This document shows positions 1-51,135 of a DNA stretch of 51,135 bases, one piece after another. The stretch's first letter is position 1; each line of letters opens with the position of its first letter. The stretch lies in assembly GCA_030604905.1 (NCBI GenBank), contig JAUVVA010000015.1, positions 1-51,135 on the forward strand, given 5' to 3'. The DNA comes from Verrucomicrobiota bacterium. GTDB taxonomy: Bacteria; Verrucomicrobiota; Verrucomicrobiia; Opitutales; Opitutaceae. Below the pieces are notes generated by a model. That model saw nothing but the letters and a program-made list of their open reading frames with translations, did no database searches and was not told the DNA's origin. Made by a program: the position numbers and the translations under genes.

Positions 1-1142
1 GGGAGCAGCTCGACGCGCGTCTCGACCGGGAGGCCGGTGTTGAGCTCGGTGGCGCGAACGGGGCGGGTGACGAAGGGCTTGAGCGCGACGGAGCGGGTCA
101 CGGCGGGGCGGTGTAGGACCACGTTGAATACACGGGCCGATTCGCGGGTGAGGAGGACGTCGCGGTTGTCGATCAAGTCGGAGACGGGCGCGGCGGTGAG
201 GGCGGGGCGGACCTTGGCCAGCCACGCGCCGAGGCGGGCGAGTTGGCGGCGGTCGGGCGCGGCGATGCGGCCATCGGCCATGGGGCCGGTGTTGAGGAGG
301 TAGTTGCCGCCTTTGGCCAGGATCTTGGCGATGGAGCGCTGGAGGTGCTCCTCGGTGTAGTAGTCCTCCTCGCGGCGGTAGCCCCAGCTCTGGCTGCCGA
401 GGGCCTGGCAGGCCTCGGTGAGATCGGTGAAGGCGGCGAGGCGGTTCACGCTTTCGTCCCAGTCGCGCTCGGGCGTGCCGAAGTCGCCGGGGGCGAAGCC
501 GCGGTTGTTGATCAGGATGCCGGGTTGGAGGCGGCGGATGAGCGCGTGGACGGAGGGATCGCGCCAGGCGGCGGGGTTGCCATCCCACCAGAAGGAGTGG
601 AGGCGGCCGTAGCGCGTGCAGAGCTCGGTAACCTGGGCCTTGAGGAAGGCGAGGAAGCGGGCCTTGTCGGGCGCGTCGCCGGGGAGGGGCGCGGGAAATT
701 CCCAGCGGCGGCCGGCGTGGGGGTAGGCGGGGTGGTGGTCGTCGATGATCGAGAAGTAGAGGCCAAAGCCGACCTTGCGGCGGCGGCAGGCGGCGGCGAA
801 CTCGGCGACGACGTCGCGGCCGAGGGGCGTGCGGGTGACCTTAAAATCGGTCTGGTCGGTGTCCCAGAGGCAGAAGCCGTCGATGTGCTTGGTGGTGAGG
901 ACGAGGTAGTCGCAGCCGGCGGAGAGGGCGACGTCGATCCAGTGGTCGGGGTCGAAGCGCGGGGCGCGGAAGCGGGCGGCGAGTTTGGCGTAGTCCTCGC
1001 GTTTCCAGTGGCGGCGCCAGATGTCCTGTTCGTGCCAAGCCTCGATGGCGTAGAGCCCCCAGTGGAGGAAGAGGCCCATGGGGTGCTTGCGAAAGCGGCG
1101 GCGGCGCGCGGGCGTGGCGGGGAGGACGGGATTGGGATGCAC
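1..1142 (-). CDS. Alpha-L-fucosidase, GH29 (3' end outside window)
   Basis: Hydrolyses terminal alpha-L-fucose from glycans. Translation of the minus strand gives a continuous GH29 frame. Near the N-terminus is HPMGLFLHWGLY, the family's usual opening motif. It is followed by CDYLVLTTKHIDGFCLWDT, GFGLYFSIIDDHH and then FWWDGN, whose Asp is the expected nucleophile. Further on comes KGGNYLLNTGPMADGRIA, typical of the end of the catalytic barrel. The first ATG (1079) falls inside the HWG motif and would cut the domain, so the GTG at 1142 is preferred. A start further upstream cannot be excluded, because the frame stays open to the neighbouring stop at 1201. No signal peptide is visible with this start. 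The C-terminus lies beyond position 1. It lies 58 bp downstream of the DUF1961 gene on the same strand, consistent with one polysaccharide-degradation unit. Confidence 0.88.
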   Translation of the reverse strand, partial: MHPNPVLPATPARRRRFRKHPMGLFLHWGLYAIEAWHEQDIWRRHWKREDYAKLAARFRAPRFDPDHWIDVALSAGCDYLVLTTKHIDGFCLWDTDQTDFKVTRTPLGRDVVAEFAAACRRRKVGFGLYFSIIDDHHPAYPHAGRRWEFPAPLPGDAPDKARFLAFLKAQVTELCTRYGRLHSFWWDGNPAAWRDPSVHALIRRLQPGILINNRGFAPGDFGTPERDWDESVNRLAAFTDLTEACQALGSQSWGYRREEDYYTEEHLQRSIAKILAKGGNYLLNTGPMADGRIAAPDRRQLARLGAWLAKVRPALTAAPVSDLIDNRDVLLTRESARVFNVVLHRPAVTRSVALKPFVTRPVRATELNTGLPVETRVELL

Positions 1143-1200
1143 TGGGGAATGACGAATGCCGAATGACGAATGTCGGAGGGGTCGGCGGGACGGGCGGCGG

Positions 1201-2631
1201 CTAGCGGACCACGCGGTGGACTTCGAGGCGCTCGATCGTGGCGGAGCGGGTGTGCGACATAAAGCGGAAGCCGAGGTGGCCGGCGTCGAGGACGGGGCCG
1301 TGGGAGACGCCGTCGTCGGTGTAGTCGAGCGCCACGGTGTCGTCCACAGCGAGGGTCATGCGCGGGCCGACCTTGAGCAGGCGGACGCGGAAGGGGCCCG
1401 GCGTAGTGGAGCCACCGATACGATCCTCCCCTACGCCGACGAGGGCGAAGCCGGAGTTTTTGCGGAGATTGGCGGTGCGGCGGAGGTTTTGGTCGTCGGT
1501 GGCGAAGACGGAGACGTGGTAGGAATCGAGCTCGCCGACGATGTAGGGGCGGAAGTCGCCGTCGCGGCGGGGCAGGCCAGGCTCGAAGATGTCGCCGCCG
1601 GCTGCGCGGCGCGCGGACCAGAAGAGAATGTGCAGGCCGCGATTCACGTCGCGGGGGGTGAAGGTGTAGTCGATGAGCAGGTCGCCGGGGAAGACGCGGT
1701 GGAGCCAGAGGACGAGGTGGGCCTTGTCGTTGGTCTCGTGGTGGGTGGCGAGGTGGAGTTTGCCGTCCTCGGTCCAGGCGCGGCCGTCGCCTTCGAGGAC
1801 CCAGGCACCCTGGGGCGGGCGGCGGGTGCGGCGGTCGCCGTCGAAGAGGGCGGACTCGGCGACGAGATCGAGCGGGCGGGTGAAGTCGGCGGTGTAGAGG
1901 GGCTCGAGGCGGAGGCCGGAGAGATCGAGGGGGCGCTCGTGGACGGTGCGGACTTCGCCGGAGAGCGGGGCGGCGCCCCAGGCGGCGGCGAGGGCGGCGG
2001 CCTCGGCGGGCTCTAGCACGCGGTCGTCGAGGCGGGCGGCGAGGATGGCGAAGGTGGCGCGGGTGTCGCCATCGACCAGGGTGCCGCCGAGGCGGAGCGT
2101 GGCGGGGCCGGGGCGGGGCGCGAGGCCGGCGTAGTCGGTGCCCCAGTGGCGGAGGTCGCCTTGCGGGACGCCGTTGATGGTGGTGGCGATCTCGGCCGCA
2201 TCGAGGTCCCAGGTGAGGCCGAGGACGTAGGGCTTGCCGCCGTCGATCCGGCTCCAGGGCTGGCTGGCGAGGCGGGTGCCGCCCTCGGCGTGGTGGAAGT
2301 TGAAATTCATGCCGGCGTTGCCCCGGCCGACGAAGAGGCGGGCCTCGAAGAGCGGGCTCTCGATCCAGGTGAAGCCACGGTTGACGGGGCGGCCGTCGGG
2401 GCCGGTTTGGGCGCGGAGCGGGAGCGCGAGGGTGGAGGGCGCGCCGCGCAGTTCGAAGAGAACGCTAAGGGTGCCGCGGCGGGGAAAATCGGTCGCGGAA
2501 ACGGGGAGGGGAATGGTGCGGACGGCGTCTTGGTCTTGATGGCGAAAATCGAGGTCGAGCATCGGAGCGGCGCGCGCGGTCAGGGCGATGCAGGCGAAGA
2601 AGGCGAGGCAGAAGAGGCGACGCGGTTTCAT
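1201..2631 (-). CDS. Secreted DUF1961 family protein with LamG-like domains
   Basis: A 476-residue protein starting MKPRRLFCLAFF, a lysine/arginine-plus-hydrophobic signal peptide ending near ALTARA. An in-frame ATG at 2718 exists, but it would put about 29 polar residues before this signal and would read through the palindrome at 2653-2726, so 2631 is chosen. Residues about 25-215 look like a LamG/concanavalin-like sheet domain. The C-terminal half carries DUF1961-type signatures: WLHRVFPGDLLIDYTF, SYHVSVFATDD, RKNSGFALVG and a terminal LGFRFMSHTRSATIERLEV. DUF1961 proteins are beta-jelly-roll proteins often encoded beside uronic-acid polysaccharide lyases. Their exact activity is not settled, so no enzyme function is assigned. 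The neighbours (heparinase-like lyase, fucosidase) fit a role in uronate- or fucose-rich polysaccharide use. Confidence 0.8.
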   Translation of the reverse strand: MKPRRLFCLAFFACIALTARAAPMLDLDFRHQDQDAVRTIPLPVSATDFPRRGTLSVLFELRGAPSTLALPLRAQTGPDGRPVNRGFTWIESPLFEARLFVGRGNAGMNFNFHHAEGGTRLASQPWSRIDGGKPYVLGLTWDLDAAEIATTINGVPQGDLRHWGTDYAGLAPRPGPATLRLGGTLVDGDTRATFAILAARLDDRVLEPAEAAALAAAWGAAPLSGEVRTVHERPLDLSGLRLEPLYTADFTRPLDLVAESALFDGDRRTRRPPQGAWVLEGDGRAWTEDGKLHLATHHETNDKAHLVLWLHRVFPGDLLIDYTFTPRDVNRGLHILFWSARRAAGGDIFEPGLPRRDGDFRPYIVGELDSYHVSVFATDDQNLRRTANLRKNSGFALVGVGEDRIGGSTTPGPFRVRLLKVGPRMTLAVDDTVALDYTDDGVSHGPVLDAGHLGFRFMSHTRSATIERLEVHRVVR

Positions 2632-2652
2632 GCCAATTCGGTCGGATGGTCT

Positions 2653-2726
2653 AACCACGGATGGCGCGGATGGGCACGGATCAGTCGATGTCTGTTTATC
2701 CGTGATAATCCGTGCCATCCGTGGTT
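2653..2726. repeat. Palindromic intergenic repeat
   Basis: Two 29-nt arms, 2653-2681 and 2698-2726, form an imperfect inverted repeat (25 of 29 positions pair) around a 16-nt loop. The core word CCACGGATGGC is followed by CGGAT steps in each arm. It lies between the stop of the heparinase-like gene (2729) and the start of the DUF1961 gene (2631). It could fold in mRNA and separate the expression of the two genes. There is no T-run, so it is not a simple intrinsic terminator. Confidence 0.75.
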
Positions 2727-2728
2727 GA

Positions 2729-5371
2729 TCAATCAGTGGTGTCAGGGAGGTCGGTGGCGGAGGCTTGGCGGGCGGCGATGACGGGGCTGGTGGCGCGGGT
2801 GTGGGCGCGCACGCGGGCGACGTCGATCACGATGTCGGCCGGGACCTCGAGGTTGAAGGACACGCTGCGGCTGCGACCGTCGGGATCGGTGATGCGCACG
2901 GCGTCGGGGCCGAGGCGCTCGATCCTGGCGGGCTCGGCCCCGGGCGCGGCGGCGGCGAGCACGGCGAGAAACGCGTTGGCGCGGGCCGGGGCGGCGTTGG
3001 ACACGCGGAGGGCGTGGGCGCCGAGCGGCGTATCCGTTTTAAACATACGGCGGGCCTCGGTGGCGCGGACGTCGTCCTCGAAGACGGACTCGCCGGTGAC
3101 GGGGTTGCGGGCGGTGTCGCGGCCGCGGGCGTGGTCGATGGCGAGGGAGCCGGCGGCCTGGGCGAAGCGCACGCGGGCGCTCACGCCGGCGATGGCGTAG
3201 TCCCAGCCGGGCAGCTCGCCGTCGGCGGCGAGGGCGAGGGGCACCTCGGGCTCGACGTGGAAGAGCCAGTGGAAGGTGGCGGGAGCGGCGTCGTGGCGCA
3301 TGGCGAGGTCGTCGAAAATCACGAACCAGCGCTCGTCCACGAAGACGACGTGGCGCAGGGCGCGTTCGAGGCCGGGCACGTGGTCGTAGGCGCGGGAGAG
3401 GTCGGCGGCCCAGTAAACGAGGCCGGGGCGCTCCTCGATGGCGACGGGGCGGGCCATGTAGGGGCTGCGGGGCTGGAAGGGGTTGACGATTTCCTGACCC
3501 TGGCCGTTCACGAGGAGGCTGTTGTGGCTGAGGGTGGATTTGGAGAAGGCGCTGGTGAAGGTGCGCCAGCCGCCGCCGCCGGTGAGCGTCTGGCCGTGGG
3601 CGAACCAGACGAAGGAGCCGTCGGAGGCGTAGGAGTGGCTGTAGCCGCCGCGGGGGCGCATCTGGAACTGGAGGCCGATGGCGTGGTTGAAGTCGTCCAT
3701 CGTGGCGATGGGGCGGGAGTGGACGAAGGCCCAGCCGGCGTCGCGGAGGAAGCGGGTGGCGCCGGGCGAGGCGGGCTCGACGGCGGAGGCCTTGGCGTGG
3801 CGGTGGGTGGCGGTGGTGACGTCGATCCAGGGGCGGGCGCCGATGCCGCCGCTGTAGGCGGGGAGGGGGCCGGGCGCGCGGCTCTGCCAGGCGCCGACGG
3901 CGACGGGGTGGCGGGTGATGTAGGCGAGGGCGCGGAGGTTGTCGCCGCCGATGCCGCGGTTGGATCTGAGCCAGGTGTCGCCCCAGGGGAGCGGGTCGGC
4001 GCCGGGGAAAAGGAAGAGGAACCACTCGGCGAGGCGGACGAGCTGCGGGTTGCGGCCGAGCTGGAGCTCGGGGAGGAGGAGGTCGGTGACGCGGGCGGCG
4101 TCGAGCAGGGTGCCGGCCTTCTCGTTGGAGTAGCCGGGGCCCTCGTTGTAGCCCTCCTCGGGGCCCTCCGGGATGGTGACGCCGGTGAGGTAGTTGAGGG
4201 CGAGGGGGAGGAGGCGGTCGGCGATGTCGAGCTCGCCGGCGAGGAGGACGATGGCCGGGACGGTCCAGGCGTAGTTCTGGTAGGGGTGGCTGCCGCCGGA
4301 GTAGGCCAGGCCGTAGTGGCGCATGAGGTCGGGGCCGTGCCGCCAGATGATCGCGTTTTCCGCGAAATACATGTCGTGAAGGCGCCAGCGGATGGCCTCC
4401 TTGAGGACCTCGCGCTGGGAGGCGGAGAGTTCGTCGCGATACCAGTCGTAGGCGTAGGCGAAGAACTCGACGGCCTGCGAGGGGAGCTTGGTGAAGCCGC
4501 CGAGCTGTTCGGGCGAGAGGAGGCCGCCGCGGGGCCAGCGGGCCATGGTGAGGATGTGGTCGCGGGCGCGGGCGTAGCGCGGGTCGCCGGTGAGGCGATG
4601 GGCATAGGCGACGACGACGCACTCCTTGAGCATGCGCACGTGGCGGGTCTGCTCCTCGCGGTTTTGCGGGCGGCGGCCGAGCTGGTCGGTGGCGGGGAAG
4701 TCCTTCCACCAGGGCTGGCGCATGATGCGGTCGGTGTCGCGCAGGAGGCGGGCGAGGTAGTCGGCGGTGGCGGGGTTGTTGCGGAGCGCGGCGGCGTGGG
4801 CGGCCCAGTCGCCGCCGGGCGGCCCGAGGCGGGGGCGGGCGCGCTGGGCGAGGAGGGAGGAGGCGCGGTCGATCACCGTGCGGTCCCAGACCGGTGTGTC
4901 GGCGGCGATCTCGAAGCGGCGGGCGGGGGTCCAGTGGTCGATCGTCCCGTCGCGGTTTTGGTCGTATCCGATTCGCCAATACCAAGTGCCGGGCTCGAGG
5001 GCGGGCAGGGCGTTGTGGAAGTTCCAGGGGAGCTTGGAGAAATAATGGACGGGAGACGCGAAAGCGTCATCGCGGGCGAGCTGGAAGGTGAACTGGGCGG
5101 GGCGGATGGCGCGGTAATCGGAGGCGACGGTTTCCGGCAGCCAAGGCCAGGAGAAGCGAGGCGGGTTGACCTCGGCGACGGCGCGGTCGGCCGGGCGGAA
5201 ATTGAGGATCTGAGGGTAGATCCAGCTGTCACTGAAGGGCACGAGGGCCGATTCGGCGGGCAGGGGCTCGGGAGGCTCGGGGGATTCGGCGCGCGCGGCG
5301 GGAGCGGCGGGGAGCGCGAGGAATCCGAGCGCGAGAAGGAGGCCGAGGGCGAGGCCGGGGGTGGGCTGCAT
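2729..5371 (-). CDS. Secreted DUF4962/heparinase II/III-type polysaccharide lyase
   Basis: An 880-residue protein beginning MQPTPGLALGLLLALGFLAL, a clear signal peptide; the ATG at 5371 was chosen because of it. The open frame continues upstream, but only as arginine-rich antisense of the neighbouring gene. Residues about 45-170 resemble DUF4962 (PADRAVAEVNPPRFSWP, then an FN3-like strand with WYWRIGYD). An alpha/alpha toroid follows at roughly 180-500 (WRHGPDLMRHYGLAYSGGSH, EGYNEGPGYSNEKAG). The C-terminal beta-sheet part has the heparinase II/III signature around GGYSHSYASDGSFVWF, and later STLSHNSLLVNGQGQE. Such enzymes cleave uronic-acid glycans (alginate, heparin-like) by beta-elimination. 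The specific substrate cannot be read from sequence alone. It is separated from the upstream LamG-like gene by 11 bp, so the two are probably co-transcribed. Confidence 0.85.
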   Translation of the reverse strand: MQPTPGLALGLLLALGFLALPAAPAARAESPEPPEPLPAESALVPFSDSWIYPQILNFRPADRAVAEVNPPRFSWPWLPETVASDYRAIRPAQFTFQLARDDAFASPVHYFSKLPWNFHNALPALEPGTWYWRIGYDQNRDGTIDHWTPARRFEIAADTPVWDRTVIDRASSLLAQRARPRLGPPGGDWAAHAAALRNNPATADYLARLLRDTDRIMRQPWWKDFPATDQLGRRPQNREEQTRHVRMLKECVVVAYAHRLTGDPRYARARDHILTMARWPRGGLLSPEQLGGFTKLPSQAVEFFAYAYDWYRDELSASQREVLKEAIRWRLHDMYFAENAIIWRHGPDLMRHYGLAYSGGSHPYQNYAWTVPAIVLLAGELDIADRLLPLALNYLTGVTIPEGPEEGYNEGPGYSNEKAGTLLDAARVTDLLLPELQLGRNPQLVRLAEWFLFLFPGADPLPWGDTWLRSNRGIGGDNLRALAYITRHPVAVGAWQSRAPGPLPAYSGGIGARPWIDVTTATHRHAKASAVEPASPGATRFLRDAGWAFVHSRPIATMDDFNHAIGLQFQMRPRGGYSHSYASDGSFVWFAHGQTLTGGGGWRTFTSAFSKSTLSHNSLLVNGQGQEIVNPFQPRSPYMARPVAIEERPGLVYWAADLSRAYDHVPGLERALRHVVFVDERWFVIFDDLAMRHDAAPATFHWLFHVEPEVPLALAADGELPGWDYAIAGVSARVRFAQAAGSLAIDHARGRDTARNPVTGESVFEDDVRATEARRMFKTDTPLGAHALRVSNAAPARANAFLAVLAAAAPGAEPARIERLGPDAVRITDPDGRSRSVSFNLEVPADIVIDVARVRAHTRATSPVIAARQASATDLPDTTD

Positions 5372-5382
5372 GCGGGGGCGGT

Positions 5383-6141
5383 TTATTGGTTGGAGACGGT
5401 GAAATTGTCGACGGTGGCAATGCCGCGGAGGGCGCCGGATTGGCCGCCGAACCAAGGGACGAGCTGGGTGGAGGCGAGGAGTTCCGCGTTGGCCGCGCCC
5501 TTGAGCGTGACCTCGTCGATCACGCCGGTGGGCGAGCCCCAGGCGTTGAGGGAGACGAGCCGGCCGACGAGGTCGACCTTGTGCGGGCCGGAGGGGGTGG
5601 ACTCGACTTCGAGGCGATACCACTCGCCGAGTTTCAGGGGCCGGGTGCGACCGGCGATCTGGTTGCCGGAGCCGACGGGGAGGTTGGTGAGAAGGATGCG
5701 GTAGCTGCCCGGTTCGGTGTCGGACTGGAGGCCGAGGCGGAAGCCGGCGTTGGCGGCGTTGGCGTTGCGGCCGAATTCGGGGGTGGCCTCGGCGGTGGTG
5801 CGCACGCCGACGGCGAGGGGCTGGCCGCCGGTGCTTTCGGAGGCGAATACAAGGAAGGCGATGCCGACGCGGATGGGGCGGGAGCCGTCGACGCGGAGGC
5901 TGTTGGCGTGGCGGGAGGCGACACGGTTGCCGGTGCGCCATTGGAGGCTGCCGGAATCGCCGAGGCCGCCGGTGGGCGAGGGCACGTAGATGGTCATGGG
6001 CGAGCCGCTGACCGACTCGGTGAGCGCGAGGGCGTCGGACGGGGTGTCGAAGGTGAAGACGTGTTCGCCCGACTTGGGAGCGGAGGCGGCGAGCGCGAGG
6101 GGAAGGGCGAGGAGGAGGCCGAGGGTGTGGAGGGGGTGCAT
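5383..6141 (-). CDS. Small secreted LamG-like protein of unknown function
   Basis: A 252-residue product with a hydrophobic signal peptide starting [18 protein letters not shown]; the ATG at 6141 is chosen for this reason. The rest looks like a single beta-sandwich of the concanavalin/LamG kind ([19 protein letters not shown] near the start, [13 protein letters not shown] in the middle). It ends with [18 protein letters not shown]. That ending closely resembles the GGQ...RGIAAVDDLFVGGL unit found twice in the large fibronectin protein at 16269-21599, so both share a module. No catalytic motif was recognised. It lies 11 bp upstream of the lyase gene and probably forms an operon with it. Confidence 0.7.
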
Positions 6142-6212
6142 GGTGGGTGCGGTGGGTTGACGGAAGGGGACGGAGGACGGAGGGCGGAGCGGCGAGGGTG
6201 GAGGGCGGGGGC

Positions 6213-7220
6213 TTAGGTGGAGAGGGCGAGCTGGGCCTCGTTGATTTGATGGAGGAGGGGTTTTCCGGCGAGATGGCGATCGAGCTCCTCGATCATGGCC
6301 TCGCCGAGCAGGGCGCACTCGTGGCCGACGGAGCCGGCGATGTGGGGGCTGACGACGAGGTTGGGGAGCGAGTGGGCGGGAGATTCGGGCGGAAGGGGCT
6401 CGGGGTGGGTGACGTCGAGCAGGGCGGTGAGATCGGGGCGGGCCTGGAGGACGGCGTAGAGGTCGGCGGAGCGAACGACGGGGCCGCGGCCGGTGTTGAG
6501 GAAGGTGGCGCCGGGCTTGAGGCGGGAGAGCAGGGCGTGGTCGATCAGGCCGGTGGTCTCGGAAGTGAGCGGGGCGTGGCAGGAGAGGACGTCGGCGCGC
6601 ACGAAGAGTTCGATGAGCGGCACGAGCGTGACGCCGTGGGCGGCGGCCTCGGCGGGATCGACGTAGGGATCGTAGGCGAGGAGTTCGAGGCGATGGCGGC
6701 GGAGGAGCGCGGCGAGGCGGCGGGCGATGCCGCCAAAGGAGACGAGGCCGATGGTGGCGGCGTGGAGACCTGGGCCGGCCTTGCGCTCCTGAGTGGTGGG
6801 AATGCGTCGGTGCTCACGGTAGGCGCGGGAGAGGCGCCAGTAGCCTTTCAGCGCAAGCGTGATCTGGGCATGGGCGAAATCGGCGACCGGGTGGCCGTTG
6901 GCCTCTTGCGCGGAGGTGATGGGGATGCCCGAGGCCCAGAAGGCGGGAGTGACGAAAGGTTTTACGGTGCCGGCGGCATGGAACACGGCCTTGAGTCGGG
7001 GCGCGGAGCGAAGGAAGGCCTCGTCGAGGACGGGGCCGTTCCAGCTCATGAATAGGAAGTCCACGGCGGCGAGCAGCTCGGGGCGCGCGGCGATGTCCTC
7101 CCGGGTGAAGCCGTCGCCGTCGCCCACGAGGTCGAGGCGGGCGGCGAGGGCCTGGCGCACGGCGGGGGGAAACACCTGGGCGAAGGAGGCGCGGTCGGTG
7201 ATGATGATGCCGGTGGCCAT
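6213..7220 (-). CDS. D-isomer-specific 2-hydroxyacid dehydrogenase family protein
   Basis: A 335-residue NAD(P)-linked oxidoreductase of the phosphoglycerate/formate dehydrogenase type. The catalytic triad is present: Arg245 in NTGRGPVV, Glu274 in THPEPLP and His293 in SPHIAGS. The dinucleotide loop reads GLVSFGGIAR (158-167), so two glycines of the usual GxGxxG are replaced by Ser161 and Ala166; only the middle glycine remains. Residues 100-290 form the nucleotide-binding domain, flanked by the split substrate domain. A candidate LacI-type operator lies 56 bp upstream (7276-7290), so the gene may belong to the regulon of the LacI protein at 13354. Physiological substrate unknown; a role in sugar-acid or hydroxypyruvate metabolism is possible. 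Confidence 0.85.
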   Translation of the reverse strand: MATGIIITDRASFAQVFPPAVRQALAARLDLVGDGDGFTREDIAARPELLAAVDFLFMSWNGPVLDEAFLRSAPRLKAVFHAAGTVKPFVTPAFWASGIPITSAQEANGHPVADFAHAQITLALKGYWRLSRAYREHRRIPTTQERKAGPGLHAATIGLVSFGGIARRLAALLRRHRLELLAYDPYVDPAEAAAHGVTLVPLIELFVRADVLSCHAPLTSETTGLIDHALLSRLKPGATFLNTGRGPVVRSADLYAVLQARPDLTALLDVTHPEPLPPESPAHSLPNLVVSPHIAGSVGHECALLGEAMIEELDRHLAGKPLLHQINEAQLALST

Positions 7221-7275
7221 AGGGGGAGCGAGGAGAAGGAAAACGGTAGCGGGGGGCGGCGCGAAAAGGCGTTGG

Positions 7276-7290
7276 GTTTAATCGTTGATC
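7276..7290 (-). promoter_or_regulatory. Candidate LacI-type operator (site 1)
   Basis: GTTTAATCGTTGATC, 56 bp upstream of the dehydrogenase start. It matches the consensus GTTNAWYCGTTKAYC shared with 8299-8313, 13331-13345 and 21662-21676 (written on the plus strand). Partial dyad symmetry (GTTNAA...TTNAAC) fits LacI-family binding. Inferred from sequence only. Confidence 0.5.
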
Positions 7291-7357
7291 GGGCGCGGTT
7301 TTTCAGCGCGGCGACGCGGCGCCAATTCGGGGGGGCGGAAGCGCGGAGAAGGGCGCT

Positions 7358-7384
7358 AAAAACCCCGCCCGGGAAGGGCGGGGT
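7358..7384 (-). terminator. Intrinsic terminator of the PEP-CTERM gene
   Basis: On the minus strand a perfect stem ACCCCGCCC / GGGCGGGGT with a 5-nt loop (7362-7384) is followed by a run of five T. It lies 46 bp past the stop of the PEP-CTERM gene. Confidence 0.85.
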
Positions 7385-7429
7385 GTGAGAAGCCCCGGTG
7401 AGGGGGGGGCGGCGCGGGTGCGCCGTAGA

Positions 7430-8230
7430 TCAGGCGCGGCGACGGCGGCGGGTGGCGGCGAGGCCGAGGACGCCAAGGCCGGCGAGGGCGGCGAAGGCGG
7501 AGGGCTCGGGGATGGCCACAATGATGTTGTCGGCGTTCCAAGCGCGATAGTCCGCAGTGCCTCCTCCGAGGTTGCCGATGCGAATGAAGGCGTTGTCGGA
7601 GGAGGCGTTATTGAAGGCGAGGTTGCCTGCGCTGAAGGAGGTGAATTGCTGCACGTCGTTGACGAAGACGGTGTAGGTGTTCGTGGCGTAGTTCACCTGG
7701 CCGGAGATGGTGGCGTAGGTCCCGGGGGTGAAGAGGCCATCCAAGGCCCGGTTGGTCGCTCCATCAAGCGCGATGAGGCGGCCCGAGCTGCGGATATCGA
7801 GCCGAATGGCGGCGCTGCCGCCGGTGGTCGTGCTGCTGCCGATGGTGAAGGCAAAAATGCTTTGAGTATTGCTCGAGCCAAAGGCTGCGGTGGCACGCCA
7901 TTCAAAGCTGTAGTTCACGATCGAAGAGGCGGCATCGAACGTGGCGCCTAGATCGGCGCTGGTGGTGTTGAATCCGTAATAGACGAAATTCGACCCGCCA
8001 CCGGTGCCTGTGCCGGCGATGCCTTGGGTGCCGCCGACGCCGATGTTGGCGGTGACGTTGACGACATTTGTGTTGCCGCTGGTGAGCGCCCACTGGGTGC
8101 CGGAGGTGGGCTTGCCGTCGAGCGTGCCGGTGGTGTAGCCGGAGTCGAAATCGATGGTGATCGCCGAGGCGAAGGGTGCGGAGAGGGCGACGCAGGCGGC
8201 CGCGAGGAGTGAAGTCCGGAGGATATTCAT
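7430..8230 (-). CDS. PEP-CTERM sorting domain protein
   Basis: A 266-residue exported protein. The ATG at 8230 gives MNILRTSLLAAACVALS, a good signal peptide ending near FASA. The body is a Gly/Ser/Thr/Asn-rich beta-sandwich, probably lectin/LamG-like. The C-terminus is a textbook PEP-CTERM tail: IPEPSAFAALAG, a hydrophobic stretch and an RRRRRA end. The exosortase/PEP-CTERM system exports such proteins, removes the tail and anchors or releases them at the cell surface. No exosortase is encoded in this window. A candidate LacI-type operator lies 69 bp upstream and a strong terminator follows the gene, so it is monocistronic. The cargo function is unknown; carbohydrate binding is a guess from the fold. 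Confidence 0.88.
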   Translation of the reverse strand: MNILRTSLLAAACVALSAPFASAITIDFDSGYTTGTLDGKPTSGTQWALTSGNTNVVNVTANIGVGGTQGIAGTGTGGGSNFVYYGFNTTSADLGATFDAASSIVNYSFEWRATAAFGSSNTQSIFAFTIGSSTTTGGSAAIRLDIRSSGRLIALDGATNRALDGLFTPGTYATISGQVNYATNTYTVFVNDVQQFTSFSAGNLAFNNASSDNAFIRIGNLGGGTADYRAWNADNIIVAIPEPSAFAALAGLGVLGLAATRRRRRA

Positions 8231-8298
8231 AGTTGTGGAAGAATGGGGGGCGGCGTTTATCTGTGGGAGCCGGGGCGATTTCCTCAAACCTGCCGCCG

Positions 8299-8313
8299 GT
8301 TGATTCGTTGACT
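8299..8313 (-). promoter_or_regulatory. Candidate LacI-type operator (site 2)
   Basis: GTTGATTCGTTGACT, 69 bp upstream of the PEP-CTERM start. It has the same orientation and a similar spacing to sites 1 and 4. It is the least symmetric of the four. Confidence 0.4.
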
Positions 8314-8479
8314 AAGTCGGAAAGACGAGGCGACGGCACCGGGGTTAGGGGTCGCCGTGATGAAGCGAAGGGCGCGAATTGCGGCCGGTGGCGTGTAAGC
8401 GAGGAAGTGCAGTCAATGGGGCAGCTTGACGCGTCGTCGCCGCAGCGCGTTGGGGAGAACGCGCGCAACTCTTCCATGC

Positions 8480-8496
8480 CTAGCAGCCTGTCGGAC
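8480..8496 (+). repeat. IS left terminal inverted repeat
   Basis: CTAGCAGCCTGTCGGAC; a perfect inverse copy lies at 10051-10067. The first four bases may be target duplication. Confidence 0.88.
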
Positions 8497-8537
8497 TCAA
8501 CCATCTAATTGGGCTAATATTTGCTATAAAGCTGGAT

Positions 8538-10050
8538 ATGGCCAGATTCGTGAACTTTGACCGAGATGCGCCGCTGCTGCCACAGGATCTGAGGGACTGG
8601 GTGGCGGCGGATCATTTGGTGCGTTTCGTGATCGACGCGGTGGAGGCGGTGAACACGCGCCTGGCGGTGGTCAACCAGCGCGGCACCGGGAGCGAGCAGT
8701 ATCCGCCGACGATGCTCCTGGCCCTGCTTATCTACTCCTACGCGACAGGCGTGTTTTCCAGTCGCCAGGTCGAGCGCTCGACATTCGAGAACGTCGCGGT
8801 GCGCCTGCTTTGCGCCGACACCCATCCCGACCACGACACCCTTTGCGGTTTCCGGCGCAAAAACGCCACCCGGCTCGCCCACGCCTTCGCGCAGGCCTTG
8901 GAGCTGGCCGCCACCTGCGGCGTGCTCAAGGTCGGCGCGGTCACCGTGGCCATCGACGGCACCATGGTCCTGGCCAACGCGAGCAAACACGCGGCGGTCA
9001 GCCACGGGCACGACGAGCAGAAATTGCGCGAGCTCGACCTGGAGATCGCCGAGTTGATGGCCAAGGCCGAGCAGGTCGACGCGAGGCCCCTGCAGGACGG
9101 CCTCACCTACCCCGATGAGGTCCAGCTGCGTCAGGAGCGCAAAGCGAAGCTCGCCCTCGCCAAGGCCGAGATCGAGGCCCGCGCCCACGCCCGCTTCGTG
9201 GCCGAACGAGCTGAGCACGCCGAACAAGTCGCCCGCCGCGAGGCCCTCCAGGCCGAGGGCAAGAAGCCACGCGGCCGTCCGCCCGAACCGCCCGCGCCCG
9301 GCCCCGAGCCGAAGGAGCAGGTCAACTTCACCGACGAGGAAGGCCGCATCATGAAGACCAAGGACGGCTTCCAGCAGTGCTACAACGCGCAGGCCGGCGT
9401 GGAGACCGACTCGCGTCTGATCGTCGGGGCGCGCGTGGTCCAGGCTCCCAACGACAAACAACAACTCGAGCCCACGCTCGGCGCGGTTTGCGAGCACGTG
9501 AGCCCCGCGCAGGTGTTGATCGACAGCGGCTTCGCCGGCGAGGCGGCGGTCACGCGGGCCGAGCGCGAGACGCCGGGCCTGACCGTATTGGCCATGCTGA
9601 TACGCGAGCCCAGCGCCCGACGCGCCCTTCGCCGAACGCATGCGTCACCGCACCTCGACCGCGGCCGGCCGCGCGCTCTACAAACTGCGCAAACAGACGG
9701 TCGAACCAGTGTTTGGCATCATAAAAGAGGCGATGGGCTGCCGCCGCTTTTCCATGCGCCGACGCCGAAAGGTGTCGCTGGAGTGGGACTTTGTGTGTCT
9801 GGCCTATAACGTGAGACGGCTGCACCGGCTCGGGGGCGCCCTTGGCGGGGTCGGATCCGGCCGTGGCCGGGCCAAACCCGTCGCGCCCTGCGTCGGCGGC
9901 GGGCTTGCCGCCCCCGGATTGTCGGCGAGCGGCCTTGGTCGCCTTTTCGTGCGCGTCAAGCGAGCTGTAAGCCGCCTCGCTGGGCTTGTTCTTCGCCTAC
10001 ACGAGCGCTTCCACCCCGGATGCCTGAAATCTCTCAGCCCTTTTTTCTAG
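8538..10050 (+). pseudogene. IS1182-family transposase, disrupted by frameshift
   Basis: The first part (8538 to about 9612) gives a normal N-terminus, MARFVNFDRDAPLLPQDLRD. It carries the first DDE aspartate in VAIDGTMVLANASKHAA, a charged coiled-coil/proline region at about 160-260, and the second aspartate in QVLIDSGFAGEA. The essential C-terminal part (GRALYKLRKQTVEPVFGIIK, then KVSLEWDFVCLAYNVRRLHR) continues in the +1 frame from about 9612 to the stop at 10050; it holds the third catalytic residue, the Glu of VEPVF. Compared with what I know of the family, the linker of roughly 15-20 residues between LTVLAML and PDAPFAERM is also missing, so the lesion looks like a small deletion plus frameshift. 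Unless translation slips there, the enzyme is dead. Confidence 0.85.
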
Positions 10051-10067
10051 GTCCGACAGGCTGCTAG
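10051..10067 (-). repeat. IS right terminal inverted repeat
   Basis: GTCCGACAGGCTGCTAG, perfect inverse of 8480-8496. Its last four bases (CTAG) contain the stop codon of the minus-strand MFS gene. Confidence 0.88.
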
Positions 10068-13000
10068 ACCTTTTCCGGCGCGGGTGCGTTCGCCGGTTTC
10101 ACGTAGGGGAGCGCGATGGGTTTGCGGGCGAAGTAGAGCAGGAGGCAGGCGAAGGCGGTGGTGATGACGCCGAAGATGAACAGGAGGCCACTGACAAACC
10201 AGGTGCTGATCTGGAGGGGCAGCACCACGTGGTCGGGCTTGGCCGGGTCATACCAAATGGTCACCGAGGTCGGCAGGCCCTCCTTGTCCAGGATGTTGTA
10301 GGCGGGCTTGAGTTGCATGCCGACGGGGGAGCGGAAACGGTGCAACTGACCTGCTTCGTCGAGATACTGGAAACGGTTCCAGAACACGTAGGAGCGCTCG
10401 ATGCGCTCCTGCGCGTCCATGATTTGGGCGTTGGTGGTGAGGACGAGGGGTTCGGCGCCAGGGCGCTCTTTCACCACGTCCACGGCGGTGGCTTGGGTGG
10501 TGCGGCCGACGAGGCCGAGCTTCAGCGCGGGGAAGCCCTCGACGAGGGCGGCGGTGACGAGGAGGAGGCCGCAGGAAAGCATGAAGACCTTATGCGGGAC
10601 GTACCCAGGAGTGTAATACTCGTGACGGTCTTGCCCGCCGGCCTGCACCTTTTTGCGGCTCTCCTCCTCGGCGCGGGCCTCGGCGTCGGACTCCTCGCGA
10701 CCGCGTTTGGTGATGAGGCCCTTGGCTTCGCGGCGGGTGAAGAGCAGGCAGATGAGCAGGCCGACGCAGCTCATTAGGATAATCCAGAGGTAGCCGCTCA
10801 TGTAGTCGTATTTGGGCGGGCTGTAGTCGGTTTTCAGGCTGCGGCGGGCGACGGTGATTTTGTTTTCCTGGGCGGCGTTGAGGGAGCGTTTGAAGAGGTC
10901 TTGCGCCTGGAGCGTGGCGGCGGGGCCGGCGGCGGCGAGCAGGGCGGCGATGCGATCGTGTTCGGGGCGGAGGGCGTCGTCGGGCGCGGCGGGGGCGAGC
11001 ATCGCGTCGGGCTCGTAGAGCGCGACGAGGCGCAGGGCGTGGCGGTCGGGCGTGGAGAGGTCGTAGGCGCCGACGTGGCGGGAAAGCTTCTGGACGCGGA
11101 GAGAGCGGGCGGTGGCCCAGAGACGGCGCGAGGGGCTCGGGGCGTCGCCAAATTTGTCCATGATCGAGTAGACGACGCGGGTGACGGGCGAGAGGTGATT
11201 GTTGACGGGGTCCTCGAGGATTTCGAGGTCGAGGGCGACGGCTTCGGCGGCGGATTCGGAAACAATGGCGACGGGCGCGGTCAACTCGTCGGGCAGGCGA
11301 CGCGCGCCGAAGCGCGCAAGGTCGGCGGTGAGGCCGCGGGCCTGCCCCGGGGTTTTTTCGCCGAGCAGGCTGATCTCGACGACGAAGCGGGTGTCGCCGC
11401 GGTGTTCGACGCGGAGGTCGAGCAGGTCCTCGCGGTGGGTGCGCAGGTCGTTGAGGAGTTTTTCCACCTGCTCGCGCTCAGGGCGGAAGTTCAGGGCGTA
11501 GGCGTAGAGCGCGACTGGGCGGGTGGAGGCGGCGACGATTTGGGAGCCGGGAACGAGCAGGTGGTCGCGCAGGGCGGTCTCGAGCTGGGCGGCGAAGGCG
11601 AGCGAGCGTTCCTTGAGGCGGGCGTCGATGTCGGCGATTTGGGCGCGGAGCGGGACGATGCGGGTCTGGTAGGTCTCGGCCTCGGCGCGGGCGGCGGTGT
11701 CGGTGCGGCCGGCGAGGGTGGCGCGCTCGGCTTTGCCCTCGGCGTTGCTCTTTTTGGCGAGGAGGGAGTTGACTTGGTCGTTGAGGGAGTCGCGCTGTTT
11801 TTTGAGGGCGACGCTGTCCTTGTTGTGCAGGCGAATCTCGGTGCCGCGACCGGTGTCCCACTGGGCGTTGGTGGCATACCAGACCTCGATGTTGAGGCGT
11901 TCGTCGCGGGCGAGGGCGGGGTCGGAGGCGTCGATGGCGCGGCGGACCTCTGCGGCGGAGGCGGCGTGGGCAAGGGTGAAGCGGGCCATCTCGCCGCCGG
12001 GGGGCATGAAGAGGGCGGCGTAGCCGGCGATGAAAAGGCCGACGCCGTTGAGGGTGATTACTTGGACGAGTTTGCCGATGAGGACGGAGCCGGCGCTGAA
12101 GGTGCCCATCTCGTTGCGCGGGATGTAATCGTAAACCATCGGGTTGTAGATCATGCCGAGAAGGATGCCGATGACCGCGCCGAGTTCGCCGAAGAGAATG
12201 ACCTCTGGCAGGGTGGGTGTTTTGTCGAAAAGGACGAACTCGACGTAAACGTAGAACGAGATCTCCACGAAGATGGAGAGGAGCATGAGGATCTTGAAGG
12301 TCCGCATGCGGGGGAGGCGGTCGGCGAAGAGGCCGATGAGGGCGATGAGGAGGATGTTGAGGGTGCTGCCGACGGCGACGTTGATGCCCATCTCCTGCTT
12401 GGTGAAACCCCACTGCTCGATGTAGAGCAGGGCGCCGAGGCTGCCGAGGCCGGCGTGGGCGACGGTCCAGCCGGTGATGAGGAAGTAGACGGGCCAGAGG
12501 TGGCGGTTGAGCAGGCCGCCGAAAAAGTTGCGAAGGGTGAAGCGTTGTCCGCGCCACTTGCTGGGTTGGAAAGTCTCCTTCACGCCGAGCATGATGAGGA
12601 GGCTCATCATGAGGATGGCGGTGCCGATGCCCCAGTAGATGCCCTGTTCGCCGGTGACGGGGAAACCGGCATAGTATTGGTAGTCGTCGAAGCGGCCGAG
12701 GGCGCAGAGGTGGAAGGAGATGTTGGCGATGTTCTGCAGCCAGCTGCCGAGGGCGGCGGCGGTGCCGCGCTGTTTGGGCGGGACGATTTCCTGCTTGATG
12801 GTGTCGGTGGCCCCGAGGCCGAAGTCGTGGCTGACCTGGTAGAGGAAATAGACCAGCATCAGCATCCAGATGTTGGGCACGAGGGGCATCGCGATGAAGG
12901 AGAGCGCGACGCCGATCATGGAGGTGACGACGAAGGGCTTGCGGCGACCGTAGCGAGTCCAGATGCGGTCCGACATGAAGCTCGCGATGGGGTTTACGAA

Positions 13001-13183
13001 CATCGAGAGCACGTAGGGGATGCTCATGATGAAGGTGATGCCGGCGGGGTTCTCGATGAACTTCTTGAGGGAGAAGATGAAGATGCTCCCGATCACCATA
13101 TATTTAAAGCGGAGCACGGCCCAAGGGGTGGCGATGCCGAGTTGCCAGAGGAAGGGGATGCGGTTTTTGGCAGTGACGATCAT
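10064..13183 (-). CDS. MFS (GPH-like) transporter with large inserted soluble domain
   Basis: A 1039-residue inner-membrane protein. Residues 1-395 look like eleven helices of an MFS sugar transporter: the loop motif DRIWTRYGRRKPF (72-84) is characteristic of glycoside-pentoside-hexuronide/cation symporters, and a further loop has ADRLPRMRTFK. A hydrophilic segment of about 400 residues then follows (400-795), with a coiled coil at 456-540 (KKQRDSLNDQVNSLLAKKSN) and an alpha/beta part. The chain returns to a helix at 797-815 (the presumed twelfth), a charged linker, a helix at 866-884, a small beta domain and a last helix at 994-1018. Typical MFS proteins have 400-500 residues, so the insert and C-terminal extension are unusual. 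It is divergent from a LacI regulator, which may control it. The stop codon TAG lies within the IS end. Confidence 0.82.
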   Translation of the reverse strand: MIVTAKNRIPFLWQLGIATPWAVLRFKYMVIGSIFIFSLKKFIENPAGITFIMSIPYVLSMFVNPIASFMSDRIWTRYGRRKPFVVTSMIGVALSFIAMPLVPNIWMLMLVYFLYQVSHDFGLGATDTIKQEIVPPKQRGTAAALGSWLQNIANISFHLCALGRFDDYQYYAGFPVTGEQGIYWGIGTAILMMSLLIMLGVKETFQPSKWRGQRFTLRNFFGGLLNRHLWPVYFLITGWTVAHAGLGSLGALLYIEQWGFTKQEMGINVAVGSTLNILLIALIGLFADRLPRMRTFKILMLLSIFVEISFYVYVEFVLFDKTPTLPEVILFGELGAVIGILLGMIYNPMVYDYIPRNEMGTFSAGSVLIGKLVQVITLNGVGLFIAGYAALFMPPGGEMARFTLAHAASAAEVRRAIDASDPALARDERLNIEVWYATNAQWDTGRGTEIRLHNKDSVALKKQRDSLNDQVNSLLAKKSNAEGKAERATLAGRTDTAARAEAETYQTRIVPLRAQIADIDARLKERSLAFAAQLETALRDHLLVPGSQIVAASTRPVALYAYALNFRPEREQVEKLLNDLRTHREDLLDLRVEHRGDTRFVVEISLLGEKTPGQARGLTADLARFGARRLPDELTAPVAIVSESAAEAVALDLEILEDPVNNHLSPVTRVVYSIMDKFGDAPSPSRRLWATARSLRVQKLSRHVGAYDLSTPDRHALRLVALYEPDAMLAPAAPDDALRPEHDRIAALLAAAGPAATLQAQDLFKRSLNAAQENKITVARRSLKTDYSPPKYDYMSGYLWIILMSCVGLLICLLFTRREAKGLITKRGREESDAEARAEEESRKKVQAGGQDRHEYYTPGYVPHKVFMLSCGLLLVTAALVEGFPALKLGLVGRTTQATAVDVVKERPGAEPLVLTTNAQIMDAQERIERSYVFWNRFQYLDEAGQLHRFRSPVGMQLKPAYNILDKEGLPTSVTIWYDPAKPDHVVLPLQISTWFVSGLLFIFGVITTAFACLLLYFARKPIALPYVKPANAPAPEKV

Positions 13184-13267
13184 GACGGAGCAGGATAAGC
13201 GTAGGCGGAGGCGCAGGTTCGGACGGCGGGGTAGCGAGTGAGAGGTGGAGACGCGGCTCGGCCGGAA

Positions 13268-13306
13268 CCGCCCGCCGGGCCGCCGCGAGGTCGTAGCGGC
13301 GGGCGG
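13268..13306. repeat. Inverted repeat in the mfs-lacI intergenic region
   Basis: CCGCCCGCCG at 13268-13277 pairs perfectly with CGGCGGGCGG at 13297-13306 around a 19-nt loop. There is no T-run in either direction. It may affect the leader RNA of the MFS gene or simply reflect the GC-rich sequence. Confidence 0.5.
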
Positions 13307-13330
13307 GGGATTGACGCGAAGGGGCCGATA

Positions 13331-13345
13331 GTTAAACCGTTGACC
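13331..13345 (+). promoter_or_regulatory. Candidate LacI-type operator (site 3)
   Basis: GTTAAACCGTTGACC ends 8 bp before the start codon of the LacI regulator and lies 148 bp upstream of the MFS start. The position suggests autorepression plus control of the divergent transporter. It shares the consensus with sites 1, 2 and 4. Confidence 0.55.
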
Positions 13346-13353
13346 AAAATCTC

Positions 13354-14442
13354 ATGCCTTCGACCCAACAGGACATTGCCGAAAAGCTGAAAGTGAGTGT
13401 GACGACGGTGTCGCTCGCGCTCCGCGACCATCCGCGCATCCCCGAGGAGACGCGGCGCCGGGTGGCGGAGGTGGCGCGGGAGCTGGGCTACAAGATGAAC
13501 CCGATGGTGGCGGCGCTGATGTCTCAGATTCGCGGGGGGCGCACGGCGGCGGTGGGCACGGTGATTGGGTTGTTGGTTCCGAGGGGCGGGCGGCGTTTTC
13601 TGGAGAATAGTCCGCACGCCTACACCCGGCGAATGCTGGGCGGCCTGCGCCGGCGGGCGGAGGAGTTGGGGTATCAGTTGGACTGGTTTGAGAGCGAACA
13701 GGACGACGGGCGGGCGGAGGCGGCGGCGCGGGTGGCGGCGTATCGCGGGGTGCGGGGGTTGTTGATCCCGCCGGTGGAACGGGAGGGCACGGTGGTGACA
13801 GCCGATTGGTCGCCGTTTAGCGCGGTGGCGATCGGGCAGTCGCACGTGATGCCGGGTCTGCACCATATTGGCCATAATCTTGGGGAGGGCATAAGATATT
13901 TAATGAAAATATGTTACGAAAGAGGTTACCGGCGGCTAGGATTGCGAGTGCAGGATAAGTATGATCGACGCACGGGGCGGGTGGTAACGGGCGGGTTTTT
14001 CGCGGGCTTGGCGGAGGCGGGGGTGCAGCAGGTGGCAGGGCGATGGGTGCACAAGAGCGAAGACGTGGCGGACGGCGACTGGCTCGAGTGGCTGCGGCAG
14101 GAGCGAATCGACGCGGTGATCACGCAAGTGCCGGACGACTTGGGGCGTGTGCGGGAGGCGCATTTTACCGTTCCGGACACGCTGGGAATGGCGTTTCTGT
14201 CGCTGCCCGAGAGGAGCGGAGAGCGCACCGGATTGTATCAAGACCCGGAGGCATTAGGGCACGCGGCGGTGGACTTTTTGACCTCGCACATGCAGCGGAA
14301 CGACGTGGGGGTGCCGCCGTTTGCGAAGACGATGTTGACCTCGCCGGTGTGGCGGGAAGGCGGGACGTTGCGGAAAGCGAACGGGGAGAGCCAAGGCACT
14401 AGGCCCGCTCGTCAGGCTCGGACGGAAGCAAGCCAGGATTAA
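13354..14442 (+). CDS. LacI-family transcriptional regulator
   Basis: A 362-residue DNA-binding repressor or activator. Residues 3-24 form the HTH (TQQDIAEKLKVSVTTVSLAL, recognition helix VTTVS), followed by the hinge segment ETRRRVAEVARELGYKMNP. Residues about 65-335 form the periplasmic-binding-protein-like ligand domain (AVGTVIGLLVP, RGVRGLLIPPV, ERGYRRLGLRVQDKYDRRTG, DAVITQVPDDL). It is divergent from the MFS gene. The 15-bp motif just before its start codon also occurs before the dehydrogenase, PEP-CTERM and fibronectin-protein genes, so this regulator may control a scattered carbohydrate regulon. The C-terminal tail after about residue 340 is rich in charged residues and probably disordered. 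Ligand unknown, probably a sugar. Confidence 0.92.
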   Translation: MPSTQQDIAEKLKVSVTTVSLALRDHPRIPEETRRRVAEVARELGYKMNPMVAALMSQIRGGRTAAVGTVIGLLVPRGGRRFLENSPHAYTRRMLGGLRRRAEELGYQLDWFESEQDDGRAEAAARVAAYRGVRGLLIPPVEREGTVVTADWSPFSAVAIGQSHVMPGLHHIGHNLGEGIRYLMKICYERGYRRLGLRVQDKYDRRTGRVVTGGFFAGLAEAGVQQVAGRWVHKSEDVADGDWLEWLRQERIDAVITQVPDDLGRVREAHFTVPDTLGMAFLSLPERSGERTGLYQDPEALGHAAVDFLTSHMQRNDVGVPPFAKTMLTSPVWREGGTLRKANGESQGTRPARQARTEASQD

Positions 14443-14795
14443 CCTCCGCTCGGGCTTTGATTCCGCGGTTCCGCGGGCAAGGTGGTCTGAGCATCGCTTT
14501 CTGCACCCCTTGCGGATAGTTACCAATTCGCTCGCTTTCCTGACGCGTGTTTTTCTTGGGATTTGCGGCCTGATAGCTTTTCGGTCGTTGCTTTCCGCAG
14601 GTTTGCCGCGGCGGCGGGCCGAATCTGGAGAATCGATCGGCTTTTCCCGGTGCGGTGGGCGAGATGGGCGCGGTCGCCGATGGGATCACGCCGCAAGAGG
14701 CACCGTGGAGCTTGTTGTAATCGCTCGTGAGATAAGCGCCGTGATTGCGTGCCAATCATATTGGCCGCACCGGGGCAGTCGCGACGGATTTGGCT
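14443..14795. other. Intergenic stretch without recognised gene
   Basis: These 353 bp lie between the ends of two convergent genes. They are less GC-rich than their surroundings. Short open frames on both strands have no recognisable protein features. A CCGCGG-TT-CCGCGG motif near 14464 could form a hairpin but lacks a T-run. Confidence 0.5.
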
Positions 14796-16169
14796 TTAGG
14801 GGGCCAGGTGGTAAGCAATGGCGTATAGACGCAAAACGCCTTCCCGGACGCGGAGGCGCAGAGGGAGTTCGAGCGGGACGCGTTCGTCGTTTGCGGCGAA
14901 AAGCGTGAGGGTTTGCGGGCGGGAGGGTATTCTCGGTGGCGCCGTATAGGCAAAGGTGCGAGAGCCGGTGGACGAAAGGGTTCCCGCCGGCATGATTTCC
15001 TCTGCGAGGAAGGAGGAGGAGACGTCGAAGATCAAATCGATCGACTGCGAGCCGAGACGATCAAGGAGCAGCTCTTCGCCAGGGGAAAGCTCGAGGACGC
15101 GCGAGGGCGCTTGGTAGAAGGTGGCGATTTGGTTGTCGGGCGCTGGTTCAGTGAGTTTCCCGCCGACGTGAACGGGCGAGAGTTCCACGCGCACTGCGGT
15201 CGGGACTGCGGGCTGCAAAGGCGCGGGGAACGCGGCGGCGGGGTCGAAGGCGGTCGCGGCGGCGGGGAGCGGAATGGGGTGCGCCAACAGGCCCGACACG
15301 GCACGGGCCCAGGCGAGTTGCCCGTCTGGGGTGGAGTGGATGGAGTCGGCGAAGACCGGCTCGCCGCGTGTTTGCGCGGCGCGCATCCAGGCGGCGGTGT
15401 CCGCCAGGGCGCAGCCGTAGTGGCGGGCGAGGCGAGCGACGAATTCGCCGTCGGACCAGAGCGCGTCGTTGTTTCGGCGGTCGGCGAAGGAGTTGTCCGT
15501 TAGCAACAGCACTTCGATGCCGCGACGTCGGAATTGGCGCACCACGCCCTCGAAAATCGGCAGGCGGTCGATGCCGCCATTCGGCAGCAGGGCGATGATG
15601 GCCAAGTCGCAGTCGAAGGCGCGCCCACCTCCGCGGTCGATGCTGTCGTCGAGCAAGGCAAAGGTGTAACGGCTGTTGGTGCCGCCGACCGCGTGACTTT
15701 GGACCGAGGTATTCTGGGGGGCTGGAACGCCGAGGCTTTCGCCGACGAGAGCGGGGGCAAAGACGAGACGTTGCCAGCCTCGCTCCCCGGCGCCGCCTGC
15801 GACAAGCGAGCTGCCGAAGCAGCGGATGCGGAGCGCTTTTCCGGCTTGAAGCGTCGCCAAGCTGCGCGGGATACGGGTTTCGGGCAGGCGCAGGACGAGC
15901 GGCTCGATGGCCGGGGCGCCGTTGTCGCCGCGGCGAATACGGGCGAGCGCGAGATGACTCTCGCCGAGGTCCCGGTCCAGCACTTCGAGGGAGAGCGTGC
16001 GGAGGTTCAGGACCAACACGCCGTCGATCTGCGGAGCGCGGAGGCTCCCGCCGTCAAAATCTAGTTTACCCACTCGGAAGGCATCGACGGACAGGCCGTC
16101 CCCGTTTGCATGGACGAGCGGGTTTTGCGCGTCGGCGGGACCCGCACAAGCGAAGGCGAAACCAGACAT
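14796..16169 (-). CDS. SGNH/GDSL-hydrolase-like protein
   Basis: A 457-residue protein with the blocks of SGNH esterases in order. Block I is IRCFGSSLVAGG with Ser120 (GSS in place of GDS), block II is AVGGTNSRYT, block III is ALLPNGG with Asn197, and block V is ADSIHSTPDG with Asp275 and His278. The N-terminal 110 residues and C-terminal 150 residues look like beta-sandwich domains. Such enzymes de-esterify polysaccharides (for example acetyl groups), which would fit the nearby hydrolases. The chosen ATG gives MSGFAFACAGPADAQNPL, only weakly hydrophobic, so export is uncertain. A longer signal peptide may be lost to a wrong or non-ATG start. It follows the large fibronectin protein gene by 99 bp on the same strand and may share its transcript. 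Confidence 0.7.
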   Translation of the reverse strand: MSGFAFACAGPADAQNPLVHANGDGLSVDAFRVGKLDFDGGSLRAPQIDGVLVLNLRTLSLEVLDRDLGESHLALARIRRGDNGAPAIEPLVLRLPETRIPRSLATLQAGKALRIRCFGSSLVAGGAGERGWQRLVFAPALVGESLGVPAPQNTSVQSHAVGGTNSRYTFALLDDSIDRGGGRAFDCDLAIIALLPNGGIDRLPIFEGVVRQFRRRGIEVLLLTDNSFADRRNNDALWSDGEFVARLARHYGCALADTAAWMRAAQTRGEPVFADSIHSTPDGQLAWARAVSGLLAHPIPLPAAATAFDPAAAFPAPLQPAVPTAVRVELSPVHVGGKLTEPAPDNQIATFYQAPSRVLELSPGEELLLDRLGSQSIDLIFDVSSSFLAEEIMPAGTLSSTGSRTFAYTAPPRIPSRPQTLTLFAANDERVPLELPLRLRVREGVLRLYAIAYHLAP

Positions 16170-16268
16170 GTTGATGAAGTGACACAGAGAAGGCCTCGGA
16201 GGCCCATGGGGTGAATGGAGGAAAAGGACGCGGCGGAAACGATGAGTTTCCGCGACGTGTCGGCGCGT

Positions 16269-19200
16269 TCAAGGCGCGGTGACACGGAGGCGGATGTATC
16301 GGCGGGGCGCGGCGCCGAGGGGAACGGTGTCCGTCACGGTAACCATATCGCCGACGCTGCCGGGGTTGGCGGCTACGGGCAACCAGCTCGCGAGGTCGTT
16401 GCTGGCTTCGACGATGTAGTCGAGTTCGGCGCGCGCACGGCGGAAGCTGATTTGGAGTGACGAGGGCTCGGACGTAGTGAGCGAGACGGCGGGGCCGGCC
16501 GAGGCGGAGATCGGATCGAGTTGGAGCGCGTATTCGAGCAGGTTGACGAGGCCGTCGCCGTCGGGGTCGGAGAGGGAGCCCCAGACCGTGGCTTCGAGCG
16601 CGGGGTCGGCGAGTTGCTCGGTAGAGAAGGTGTTCGCTTGCCAGAGTTCGTAGGGGGTGGAGGCGGGCGGAAGAGTAAGGCCGCCGACGAAGAGGTCGTC
16701 CACGGCGGCGATGCCGCGGCGGAAGGCGCTTTGGCCGCCGAGGTAGGGGTGGGCGTTGGCGTCGGTGGCGAGTTGGGCGTTGGTCCAGCCGTTGTTGGTG
16801 AGGCGGAGCAACTCCACCGGCTCGGCAGTACCGCTGGCGCCGCGGCTCTCGAGGATGCCGACCAGGTCATAAGTCGAGCCCGCGCTGCGGGTGAGACGCA
16901 GGCGCAGCCGATACCAGTGGCCGTCGCTCAGGTCGGAGCCGAGGTAGTCGGAGAGCAGCTGGTTGTTGCCGCCGTCGAAAAAGTTCGAGAGCCGCAGGCG
17001 CACGCGTTGGAGGCCCGGCGCGGAGGCTTTGTCGAGGCCGACGTGGATCCCGTAGTTGCTCGCCGAGCCGCTGCCGGAGACGAGGGGCACGTAGGTGGAG
17101 GAGGGGCCGAGGCCGAGGTAGAGCGGGACGCCGCCGTCCCAGACAGCGGTGCGCCAGCGGAAGTGCAGGTGCAACTCGCGCGATTGCCCGCCGTCGACGG
17201 CGTGGACGAGGGCGGAGGCCTGGTGGTTGCTGCTGTCGGCGGGAAGAAGCCCGAGGGAGCCTCCGAGGCCCACGGCGGCGGCGGCGAAGGCTCCGTTCGC
17301 GCCGGTGGCGGTGTAGAGGAGGTCGGCGGTGCGGCCGGTCTCGTCGTGGGTGAAGAGAGCGCCCTGCCAAGGATCGAGGGTGGCGAAGGCGGCGACGGGC
17401 GAGGGCGCGCTTTGTCCGTAACGCGGGTCGAGGGCGACGACGCGATAGTAGTAGGTGGTGGGGCCCGTCAGCCCCGTGTCAGTGACGTAGGTCGGGCTGC
17501 TCGTGGTAACGGCGACGCGGGCGAATGGGCCGGAGGGCTGGGAGGCGCGCTCGATGGCGAAGCCCGATTCCTGAGCGCCGCTTTGCGAGGCCCAGAAAAA
17601 GCTGAGCGAGCTGTCGGTGCGCGCGGCGAGCGCGAGGGCGGAGGGCGCGTCGGGGCGGCGGTCGAGGCCGCCGACGAAGAGATCGTCGACGGCGGCGATG
17701 CCGCGGGCGGAGGCGTTTTGCCCGCCGAAGTAGACGTAGGCGGAGGAGTCGGCGGCGAGTTGCGCGTTTGTCCAACCGGCGGCGCTCACGGTGAGCAGGA
17801 GGGCTGGAGTGGATTTCGCCTCGGCGCCGAGGCTCTCCAGCGTGCCCTCGAGCGCGTAGGTGTTACCGGTGGGGGTGATGGCGAGGGTGAGGCGCAGCCA
17901 GTCGCCGTCGGCGAGGTCGGAGGCGAGGTAGGCGCTGGTGGCGATGTTGTTTCCGCCGTCGAAGAAGTTGGTGAGGTTGAGCCGGGGGCGGTTGGTCTGG
18001 CTCGTGTTGTTCGACTTTTGGAGCGCAAGAAACAGCGCGTAGTCGGTCGCGGTGCCGAAGGTCGTGGCGCCGCTGACCATCGGGTAGTAATCCGCTCGGG
18101 GGCCGAGGCCGAGGTAGAAGAGCTGGCCGCCGGTGACGGTGTTGGCGCGCCAGCGAAGCAGGACGGACAAGGTGCGGGAGGCGCCGCCGGCGAGGGCTTG
18201 CTGGAGGACGGCGTTGGGGCGCGTGGAGCCCGAGCTGTGGACGAGCGCGATGTCGCCCGCCGCTCCCTCGCCGGAGACGGGGGTGAAGACGCCGTTGTCG
18301 CCGTTGAAGAGATAGAGCGCCTGGGCGTCGCCTTGGCCGTCGTGGTGGAAGCGCACGCCGGAGACGGGCGAGGCGGAGGCGAGGGCGCCGTAGCCCGAGG
18401 CGCCGAGGGCGTTGACGGCGCGGACGCGGTAGAACCAGGTCTCGCCCAAGGCCACGGCGGTGTCGTCGAAACGCGGCACGCCGGCGGGGCTCGTGCCCGC
18501 GAACCACCAGGGGCCGGAGGCGGACGCGGCGCGCTCGATCTCGAAGCCGGACTCGTTGCCAGAGAGGTCCTGCCAGGCGAGATGAACGGTGCTGGAGTTG
18601 GCGCCGATGGCGCGGAGTTTTTCGGGCGCGGCCGGGAGCGAATCCGGCGGGGGCGGCGTGAGCTGGGTGTCGGTGAAGGTGGTGGCGCTGCTGCCGCCGG
18701 AGCTGCTGCCGTGGGTGTAGAAGACGCCCCACTCGGACTCGGCGCCGAGGTTGGGCAAAGTCTGGGTGGTGATGAACGTCCAGTCGGCGCCGTTTTGCGA
18801 ATGGTAGGCGGTGAAGGCGTCGCCGCGGCGGGAAAGTTTTAACCAGACAGGACGCGCCACGGGGCCGACGGCGACTGTGCGGCTGGGGCCAACCGATGCG
18901 CCGGTGGACTCGCGCCAGCGCACGCGGAGGCTCTGGGCGTCGGTGCGGCGGTTGGCGGCGACAAAAATCATGGGCGCGTCGGGCGAGCGGGAGGCGCGCA
19001 CGAGGATTCCGCCGTCGTTGTGCGATCCGCCGGTGCTGGCTGGCGCGACGCGGGTGACGAAGTCGGTGTCGCCGCCGAAGCGCGCGCTGGCGAAGAGCAG
19101 ACGGTCGTTGTTTCCGTCGGTCAGGAAGCCGGCGGATTGGAGCATGAGCGTGGTGCCGTCGAATACGGCAAGCCCTTCCGGCCATAGGGGACCGCCGATG

Positions 19201-21599
19201 TCGGCGGCTCGCAGCCCGAGCGGGAGGGCGCGCGGCGTGGTTACGGAGACGGCGGTGGAGGGCGACGATCCGTCGGCGCTGACGGCGACGACGCGATAGA
19301 AGTAGATGATTTCGCCGACCGTGCCGCTGTCGCGCCATTCGGTGGTTTCGTTCGCGAGCAAGGCTAGCGTGGACCAGGGGCCGGCAGCGCCGTGGCTGCG
19401 CTGAATCTGCAGTAGGGTCGCGGTGGTGTTGGCGGCGAGCCGGGACCAAGAGAGGTCCACCTGGTCTGATTGGCGGGCGTGGACGGTGAGGCCGAGCGGT
19501 GGGGCGGGGGCGAGCGCGGCGGGCGTGACGGCGAGCGTGGCCGTTGGTGTGGAGGTGCCGGAGGCGTTACGTGCTGCGATGCGGTAAAAGACGGTCGCAC
19601 CGGGGCTGAGGCCGGTGTCGCGATAGCTGACGTCGCCGGGGGCGGTGAGGGCGATCTCGGTGAATGGGCCGCCGGAAGCGGTGGCGCGCGAGACGACGAT
19701 GGATGGCGGTGCGTCGCCGCCCGGCGCGATCCACGAGAGGTCCGCAAGCGTGGAGCCGGCGGCGGATGCTGCGAAGCCGGTCGGCGCAGCGGGCGCGGCA
19801 GCCGCGGCGGGGGCGAAGATGCCCTGGCTGGCGTTGTCGTAGGTGCCGCCGTTGGTGCTCTCTAGTTTCACGGCGCGCACCATATACCAGAGGTCACCGG
19901 CGGGAGGCGCTGCGTCGGTGTAGGCAGTGTCGGCGACCGGAGTCGAGGTGAGCCGGGTGTAGGCGCCCTTGCGCGTGGCGGAGCGATAAACGTGGTATCC
20001 GAGGCCGGCGTCAGCCGATGCCGACCACGTAAGGGCCACGTGGCCGGACCGGATTGCCTGCAAACGGGAGGGTGGGATGACAACGTGGAGTCGAAGCGCG
20101 GGATCGCCCATGAGATTCGCGATTTGAGGGTTTATCCAACGGGCGGCGCGCCGGTGGGTTTCACCAATGTGCAGACCGTATCCCATGGCCCAGCGGTGGA
20201 GGGCGGCATCGAGGCCGCTCAAGTCGTTGCCCCAGTCGCAAGCGAGCCCCCAATCGCGCATGGCGAGAGGAGCGCGGAGGAAGTTGTTTTGATTATCCCA
20301 ATCCGCGAAGTAGCTTCCGAAAAGATTGAAGAACACCGCTTGGCGTGGGGCGGCGACGAAGTCAAAGGTCGTGCCGATATTGTTGGCGCTTTGGTAGGTG
20401 CCGCCGCCGAGTCCCGCAGCCCAAGTGTAGGGTTGGCTGCGCAGGGTGGTGAGGAGATTTGTGTCCGACGTTACTTGGCTGGAGCCGAAGAGGGCGCGTA
20501 GGTTGTTTAGAATGCCGGCAGAGTAGCCGAGGCCGAAGTCGTCCTTGTAGATGGCTCGTCGAGGGGCGGTGAGTTGGCCGTGGCGCCAGGCGCGGGCCTT
20601 GGCGAGGTAACGGCGCAGCAGGTCCACTTCGTCGCCGAAGACGGGCATGTTGTGCAGATCGACGCGGCCGATGCCGAAGGAGAGTTCCCAAGTGACGTCC
20701 TGGATGCCGTCGAGATGGGTCCGGTAGATCGTGACGTCGTGTTTGCCGTCTCCTGGCCGGTTGTGATTCTCGGTGCGTTCGGAGAGGGTATTGGTGGCGG
20801 TGTCGGGCCATGAGGCGTGGGAAAAATCTGCATAGTAGGAGTCGGCCGGCCAGGCGCCGCTGTGGTCGGTGTGGCCATCCGCCGCGCTCGTTCCGGAGTA
20901 GGGCACAGGGACGCGGCCGAGGAGGTAGATGGCGCTAAGGTCGTTGGCCGGATCAGCGTCGCTCGCGAGGGCGGAGCGGCGCTGTCCGATGGCGGTTTTA
21001 ACGGTTTCGACTTTGGCTGAATCGAAGGTCTCTGCGCGCGGAGCGAGGAGGCGTTCGACGCGCCAACCGTCGCCGATGAGATCCATCTCCAACGAGTCGA
21101 GTTCGGTGGCGAGGGCGGGGGCCAGGGTGCCGTCGACAACGAGGAGAAGTGTGCCGCGAGAGTCGAGCAGCGGAGCCTGGATGGAGGCGGCAATGTAGCC
21201 GCGGCTCCGTGAGGGCAGGTTGCTGGTGTTGTGCTGGCGGATGACGAGGTATTCGTAGCGTGCGCCGATGGCCGCTTCGGTGTCGATGTAGGACAGAGCG
21301 TTGGCACCGAGGGTGGTGCGGAGGGTCCACGAGTCGGTGGAAATATAGTTGCCGTAGGCGCCGTCGACGCGGCGGTAGACCGAGGTGGATGTGGGCGTGA
21401 TGCCGACGGGAGCGGCTGCCCAGGAGAGCGTGATGGACGCGGGCGAGGCTTGGACTGTGGCGGTAAGGCCTAGGGCGGCGATCTCACCAGTGGTCTGGCC
21501 AAGCAGCGCAGGGGCGACGCCGGAGAACACTAGAGCGAGACGGAAAAGGAAAAACACCCGCAACGGTGAAGCGGAGAATACCGAGCAGAGGGAAAGCAT
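16269..21599 (-). CDS. Giant secreted fibronectin type III / LamG-like surface protein
   Basis: A 1776-residue exported protein. The ATG at 21599 is chosen because it is followed by a hydrophobic signal (RVFFLFRLALVFSG, ending near ALLGQ). An FN3-like strand set follows, then residues about 130-510 with an alpha/beta fold slightly reminiscent of gingipain-like C25 domains (TLLLVVDGTLAP, DLSAIYLLGRVPVPYSG); no His-Cys pair could be assigned, so peptidase activity is not claimed. At least five FN3 modules follow (recurring ESGFEIERA, YYYRVVALD), with a concanavalin-like domain at about 790-960. Two copies of a LamG-like module each contain NLTNFFDGGNN or RLSNFFDGGNN and GGQ...RGIAAVDDLFVGGL. 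Near the end is SDPDGDGLVNLLEYAL, a calcium-binding dockerin-like loop common in secreted proteins of this group. A candidate LacI operator lies 63 bp upstream. Probably surface glycan binding or adhesion. Confidence 0.8.
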   Translation of the reverse strand: MLSLCSVFSASPLRVFFLFRLALVFSGVAPALLGQTTGEIAALGLTATVQASPASITLSWAAAPVGITPTSTSVYRRVDGAYGNYISTDSWTLRTTLGANALSYIDTEAAIGARYEYLVIRQHNTSNLPSRSRGYIAASIQAPLLDSRGTLLLVVDGTLAPALATELDSLEMDLIGDGWRVERLLAPRAETFDSAKVETVKTAIGQRRSALASDADPANDLSAIYLLGRVPVPYSGTSAADGHTDHSGAWPADSYYADFSHASWPDTATNTLSERTENHNRPGDGKHDVTIYRTHLDGIQDVTWELSFGIGRVDLHNMPVFGDEVDLLRRYLAKARAWRHGQLTAPRRAIYKDDFGLGYSAGILNNLRALFGSSQVTSDTNLLTTLRSQPYTWAAGLGGGTYQSANNIGTTFDFVAAPRQAVFFNLFGSYFADWDNQNNFLRAPLAMRDWGLACDWGNDLSGLDAALHRWAMGYGLHIGETHRRAARWINPQIANLMGDPALRLHVVIPPSRLQAIRSGHVALTWSASADAGLGYHVYRSATRKGAYTRLTSTPVADTAYTDAAPPAGDLWYMVRAVKLESTNGGTYDNASQGIFAPAAAAAPAAPTGFAASAAGSTLADLSWIAPGGDAPPSIVVSRATASGGPFTEIALTAPGDVSYRDTGLSPGATVFYRIAARNASGTSTPTATLAVTPAALAPAPPLGLTVHARQSDQVDLSWSRLAANTTATLLQIQRSHGAAGPWSTLALLANETTEWRDSGTVGEIIYFYRVVAVSADGSSPSTAVSVTTPRALPLGLRAADIGGPLWPEGLAVFDGTTLMLQSAGFLTDGNNDRLLFASARFGGDTDFVTRVAPASTGGSHNDGGILVRASRSPDAPMIFVAANRRTDAQSLRVRWRESTGASVGPSRTVAVGPVARPVWLKLSRRGDAFTAYHSQNGADWTFITTQTLPNLGAESEWGVFYTHGSSSGGSSATTFTDTQLTPPPPDSLPAAPEKLRAIGANSSTVHLAWQDLSGNESGFEIERAASASGPWWFAGTSPAGVPRFDDTAVALGETWFYRVRAVNALGASGYGALASASPVSGVRFHHDGQGDAQALYLFNGDNGVFTPVSGEGAAGDIALVHSSGSTRPNAVLQQALAGGASRTLSVLLRWRANTVTGGQLFYLGLGPRADYYPMVSGATTFGTATDYALFLALQKSNNTSQTNRPRLNLTNFFDGGNNIATSAYLASDLADGDWLRLTLAITPTGNTYALEGTLESLGAEAKSTPALLLTVSAAGWTNAQLAADSSAYVYFGGQNASARGIAAVDDLFVGGLDRRPDAPSALALAARTDSSLSFFWASQSGAQESGFAIERASQPSGPFARVAVTTSSPTYVTDTGLTGPTTYYYRVVALDPRYGQSAPSPVAAFATLDPWQGALFTHDETGRTADLLYTATGANGAFAAAAVGLGGSLGLLPADSSNHQASALVHAVDGGQSRELHLHFRWRTAVWDGGVPLYLGLGPSSTYVPLVSGSGSASNYGIHVGLDKASAPGLQRVRLRLSNFFDGGNNQLLSDYLGSDLSDGHWYRLRLRLTRSAGSTYDLVGILESRGASGTAEPVELLRLTNNGWTNAQLATDANAHPYLGGQSAFRRGIAAVDDLFVGGLTLPPASTPYELWQANTFSTEQLADPALEATVWGSLSDPDGDGLVNLLEYALQLDPISASAGPAVSLTTSEPSSLQISFRRARAELDYIVEASNDLASWLPVAANPGSVGDMVTVTDTVPLGAAPRRYIRLRVTAP

Positions 21600-21661
21600 G
21601 TGGAGCGGGGCAAGAGGCGCGCACACTGAGTGGTGTATCCGGAACGGCAAAAACGCCGTCG

Positions 21662-21676
21662 GTTGAATCGTTTAAC
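21662..21676 (-). promoter_or_regulatory. Candidate LacI-type operator (site 4)
   Basis: GTTGAATCGTTTAAC, 63 bp upstream of the fibronectin protein start. It is the most symmetric of the four sites (arms GTTNAA/TTNAAC). Confidence 0.55.
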
Positions 21677-21967
21677 AGCGGGCTGTACGGCCTATACTAT
21701 TGCCCGGTTGAATAATGGGGCTCCGGAAAAAACAGCCGCGATTGAAGGATTATCCTTCGACGGTCGACGCGAGTAAGATCTTTTGGGGCTATGTCGCGAA
21801 ACGCAGGGTTTGCCTACATTCTGAAGAACGGAACGCCGCCAAGGACAGGTTTTTACGCTCGGCCGCAGCGACGTCGGTATAGAGCTATCGGTGCCGTCGC
21901 TAGCGGACGGCAAGAGAAGGTTCTTAGATCTGCGACCAGGCTTGGGTGCTGAAGAAGGCTTTCATGG

Positions 21968-22070
21968 GCGAGCGCGGCGCGTAGCGACGTCGAGTGTGGC
22001 CGTTGGTATGGAGGTGCCGGAGGCGTCACGTGCTGCGATGCGGTATAAGACGGTCGCGCCTGGGCTGAGG
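21968..22070 (-). pseudogene. Degenerate duplicated fibronectin-III fragment
   Basis: About 100 bp closely match 19510-19612 inside the large fibronectin gene. On the minus strand it reads LSPGATVLYRIAARDASG, against LSPGATVFYRIAARNASG in the intact gene. Sequence on both sides is unrelated and the frame has no start or signal, so this is a non-functional remnant. The rest of the 21677-22228 gap shows no recognisable gene. Confidence 0.8.
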
Positions 22071-22228
22071 CGGAAGCGGAAGGCAGGGTGGCCATGGAAA
22101 GGGTGGGTGGAGCTGGCTACCACGGTGCTTGGGCCGGGAGGTCGGTTGACCGGGCAGGCGGCCGAATTTTCGGCGATCACGCCAAGTCGCAGGAAGACGG
22201 GATCTGCCCGCTGCGGCGTTCGCCTGGT

Positions 22229-23923
22229 TCAGCGTTTGTCGAGCAAGCTCTCGATTTCCTCGACCGAAGCGATCAGGCCGGGTGCGGGGGACTGTCGGGG
22301 CCAATGCCAGCCTACGCCGCGGTAGAGGCTCGCCGCCTTGGGGTGGGTTCGGTGCAGCGACAGGTAATCAGTCCAAGCCGCGCGGAAATTTTCGAGGCTC
22401 GCTCGGACGCGAGCCTTGTCCGCTCCGGCGATCTCTCCAGCTTGCCATCCAACGTAGGCCGCCGCCAAGAGCTTCCATGCTTCTGCGATCGCGCGAAACA
22501 AACGCAGGCCGTATTCCACGCCGGCGACGATCTCCTCGCGGAGCGCTCGGGGGAAGCCAGACGAGAGCCCGTCGCAGGCTTCGCGCATCTCCAGCCAAAT
22601 GCCGGCGGCGCGTTCCTTTTCGGCCAGCGTTTCATCGAGGGCGCCGAGCTCGATCAGCTTTTTGAAAACCAGGGCCAGCTTGTCGTAGCCGTGCAGGTTG
22701 TCGTCGCGCATCCATTGGTTGGTCGGATACTCCGGCACCCGGTCGTTCTGCGAATCATAGGCGGAGCAGAGCTTGCCGCGCAGGACCGCCTCCTCCGACA
22801 GCAACGCGATCCTTCGCATCACCTCGCCATCTTCGCGGGACATTCCAAAGCGGCTCCGGCAAGCGCGGGAAAACAAAGCAGACTCCGGCGCTTCCGGATC
22901 TGCGATCAGCTCCGCGAGAACGGCAAAATTCAGCCGGCACCAGAACTCCGATTCCCGGTTGACCACCGGTCCATACCAACCGCCGCCGCGTGACCAGGTG
23001 TAGAGTCCGGCGCACTGCGGGCTGTCGAAAAAGGTTCGGATGCCGTGGTCGTTCGGGAGCTCGCGAAATCCTTCGAGCAAGCCGCGGACGATGTAGTTGG
23101 GGTAGGCCCCCTTGCCCTCGTATTCGCGCTGGCACTGCACCTCCAAAATCTGCGGGTGATGCCCCTGCCCGAGGCAGGGGTTGACGGGGGTGAAGCGGTG
23201 GAAGTCGAACTGGGTGTGCTTGACCGAAAAGATCAGCTTGGGGTGAGGCTCCACGCGGTCCGTCACGCTCAGATAGAATTCGGCGCTGGCGTGGAACCGA
23301 TCGGGGTGGGTGTCCCAGGTCCGGTGGATCAGCCAGCGGTTGTGCCGGACGCAGATCTCCGCCCGCAGGAAGTCGAGCAGACGGACGAACTGCTCCTGCA
23401 TCTCCTCGCATCCCGACCCGTAATCGACGGCGCCGTTTCCGGTGTGGTGGGGCGTATCGAGCAGGTAGGTCTCGCCGACGCGCACGACGAGACCGTCGAT
23501 CTCCGGCCAGCGTGTGAAGATTTCCGCGAACAGTTCCCGGTGCAGATCCAGGGTCTTGGGCCGCAGCAGGCTGATCCGGCCGGTGGCGGGGTCGCAGATT
23601 TCATCGCGGTGGCGCTCCACGATGGCCTTCGGCAACACAAACAAATCGACGTGGTAGAAGACGTTTAATCCCGAACTCTTGGCCGCCTGGATCTCGGCGT
23701 CGCGCTCGGCGGTGAAAGTCGCCAGCCACCGTCGCTCTTCATCGTTGCCGGGAAAGACGCCCGGAGCCGACGCCTCGAAGCGCGCCACGGTGTTGATGTG
23801 CTTGAAGGCCTGGCCGGTGAAGCCGTGAGCGCGGAGCGTGTCCGGGTTCGAAAAGATCGTATCGAGCGGAGCGTCACCCGGGTTGTGGTGAACCATGTCG
23901 ATGGCGTGCAGATGACGTTTCAT
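22229..23923 (-). CDS. GH67-like (alpha-glucuronidase-related) glycoside hydrolase
   Basis: A 564-residue, apparently cytoplasmic protein (no signal peptide). The middle part matches the alpha-glucuronidase family: KLIFSVKHTQFDFHRFTPVN followed by a QILEVQCQREYEGKG segment corresponds to the conserved K-x-x-x-DF...EP-x-x-P and E-x-Q-x-x-x-EY-x-G motifs of GH67. DGLVVRVGETY upstream and GLYTWSRGGGWYGPVVNRES downstream also fit. GH67 enzymes remove (4-O-methyl)-glucuronic acid from xylo-oligosaccharides. The overall similarity is distant and the acid/base and nucleophile cannot be assigned with certainty. It lies 58 bp downstream of uxuA in a glucuronate cluster, which supports a uronic-acid-releasing role. 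A different uronoside as substrate remains possible. Confidence 0.65.
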   Translation of the reverse strand: MKRHLHAIDMVHHNPGDAPLDTIFSNPDTLRAHGFTGQAFKHINTVARFEASAPGVFPGNDEERRWLATFTAERDAEIQAAKSSGLNVFYHVDLFVLPKAIVERHRDEICDPATGRISLLRPKTLDLHRELFAEIFTRWPEIDGLVVRVGETYLLDTPHHTGNGAVDYGSGCEEMQEQFVRLLDFLRAEICVRHNRWLIHRTWDTHPDRFHASAEFYLSVTDRVEPHPKLIFSVKHTQFDFHRFTPVNPCLGQGHHPQILEVQCQREYEGKGAYPNYIVRGLLEGFRELPNDHGIRTFFDSPQCAGLYTWSRGGGWYGPVVNRESEFWCRLNFAVLAELIADPEAPESALFSRACRSRFGMSREDGEVMRRIALLSEEAVLRGKLCSAYDSQNDRVPEYPTNQWMRDDNLHGYDKLALVFKKLIELGALDETLAEKERAAGIWLEMREACDGLSSGFPRALREEIVAGVEYGLRLFRAIAEAWKLLAAAYVGWQAGEIAGADKARVRASLENFRAAWTDYLSLHRTHPKAASLYRGVGWHWPRQSPAPGLIASVEEIESLLDKR

Positions 23924-23981
23924 TTCAACTCTTCGTTTCCGGTGCTCTCTCGTGCATCGCGTCGCGCGGCGTTTGCTCTGA

Positions 23982-25061
23982 TCATCGCGCGCGCGAATCC
24001 AGCAGCGACTTCATGTAGCCCATGGTGAAGGCCATGCCGGCATGCCACGGTGCGGCGCAGGACATCTGCGGTGCGTGGTCGGGGATGAGCACGCCTTGGA
24101 AATTCGCATCCGCGAGGATGTCCACAATGCGCCGCATATCGATGTCGCCTTCGTCGATGAAGACCTCCTGGTAATGCGGCACGCGGCCGCGGACGTTGCG
24201 GAAGTGGACATAGCCGATGCGCTGCTGTCTGGCGAAGCGGCGGGTGGCTTCGTAAACATCCATCCCGCTCTCCGGCATCTCGGCCAAGGTGCCGAGGCAG
24301 AACTCCAGGCCGTTTGCGGGGCTGGGGTTCAGATCGATGAGTTGTTGGTAGCGTTCCGGGCGATTGACCAGGCGAGGTGTGTCGCGGAGACGTTCGACCG
24401 GGGGATCGTCGGGATGGGCGGCGAGCATGACTCCCGCTTTCTCGGCGGTCGGGAGCAGGGCATCGAGGAAGTAGGCGAGTCGCCGCCAGAGTTCGTCCGA
24501 GGAGATGCGGGTGCGTTCGACGGTGCCCTTGGCGGTGGCATCGAAGGTCATGTTCCAGACCATGCCGTCGAGCATCGGTTCGTTGTCCACCACGCCGTCC
24601 ATGCCCACGCCGGCCGCGCCGCCCCGCGCGATGTTGCCGCCGACGCGGCCATAGACTCCGGCGAGGCTGAAGTTGTAGCCCATGCAAGGGATGCCCAGCT
24701 CGCCCATCGAGCGGATGAGTTTACGCAGGTTTTCCAGCTGTTGATCGCGAAGCGGTCCGGCCAGCAGCACGTCGTGCCAGTGGGCGGGATCGAAGTTTTC
24801 GATCGCGTAGATTTCCAGGCCTTCCGCCGCCGCCTCCTTTTGAACCGCCGCGAGTTCGTCGATGGTCCAAAGGCGGTTTGGGTCGCCCGCGTGACCCCAG
24901 CCTCCGCCGCGCCCGCCGGTGATCGGTTGATCGGTCGCCTCGCCGCCCTTGTTGAAGTAGTCCACCATGTGGATCACCAGATGGGTGGCACCGCATTGGC
25001 GGGCGAAGCGGTAGTGCTCGCGGTCAAGCATGTGCCGGTAGAGGCCGAATCCTAGTTTCAT
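23982..25061 (-). CDS. uxuA: Mannonate dehydratase
   Basis: A 359-residue cytoplasmic TIM-barrel metalloenzyme. It converts D-mannonate to 2-keto-3-deoxy-D-gluconate in the glucuronate/fructuronate branch. Recognised UxuA features are MKLGFGLYRHML at the start, GATHLVIHMVDYF, EIYAIENFDP, GIPCMGYNFSLAGVYGR, MLAAHPDDPPVERLRDTPRL and a C-terminal GVLIPDHAPQM segment holding expected metal ligands. The ATG at 25061 gives the usual start; the frame upstream of it is antisense-like arginine-rich sequence. It lies 23 bp after the SDR gene and before the GH67-like gene, forming a four-gene operon (RraA-like, SDR, UxuA, GH67-like). Fructuronate reductase and KDG kinase/aldolase are not in the window; the SDR could supply the reductase step. 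Confidence 0.92.
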   Translation of the reverse strand: MKLGFGLYRHMLDREHYRFARQCGATHLVIHMVDYFNKGGEATDQPITGGRGGGWGHAGDPNRLWTIDELAAVQKEAAAEGLEIYAIENFDPAHWHDVLLAGPLRDQQLENLRKLIRSMGELGIPCMGYNFSLAGVYGRVGGNIARGGAAGVGMDGVVDNEPMLDGMVWNMTFDATAKGTVERTRISSDELWRRLAYFLDALLPTAEKAGVMLAAHPDDPPVERLRDTPRLVNRPERYQQLIDLNPSPANGLEFCLGTLAEMPESGMDVYEATRRFARQQRIGYVHFRNVRGRVPHYQEVFIDEGDIDMRRIVDILADANFQGVLIPDHAPQMSCAAPWHAGMAFTMGYMKSLLDSRAR

Positions 25062-25084
25062 ACGGTGTGGTGGGGATTTGGGGA

Positions 25085-25855
25085 TCAGAAGCCGATTGAA
25101 GCGCCGCCATCGACCGGGAGGCACACTCCGGTGACGAAGCTGGCTGCGGGGCTGGAGAGGTAAACGGCGGCCTGTCCGATATCGTCCGGGCGGCCGAAGG
25201 TCTTCGCCGGGGTGCGGGAGAGGATCTTGTCGCGCCGGGCAGGGTCGCCGTCGAGCGCTTGGCGCATCATGGGCGTCTCGATCCAGCCGGGGGCGATGGC
25301 ATTGACGCGCACACCCTGGCCGGAGGCTTCGGTGGCCAGGCTGCGGACCATGCCGAGCATGCCGGATTTGGCGGCGCTGTAGGCGGTCAGAAGCGGTATG
25401 CCGAAAATCGAGGCCATGGAACCGATGAAGAGGATCGAGCCGTGATTGCGCTTTAGCATGCCCGGAAGAACGGCCCGATTGAGCGCGTGGGCCGCGCAGA
25501 GGTGGGTGGTGAGGATTGCCTGGAAGTCGGCCTCCGTGGTTTCGACGGCGGGCTTCTTGAGGTGGATGCCCGCGTTGTTGACCAAGATGGAGACGGGGGC
25601 TCCGGCGGCGTTCTCCGCTTGCCTGACCAGGTGCGGCGCCTCCTCCAGCCGGGTGACGTCGTGGACGACGTAGCCGGCCGCGCCACCGAGGGTTTTGACC
25701 GCCTCGGCGAGAAGCGCTTCGCGGCGGCCGGCGAGCACGACCCGGGCGCCGGCCTCGACCATGCAACGGGCGATGGCCAGCCCGATGCCGCTGCCGCCGC
25801 CGGTGATCAAGGCGCATTCGCCGTCGAGGGAGAAGGGGTCTTGGTTGGCGTTCAT
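25085..25855 (-). CDS. Short-chain dehydrogenase/reductase (possible fructuronate reductase)
   Basis: A 256-residue classical SDR. The nucleotide motif TGGGSGIG is at 18-25, NNAG at about 93-96, and catalytic Ser146 and Tyr159-x-x-x-Lys163 are in FIGSMAS and YSAAKSGM. The C-terminus has GWIETPM and a VDGGASIGF end typical of gluconate/2-deoxygluconate-type SDRs. The ATG at 25855 leaves 10 bp after the upstream stop; an in-frame ATG at 25879 would overlap the upstream gene and add eight atypical residues. Next to uxuA it most likely interconverts fructuronate and mannonate, doing the job of UxuB with another fold. That role is inferred from context; KduD-like activity is an alternative. Confidence 0.88.
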
Positions 25856-25865
25856 GGCAGGTTGG

Positions 25866-26528
25866 TCAGAGCACGCCATATTTGCGGAACGCCTCGGTGC
25901 TGCTCATGCCGTTCTCGATTTCCCTGCGCACGAGGTTTTCGGCCGAGGCTTTTTCCAGCGAGCGCTCAATGACTTCGCGCTCCACCGATTGCGGGATCAC
26001 CACCACGCCGTCCTGGTCGCCGAAGACGAGGTCGCCGGGCTCGACCCAGACCTTGCCCACCTCGATGGCGCAGCGGAAATCAACGACCTTGGTGCGCACG
26101 GAGGAATCCTGCGCGAAACGACCGCGGCTGAACACCGGCCAATCCTGTTCCAGGACCTTGGGGGTGTCGCGGTGATACCCGTTGACCACCGCGCCGGACG
26201 CGCCGCGCATGCGGGCCGTGGCGGTGAGGATCTCGCCCCAATAGGCGCATCGCATGTCGCCTCCGGAGGCGAGGTAAACCTCGCCGGGGCGGAGGTCGTC
26301 GAGCGCTTCGGTCAGCAGGCCGAAGGGTTTTTTCTGGGGGCCGTAAACATCGATCATCAGCACCGGCATCGCGCGGCCCGCCAGCTTCATGGTGGTCTGC
26401 ATGGGCTGGATGGCCTGGGGGAGGAATTGATGGTAGCGCCCAAGCTGGTCGAGGACGTCGCCAACGACCGGGGTGTAGAGCCGGTCCTTGATCTTTTGGA
26501 ACAGTTCCTGGTCGTTTCCGTCTTTCAT
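25866..26528 (-). CDS. RraA-family protein (aldolase/decarboxylase-like)
   Basis: A 220-residue protein of the RraA/4-hydroxy-4-methyl-2-oxoglutarate aldolase fold. The central glycine-rich part reads [20 protein letters not shown] (Asp91), followed by [15 protein letters not shown], where Arg120-Asp121 correspond to the substrate/metal-binding RD pair of the family. [14 protein letters not shown] is the usual C-terminal beta signature. Members act either as divalent-metal aldolases on pyruvate-derived hydroxy acids or, in enterobacteria, as RNase E inhibitors. In a uronate catabolic operon an aldolase or decarboxylase role is more likely. It is the first gene of the minus-strand operon, divergent from the AraC regulator. 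Confidence 0.85.
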
Positions 26529-26767
26529 GAGCTTCCCGATGCAAGGGTTTGAACGCCGAGGTCGCGGGATTGGCGCAAAGCCAAAAGGTGTGCGGGGTCG
26601 GCAGAATTCATGGCGGCTCCATTATCCTTAACTTGCCTTGAAACCACAATGGACGTAGCAATCCACTTATTGCACTTTTAGATCACATCGTTCCCCGCCT
26701 TGGGTGGGACAAGGTTCAGATTGATACACCGCGCATCCACTGCTGTGAACCGGGCTGGTCTTGGCTG

Positions 26768-27472
26768 GTGCCGGCCTTCGACGACTTCGACATCTGGCTG
26801 GTGTTGGCGGGCACGGGCAGTCTTGAGCTGAATGGTGAGCACTGCTCACTGAGGCGCGGCCAAGGGTTTGTCTTCCAGCCGGGCGACAGCTTGGCGGCCT
26901 CGCACGAGCCGTCCGATCCGCTCACGGTGTTTGCCTGGCACTGGCGGCATCCGGCCAAGGGCCGGACGACAAGGTTTGTGCCCGATGCATTGCATTTTCA
27001 GATGCCAAACGTGGACTTCACGCAAGGGCTTTGTCAGCATCTGACGCGGCTTTCGGTGCAGCCCGGCTGGATGAAATCCGCGGGCGCAGGACTGCTTCAT
27101 GGTCTGCTTGCGGAGTTGTTTGGTGCGGTCGCCTTGCCTCGATCCGCTGGTCCTGTGGATCGCCTGGACGAGCTTTGCATGGACATACGGTCCAGCCCCG
27201 GGCGAAACTGGTCGCTCCCGCAAATGGCGGCGGCGTGTCATCTCTCGACGCCGCAGTTTTGCCGACGCTTCCGCCGGCGTTACAATGTTTCGCCGATGCA
27301 GTTTGTGATCCGGGAGAGAGTGCGCCGGGCCCGTGAACTGTTGAAGGAGTCTGCTCTGAGCATCCAGGAAATCGCGGCGGAGCTTGGGTATAACGACGTC
27401 TATTTCTTTCACCGCCAATTCAAGCGTCTGAGCGGGCAGACTCCGTTGAAGGCAAGATCCGGATTTCGCTGA
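26768..27472 (+). CDS. AraC-family regulator (5' end probably frameshifted)
   Basis: A transcription regulator with an N-terminal cupin-like sensor (LAGTGSLELNGE, FQPGDSLAA) and two C-terminal HTH motifs (WSLPQMAAACHLSTPQFCRR and LSIQEIAAELGYNDVYFFHR). It ends RLSGQTPLKARSGFR. From the only usable in-frame start (GTG 26768) the sensor domain is cut short. The same frame upstream codes plausible protein (IVPRLGWDKVQIDTPRIHC) back to 26678. An ATG at 26649 begins MDVAIHLLHF in another frame. One extra T in the TTTT run at 26676-26679 would join the two into a 274-residue protein, the normal family length. So a real or sequencing frameshift is likely. It is divergent from the glucuronate operon and is its probable regulator. 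Confidence 0.8.
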   Translation: MPAFDDFDIWLVLAGTGSLELNGEHCSLRRGQGFVFQPGDSLAASHEPSDPLTVFAWHWRHPAKGRTTRFVPDALHFQMPNVDFTQGLCQHLTRLSVQPGWMKSAGAGLLHGLLAELFGAVALPRSAGPVDRLDELCMDIRSSPGRNWSLPQMAAACHLSTPQFCRRFRRRYNVSPMQFVIRERVRRARELLKESALSIQEIAAELGYNDVYFFHRQFKRLSGQTPLKARSGFR

Positions 27473-27671
27473 AGACGGCAGTTCCAATGCCGCTGGCGAC
27501 GATGTTGGCTTGAGCCGCCGAGCTTTCACATACGACCCATGCCTCAAAACGTCGCCAGTTTCTCCACTGCGCTTCGCGGCAACTCGGGCTGCGGTGAATG
27601 TAGGTCTCGCTCACGGATTTCTTCGCGTGGCCGGTCACGATGTCGGCGAGGGATAGGCCCCACGCCGGCGT
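27420..27671 (-). pseudogene. Possible tyrosine-recombinase C-terminal remnant
   Basis: The minus strand reads LSLADIVTGHAKKSVSETYI, followed by HRSPSCREAQWRNW. The I-x-x-GH...T-x-x-Y-x-HRS pattern resembles the end of phage-type integrases, including the tyrosine nucleophile region. A stop lies directly upstream at 27672-27674 and no N-terminal part was found. Its end overlaps the 3' end of the AraC gene. The assignment rests on one short motif and is weak. Confidence 0.35.
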
Positions 27672-27822
27672 TCACGAAGAAAATTTTGATGGTGGGGAGG
27701 AAGGATTGGAAGGCCTGCTGGCGATCAGGTATTGGCGGCAGCGGGATATGTAGGAGGAGACGCTGTCGCGAACGTCGTGCGCGGATTCGGGTGCACACCA
27801 GCGAATCAAGCGCGCTGACGGT

Positions 27823-28329
27823 TCAGCCTAGGGCGGCTGCCAGCTTCAACAGTGCCCGGATGCTGGTGCTTTCGCCAAGATGTCGGTGCTCCTGCAGCGT
27901 GGCTTCGGCTAGTCGGGCGAGCGGCATCAGCTGAGTGACTCGGGCTCGGCTGAGGCCGGTTTTTCGGGCAATGTCTGCCAAGCGCAAAGTGGGGTCGCGA
28001 TTCATGTCCGCCGCCCACCCGCGGACCATCTCGATGACCTCTGCTGCCGATGAGCGAGGTTGAGGCGGAGTCGGTGCGGTAGGCTCGTCGAGCTTTGCTT
28101 TTGGGCGCAGATGCCATGCGAACGGAGACTCAAGAACCGGCCCTCTCCAGCCCTGTCCTTGCGGGACACTAAGTATGAATCGAATAGATAGCTGGCGCGA
28201 ATCTTTCGAGGTCTGCCGCGCCCCGGGCAGCCATTTTAGGCCCCAAGAACTAAGACGAGTTCTTTGGGGCTTTTTTTCGCCCCGATTCTTCACGCCTGGC
28301 CACTTCTTGGCCGTTTTCCGGTTTATCAA
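27823..28329 (-). CDS. Small HTH-domain protein, possibly mobile-element derived
   Basis: The frame encodes 168 residues; only the last 75 look like a domain. LRLADIARKTGLSRARVTQL is a clear helix-turn-helix of the kind found in small proteins encoded next to site-specific recombinases. LMPLARLAEATLQEHRHLG follows. The first part reads through the terminator at 28241-28277 and is low in recognisable structure, so the true start is probably downstream and non-ATG. It lies beside the recombinase-like remnant, and both may derive from one integrated element. The function is probably DNA binding. Whether it is still expressed cannot be judged. Confidence 0.45.
   Translation of the reverse strand: MINRKTAKKWPGVKNRGEKKPQRTRLSSWGLKWLPGARQTSKDSRQLSIRFILSVPQGQGWRGPVLESPFAWHLRPKAKLDEPTAPTPPQPRSSAAEVIEMVRGWAADMNRDPTLRLADIARKTGLSRARVTQLMPLARLAEATLQEHRHLGESTSIRALLKLAAALG
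28241..28277 (+). terminator. Strong intrinsic terminator
   Basis: CCCCAAGAACT at 28241-28251 pairs with AGTTCTTTGGGG (28258-28269, one bulged T) and is followed by seven T. It is oriented for plus-strand transcription, yet no plus-strand gene ends nearby (AraC ends at 27472). It may belong to a lost gene of the mobile remnant, or shield the following operon from read-through. Confidence 0.85.
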
Positions 28330-28414
28330 GCGCTGAAGTGGAGCGGTGGAACCCCGGAGCCGGCCTTACAAAATTTTCGCTTCCGCGACACTGCCTCCTC
28401 GTCTAGACGGGAGG

Positions 28415-29413
28415 GTGAGACAGACGCCTACAAACTCGACGCCCACCGGCCGCGCCCGCGGCCTCGACCTCATCGGCGATGTGCATGGCGAATACGGCCA
28501 GCTCGTCCGCCTGCTTGAAAAACTTGGCTACCGTCACGTCCGCGACACCGAAGCCGCCGGCCCCGGAATCTGGCACCACCCGGAACGCACGGCGGTCTTC
28601 GTCGGCGATCTCATCGACCGCGGTCCCGACTCTCCCGGCGTAGTCCGCCTCGTGCGGGGAATGGTCGAGCGCGGACACGCCCTCGCGATCCTCGGCAACC
28701 ACGAGATCAACGCCATCGCCCGCGTCACCACCGACGACGCTGGCAACTGGCTGCGCGCTCGGACGCCCGAGAAAATCGGCCCGCACCAGACCACGCTCGA
28801 CCAGTTCGCGCGCCGGCCCGAAGAGGAGTGGCACGCGGCCATCGCGTGGTTCAAGACCCTCCCGCTCCACCTCGACTTCGGTGGCCTGCGCGTCGTCCAC
28901 GCCTCGTGGCACGCCAGCTCGGTCGCTACCTTGGCCGGGCTCGGTCCGCTCACCGTCGAAAATCTTCGTCGCCTCTATCGTGAGTCCGCGCTCGCCGCCG
29001 CGCGCGAGTGGGTGCTCAACGGCCCGGAGCTGCCGCTGCCGGCCGGCGGCCACTTCTTCGACCATGCCGGCAAGCGGCGCACCGAGATTCGCACCGCGTG
29101 GTGGCAGGTGCCGCTCGCCCGCACGTGGTCCGACCTCTGTTTTCCGCCGGGCGACGTGCTCCATGAGGTTCCGGCCGACGCGCCGCTCCCGCTCAGCGCC
29201 GCATGCTACGGCCCGGATGCGCCGCCTGTAGTTTTCGGGCACTACGCCTTGCCCGCGGATGCCAACGCGGTCCAGGCGCCCAACGTCGCCTGCGTGGACT
29301 TCGGCGCGGGCAAGGGCGGTGCCCTCGCGGCCTACCGCTGGGACGGCGAGGCGGTTCTGAGCGAAGCCAAGGTCGTGAAGGTCCCCGGCCTCTCCTTTTC
29401 AACCCATACCTAA
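28415..29413 (+). CDS. PPP-type metallophosphoesterase
   Basis: A 332-residue phosphatase of the calcineurin/PPP superfamily. The metal-binding motifs are in order: GDVHG (21-25), GDLIDRG (about 63-69), GNHE (about 94-97), a later VVHASWH and C-terminal VVFGHYALP. This order resembles PrpE/ApaH-like enzymes acting on phosphoproteins or diadenosine tetraphosphate. The GTG at 28415 is taken as the start because it is just before the domain and preceded by GGGAGG. An in-frame GTG at 28346 would add 23 residues without features. Four bp separate it from the HD-hydrolase gene, so the two are co-transcribed. The partner, a probable ppGpp hydrolase, makes a nucleotide substrate attractive, but that is inference. 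Confidence 0.85.
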   Translation: MRQTPTNSTPTGRARGLDLIGDVHGEYGQLVRLLEKLGYRHVRDTEAAGPGIWHHPERTAVFVGDLIDRGPDSPGVVRLVRGMVERGHALAILGNHEINAIARVTTDDAGNWLRARTPEKIGPHQTTLDQFARRPEEEWHAAIAWFKTLPLHLDFGGLRVVHASWHASSVATLAGLGPLTVENLRRLYRESALAAAREWVLNGPELPLPAGGHFFDHAGKRRTEIRTAWWQVPLARTWSDLCFPPGDVLHEVPADAPLPLSAACYGPDAPPVVFGHYALPADANAVQAPNVACVDFGAGKGGALAAYRWDGEAVLSEAKVVKVPGLSFSTHT

Positions 29414-29417
29414 ACCT

Positions 29418-29864
29418 ATGCCCACACTACAACGCGCACTCGAAATCGCCGTCACCGCCCACGCCGGCCAGGTCCAGAAAGACGGCTCGCCCTACGTCCT
29501 GCATCCGATCCGCCTCGCCCTCGGCCTCCCGCCCGGCCCGGCGCAGATCGTCGCCGTCCTCCACGACGTCGTCGAGGACACCCCGTGGACTCTCGATCAG
29601 CTTGCCGCCGAGGGCTTCGCGCCGGAGGTCATGGAAGCCGTCGCGCTGCTCACCAAACCCGACGGCGCGGACTACATGGCCTACGTTGAGAAGGTCGCGA
29701 GCAACCCGCTCGCTCGCGCGGTGAAGCTCGCCGATCTCGAAGACAACATGAACGTCCGCCGCATCCCCGGGGAGCTGCGTGAGAAGGACCTCGCGCGCCT
29801 CGCCAAATACCACCGCGCGTGGACCCACCTTCAGAACCATGCCGGAGGAGCCACGAAGCCATGA
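29418..29864 (+). CDS. Small HD-domain hydrolase (ppGpp hydrolase-like)
   Basis: A 148-residue single-domain HD phosphohydrolase. The motif set matches the hydrolase half of SpoT/MESH1: a first histidine in TAHAGQ (His15), then KDGSPYVLHP (His29), HDVVEDT (His49-Asp50, Asp54) and VKLADLEDN (Asp about 105). Stand-alone enzymes of this type remove pyrophosphate from (p)ppGpp or act on NADPH-like substrates. There is no synthetase, TGS or ACT domain, so it is a degradation-only enzyme. Its stop overlaps the next start in an ATGA arrangement. Together with the preceding PPP phosphatase it may form an alarmone-turnover operon. Confidence 0.85.
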   Translation: MPTLQRALEIAVTAHAGQVQKDGSPYVLHPIRLALGLPPGPAQIVAVLHDVVEDTPWTLDQLAAEGFAPEVMEAVALLTKPDGADYMAYVEKVASNPLARAVKLADLEDNMNVRRIPGELREKDLARLAKYHRAWTHLQNHAGGATKP

Positions 29865-30592
29865 ACCACGCCGATCCGAACAACTTCAACTCCACGTGCG
29901 CCGGATCACAACCGGCTTGTCCCGCGATCAGCCTCCGGTTTCCCGCGCGAATCGAGCACGGCCACATTGTGCTGCCGCCAGATTTTGCTGCGTCTGGTGC
30001 CGGCGAGGGCTCAGCGCTGCTGGTGATCGTCAAGACGATCCCCATCCTCGACACCGACTGGGGCCGTGGCCTTCTCCGCCGCGACCGACTCCCCGTAGCT
30101 TCAGCGGGAACGACGCTCTACACCCTTCGAAGAGGCATCAGCCACAAACCTGACCCAGAGAAGGAAAAGTTCCTGCGCGCCTACAGTGACGCCATCCGAG
30201 CTTCGCTTGGCGTGAGGCAGCCCAAGGAGAACGAGCACCCGGACCACCTCTGCGAGATTCATCTCTTGGAAGATCTCTACGTGTCCATTCGCGAGCGCGG
30301 CACGACGCGCCTATGCCCTTGTCGTTGCCGCGTGGGTTGGCTCGAAAAGCAGTTCTCCTCACTCAACCTCGCCCTCTCCGCGATAATCCGCGAGACCGAG
30401 CCGAACCGCGCGTCCGGCACCGGGAACGCCCACCACGAGATCATCGCTCCCTTCTTCGGGGACCCGAAAAACTCAGATGCTTGGTCCACCTTGGGCGAGT
30501 TCATCACTCGCTTGCGCATGAAATCTCCGGCGAACGCGGGCGCGGGAGAACAGTTGGTGTTGCCAATCCATATCGAGGAGGCGGCATCATGA
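29861..30592 (+). CDS. Protein of unknown function in alarmone-like operon
   Basis: A 243-residue protein not matched to any family I know. The ATG at 29861 overlaps the previous stop (ATGA) and has a good ribosome-binding site, GGAGGAG, about 10 bp upstream, so it is translationally coupled. Visible features are an N-terminal beta-like segment (ISLRFPARIEHGHIVLPP), a basic middle region, a Cys pair in LCPCRCRVGW that could bind metal or form a disulfide, and a C-terminal stretch with HHEIIAPFFGDP. There is no signal peptide and no membrane segment. Its stop overlaps the next start in the same ATGA way, a strong sign of a true operon gene. Confidence 0.7.
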   Translation: MNHADPNNFNSTCAGSQPACPAISLRFPARIEHGHIVLPPDFAASGAGEGSALLVIVKTIPILDTDWGRGLLRRDRLPVASAGTTLYTLRRGISHKPDPEKEKFLRAYSDAIRASLGVRQPKENEHPDHLCEIHLLEDLYVSIRERGTTRLCPCRCRVGWLEKQFSSLNLALSAIIRETEPNRASGTGNAHHEIIAPFFGDPKNSDAWSTLGEFITRLRMKSPANAGAGEQLVLPIHIEEAAS

Positions 30593-30840
30593 AAGTCCCC
30601 GCCAAGTTTGAGCCGCCCCCGGATGCCGAGTTTTGGGCCGCCGCCGACGAAGAAGGCCGCGACGCCACCTCGCCCCGCTGCTCCGCCGTCCAACTGCATG
30701 AGGCGGCTCAGCGGTTTCCGCTAAACCGGAAGGAGTCGAGCTCGCGGCCGGTCTCGTCGAAGGCGCGGCCTTCTCCGGTGCCGTCGGTATGCAGCGTCAC
30801 CCGCAGCACGTTCAGCGCGCTCTCGGCCCGCTCCAAATAG
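30589..30840 (+). CDS. Truncated small gene at operon end
   Basis: It starts with an ATGA overlap behind the unknown gene. The first 40 residues (MKVPAKFEPPPDAEFWAAAD and on) look like a normal acidic protein start. From about 30707 the frame runs antisense to the coding region of the phosphatase gene and becomes Ser/Arg-rich, ending at 30840. The likely reading is that the 3' part of a gene was lost and the remaining 5' part now runs into unrelated DNA. An overlapping intact 83-residue protein is less likely. Confidence 0.45.
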   Translation: MKVPAKFEPPPDAEFWAAADEEGRDATSPRCSAVQLHEAAQRFPLNRKESSSRPVSSKARPSPVPSVCSVTRSTFSALSARSK

Positions 30841-32804
30841 GGGCGCTCGGGGTGCACGCTACGCGAGCCCCGACCCCAGTTGCCATCGCCGACGTAGAGC
30901 ACGCCCTCGGGGTGGGGCTTTCCGCCACGCAGGCGCTTGGTCCGCTTGTAGGTGTGGTCGTGGTGCTCGAAGACGATCGAGGGCCGCTCTTGTTCAAGCA
31001 AAGGCACCCAGTGCTCGCGCACCAGCGCCGACACCCGCTCCTCGAAGGGACGATGCGAGGGCCAGGCGGGCACGTGGTAAACCACGATGCGGTGCGGGAT
31101 CTCGCGTCGCTCCGCAAGCGCGCCGGCGAACCAGCGGGTCTGCTCGCCCGCCACCGGGGTCGTGTGCTGGGTGTCGAGCAGGAAAAGCGAGAGCCAGGAT
31201 CCGAAGTCGAGCACGGCGTAACCGGTCTCCGGATACAGGCCGTCGAAGAGGGCGTAGTAGAAGGGCGCCCTTTCCCGTGTGCCGTCGTAGCCGCCCCGCA
31301 CCTCGTGGTTGCCGATGCAGACGAGCTTGGGAATCAGGTCTCCCTCGGGGGTGCGCATGAACGCGTGCCAGTCGCGCAGGTAGTGCCACCAGCGGTCCAC
31401 GTGCACGCCGTCGGCGTAGGCCAGGTCGCCGCCGACCACGGCGAAGCGCGGCGACCACGAGGCGGCGACGCGGTGCAGGTCGCGCACCACGGGGCGGGTG
31501 CCGATGTCGCCGCCTTGGGCGAAGACCAGGGGGCGGTCCAGCGTGGCGGGCGCGGTCAGGAAACTCTCCGTGCGTTCGGAATCACCGACGCGGAAGCGGA
31601 ACCGGGCGTCGGGGCGGAGACCCTCCAGGCGCACGCGGTGCACGTAGTCGCCGCTTGCACCGAAGGGCACCGTCTCCGATGTCGCCTGCCGCGCCGTTGT
31701 TTCGGCCTCACCCTCCGCCCACCAGGACAGGGTCACTGGCGCGGGATCGGTGAGTCGGGCAGGGCGGGGCGTCGGCAGCACCAAGCGCTCGTCCGGCCGC
31801 GCCGAGGCGCGCAGGAGCAGGTCGCCCCAGTGACGTCCGGCGGGCGGTGGGGGCAGTCGCAACTCGGCGCGGGCCAGCCCGGCCTCGGATTTTTGCAGCA
31901 CTCCCACGGCCAGCTTCCTCTCTCCGGCGAACACCGTCACCGTTTCACTGGCTCGCTCGGCCACCGCGCTGACGTTTAGAATCTCGCCGTGCGGCGTGGC
32001 GAAGTAGGCCACCAGATCCTCCGCTCCGCGGTTCGAGGTTTGGCCAAGCCTCACGCGATGATAGGCCTCGGGATTCTCGTGTGCTCCGGAAAGAGGGAAC
32101 CAGGCATAAGTTCGAATCGGGCGGCGCGGGTCGAGATCGTTGAATACCACCTGGAGCCGCACTTCGTCGCCCTCGGTCGCGGGCCCCCCGATGCTTTCCC
32201 ACGGAATCAGGGCTTCGAACACTTGCCGGCCCCTTGAGTCGACGACGCGGGCATGATGGACGATGGGCGCAGTGGGACGTTCGGTTCGGCGATCGACCAC
32301 CAGATGAACCTGATCCTCAACCCCGAGGATGACTTGCGTGTGCCCGCCACCCGGAGGACCGACAAAAATCTCCATGCTGTCGCCGCTCCAGGGGTTGTTT
32401 GGATTGGGAGTGCCGACGGTGACGTCGTCCGACACCACGGCGGCGACCGCCAGGCCCTGATCGGTCCAGCCAAGCAATAGCTCGGCCGAAAAATCCTTCG
32501 GTGCGGCCACACCACCGCCTGGGTTTGCGAAAAGCTTCACCCGGTGCGCGTGTTCCGGCCAGTCGCCAAGGTCCCCGTCGATCTCGAGTGATGACGCCAG
32601 TTTGGGCAAAACTACCTCATCCCGTGGCGAAGGAGCGGTGACGGCGCCTTCGGGCGTCGGCAGCTCGGCTCCCGGTGCGATCCATTGGATCGCCACCGTG
32701 CTCGTGGGATCGCGCTCCCAAGTAAGGAAAAGGGTGTCGGGTGTTGCGCCAACCGAGGTGGCGGACACGAGCAAAAGTGAGACGAGGGACAGCTTCGTCG
32801 GCAT
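30708..32804 (-). CDS. Secreted purple-acid-phosphatase-like protein with inserted CBM9-like domain
   Basis: A 698-residue exported metallophosphoesterase. The signal peptide starts MPTKLSLVSLLLVSA (ATG 32804). Residues 24-42 (TLFLTWERDPTSTVAIQW) are the first strands of the N-terminal domain of purple acid phosphatases. That domain resumes only at about 356 (VTLSWWAEG, RLEGLRPDARFRFRVGDSE). Between them, at about 64-255, lies a CBM9/DOMON-like unit (LEIDGDLGDWPEH, NPWSGDSMEIFVG, FEALIPWESIG). The catalytic part has GGD (Asp433), GGDLAY (Asp460), GNHE (499-501), YHVPAWPSH (His577) and EHHDHTYKRT (614-620), all expected metal ligands. Probable role: releasing phosphate from extracellular organic phosphates or phosphorylated glycans. 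It lies 26 bp downstream of the GH13 gene. Confidence 0.82.
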   Translation of the reverse strand: MPTKLSLVSLLLVSATSVGATPDTLFLTWERDPTSTVAIQWIAPGAELPTPEGAVTAPSPRDEVVLPKLASSLEIDGDLGDWPEHAHRVKLFANPGGGVAAPKDFSAELLLGWTDQGLAVAAVVSDDVTVGTPNPNNPWSGDSMEIFVGPPGGGHTQVILGVEDQVHLVVDRRTERPTAPIVHHARVVDSRGRQVFEALIPWESIGGPATEGDEVRLQVVFNDLDPRRPIRTYAWFPLSGAHENPEAYHRVRLGQTSNRGAEDLVAYFATPHGEILNVSAVAERASETVTVFAGERKLAVGVLQKSEAGLARAELRLPPPPAGRHWGDLLLRASARPDERLVLPTPRPARLTDPAPVTLSWWAEGEAETTARQATSETVPFGASGDYVHRVRLEGLRPDARFRFRVGDSERTESFLTAPATLDRPLVFAQGGDIGTRPVVRDLHRVAASWSPRFAVVGGDLAYADGVHVDRWWHYLRDWHAFMRTPEGDLIPKLVCIGNHEVRGGYDGTRERAPFYYALFDGLYPETGYAVLDFGSWLSLFLLDTQHTTPVAGEQTRWFAGALAERREIPHRIVVYHVPAWPSHRPFEERVSALVREHWVPLLEQERPSIVFEHHDHTYKRTKRLRGGKPHPEGVLYVGDGNWGRGSRSVHPERPYLERAESALNVLRVTLHTDGTGEGRAFDETGRELDSFRFSGNR

Positions 32805-32830
32805 GGATTGAGGATCGGTTGCGGCTGTGA

Positions 32831-34498
32831 CTAAGCGTGGTGCTTTTGTTCGCGAAACAGCGCGAAATCGCGAGGTCCCAGGTGCAGGTTTCCGTCTTGG
32901 ATTTTCGCGATGCCTCCGAAAATCGGCTGCCAATCGAGCTTCGCGAGCTCCGTGGGCAAGGTTTTGGAGACCGCGCGGTCGGCGGGGTTGAGCGCGACCA
33001 GGATGCGTCCCGCCTCCGGCGAACCGCGAAGGTAAACAAAGGGATATTCTCCGGCGGAGAGCGGCAGGGACTCGTAGGGCGCGTCGGCGGCGAGGGCGGG
33101 CTCGTTGCGACGCAGCGCGGCGAGAGCGCGGATGAAGTGGAGAAACGACTCCGGGTCGCGCTCCTGCGCCGCCACGGTGGGCGCGTCGGGCGCGGGATCG
33201 ACCGGGAAGTAGAGTCGGTCGGGGGCGGCGTCGGAGAAGCCGAGGTTTGGCCCGCCGCCCCACTGCATGGGCGTGCGGGCGCCGGCGCGCAGGCAGTAGG
33301 CGCCCTCCTTCGGGGGCACGCCCTCGAGCTGCCGCATGCCGATCTCGTCCCCGTAGTAGAGAAAGGGCAGGTTGGGCATGGTGAACGAGAAGGCGTGGAT
33401 GACGCGCAGGTCGCGCTCGTCGCGCCCGGCGTTGCGGATGCGGATGAGGTCGTGGTTGCCGACGGGCAGGGAGATGTAGCCGAGCTCGCGGGTGGCGCGC
33501 AGCATCGGCTCGTAGAGGGCGAGAAAGCGGCCGAGGTCGCCCCGGCCTTCGCGGTCGAACCAGCTGTGGCCCTTGCCGAAGGGGTTGCGCACGCGTTCGG
33601 ATTGAAAGAGGTCGTTGTATTCAGGAATCCAATGCAGGAAGTCGGCGTGGAAGCCGGCGGCGAGGGCGGCGGGCGGGTTGGACCATTCGGAGATGATGAA
33701 GGCCTCCGGGAAGTCGTGGTCGAGCATGCCGCGCACCTCGCCCCAGAACTCGGCGATGCGGCCGCGTTTGTCGCGCTTCACGAGCGAGCCGGCCATGTCG
33801 ATGCGGAAGCCGTCGCAGCCCATCTCCAGCCAGAAGCGGAGGATGGAGACCAGCTCGGCGCGGAGTGCGAGCACGTCGGGGTGGTCGGGGGCGAGTTGCC
33901 AGGGCTGCGCGGGGTCGGGCTCGCCCCAGCCGTAGTTGAGCGCCGGCTGATGGACGAAGAAGTTGGTCATGTAGTTGCCGTCGCGGTCGCAGGCGCCCTG
34001 CACGAAATCCTTCGCGTAGTCGCCCATGCCCTCGAACCAGGTGCAGTTGGTCCAGATATACCAGTTGGAGTGGCGATTCGGGGTCGGGCGGCAGGACTCC
34101 TTGAACCAGGGGTGCTGGTCGGAGGTGTGGCCGGGCACGAAGTCGAGGATGACGCGCAGGCCGAGTTCGTGGGCGCGGGCGAAGAGGGCGCGGGCGTCGG
34201 CGTTGGTGCCGTAGCGCGGGGCGACGGCCTTGTAGTCGGCGACGTCGTAGCCGGCGTCCCGGAAGGGCGAGACGTAGATCGGGCTGAGCCAGATGCAGTC
34301 CACGCCGAGGGACTTGAGGTAGGGAAGACGCGAGATGATGCCCGGCAGGTCGCCGATGCCGTCGCCGTCGGAGTCCTGGAAGGTCTGCGGGTAGACCTGG
34401 TAGAAGACGGCGGAGCGCACCCAGTCGGGGGCCTTGCGGGCGCGCGCGACGGGTGCGGAGACCTGGGATTCGGAATGGGTGAAGGCTTCGGTGGGCAT
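32831..34498 (-). CDS. GH13 alpha-amylase-family hydrolase
   Basis: A 555-residue enzyme acting on alpha-glucosidic bonds. AVFYQVYPQTFQDSDGDGIG opens the barrel. The four GH13 regions are visible: DFVPGHTS; GFRIDMAGS with nucleophile Asp234; IISEWSNP with acid/base Glu271; VGNHD with Asp350. PNLPFLYYGDEIGM follows, and the C-terminal beta domain ends near residue 550. The sequence style (DGDGIGDLPGI, PMQWGGGPNLGFS) is that of oligo-1,6-glucosidase/trehalose synthase-like subfamilies; the exact specificity is not readable. There is no signal peptide, so it is cytoplasmic. The start lies directly behind a terminator hairpin and has no visible ribosome-binding site. The next possible start, GTG at Val27, would clip the domain. 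Confidence 0.9.
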   Translation of the reverse strand: MPTEAFTHSESQVSAPVARARKAPDWVRSAVFYQVYPQTFQDSDGDGIGDLPGIISRLPYLKSLGVDCIWLSPIYVSPFRDAGYDVADYKAVAPRYGTNADARALFARAHELGLRVILDFVPGHTSDQHPWFKESCRPTPNRHSNWYIWTNCTWFEGMGDYAKDFVQGACDRDGNYMTNFFVHQPALNYGWGEPDPAQPWQLAPDHPDVLALRAELVSILRFWLEMGCDGFRIDMAGSLVKRDKRGRIAEFWGEVRGMLDHDFPEAFIISEWSNPPAALAAGFHADFLHWIPEYNDLFQSERVRNPFGKGHSWFDREGRGDLGRFLALYEPMLRATRELGYISLPVGNHDLIRIRNAGRDERDLRVIHAFSFTMPNLPFLYYGDEIGMRQLEGVPPKEGAYCLRAGARTPMQWGGGPNLGFSDAAPDRLYFPVDPAPDAPTVAAQERDPESFLHFIRALAALRRNEPALAADAPYESLPLSAGEYPFVYLRGSPEAGRILVALNPADRAVSKTLPTELAKLDWQPIFGGIAKIQDGNLHLGPRDFALFREQKHHA

Positions 34499-34499
34499 G

Positions 34500-34543
34500 A
34501 AAAAACGAAGCGCGGCCGTAGTGAATATAGACTACGGCCGCGC
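34500..34543 (-). terminator. Strong intrinsic terminator abutting the GH13 start
   Basis: On the minus strand a perfect 13-bp stem, GCGCGGCCGTAGT / ACTACGGCCGCGC, with an 8-nt loop is followed five bases later by six T. It lies 8 bp past the stop of the clan-A hydrolase gene (34552) and ends one base before the GH13 start codon at 34498. Confidence 0.9.
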
Positions 34544-34551
34544 GCGGGGGC

Positions 34552-36780
34552 TCACTGTTTCACGAGCACGATCCGGTCGAGGCTCATGGTGCGGCTGCTG
34601 CTGGCGGGGTTCTTGCCGACGACGGTGAGGCGGAAGAGGCGCGAGCCGTGGGTGGAGGTGGTGACGGTGCCCAGGGTGGTCTCGATGAAGTCGGGCCCGA
34701 CGGACTGGTCGATGGCGGGGCCGACGTTGGCGCCTTCCCAAGAGGCCTGGATGATGCCGCGGGTCGAGGACGTGCGGTAGCGGTAGCGCAGCGCGTAGGT
34801 GCCGGGCGGGACGTGGGGCACGAGGATCTCCATCCATTGACCGTTGGTGCTGGAGGTGGCGAGGACGTGCATGCCGTTGCTGGCGTCGGGCGTGCTCGGG
34901 TGGCTGGTGCTGAAGCCGCCGGAGAGGGTGCGCGCGAGCGATTCGCCCTCGTAGGTGCCGGTCTGCGAGAGATCGAACTGGAAGATCAGCGGACGATTCT
35001 CGGAGCCGGTGGTGGAGGGGACGGTGAGGCGCACGTAGTTGGTGCCGGCGGGGAGGGCGCCGGCCGGGCTCATCTCGGTGAGCCACCGCGCGGAGGCCTG
35101 GGCCTGCTCCGTCTCGGTCTTGTCGATGATGCCGCGGAAGGCGGGCACCGGGGTCCAGGTGCTGCCGTTGGTGGAGGCGTGGAAGACGACCTTGTCGTGG
35201 TAATCGAAGGTGACGCCGGAGGCGGTGGTGGTGTTCCAGCCGAGGCCGATGCGGGCGGTGAAGTGGTCGATACGCGGCGCGGAGAAGACGATGGAGTTGG
35301 TGGCGGTGTCGGAGCTGCGGCGCCAGGCGGTGGCGTCGCCGAGCCAGAGGGCGGGGTTGAGCGTGGTGGCGATCCAGTTGGTTTGGGTGAGGCCGGCGAG
35401 GCTGGAGCCATCGTAGGTGATGAGCGAGGCGCTCGGGTGGCTGGGCTGGATGCGGATGAGGACCGGCTCGTCCGCGACGGAGACCTGGAAGGCCCCGGAG
35501 CTGAGCGCGACGTTGGTGGCGCTGGTGCCGAGGAGCGGGCGGTAAACGGCGACGGGGCTTAGCGCGGGCTGGGTCAGCGTGACGGTGACGGTCTGCGCGG
35601 GCACGGTGATCTGCGTGGCGGTGCTGGGGTTCCAGCTTGGTTTCTCGACCCAGAGCACGAGCCAGTAGCTGCCGTCGCGTTTCTGGAGGAGCATGTCGCA
35701 GATGTCGGCGGTGCTGCCGCTCAGGGCGTAGCCGAAGTGACCGGGGGTGAAGGCGGGGCCGGGGTCGTTGAGGAGCTGGAGGAGGTTTTTGAGCGCGGTG
35801 TAGATCGGCTTGGGCGAGCTGTCGTTGCGGAGCAGGCCCCAATTCGATTCGCGCGCGGTCGGGCTGGCGCCGGGTTTCAAGTCGGCGAGCTCGTGGATGA
35901 AGGTCCGCTCCACTCCGCGGCGGAAGTAATTCAGGAGGAGCCGGGTGCCGTATTTGGCGGCCACGGCCTCGGTGACGCCGCCGTTGGCGGTGGCGTTGGT
36001 GTATCCGGTCTCGGATACGTGGAGCGGGAGGCCGGGCCAGACGGTTTGCGAGTGGCGGAGATAGGTCGAAAGCGAGTCGGAGGCGGGCGGCTGGTTGCCC
36101 GGGTAGGGGTGGGCGTTGCCCACGTCCACGCGGTCAAGCATGGAGCCGAGGTTGCCGATCTGGGTGGTGCGCGCGAGGGCGGGGGCGAGGACGGGGAAGC
36201 CGGAGTAGGCGGGGTCGGCGGCGACGGCTTGGTAGAGCGCGAGCTGGTAGGCGCGGAGGTTGGCGATCCAGTTTGGGTCGGGGGAGTTGTCGTATTCGTT
36301 GGGCCCCTCGATGGCCTCGATCGCCTGGGTGAGGGTGCGGTTGGCGCCGGCGACGTTCCAGGTCTTGGTCTTGCCCATGTGGAGGCGGGCGGCGATCTGG
36401 CTTTGGTCGAGCAGGCCGTTGCTGCGGGTGTCGAAGACGAGGGTGGCGCGGATGCCGTGGGTGACGGCGAGGTCGATGAGGCGGGGGTTGGCGGTGTTGT
36501 TGTCGTAGAAGCCGTCGCGAATGTGGCGGATGCCGGATTCGACGAGGCGCTGTTTGGTGGTGGGCCAGCCGGTGGAGTAGGGGACGAGGTCGAGGTAGTT
36601 GGCGTGCATATGCACGCCGACCGAGTCCACGAAGGCGTCGGCCATGCGGGCTTGGGTGGCGGCGGCGTGGGCTTGGGCGAGGCCGAGGTGGGCAAGGAGG
36701 CCCAGGCCGAAAGCGCGTGCGAAGCGGGTGAAGGAAACGGCGGAGGCGGCTGGCGGGGTGGTGGGGAGCGGTGGGGTCAT
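34552..36780 (-). CDS. Secreted clan GH-A-type glycoside hydrolase
   Basis: A 742-residue exported enzyme; the signal region is FGLGLLAHLGLAQAHAAA (about 24-41). Residues 50-330 form a TIM barrel with the clan-A pair of glutamates: acid/base Glu162 in IEGPNEYDNS and nucleophile Glu257 in LHVSETGYT. VGVHMHANY near the barrel start and GNAHPYPG in the middle fit. After the barrel come a small beta domain (about 340-450) and two beta-sandwich domains that resemble carbohydrate-binding modules (IDHFTARIGLGWN; YEGESLART). The GH family was not pinned down (GH39- or GH5-like). It is the last gene of the unit running from 42364 and is followed by a strong terminator. Confidence 0.75.
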   Translation of the reverse strand: MTPPLPTTPPAASAVSFTRFARAFGLGLLAHLGLAQAHAAATQARMADAFVDSVGVHMHANYLDLVPYSTGWPTTKQRLVESGIRHIRDGFYDNNTANPRLIDLAVTHGIRATLVFDTRSNGLLDQSQIAARLHMGKTKTWNVAGANRTLTQAIEAIEGPNEYDNSPDPNWIANLRAYQLALYQAVAADPAYSGFPVLAPALARTTQIGNLGSMLDRVDVGNAHPYPGNQPPASDSLSTYLRHSQTVWPGLPLHVSETGYTNATANGGVTEAVAAKYGTRLLLNYFRRGVERTFIHELADLKPGASPTARESNWGLLRNDSSPKPIYTALKNLLQLLNDPGPAFTPGHFGYALSGSTADICDMLLQKRDGSYWLVLWVEKPSWNPSTATQITVPAQTVTVTLTQPALSPVAVYRPLLGTSATNVALSSGAFQVSVADEPVLIRIQPSHPSASLITYDGSSLAGLTQTNWIATTLNPALWLGDATAWRRSSDTATNSIVFSAPRIDHFTARIGLGWNTTTASGVTFDYHDKVVFHASTNGSTWTPVPAFRGIIDKTETEQAQASARWLTEMSPAGALPAGTNYVRLTVPSTTGSENRPLIFQFDLSQTGTYEGESLARTLSGGFSTSHPSTPDASNGMHVLATSSTNGQWMEILVPHVPPGTYALRYRYRTSSTRGIIQASWEGANVGPAIDQSVGPDFIETTLGTVTTSTHGSRLFRLTVVGKNPASSSRTMSLDRIVLVKQ

Positions 36781-36819
36781 GGTGGGGTATGGTTGGGGGT
36801 TGGGGGGGGAAGCGTGTGT

Positions 36820-38424
36820 TCAGGGGGGCGAGGCGAGGCGGCCGAGTTCCTGCTCGATCCAGATGAGGTCGGCCTCCTGTGAATTTTGCCCTTCGAGGAG
36901 CGCGGCGAAGCGCGAGGCGTGTTGCGCCTGCTCGTCGGGCCGAAGGGCACCGAGGCGATGGAAGGCGGCGAGTTGGACGTCTTGGCGCATCACGTTTCGT
37001 CCGGCGTTGCGGGAGCGCATGCGGAGGCCGTCGCGGATCGCGGAGCGGGCGGCGGGGGCGAAGCGGCGCAGAAATTCGTCCACGCCGCCCGAGGGCGAGA
37101 AGAGGTGGTGGAGGTGGTTGTCGCGCGCTCGCTCCAGGTCGGGGCCGAGGGAGCGAAGGGTGAGATCGAAGCCGTCGGGCACGCCTTCGATGCGGGGCAC
37201 GAAGGGCGCCATGAACGCATCGGGCTCGACGCCGACGATGGCGGGCAGCCAGCCGGAGCGTCCGGTGAAGAGCCGGTTGCCGGGGCGGGAGGCGAGAAAG
37301 TGGAGGAAGTCGAGGGCGAGCTCCGGGTTTTGGCTTTGGCGGGTGAGGCCGAAGCCCGAGGCGGTGCGGATGTTGCCTTCGCTGGCGGGCCCGAGGACGA
37401 AGCGTCCGAACTCGGCGTCGTCGGCGGCCGGCGAGGGAAGGGAGAACACCCCGAGCTCGAAGGGGACCTGTTGGCGCAGGCTCGTGGCGTCCCAGCTGCC
37501 GGTGGCCATCATCAAGGTGGTGCCTTGGGCGAAGCGAAACATGGCGTCATCGCGCCCGAGCTGGAGGAAGCCCGGTTGCATGTGGTGGCCGACCTCGCGC
37601 ATCAGGGTGAGGCCGGAGCGGATCGCGTCGTCCTCGAGGTCGAACTCGCCGCGGAGGAAGGCGACCCCGAGCTCGCTCGGCGAGGCGTTCATGGTGCGGA
37701 GCATGTCGACGTCGAGCGCGAGGCGCTGGGTCTGGCCCCGGAAGAGCTGCGCCATGAGGAAGGGAGCGTTGTAGCGGGAGCCGGAGATGGCGCTGATCGG
37801 CCGGTTGCGTTCCCGGGCCCACTCCTCGACGCGGGCGCAGATGGCGAGGAAGGCGCGGTAGTCGGCCGGGTGCGGGGTGTCGCCGAGGGCCGAGCGCCAA
37901 AGGTCGCGGTTGTAGAACACGCGCACCGTGAAGAGGGTCGAGGGGATGCTGTAATACTCGAGCAGGTTTACGTTGAAGGCGGAGCCGGTGAGCTCATCGA
38001 CGAAGGTCGAGCGCCAGGGCAGGCCCTCGAGCGGGGTGCCTTGGTTGTAGGGATTGGGTTGTTCGACGTGTTCGGTGAGCGGGGTGAAAAAGCGAGCGAG
38101 CAACTCGTCGGTCACGCCCATGCCCACGGCGATGAGGTCGGGCGCGGTGCCGCCGACGAGCTGGGTGCGCAGCCAGGAGGGGTAGGCGCGGTCGGGGATG
38201 GCGAGCTGCTCGACGCGCACGTGGGGGTGGAGGCGCATGTATTCGCGCGCCACTTCGTCGAAGGCGTCGCGCACGCCGCCCTCGAGCTGCCAGTGGGCGA
38301 AGCGGAGGACGGGCCGGTCCGGATCGTTGCTTTGGCGCGAATAGCTGATCACGCGGAGGGCGGCGAAGAGGAAGGTGCCGAGCAGCAGGGCGAGGCCCAG
38401 CCAGTTAAGGCGGCCGATGTTCAT
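36820..38424 (-). CDS. Extracellular sugar-binding protein (ABC type), membrane-anchored
   Basis: A 534-residue family-1-like solute-binding protein. The N-terminal segment LGLALLLGTFLFAALRVI is a signal anchor without a lipobox. Binding-protein features follow: VLRFAHWQLEGGVRDAFDEV, LRTQLVGGTAPDLIAVGMG, FTVRVFYNRDLW, and FRFAQGTTLMMATGSWDAT. GFGLTRQSQNPELALDFLHF is a standard C-terminal signature. About 100 extra residues at the C-terminus are helical and charged. Such proteins deliver oligosaccharides to ABC permeases, but no permease genes are present in this unit. Its ATG overlaps the stop of the upstream lipoprotein gene (ATGA), so the two are translationally coupled. Confidence 0.82.
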   Translation of the reverse strand: MNIGRLNWLGLALLLGTFLFAALRVISYSRQSNDPDRPVLRFAHWQLEGGVRDAFDEVAREYMRLHPHVRVEQLAIPDRAYPSWLRTQLVGGTAPDLIAVGMGVTDELLARFFTPLTEHVEQPNPYNQGTPLEGLPWRSTFVDELTGSAFNVNLLEYYSIPSTLFTVRVFYNRDLWRSALGDTPHPADYRAFLAICARVEEWARERNRPISAISGSRYNAPFLMAQLFRGQTQRLALDVDMLRTMNASPSELGVAFLRGEFDLEDDAIRSGLTLMREVGHHMQPGFLQLGRDDAMFRFAQGTTLMMATGSWDATSLRQQVPFELGVFSLPSPAADDAEFGRFVLGPASEGNIRTASGFGLTRQSQNPELALDFLHFLASRPGNRLFTGRSGWLPAIVGVEPDAFMAPFVPRIEGVPDGFDLTLRSLGPDLERARDNHLHHLFSPSGGVDEFLRRFAPAARSAIRDGLRMRSRNAGRNVMRQDVQLAAFHRLGALRPDEQAQHASRFAALLEGQNSQEADLIWIEQELGRLASPP

Positions 38425-39287
38425 GACGAGGCCGCCTCCGCGGGGTTCTCGGACGGGAGCGTCGCCAGGATTTCGCGGACCCGGGAGGCGCGAATATCGC
38501 GGGGGAACTCGGCGAGGAAATCGCGCCCGAAACGAAGCGCGGTCTCGTGATCGCCCAGCTCGTGGGCGAGATTGACCAGCGCGATGGTGGCGTTGGTGCG
38601 GCTGTTGACGCGAACGACGCCGAGCTCCACCGCCGAGCGCAGGTGGGCGAGCGTGGTCTGGTCGCGCCGGCCGTTGCGCAGGCGGGCGAAGGCGAGGTGG
38701 AGGTGGTGCTCCTTGCGGAGGGTGGGAATGGTGAGGAGGCGGCCGGCATCCTCCACCGCGGAGGCGCGAGCCTCGAAATCCTCGGCGGCGCCGCGATGCA
38801 GCTCGAGCAGGCTCCATTTGATGAAGGCCAGCTGACCGAAGAGGGTGTCTGGATGCTCCTCGAAGAGCGCGGCGTAGATCCGCGCCGCGGCGGCGCGATC
38901 GGGTGCGAGGCGGTGCACCTGCTCGACGCGGCCGAGGTAGTAGCGGGCGGCGACGCGCAGCCCGGGGTCGGAGGCCTCGTCCGCGAGCGCGGTGAGCAGA
39001 CGGGCGGCCTGGTGGATGTTGGTCTCGGTCTTCGGCTGGGCGACGAGAAGCGTCAGGGCGCGGCCGAAGAGGGCCTCTTCCTTGGCCGACTCGGAGCTTA
39101 GCGTGCGAAAGGCGCGGCCGGCGTCGTCGAGCAGCGAGAGCCCGGCCAGTTCCCAGGCCTGCTCCGCCGTGAGGGGGCCGGAGCGCGCCGCATGATCGCG
39201 GGGCGAGCAGGCGGCGAGGCCGAGGACGGCGAGCGCGAGGGCGAGGCGCGGGAGCGCCCGCGAAGGCGATGAAACGTAAGTATGCAA
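38421..39287 (-). CDS. Helical-repeat (TPR-like) lipoprotein
   Basis: A 288-residue protein with a lipoprotein signal: RLALALAVLGLAAC, lipobox Cys27. No ATG or GTG gives this signal; TTG at 39287 is the best start. Downstream the chain is almost entirely alpha-helical, with TPR-like pairs (LRVAARYYLGRVEQVHRLAP, ARIYAALFEEHPDTLFGQLA, TNATIALVNLAHELGDHETA). Such lipoproteins are usually protein-interaction scaffolds at the envelope. The overlapping stop/start with the sugar-binding protein suggests the two products work together in carbohydrate uptake, replacing or assisting a usual component. Specific partners are unknown. Confidence 0.75.
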   Translation of the reverse strand: MHTYVSSPSRALPRLALALAVLGLAACSPRDHAARSGPLTAEQAWELAGLSLLDDAGRAFRTLSSESAKEEALFGRALTLLVAQPKTETNIHQAARLLTALADEASDPGLRVAARYYLGRVEQVHRLAPDRAAAARIYAALFEEHPDTLFGQLAFIKWSLLELHRGAAEDFEARASAVEDAGRLLTIPTLRKEHHLHLAFARLRNGRRDQTTLAHLRSAVELGVVRVNSRTNATIALVNLAHELGDHETALRFGRDFLAEFPRDIRASRVREILATLPSENPAEAASS

Positions 39288-39376
39288 TGGATACGGATGG
39301 GCCGACGCGTCAAAGGCGGATGCCGCGACGCGCCGAGCCGGACGGGCGAGACGCGGCGTAGCGGGAGAGACGGGGA

Positions 39377-42364
39377 TCAGCGGCGCACGCGCAGGCGGGG
39401 GAAGTTTGACGCGTCGCGGCGGGTGGCGAGACCCTCGGCGAGTTGCAGCCAGCCTTTGCGCTCGTTGGTGCCGATGTTGTTGTCGGCGTCGTTGACCACG
39501 AGGTTGAAGCCGAGGCCGTTCTCGGCGAGGGCACGGGCGAGGCCCATCTCGCGGAGGTTGAGCTCGAACTCGTAGCGCAGGCCGCCGGCGATGGGCGTGA
39601 CGACATGGCGGGGGTTGGTGCGGAGGGCGGCGGCGGCGGCGGGGCGGGACCACTCGAAGAACTCGACCTCGCCGTCGTTGCGGCGGGCGGCACCAAGCAC
39701 CCAGAAGTCGTCGCGCTGGCCGGCGGAGGTGTTGGCAAGGGCCACCTGCACGCTGTCGCCGCGCCAGAGGTTCCAGCCGGAATAGTGCTGGTGGTGGGTG
39801 TCGTCGCGCACGTCGACGCGCACGTGGAGCACGTCGCCCTTCAGGCCGAGCCAGAGGTCGGCGGAATGATCGGAGGGGCCCTGCCAGGTGCGGGGCTCGT
39901 TGAGGGGGTCGTTCTCGAAGCGGTTGCGGACGAAGGCGGGCTGATCGAGGCGAAGGGTGGGCGTCGGGGCGAGACCGTCCCGATTAAGCCAGAAGGTGCG
40001 GCGGGTGGGGGCGCGAAGATCAAAGGAGTGGCCGGCGAGGCTGAGCCGGACCTGCTCTTCGTCACTGGCGGTCTCGATGGCGGTGGATTGGCCGGGTGAG
40101 AGGCGTCCTTCGCGGTCGCCGAGGCGATAGGAGACGGGGGCGGAGCCGGGGTTGCTGAGCGCTATCTGGTCGCGCACGTCCACGAGAAGGGAGGCGCGGA
40201 GTTCGGCGGGCGCGCCGGAGAGTTCAAAGTAGGAGGGGCTGCGGCTGATGTGAAAGAGGGCGCCTTGGGGCGTGGTGGCGGCGGGGCTGGCGTTGCCCAT
40301 GAGGTCGACGCTGCGGGCGCGGGGGGCGCCTTCGCCCAGCGAGGCGAGGAGGACGGCGTCGCCGGCGGACTCGGCCTCGGCCCAGGCGACGATGACCTGG
40401 CGCTGGGGTCCGGAAAAGAGGAAGGCGAAGCGACCGTCGCCGATGTCGATGCGGCGATCGTAACGCAGGCCGGAGAGTTCGCGGGCGAGGGCGGCGTAGG
40501 CGACGAAGACGGGGCGGGGCTCGCCGTTGCGCATGTTCACCATCGCGTAGTGGTTGGTGTGGTTGGAGCGGCCGCGGAAAAGGAACCAGTTGTAACCGAC
40601 GGCGCCGTGCGAGGCGGCGAAGGTGAATTTTTTGGGGAGGGTCTTGGCTTGATCTTCCTCGTCGGTGAACTGGGTGCCGACGGAGGTTTCGTTGAAATAG
40701 AGGGGGCGGGGTTCGCGCAGCGTGCGTCGAATCTCGACGAGGGGGCCGGTGAGGGCGCGGTAGAAGCTGTCGAACATGCCGTGCTGGTGAAGGGCGTGGA
40801 GGTCGAAGGAGTCCTGGGTTTCGGCGATGGCGCGGGCTTGGAGATCGGGGTTGAGGCGGCGGCCGCCGTGGTTGAGGACGGTGGCGAAGCCGCCGCTCAT
40901 CACGAGGGCCTGGGGGTCGGCGCGGCGGATCTCCTCGGCGGCGATGCGCTGCATCTGGATGAAGTGGTCGGTGGTGCCGCGGAAAAAGCCGTCGAGGTCG
41001 GGCTCGTTCCACACCTCGTAGGCGAAGATGCGACCGCGGTAGCGCTCGGCGGTGCGGCGCACGTAGTCGCGCCAGGCGTCGAGGCGGGGTGGGTAGGTCA
41101 TGCGCCGGCGCCAATCCGCATCCTCGGGGGCGCCCTCGGCGGCCCAGAGCGCGCTGTAGCCGAGGCCGGTCTGGATGCGCAGACCGGCGGCTTGGGTGGA
41201 ATCAAAGATCCGATCCTGGCGACCCCAGTTGTAAACTCCTTCCGAGGGCGAGAGCTCGTGCCAGTTTACCCCGAAGCGGTGGGTGCGGGCGCCGAGGGCG
41301 CGGGCGAGCTGCGCGTCCTCGAAGTTTTCGACCCCGGTGGTGGCGAGGTCGATGCCGTCGATGGGCGGCAGGTCGCCGGGCAGTTCGAGAAACGCGAAGG
41401 AGCCCGCGAAGAGCTCCTCCACGCCTTGGATGCGGATGCGCCAGCTCCAGATGCCGAAACGGTCCACCTTGTCGCCGAAGCGAAACTCCTCGCTCGCGTT
41501 GGGCGCGAGGCGCACGGCGGGCAGATTCCAGGGCATCCACCTGCCGCCGGGCGCGCGGATCTCGGCGTGAAGGGGCGCGTGGAGCGGGCCGAGGCCGTCG
41601 TTGGTGAGGCGGATCGCGGCCGCGCCACGCTCGGCCTCGGTGAAGTAGAGGGTGCGGCGGGCGGGCACGAACTCGGCGCGCGGAGCGGGCGCAAGATCCT
41701 CGGGGCGGACCTCAAGCCCGAGGGATGAGATGCGCACGATGCCCTGGGCGCCGACGCTGGTGTCCACCTCGATCGCGATCTCCATCAGCACGAGCTCGCC
41801 GTCGAGGGTGCGATTGCGCTCGCCGCCCCAGGAGTTGTAGCCGCGGCCGCCGGTGTTGAGCGTCCAGCCAAGGGTCTGCCGACCCTCGTTGGCACGCAGG
41901 CGGGACGACCATTGGTGGATCTCGCCGCCGGAGTCGCGGATGCGGATGGCCGCGCCGATCACGCCGGTCGCCTCGCTGGCGTCGAGGGTGAGGTTGAGCC
42001 GGCGCCCGGCGAGGGTGGCGGGGAGGCTGGCCTGCGGACGGAGCGTGATGATGCCCCATTCGCGGATGCTGGGGTCGGTGAACTCGAAGTGCAGCTCGGC
42101 GGGCGGGCCGGGGTGGATTCGGACGGCTTGTTTTCTCCGTTCCCCGCGGTCGACGCGGAAGGTGGTGCTGCCGTCGAGGCGAAGGATTTCCATCATCTCG
42201 GGCGGGGCTTCGGTCGAGGCTTGGGCGGCGAGCGGCGTGCCGAGTCCAAGAGCGAGCGCGGTGAGCGCGAACGCGAGGCCACACAGGCGTGCGGCCCGGG
42301 AGAAGAGGGCGCGCAGGGCAGGGCGCCGTCGGGTCTGTGGTGGGGATGTCATAGGGGATGGCAT
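39377..42364 (-). CDS. Secreted multidomain clan GH-A hydrolase (GH39-like) with CBM9-like domain
   Basis: A 995-residue exported protein. Signal region LCGLAFALTALALGLGTPLA; start 42364 (ATG), with 42352 as an alternative four codons later. Residues 55-225 are a beta-sandwich (possible carbohydrate-binding unit) and 226-335 an Ig-like linker. Residues 340-680 are the barrel: FGVNWHELSPSEGVYNWGRQ, acid/base Glu454 in AYEVWNEPDLDGFF, nucleophile Glu559 in LYFNETSVGTQF. A beta domain follows. The C-terminus (about 800-995) is CBM9-like: ADLWLGLKGDVLHVRVDVRD, WRGDSVQVALAN, YEFELNLREMG. Likely attacks a plant or algal polysaccharide side-chain. It is the first gene of the unit and lies opposite the second LacI regulator. 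Confidence 0.8.
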   Translation of the reverse strand: MPSPMTSPPQTRRRPALRALFSRAARLCGLAFALTALALGLGTPLAAQASTEAPPEMMEILRLDGSTTFRVDRGERRKQAVRIHPGPPAELHFEFTDPSIREWGIITLRPQASLPATLAGRRLNLTLDASEATGVIGAAIRIRDSGGEIHQWSSRLRANEGRQTLGWTLNTGGRGYNSWGGERNRTLDGELVLMEIAIEVDTSVGAQGIVRISSLGLEVRPEDLAPAPRAEFVPARRTLYFTEAERGAAAIRLTNDGLGPLHAPLHAEIRAPGGRWMPWNLPAVRLAPNASEEFRFGDKVDRFGIWSWRIRIQGVEELFAGSFAFLELPGDLPPIDGIDLATTGVENFEDAQLARALGARTHRFGVNWHELSPSEGVYNWGRQDRIFDSTQAAGLRIQTGLGYSALWAAEGAPEDADWRRRMTYPPRLDAWRDYVRRTAERYRGRIFAYEVWNEPDLDGFFRGTTDHFIQMQRIAAEEIRRADPQALVMSGGFATVLNHGGRRLNPDLQARAIAETQDSFDLHALHQHGMFDSFYRALTGPLVEIRRTLREPRPLYFNETSVGTQFTDEEDQAKTLPKKFTFAASHGAVGYNWFLFRGRSNHTNHYAMVNMRNGEPRPVFVAYAALARELSGLRYDRRIDIGDGRFAFLFSGPQRQVIVAWAEAESAGDAVLLASLGEGAPRARSVDLMGNASPAATTPQGALFHISRSPSYFELSGAPAELRASLLVDVRDQIALSNPGSAPVSYRLGDREGRLSPGQSTAIETASDEEQVRLSLAGHSFDLRAPTRRTFWLNRDGLAPTPTLRLDQPAFVRNRFENDPLNEPRTWQGPSDHSADLWLGLKGDVLHVRVDVRDDTHHQHYSGWNLWRGDSVQVALANTSAGQRDDFWVLGAARRNDGEVEFFEWSRPAAAAALRTNPRHVVTPIAGGLRYEFELNLREMGLARALAENGLGFNLVVNDADNNIGTNERKGWLQLAEGLATRRDASNFPRLRVRR

Positions 42365-42571
42365 GGGATCAAGGTGGGGGCTCGACACTCGGGGGCGTGG
42401 CGGCCCGGACGGGGTGCTGACGGGGAGCGAGCAAACCAATGGCGGCCTGCAGGCGAGGAGCAAGCAAAACAGATATGGGGTGTTATATTTGGCTGCCGGT
42501 GTGGGGACACAGGCGTGACGGCGAGAGGCAAAGTGGGCCTTAATGCTTGCAGCGCGCCACTTGATTCCAAT

Positions 42572-42582
42572 GCAATCGTTGC
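42572..42582 (+). promoter_or_regulatory. Candidate operator of second LacI regulator
   Basis: GCAATCGTTGC, a palindrome with arms GCAA/TTGC, directly abuts the GTG start codon. Binding there would block translation or transcription of the regulator gene and lies 208 bp upstream of the divergent hydrolase gene. It shares the AATCGTTG core with the other LacI-type sites. Confidence 0.45.
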
Positions 42583-43617
42583 GTGCCGGATGGGAGTATA
42601 ACACTTCAAGACATCGCGGATGCGGCCGGCGTCTCACGCGCCACCGTGTCGCGGGCTCTGCGCGCCGATCCTTTGATTCCGGCCGCCACGCGTGAGCGCG
42701 TGGCGCAGGTCGCGGAGCGCTTGGGCTATCGGGCCAATCCGCTGGTCTCGGCCCTGATGACGCAGATGCGAGAGGGCAAGGCCGCGGGTTTTTCGGGCAC
42801 GCTCGCGCTCATCTCGCAGGATGAGGACCCGCGGCGTTGGCATCGCTCGGTGCCGGCTTGGAGGCATTTTCATGAGGGGGCGTCGGCGCGGGCCGAGGCG
42901 CGCGGGTTCAAGTTGGAGCCAATCTCCGCCGCGGGTTTCGACTCCGGTGGGCGGCGCTTGGGCAAGATACTCGAAGCGCGCGGGATTTCGGGCGTCTTGC
43001 TGGCGCCCCGGCCGGCGGGACAAACGAGTGGCGAGCTCGTGCTGGATTGGGATCGGTTTAGCGTGGCCACGACGGGGCACTCGGTTCGGCGGCCGGCGGT
43101 GCATCGGGTGTGTCATCACGGGGCGCATGCGGTGCTCGCGGCGACGGAGCAACTGAGGCGAAGAGGCTACCGGCGGGTGGGCTTGTTTCTGACGCGGGCC
43201 CAAAACGAGCGCACGGACCGACACTGGCTTGCGGGGCATTTTCTTGCGCAGGAGGCGTTGCCGTCCGAGGCGCGGGTGAAGCCGGGCTTGGTGGCGCGCA
43301 CGACTTTCGATGAGTTTGAGCGCTGGTTTCGCGCGGAGCGGCCGGACGCGATCCTGGCGCTCGCCGACCTTGGCGAGTGGTTGCAGCGTCTCGGGCTGCG
43401 TTGCCCGGAGCAGGTGGGTTGGGCGCATCTCAATCGCACCGAGGAAACGGGAAACTGCGCGGGCATCGACCAGTTGTCGGACGTGGTGGGGGCGGCGACG
43501 GTGGACTTGCTCGTGGCGCAGTTGCAGCGCAACGAACGCGGTTTGCCGGCGCATCCGCTCATGCAGTTGGTGGAGGGGCGCTGGGTCGAGGGCGCGTCGG
43601 TGCGGCGGGCAAGTTGA
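42583..43617 (+). CDS. LacI-family transcriptional regulator (second)
   Basis: A 344-residue regulator. The start is GTG at 42583 (PDGSITLQDIAD follows). HTH at 6-28, recognition helix RATVSRAL, then the hinge part RERVAQVAERLGYRANPLVS. The ligand-binding half has SGTLALISQDEDP, ARGISGVLLAPRPAG, RRRGYRRVGLFLTRAQNERT and RPDAILALADLGEW. HTH and hinge are similar to the regulator at 13354, and both have an operator-like palindrome at the start codon, so they are probably paralogues. It is divergent from the hydrolase operon at 42364 and is its likely regulator. Sugar ligand unknown. Confidence 0.92.
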   Translation: MPDGSITLQDIADAAGVSRATVSRALRADPLIPAATRERVAQVAERLGYRANPLVSALMTQMREGKAAGFSGTLALISQDEDPRRWHRSVPAWRHFHEGASARAEARGFKLEPISAAGFDSGGRRLGKILEARGISGVLLAPRPAGQTSGELVLDWDRFSVATTGHSVRRPAVHRVCHHGAHAVLAATEQLRRRGYRRVGLFLTRAQNERTDRHWLAGHFLAQEALPSEARVKPGLVARTTFDEFERWFRAERPDAILALADLGEWLQRLGLRCPEQVGWAHLNRTEETGNCAGIDQLSDVVGAATVDLLVAQLQRNERGLPAHPLMQLVEGRWVEGASVRRAS

Positions 43618-43708
43618 GCCAAGCGCGAAGGCGCGGCCGCGGGTGGGGTTTTCAACGGTTGCATAGGGCGATTGTCGCGCGCCGGCCGCGCTGTGATTGC
43701 GATGCGGC

Positions 43709-45190
43709 ATGCAAGGAAGCCCTGTTTCTCCCCCGCTTTTCGAACCCGCCCGTGCGCTGCCCGAGGCGGGAGCCTACGATGTGGTCGTGTGCGGCGGCGG
43801 CACCTCGGGTTTTCCCGCCGCGGTGGCGGCGGCGCGCGAGGGCGCGAAGGTGGCGCTGATCGAGCGCTATGGGTTTCTCGGCGGCGTGCCGACGGCGTCG
43901 ATCATGCCCTGCTGGCACGGCCTGAGCCGGCACCACTCGGGCTTGTTGACGGAGTTTGCGCAGCGCGTGGCGGACTTTGACCAGGGGCCGAATCCCTTTG
44001 AGAACGATCACATCGAGCCGGAGACCGCGAAGATGGTGATGCTCGAGATGCTGATCGAAGCGGGGGTCGAGATTCACCTCCACAACTGGCTCGCGGGTGT
44101 GACGCGCGAAGGCTCGCGGGTGACCGGCGTGATCACCGAGAGCAAGTCGGGCCGGCGGGTGTTTCGCGCTCGCGCGGTGGTGGACACGACGGGCGACGGC
44201 GACGTGGCCGCGGCGGCGGGCGCCGATTACATGAAGGGGCGCGACGGGAAACTGCAGGGCATGACGCTGCGTTTCCGCATCGGGCACATCGACCTGGCGC
44301 GCTACTTCGCCTGGATGAGCGAGAATCGCGGCTTCTTTCGCGGCATCACCGACGAGCGCCTCGCCGCGCTGAAGAGCGCGGCGGCGGCGGAGAAGGCCTT
44401 CTACATCGGAGCGGATTTTTCGCCGCTCTATGCGGAGCACCCCGAGATCCCCAACCTGCCGGAGGGCAGCTATTTTAATGTCAGTTGCCTGCGCCCTGGC
44501 GAATTCTCCGTGAACGCCACGCGCATCTATGGAGTGGACGGCACGGTGGAGGAGGATCTCACCCGTGCGGAGATCGTGAGCCGCCGGCAGGCCTACGCCA
44601 TCTGGCGCTTCCTGCGCCGACGCATCCCGGGCTTTGAGAAGTCGATGATCGTGGACGTGCCGGCCCAGATCGGCGTGCGCGAGACGCGCTGCATCCTCGG
44701 CGACCACGTGCTCACGGAGGAGGATTGTCGAGCAAACCGCGAGTTCCCCGACTCGGTGATGACGACGCGGATCGCCTTCGATATCCACGATGTGGACCGC
44801 TATGTGATCGAGACCTTGAAGGGTGTAGTGGACGTGCCCTACGGCTGCTTTCTGCCGCGCGGCGTGGAGGGCATCACGGTCGCGGGGCGGACGCTGTCTT
44901 GCGATCACGTCGCCAACTCCACGATTCGCAAGATGGAGACGGCCTTTCAATCCGGCCAGGTGGCCGGCACGGCGGCGGCCTTGGCGGCGCTGGCTGGCGT
45001 GACGCCGCGGGAGCTGCCGGTGTCGCGATTGCAGGCCCACTTGGAGAAGGCCGGGCTCTATGTGAGCCAGGAGGCGCGCTACCGGCAATCGGAGGTGGTG
45101 CTCGGTCGGCGACGGGATGAGCCCACAGGCATCGTGGCGGGTAAAAACGTGACCGTGCACGAGCCGCGCGAGGCTGTTAGCGCAGCGTGA
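43709..45190 (+). CDS. FAD-dependent oxidoreductase
   Basis: A 493-residue flavoprotein of the FAD-dependent oxidoreductase group. The dinucleotide-binding fold is YDVVVCGGGTSGFPAAVAAA (GGGTSG at 29-34), followed by the ribose-binding Glu52 in ALIERYGFLGG. AVVDTTGDGDVAAAAGADY is the second FAD motif, and the C-terminal VAGRTLSCDHVANSTIRKM closes the FAD site. There is no signal peptide. The ATG at 43709 is preferred over the in-frame TTG at 43697. Substrates of such enzymes are often sugar acids or aromatic or hydroxylated compounds; none can be named here. It follows the second LacI gene by 91 bp on the same strand, so it may be part of that regulon. A structured repeat lies just downstream. 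Confidence 0.85.
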   Translation: MQGSPVSPPLFEPARALPEAGAYDVVVCGGGTSGFPAAVAAAREGAKVALIERYGFLGGVPTASIMPCWHGLSRHHSGLLTEFAQRVADFDQGPNPFENDHIEPETAKMVMLEMLIEAGVEIHLHNWLAGVTREGSRVTGVITESKSGRRVFRARAVVDTTGDGDVAAAAGADYMKGRDGKLQGMTLRFRIGHIDLARYFAWMSENRGFFRGITDERLAALKSAAAAEKAFYIGADFSPLYAEHPEIPNLPEGSYFNVSCLRPGEFSVNATRIYGVDGTVEEDLTRAEIVSRRQAYAIWRFLRRRIPGFEKSMIVDVPAQIGVRETRCILGDHVLTEEDCRANREFPDSVMTTRIAFDIHDVDRYVIETLKGVVDVPYGCFLPRGVEGITVAGRTLSCDHVANSTIRKMETAFQSGQVAGTAAALAALAGVTPRELPVSRLQAHLEKAGLYVSQEARYRQSEVVLGRRRDEPTGIVAGKNVTVHEPREAVSAA

Positions 45191-45219
45191 GCCTCGGGCT
45201 GCGGAGACAGTTGGAAGGA

Positions 45220-45430
45220 ACCACTAATAGAACGGTTCAAAGAGCGCTCCTCGATCCTTGCGGTTCCGCTTCGCGAAACGAGGGGTGTCGATGTTTCGGC
45301 AATGCCTCACTTAAGAAGCTAACGGCGCGCAGGTCCTTTCCCGCCGAGGCATTGCCGAGCCATCGACACCGGGTGGTCCTTCAGGACCGCTTAACCCAAA
45401 GAACGCTCATTGAGCCGTTCTATTAGTGGT
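45220..45430. repeat. 211-bp structured palindromic element (copy A)
   Basis: The ends are ACCACTAATAGAACGG and its inverse CCGTTCTATTAGTGGT; the outer arms of about 31 bp pair with few mismatches. Inside, a second stem pairs GGTGTCGATG...CGGCAATGCCTC with its inverse (about 25 positions, two mismatches). Lateral hairpins carry GGTCCT-TC-AGGACC and GCGG-AA-CCGC. The whole can fold as a branched cruciform. Related copies lie at 50759-51135 in the opposite orientation. Confidence 0.85.
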
Positions 45431-45455
45431 CAATTCCTCCGCCCCGTCATCACGC

Positions 45456-46115
45456 TTAGGCGAGCAGGCCGCGCAGGCGCTGCATCGCGAGCTCGGGGCT
45501 GACGAGCAGGGGCGGCTTGACGAGCGGGGCGATCATCGGCGCCAGGCGCGACATCGAGGCCTGCGCGAAGACGAGCACGTCGAACTCGGCGGCGCGGCGG
45601 CACACGACGTCGGTGACGAGGCGGTCGTGCTCGGCCGTCTTCCCCTGGAGGAGCAGATCAAAGCCGCCCTCGCAGAGAATCTCCGTGCAGTCCACCGAGC
45701 CGCCGGCGGCCGCGGCGCGCGCTTCGAGCAATCGGCGGGTCGGGCCGAGCGTGCTGGGCACGGTGGCGAAGACGCCGATGCGCCGCCCGACGCGCACCGC
45801 GCGGTCGGCCATCTCCTCGTCGATTTTCACGATGGGCACCGAGACCGCGTCGCGGGCGCTGTCCACCGTCTCGCCCACGCTGGAGCAGGCATTGAGAATC
45901 ACGTCGGCCCCGGCGTCGGCGCAGGCCTCGAACATGCGGCGCATGCGGCGGCGGAGACGCTCGTCCACGCCGTTGGCGCGGGCGTAGGCGAGCAGGGTGT
46001 CGTCCACGACGTTGACGACGGCCACTCCGGGGAGCTGGGCGCGAACGGTGTTCTGGAGCAGCTCCACGAGGGCGAAGCTGGTGTGCACGATGCCGAGGGT
46101 CTTGGTGGTGGACAT
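45456..46115 (-). CDS. Asp/Glu racemase-superfamily protein lacking second cysteine
   Basis: A 219-residue protein with the fold of aspartate/glutamate/hydantoin racemases and maleate isomerases. TLGIVHTSFALVELL starts the first half. Cys77 in ILNACSSVGE is the expected first-site catalytic cysteine, and IGVFATVPSTLGPTRRLLE is the family's central motif. At the second site, where a cysteine is normal, the sequence is VFAQASMSRLAP (Ala185, Ser186), so a two-base racemase mechanism is unlikely. Isomerase or lyase activity on a dicarboxylate or sugar acid is possible. It is divergent from the IclR regulator; the GTCCG-N5-CGGAC palindrome lies between the two, so it probably belongs to the same regulon as the TPP enzyme and the DUF1537 kinase. 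Confidence 0.78.
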   Translation of the reverse strand: MSTTKTLGIVHTSFALVELLQNTVRAQLPGVAVVNVVDDTLLAYARANGVDERLRRRMRRMFEACADAGADVILNACSSVGETVDSARDAVSVPIVKIDEEMADRAVRVGRRIGVFATVPSTLGPTRRLLEARAAAAGGSVDCTEILCEGGFDLLLQGKTAEHDRLVTDVVCRRAAEFDVLVFAQASMSRLAPMIAPLVKPPLLVSPELAMQRLRGLLA

Positions 46116-46190
46116 GGGAAAGAGGCAGCCTGCGCCGCGGGCACAGTGTCGCAGGAGGGGGCGCGGCCGAGTCAACCTGCCTTGACCCGG

Positions 46191-46207
46191 TGTCCGAATA
46201 ACGGACA
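46191..46207. promoter_or_regulatory. Candidate IclR operator (site 1)
   Basis: TGTCCG-AATAA-CGGACA, a perfect 6-5-6 palindrome in the intergenic region of the divergent racemase-like and iclR genes, 75 bp and 86 bp from the two start codons. The same arms recur at 46997-47011. Confidence 0.7.
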
Positions 46208-46293
46208 GTTTTCGACACGCCGCGGATGCTCCGGCTTGCCCCGGCGGGCGTGGACGCTTTGGGTGCTGCGGGCCGAGTCCCCCTGAATCTCCC

Positions 46294-47031
46294 ATGCAAA
46301 ACCGCGCGGTGGCGACGTCCCTCTTCAAAGGCCTGGATGTGTTGACGGCCCTGGCCCGGGCCCCCGAGGGGCTGACCATGCCGGCGCTGCGGGCCAAGCT
46401 GCGCCAGCCGCGCACCTCGCTCTTGCGGATTCTTACCACCTTGGAGGCCTATGGGCTGATCGTGCGGGAGGGGGCGGGCTGGCGCACGACGGAACGTTTT
46501 CACGACTGGTGCCGGCGCGACATGTATCGGGATCTGCGCGAGCGCCATCGCCCGCTGCTCGAAGCGGTGGCGGCCGAGGTGGGCGAGTTGGTGGAGCTGG
46601 GCGTGGCCGAGGGCAGTGGCGTGCGCTATATCGACTGGATCGAGGCCGACCACCCGATCACCGTGGATCCGCGCAAGAGCGCGCTCTACCCGCTGGAGCG
46701 CACCGCGACGGGCAAGCTCGTGCTCTCGCAGCGGCCCGATCTCTGCGCCGAGCTGCGGGGGCGCGCGCTGCTCGCCGAGATCGCCGAGGCGGGGCGGGCG
46801 GGCGTCGCGTGGAATCGACGGGAATCGGATCCGAATATCGTCGCGGTGGCGACCTGGGTGGGCGCCGCGTCGCCGCTCACGCCGGTGCTCTGCGTGAAGT
46901 GGCCTTTCTTTCGTTTCACGGAGGCAAAGGCGACCCGCGCGCTCGCGGTGATGCGCCGCGAGGTGGCGCGCAACGATTGGCTGCCGCCAAAAAAGCGTCC
47001 GGAATACGGACAACAGGCGTCCACGGTTTGA
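46294..47031 (+). CDS. IclR-family transcriptional regulator
   Basis: A 245-residue regulator. Residues 8-65 form the winged HTH (SLFKGLDVLTALARAPEG, LTMPALRAKLRQPRTSLLRI, LEAYGLIVRE). The effector domain (about 85-240) shows RPLLEAVAAEVGELVELGVA, YIDWIEADHPI, LYPLERTATGKLVLS and a final RREVAR helix, as in the family. Ligands of IclR proteins are often small carboxylic or sugar acids. Palindromes with identical arms lie before its gene and at its 3' end, directly upstream of the next transcription unit, so it likely regulates itself, the racemase-like gene and the TPP-enzyme/kinase pair. It is 31 bp upstream of the TPP-enzyme gene. Confidence 0.88.
   Translation: MQNRAVATSLFKGLDVLTALARAPEGLTMPALRAKLRQPRTSLLRILTTLEAYGLIVREGAGWRTTERFHDWCRRDMYRDLRERHRPLLEAVAAEVGELVELGVAEGSGVRYIDWIEADHPITVDPRKSALYPLERTATGKLVLSQRPDLCAELRGRALLAEIAEAGRAGVAWNRRESDPNIVAVATWVGAASPLTPVLCVKWPFFRFTEAKATRALAVMRREVARNDWLPPKKRPEYGQQASTV
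46997..47011. promoter_or_regulatory. Candidate IclR operator (site 2)
   Basis: GTCCG-GAATA-CGGAC, same arms and spacing as 46191-46207. It lies inside the last codons of iclR and 51 bp before the TPP-enzyme start, where a promoter for that pair would be expected. Confidence 0.65.
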
Positions 47032-47062
47032 CCCCTCGGCGGGCCCGGACCGGGCTGGCGGG

Positions 47063-49312
47063 ATGAACTCCTCCCCCTCCTTCGCGCCCGAAGATTTTCG
47101 CAAGGGCCTGCTGTATTTCGCCCCGGACGAGTTGCCGGCGGGCTTCGACGAATCCGCGTGGACGCCGGCCGTGCGCGAGGGGGCGGACGCGCTGCCCGAG
47201 CCGGTGACGCCGGTGGCGGCCTGGCAGACGGTGCTGGCGGCCGATGCGCTCCGCTACCTCGCCGTGCAGGTGGCGGCGAGCAAGGCCTCCGGGCACCCGG
47301 GCGGCTTTTGCTCGAGCGCCGAGGTGGTGGCGGCGCTGCACCTGCTCGGTCACAAGACGATCTTCACCGAGGTGGGTCATCACGCGCCGGGCTACTACGC
47401 GGCGCTTCTCCTGGACGGCTCGCTGGAGCGGATGGGCATCCACAGCGTGGCGGATTTCACCGCCCGCTTTCGCGAGACGCACGGCTTGCTGGGCCATCTT
47501 TCCGGCGCGATCCCCGGCGTGCCGGCTCCGGCCGGGCCGCTGGGGCAGGGGCAACATTTCGCGTGGGCGGCGGCGCGTCTGCATCCGGGGCGGCTCTGCC
47601 CGGTGACCATCGGCGACGGCGGCATGGGCGAGCCCTACGTGATGAGCGCCTTCATGCACTATAACGTCGCGTTCCCCGAGGTGACGAACGTGCTGCCCAT
47701 CCTGATCTGGAACGGCTTTTCGCAGGAGCATCACTCGATGGTGAGCACGCACGACGACCCGCGGATGATCGCCTACTGGCGGGCGCATGGCTTCGATGAA
47801 GTGGTGCTGGTGGACGCCAAGCAGTTCGACGACGGCGAGCAGGCGGGAGCCTTTGTTGACAGCACGCGCTTCGAGGTCGAGCGGCGCATCGCCTTCGCCG
47901 CGGCCGTGATCGATGGCCTGCGCCGTTGCGAGCGCCTCGCCCTCCACGAGGGCAAGCGGGCGGTGTTTATCCTCAAGCAGATCAAGGGCGCGGGTTCGCA
48001 CGGGCTCGGCTCGAAGTCGCACCACCTTTATCCGCAGTTCACGCTGGAGCATCCCGACATCATCGCCGGGCTGCGCCGTCGCGCGCTCGCGCCGAAGGCC
48101 TGGGAGACGGTGCGGGCCAACTTCCGCCGCGCGGCGGGCGGGCCGGCCGCCGAGGTGGCTTTGACCGAGGCCGAGCGGCCGGTGGCGGAGCTGCCCGCCC
48201 TGCCGCTGGTGGACCATCCGGTGGGGGCGAACCCGCAGATCCCGTCCTCGGCGCTGAGCGCCCTGGTGGCGGCGGTGGGCGCGGCGGACCCGGAGTTTAT
48301 CGTGACCAGTGCCGACGGCAACGAGGCCTCGGGCGTGCGAGGGGTGAACGACGCCCTGCGCATTCGCCACCCGATCCGTGATGACCTGTATTCACAATCC
48401 CCCGACGGGCGCGTCTTCGAGCCGATCAGCGAGGACGCCTGCGCGGGCTTGGCGGCGGCGCAGGCCCTCCTGGGCGCGCGTTCGCTTTGGTTCTCCTACG
48501 AGAGCTTCGCGATCAACGGCCTGCCTTTTTGGCAGACAGTCACGCAGGCGATGGCCGAGCTGCGGCGACGCACGCCCTCGACGATCGCGATGTTCACGGC
48601 GGGCGCGCTGGAGCAGGGCCGCAACGGATGGACGCACCAGCGACCGGAGGTGGAGAGCTATCTCATGGCGATGCTGCGCAACGGCAACGTGCATCCGATC
48701 TTCCCGCTCGACGCGAACAGCATGCAGACGGCCTTCGATTGGGCCCTGCGGACGCACAACCAGGGCGTGGCCCTGATCGGGTGCAAGAGCCCGCTCCCGG
48801 TGCGGCTGACGCTCGAGCAGAGCGCGGCGGCGCTGCGCGAGGGTGCGGTCACGCTCGCCGAGGCCGCGGACGGCGAGGGTCCGCTGGCGGTGCTGGCGGT
48901 GGTCGGCGATCTGGCGGTCGCCCCGGCGCTGGAAGCCCGTGCGCTCCTCGAGGCGGCCGGAGTGCGCGCGCGGGTTGTGGCGGTGGTGGCGCCGCGTCGC
49001 CTGTATCGGCCGGAGGACGTGGCCTGGGAGCAGGTGTCGCTGGCGGCGGCGCGCGACTCCGGCTTCGCGACCGAGGAGCAGTTTCACGCTTGGTTCGAGG
49101 CGGACGCGCTGCTCGGCGTGAGCGCCGGTGCGGGCGCGGTCTTGGAGCCGGTGATGGTGCGGGCCCGCGCGCGGGGCCGCGATCTCGTGGCCTGGCGGCG
49201 CGGCGAGACCACGGCGTCCACCGGGGCCCTGCTCGCGCTGAATGGGCTGGATGCGAAGAGCCTGACGGCGCGCGCGATGGCGCTGATCGCGGCCGGAAAG
49301 GGCAAGTCGTGA
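47063..49312 (+). CDS. Phosphoketolase/transketolase-like TPP enzyme
   Basis: A 749-residue thiamine-diphosphate enzyme. The TPP/Mg motif is GDG at 184-186 with Asn217 (IGDGGMGEPY, PILIWNG). ASGHPGG (75-81) is transketolase-like. Much of the rest is closer to phosphoketolases: TEVGHHAPGYY for GPGHGAP; an AGPLGQGQHFAWAA segment; the activating-Glu region EPISEDACAGL (Glu457 or nearby); SYESFAI for SYEAFIH; PLDANSMQTAFDWAL for PPDANTLLSV; and GCKSPLPVRLT. Length is near the 790 of phosphoketolases. Phosphoketolases split xylulose-5-P or fructose-6-P to acetyl phosphate and an aldose phosphate. The motif changes suggest another ketose or sugar acid. Coupled (GTGA overlap) to the DUF1537 kinase gene. 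Confidence 0.75.
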   Translation: MNSSPSFAPEDFRKGLLYFAPDELPAGFDESAWTPAVREGADALPEPVTPVAAWQTVLAADALRYLAVQVAASKASGHPGGFCSSAEVVAALHLLGHKTIFTEVGHHAPGYYAALLLDGSLERMGIHSVADFTARFRETHGLLGHLSGAIPGVPAPAGPLGQGQHFAWAAARLHPGRLCPVTIGDGGMGEPYVMSAFMHYNVAFPEVTNVLPILIWNGFSQEHHSMVSTHDDPRMIAYWRAHGFDEVVLVDAKQFDDGEQAGAFVDSTRFEVERRIAFAAAVIDGLRRCERLALHEGKRAVFILKQIKGAGSHGLGSKSHHLYPQFTLEHPDIIAGLRRRALAPKAWETVRANFRRAAGGPAAEVALTEAERPVAELPALPLVDHPVGANPQIPSSALSALVAAVGAADPEFIVTSADGNEASGVRGVNDALRIRHPIRDDLYSQSPDGRVFEPISEDACAGLAAAQALLGARSLWFSYESFAINGLPFWQTVTQAMAELRRRTPSTIAMFTAGALEQGRNGWTHQRPEVESYLMAMLRNGNVHPIFPLDANSMQTAFDWALRTHNQGVALIGCKSPLPVRLTLEQSAAALREGAVTLAEAADGEGPLAVLAVVGDLAVAPALEARALLEAAGVRARVVAVVAPRRLYRPEDVAWEQVSLAAARDSGFATEEQFHAWFEADALLGVSAGAGAVLEPVMVRARARGRDLVAWRRGETTASTGALLALNGLDAKSLTARAMALIAAGKGKS

Positions 49313-50706
49313 GCCGGGTGCGTCGAGCGGATCTGCTCGCGGGGTCGCCGGCTTCGCGCGTGCTCGCGCCGCGGCGTGCGGCGGCGAAGTTGGTCGTGCT
49401 CGACGACGATCCGACGGGCACGCAGACGGTGCATGGCGTGCCGGTGTTGACGAGTTGGGAGCCGGCGGCGCTGAGAGCCGAGCTGCTCTCGGCGGCGCCG
49501 AGCTTCTACCTGTTGACCAACTCGCGGGCCCTGCCGCCCGAGGAGGCGGCGGCGCTGGGCGAGGAGATCGGCCGGGCGCTCGCCGCCGCGGTGGAGGAGT
49601 GCGGCGTGGCGGTCCAGGTGCTGAGCCGCGGCGACTCGACGCTGCGCGGGCATTTTCCCGGCGAGACGGACGCGCTGCTCAAGGGACTGGGCTGGACCTG
49701 CGACGCGACGTTTGTGGTGCCGGCGTTTTTCGCGGGCGGGCGAATCACGATCGGCGACGTTCACTACGTGGCGGAGGGCGATGAGCTCACGCCGGTGGGC
49801 GAGACGGAGTTCGCGCGCGACGCGGCCTTTGGTTTCCGGAGCTCGCGGCTGCAGGACTGGGTGGAGGAGAAGACGCGCGGGCGGGTGCGCGCGTCGGAGG
49901 TGGTGTCGATCGGCCTGGAGCTGCTGCGCGCGGCGGACGGCGAGGAGCGCGTGGCGCGGCGACTCGAGGAGCTGGCGCGCGGGGCCACGGTGGTGGTGAA
50001 CGCGGAGGCGCACGGAGATCTGGCGGTGTTGACGCACGCGCTGGCGGAGCCGGCGCTACGGGGGCGGCGTTACCTCTTTCGCACGGCGGCGGATTTTGCG
50101 GCGGCCTACGCTGGGATCGAGCCGCGGGCGCCCTTGGCGGCGGCGGAGTTGGTGGAGGCCGGCTCCAGGATGGGCGGGCTTTTGGTCGCGGGTTCCTATG
50201 TAGGTAAAACGACGCGGCAGCTCGATGCGCTCTTCGCGGCCGTGCCGGGTCTGGCGCGGGTGGAGATCGCAGTGGAGCGTGTGCTCGAGGCGGGAGAGCG
50301 GGACGCGGAGCTTGCGCGGTGTGTGTCGGCGCTTGCGGAGGCGATCGGGCGAGGCGAGCACGCGGCTTTGTTTACCAGCCGGAGGCTGGTGACGGGCGGT
50401 GATGGACGCGGGAGCCTGGCGATTGGCGACGCGGTGTCGCGCGCGGTGGTGGAGATCGTGTCGTCGCTGCCGCTGCGTCCGCGCTGGTTGGTGGCGAAGG
50501 GGGGGATCACGTCGAGCGACGTGGCGACGAGGGCGCTCGGCATTCGTCGCGCGGAGGTGTTGGGGCAGGCGCTGCCGGGCGTGCCGGTGTGGCGGACGGG
50601 CGGGGAGAGTCGCTGGCCCGGCCTGGCCTATGTCGTGTTCCCTGGAAACGTGGGCGGCGAGGACGCGTTGGCTCGGTTGGTTTCGGGATTGGCGGCGGTG
50701 AGGTGA
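49309..50706 (+). CDS. Four-carbon acid-sugar kinase family protein (DUF1537)
   Basis: A 465-residue ATP-dependent kinase of the OtnK/DtnK family. The family phosphorylates tetronates (erythronate, threonate) and 3-oxo-tetronates. N-terminal motifs: VVLDDDPTGTQTVHGVPVL (DDDPTGTQ at 32-39), YLLTNSRALP and SRGDSTLRGHFPGE (106-119). C-terminal nucleotide-binding motifs: KGGITSSDVA from 397 and FPGNVGGEDAL near 445. The start is GTG 49309, overlapping the stop of the TPP-enzyme gene in a GTGA arrangement, so translation is coupled. Usual partners (PdxA2-like dehydrogenase, OtnC aldolase, OtnI isomerase) are absent; the TPP enzyme takes the place of the aldolase. That suggests a variant pathway. 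Substrate unknown. Confidence 0.88.
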   Translation: MSRVRRADLLAGSPASRVLAPRRAAAKLVVLDDDPTGTQTVHGVPVLTSWEPAALRAELLSAAPSFYLLTNSRALPPEEAAALGEEIGRALAAAVEECGVAVQVLSRGDSTLRGHFPGETDALLKGLGWTCDATFVVPAFFAGGRITIGDVHYVAEGDELTPVGETEFARDAAFGFRSSRLQDWVEEKTRGRVRASEVVSIGLELLRAADGEERVARRLEELARGATVVVNAEAHGDLAVLTHALAEPALRGRRYLFRTAADFAAAYAGIEPRAPLAAAELVEAGSRMGGLLVAGSYVGKTTRQLDALFAAVPGLARVEIAVERVLEAGERDAELARCVSALAEAIGRGEHAALFTSRRLVTGGDGRGSLAIGDAVSRAVVEIVSSLPLRPRWLVAKGGITSSDVATRALGIRRAEVLGQALPGVPVWRTGGESRWPGLAYVVFPGNVGGEDALARLVSGLAAVR

Positions 50707-50758
50707 GCGAAGCGCTGATGGCGTAGCGGCACTCTTGGCCGATCCGTTTTGGACCGAT

Positions 50759-50996
50759 AATAGAACGGCTCAAGGAGCGTTCTTTTGGGGCAAGCGGTCC
50801 TGACGGACCAGCCGGTGTCGATGGCTCGCCAATGGCTCGGTGGGAGAGGGCGTGCGCGCTGCTTGCCTTTGGACTGAGGCATTGCCGAAAGATCGACCTC
50901 CCTTGTTTCGCGGAGCGGAACCGCCGAGATCGAGGGGCGCTCGTGGGCTGCTAGAGAGTCGCTCCATGAGTGGTCCGACCGGCTTGGGGAACCGCT
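50759..50996. repeat. Structured repeat element (copy B, degenerate)
   Basis: First of two tandem units with a 238-bp period. It starts AATAGAACGGCTCAAGGAGC, and the order of sub-blocks (GGTCCT hairpin, GGTGTCGATGGCTCG, GGCATTGCCGA, GCGGAACCGC) follows copy A read on the opposite strand. The distal outer arm has diverged. It lies 52 bp behind the DUF1537 kinase gene and runs to the next unit. Confidence 0.8.
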
Positions 50997-51135
50997 AATA
51001 GAACGGCTCAATGAGCGTTCTTTTGGGGCAAGCGGTCCTGACGGACCAGCCGGTGTCGATGGCTCGCCAATGGCTCGGTGGGAGAGGGCGTGCGCGCTGC
51101 TTGCTTTTGAACTGAGGCACTGCGGAAACATCGAC
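50997..51135. repeat. Structured repeat element (copy C, cut by window end)
   Basis: Second tandem unit, very similar to copy B over the 139 bp visible (few differences, such as AATGAGCG for AAGGAGCG). It keeps the CCGCTAATAGAACGG start that copy A shows at its end. The remainder lies outside the window. Confidence 0.8.

Follow-up and report, generated by a model that had tools for sequence, protein, structure and literature searches.

A tail-to-tail dimer of a REP-like, three-hairpin extragenic unit in an Opitutaceae genome

The window, i.e., the whole stretch of 51,135 nucleotides that was analysed, is one whole contig (C229) of a 4.19-Mb draft host genome (G000, 80.9% complete). It carries a palindrome that had been described as a branched 211-bp element. 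This palindrome is a convergent (tail-to-tail) dimer, and the true repeating unit is each of its halves of about 97 nt. The unit has a 5′ tag with the consensus AACCRCTAAT followed by three local hairpins, H1, H2, and H3. It is REP-like but not a REP, a variant of the REP/BIME kind. We favor, with a probability of roughly 0.57, the reading that the feature is a tail-to-tail dimer of such a REP-like extragenic unit, whose hairpins act as DNA or in both orientations and are read by a protein.

Anatomy of the palindrome and its repeating unit

The limits of the palindrome are 45217-45433, the span first given being 45220-45430. Its outer arms (45213-45249 and 45401-45437) are 37 nt each and 84% complementary, and its inner arms (45284-45308 and 45346-45370) are 25 nt each and 92% complementary. 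The DNA fold predicted for 45217-45433 shows side hairpins besides an outer and an inner stem, with a minimum free energy of -66.6 kcal/mol against -32.34 ± 3.45 in 200 dinucleotide shuffles (z = -9.93), none of which reaches this value. The branched palindrome with outer stem, inner stem, and lateral hairpins named in the original prediction is therefore real; its repeating part, however, is each half and not the whole 211 bp.

BLAST with the palindrome as query returned 21 stretches in the host genome. In congeners many matches cover one half only, and those loci show single copies of about 97 nt. Model R1, with three hairpins, comes from alignment A1, a MAFFT alignment of 31 halves that was not fitted to structure; three of the 33 copies of the first pass were dropped as untrimmable, and the window palindrome contributed its left half in addition. 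Searched over 73 sources, R1 gave 118 matches at E ≤ 0.1, the weakest of them doubtful. The two weakest (both in L183) were left out and 116 used, 107 of which were long enough for the counts of H1 and closing-stem pairs, tag motifs, T-runs, and cross-arm pairs. Among the 116 units, 48 form 24 convergent pairs with 30 to 47 nt between partners, and 68 are other copies. The arm comparisons include 22 of the 24 dimers, the remaining two being cut by contig ends.

In the window R1 (97 positions) hits the two halves as separate convergent units, both of which are themselves in the R1 alignment: the left one at 45217-45311 on the plus strand (80.6 bits) and the right one at 45343-45433 on the minus strand (76.9 bits), with a gap of 31 nt (45312-45342) as the dimer center. 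The tag of the left unit is AACCACTAAT (45219-45228, plus strand) and that of the right unit is GACCACTAAT (45422-45431, minus strand). By pairing count, H1 of the left unit (45229-45250) has seven of nine pairs, a bulged base, and an AAA loop, and H1 of the right unit (45400-45421) has nine of nine pairs, a bulged G, and an AAT loop. Sequence and alignment A2 (described below) place H2 of the left unit at 45263-45279, where it corresponds to one of the lateral hairpins first described. H2 of the right unit (45375-45388) is written in other letters (GGTCC...GGACC) and is paired in the DNA fold. H3, located in the same way as the left H2, lies at 45298-45306 in the left unit (GGC AAT GCC) and at 45348-45356 in the right one.

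A closing stem, P1, formed by the 5′ AACCGCT with AGCGGTT between H1 and H2, was tried as a further component of the unit and rejected: over 107 units it scored a mean of 5.38 of 7 pairs, which exceeds letter-shuffled linkers (4.82) but does not improve on linkers swapped between units (5.45).

Related copies had also been noticed at the window end, and they are there. R1 found a unit at 50750-50841 (plus strand, 72.6 bits), its convergent partner at 50873-50977 (minus strand, 57.3 bits; H1 with four of nine pairs in the fixed register and a loop enlarged to TCTAGCAGCCCAC), and a unit of the next dimer at 50988-51079 (plus strand, 76.9 bits). The convergent partner of the latter, cut by the contig end and missed by R1, lies at approximately 51111-51135 on the minus strand, as placed by direct repeat D1 and the overlap with contig C40. 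The array has a period of 237-238 bp; the window end and the end of C40 share an exact 123-nt overlap, and the C40 end carries an array of the same period. On the minus strand, a 167-aa open frame (50628-51131) runs through the array; it is probably spurious and a possible source of false small-protein calls.

Distribution and gene context

By BLAST or R1 the unit is present in the host and in five of 14 congeners, so that the locus in the window is not its sole occurrence, and the search of host and relatives proposed with the original prediction came out positive. We found at least 27 units in G005, 25 in G003, 23 in G008, 18 in the host, 12 in G013, and 8 in G002, all lower bounds because congener BLAST scored at most 8, and the family R1 search at most 20, candidates per genome. 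The nine other genomes of the genus gave no unit by BLAST, seven of them being also checked by R1; five two-mismatch pattern hits in four of these genomes are within the control level. The family R1 search drew 200 family genomes, 173 of them without a match; three weak R1 units were detected in G178 and G055.

The pattern AACCRCTAATN{8,10}CAATG reached further, matching in 28 of 252 family genomes. It gave 85 matches, 52 of which lie outside the genus, while the reversed pattern gave 6. Most of the loci read outside the genus show by eye the tag, H1 with the CAATG loop, and then further hairpins, of which only H1 was scored. Forty-three distinct H1 arm pairs from the pattern loci had a mean of 6.7 pairs versus 2.6 when shuffled and 3.1 with the arm of another genome. 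Eight or nine pairs were counted in 26 of the 43 and only two to six in 17, the latter including all six from G018, whose stem needs two bulged bases that the score disallows, and those of G124 and G164, which are probable chance matches. Relatives of the unit with the same layout and other stems are thus present in further Opitutaceae genera: as single copies in G018 (a complete genome), G279, and their kin, and as convergent dimers in G019, G118, G203, G229, G247, G260, and G266. Locus L343 represents a short form of the layout outside the genus. In a scan of a genome collection, 42 of 45 matched stretches belonged to MAGs labeled Opitutaceae or Verrucomicrobia bacterium. The matches outside Verrucomicrobia (Hymenobacter, Chloroflexota, and Leptolyngbyaceae) did not exceed 15.6 bits and were taken as chance. 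Among the matches listed from open-licence PMC papers, judged by title and the opening of the abstract, we found no literature on this repeat.

It is possible to follow some units between species. Between G003, G005, and G008 there are ten sites where both flanks match and two or three of the genomes carry a unit, one of these sites being a dimer (L138/L162). Fourteen comparisons of orthologous or related units gave 82 to 96% identity; by eye, it is chiefly the linkers and the loop of H2 that change. In host contig C148 (L032, 936-1771) two single units lie 442 bp apart in a duplicated segment, which indicates that units can be copied by local duplication. Elsewhere in the host, contig C212 (L035, 1861-2238) contains a CCGTGTAATCTGTGGTTAAAG-type repeat enclosed by two unit ends in inverted order, which are separated by about 300 nt. 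Another hairpin repeat, GGGCCCGCCGATTACCCCTAAACGGCGGGCCC, follows the units at L039 and L044 of G003 (the same places as L149 and L153).

In the genus, single-unit blocks are absent from divergent gaps. Gene calls came from a crude script based on codon scores, and orthologous units entered the count separately; 46 of 59 such blocks had called genes on both sides, and 29 of these were tandem, 17 convergent, and none divergent. Control gaps of at least 80 nt without a unit, taken from the window and the 42 loci of the genome-collection scan, were tandem in 44, convergent in 17, and divergent in 42 cases (n = 103; for divergent placement, 0/46 versus 42/103, Fisher p = 7e-9). For 32 of the 46 single-unit blocks, the 3′ end of a called gene is no more than 60 nt away. 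Divergent placement was seen in 3 of 13 multi-unit blocks in the genus and in 4 of 28 blocks outside it, where the labels single and dimer come from a loose regular expression. These divergent placements outside the main count, together with the ability of dimer inner arms to pair with each other (see below), slightly reduce our confidence in the favored reading.

Local hairpins, nested fold, and the level of constraint

Are REP-like repeats kept as DNA or as RNA? The set of units makes this question testable. In alignment A1, 92.8% of stem cells pair, and the covariation score is 0.281 versus 0.153 ± 0.010 in shuffled and at most 0.130 in slid alignments. Double changes affect 7 pairs there versus 5.4 in shuffles (17 of 500 shuffles reach 7), and the 13 further pair types are not above the shuffles (15.4). 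Alignment A2 consists of 113 distinct units and was fitted to the structure model. It has 94.2% of cells paired, double changes in all 20 stem pairs, 338 double versus 24 one-sided cells, and a covariation score of 0.414 versus 0.128 shuffled and at most 0.100 slid, although these shuffle comparisons are not probabilities, since A2 was fitted to the structure and the units are related. Compensatory changes, which the original prediction proposed to look for in aligned copies, are therefore abundant. The unpaired base in the 5′ arm of H1 is G in 77, A in 24, T in 5, and C in one of the 113 units (absent in six), and the H1 loop is AAT, AAA, or AAG in 104 of them.

The dimers allow the local hairpins to be compared with the nested fold. 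When H1 is scored within each arm of 22 dimers, 357 of 396 cells pair, versus 269 of 396 when H1 letters are matched across the arms. In 21 of the 22 both arms preserve an H1 of their own, and the cross-arm H1 match is only 11 to 14 of 18. The window dimer (45217-45433), whose arms are of one subtype, scores 16 of 18 both locally and across the arms. H1 letters also differ between the two arms in the dimers of G003, G005, and G008 that are borne by miniature elements (MITEs), as described in the next section. Tags can pair across the arms in all 22 dimers (195 of 220 in total, 6 to 10 of 10 in each), as can the inner 25 nt (446 of 550 in total, 17 to 23 of 25 in each); such pairing is expected from inverted copies of a conserved unit sequence. 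The centroid fold of L159 combines the two, with H1 and H2 local in both arms and tags and inner arms paired across.

The unit is structurally constrained, and since single units occur without a partner and the arms of dimers keep their own H1, the local hairpins are its general feature. A nested fold of the dimers in addition to them is possible. It had been argued earlier that the nested order is conserved across copies and reflects selection on the fold. A process that keeps a fold is indeed visible. Conservation of the nested order over the whole 211 bp is borne out only in part, as many copies are single halves without a partner and H1 letters match poorly across the arms of 21 dimers.

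The first alternative to a DNA-level constraint is a structured RNA, the unit being a 3′-UTR element that stabilizes or processes mRNA ends. It would agree with the position of single units near gene 3′ ends, with their absence between divergent genes in the genus, and with double changes that preserve the hairpins. Typical RNAs, however, carry more G.U pairs than are seen here. In A2, G.T makes up 28 of 1993 standard pairs (1.4%), and among 2116 cells A.C mismatches (53) are commoner than G.T (28). As RNA pairing should favor G.U over A.C, a preference not expected of a hairpin that works as DNA or on both strands, this suggests constraint on DNA or on both strands. In addition, both orientations occur: compared with the upstream gene, 28 of the 59 single units point the same way and 24 the opposite way, with 7 unknown. 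The window has no Rfam match at gathering score; four loci gave two matches far below threshold, one of them, cold-seep-1 (24.4 versus 125.8 bits), over a unit. Given how seldom G.T pairs occur, RNA function, one of the roles initially proposed for the palindrome, has a lower probability than a constraint at the DNA level or on both strands alike, and we regard it as improbable while leaving it a real share of the probability.

Double changes would need no selection at all if the arms copied each other by template switching. The excess of double over one-sided cells is what such mutational templating predicts, and some H2 loops do occur as reverse complements of each other (TTC 16 and GAA 8; TGC 4 and GCA 3). 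On the other hand, the two other common H2 loops, GTT (17) and CAA (16), are never matched by their reverse complements (AAC 0 and TTG 0), the tag, the position of the H1 bulge, and the AAN loop are conserved too, and the absence from divergent gaps is left unexplained. We hold this explanation to be somewhat less probable than a structured RNA.

The reading we favor is that of hairpins constrained as DNA or in both orientations. They would act as folded DNA, either as single-stranded hairpins or as cruciform arms; alternatively, within the same reading, they may be needed in both orientations at transcript ends.

ISL3-like ends, REPs, and a candidate reader

In G003, G005, and G008, dimers are found inside an element of about 306 bp with ends GGTTCYTCGCTGTTTTSAGTGGG. 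Among the 24 dimer blocks of the genus, an ISL3-like end of this type is present on both sides in 12, on one side in 6, and on neither in 6, the two blocks of the window being among the last. Seven of the 12 two-ended blocks have identical 8-bp duplications, two have duplications with one mismatch, and three (L133, the second copy of L154, and L166) have no clear one. An interrupted copy, L124, shows AATTAGAA at both outer ends. The insertion that interrupts it (L124:1978-3956, G005:C20) lies within the terminal arm of a dimer borne by a MITE; its own ends, CCTAAAAACGGCGAT, are inverted, and ATTAG flanks it on both sides, an apparent 5-bp duplication.

The assignment of these ends to ISL3 is based on the ends around PF01610 (ISL3 transposase) loci and on an ISL3-like stretch in congener G001 (70% over 95 aa) that lies beside such an end. 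Under the pattern used, four of 25 PF01610 loci of the family (L313-L315 and L317) have the ends in inverted order on both sides, three have one end, and 18 have none. ISL3 transposase matches were obtained in 58 of 252 family genomes; within the genus we detected none except one fragment in G007. MITEs with similar ISL3-like ends, other insides, and no unit are present at L260 (G001:C93), which has AATACATA on both sides, and at L238 (G007:C4).

Are the units then simply the inside of ISL3 MITEs, and the single units remnants after the loss of the ends? The blocks with ends on one or both sides speak for this, as do copies outside the genus in G203, G260, and G266 that lie near such ends, with one near-duplication at L346. 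Against it, such an end is missing within 160 nt of 54 of the 61 non-dimer blocks, a search of the host genome (81% complete) for the end gave nothing even with three mismatches allowed, and neither the six copies of G018, a complete genome, nor the five of G279 have such an end. Congener G001 carries an ISL3-like MITE that lacks the unit and gave no R1 match. An origin as MITE core therefore appears unlikely, marginally more so than mutational templating. ISL3-like ends carry dimers in some species and do not define the unit. It is probable that the ISL3 MITE came to carry dimers later and was not where the unit arose. Of the 24 convergent doublets, those with clear duplications bear ISL3-like ends, and the carriage of REP-like doublets by a DDE-type MITE represents a route of spread other than RAYT.

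Mobility by a trans-acting transposase, also part of the original prediction, gains support from the MITE-borne dimers of three congeners with their 8-bp duplications, but not for the window copy, which has no ISL3-like terminal inverted repeat within 160 nt. Target duplications were likewise found for MITE-borne dimers and not for the window copy. For the latter no orthologous or empty site was found, a 1.95-kb query yielding nothing beyond a unit of G013 and 75 bp of G002.

An intrinsic transcription terminator, which the position of units after stop codons might recall, is very improbable, as 45100-45560 contains no terminator-like site on either strand (0.4 in shuffles) and among 107 units only two have a run of at least five T after H1, three after H3, and two after H1 as read from the opposite strand.

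Short, palindromic, and intergenic, the unit resembles by description the palindromic MITEs of the ERIC, YPAL, and NEMIS type. Dimers of G003, G005, and G008, lying between ISL3-like ends with 8-bp duplications, resemble ISL3-family MITEs, in contrast to the window dimer and most non-dimer blocks. With REP, BIME, and REPIN sequences the unit shares an extragenic position mostly between convergent or co-directional genes, an imperfect palindrome, a short conserved motif 5′ of a hairpin, an internal bulge, and frequent inverted doublets. According to PMC3733652, REPs prefer convergent and unidirectional gaps, most of them fall into GTAG and CGTC superfamilies, and GTAG repeats are abundant in Opitutus terrae.

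There are also differences. The motif at H1 is CTAAT (within AACCRCTAAT), not GTAG or CGTC, and windows at the H1 foot contained GTAG, CTAC, CGTC, or GACG in none of 107 units. At the H3 feet CGTC was present in 4 and GACG in 23 of 107 units, so a minority of units may have a CGTC-like motif at H3. The unit has three hairpins in about 97 nt, whereas a REP, as characterized in the relevant part of PMC8266576, is a single imperfect palindrome of 20-50 nt; the earlier statement that the family is unlike the usual short REPs agrees with this. Finally, the unit has few copies, and no RAYT neighbor was found.

PMC8266576 also describes TnpA-REP as reading REPs in the form of folded single strands by means of a tetranucleotide 5′ of the hairpin, with a bulge in the stem also used in the reading of E. 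coli REPs. Because the unit shares a 5′ motif and a bulged hairpin with REPs, in other letters, a putative reader of the HUH type can be proposed: by analogy, a protein probably reads the tag and the bulged H1 as TnpA-REP/IS200-type HUH enzymes read REPs. Several genera share these small extragenic elements, whose hairpins persist although their letters are replaced, with G.T intermediates being few. They may represent a further class of REP-like DNA, CTAAT-tagged and three-hairpin, occurring in several Opitutaceae genera, read as folded DNA by a (perhaps HUH) protein, and located at gene ends in some genera and as ISL3-MITE cargo in others; we propose it tentatively, with the odds rather against it in this full form.

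Examined up to 1.5 kb on each side, 32 of the 39 Y1 (RAYT) matches showed no unit, a weak absence given that the genomes are drafts. Genus members that bear units have 16 Y1 matches, and only 11 of these are among the 32. A tblastn search with 30 Y1 frames, some of which may be misread, against 169 loci gave one doubtful match. When the 32 frames, two of which (L095 and L100) are fragments, were clustered, no cluster was present in every unit-positive and in no negative genome, and two small clusters occurred only in positives. G002 (79% complete) has units and no Y1 match. In the single-contig congener G011, three tandem Y1 transposase matches (L099, L110, and L121) lie at C1:723729-725730 with a spacing of 836 bp.
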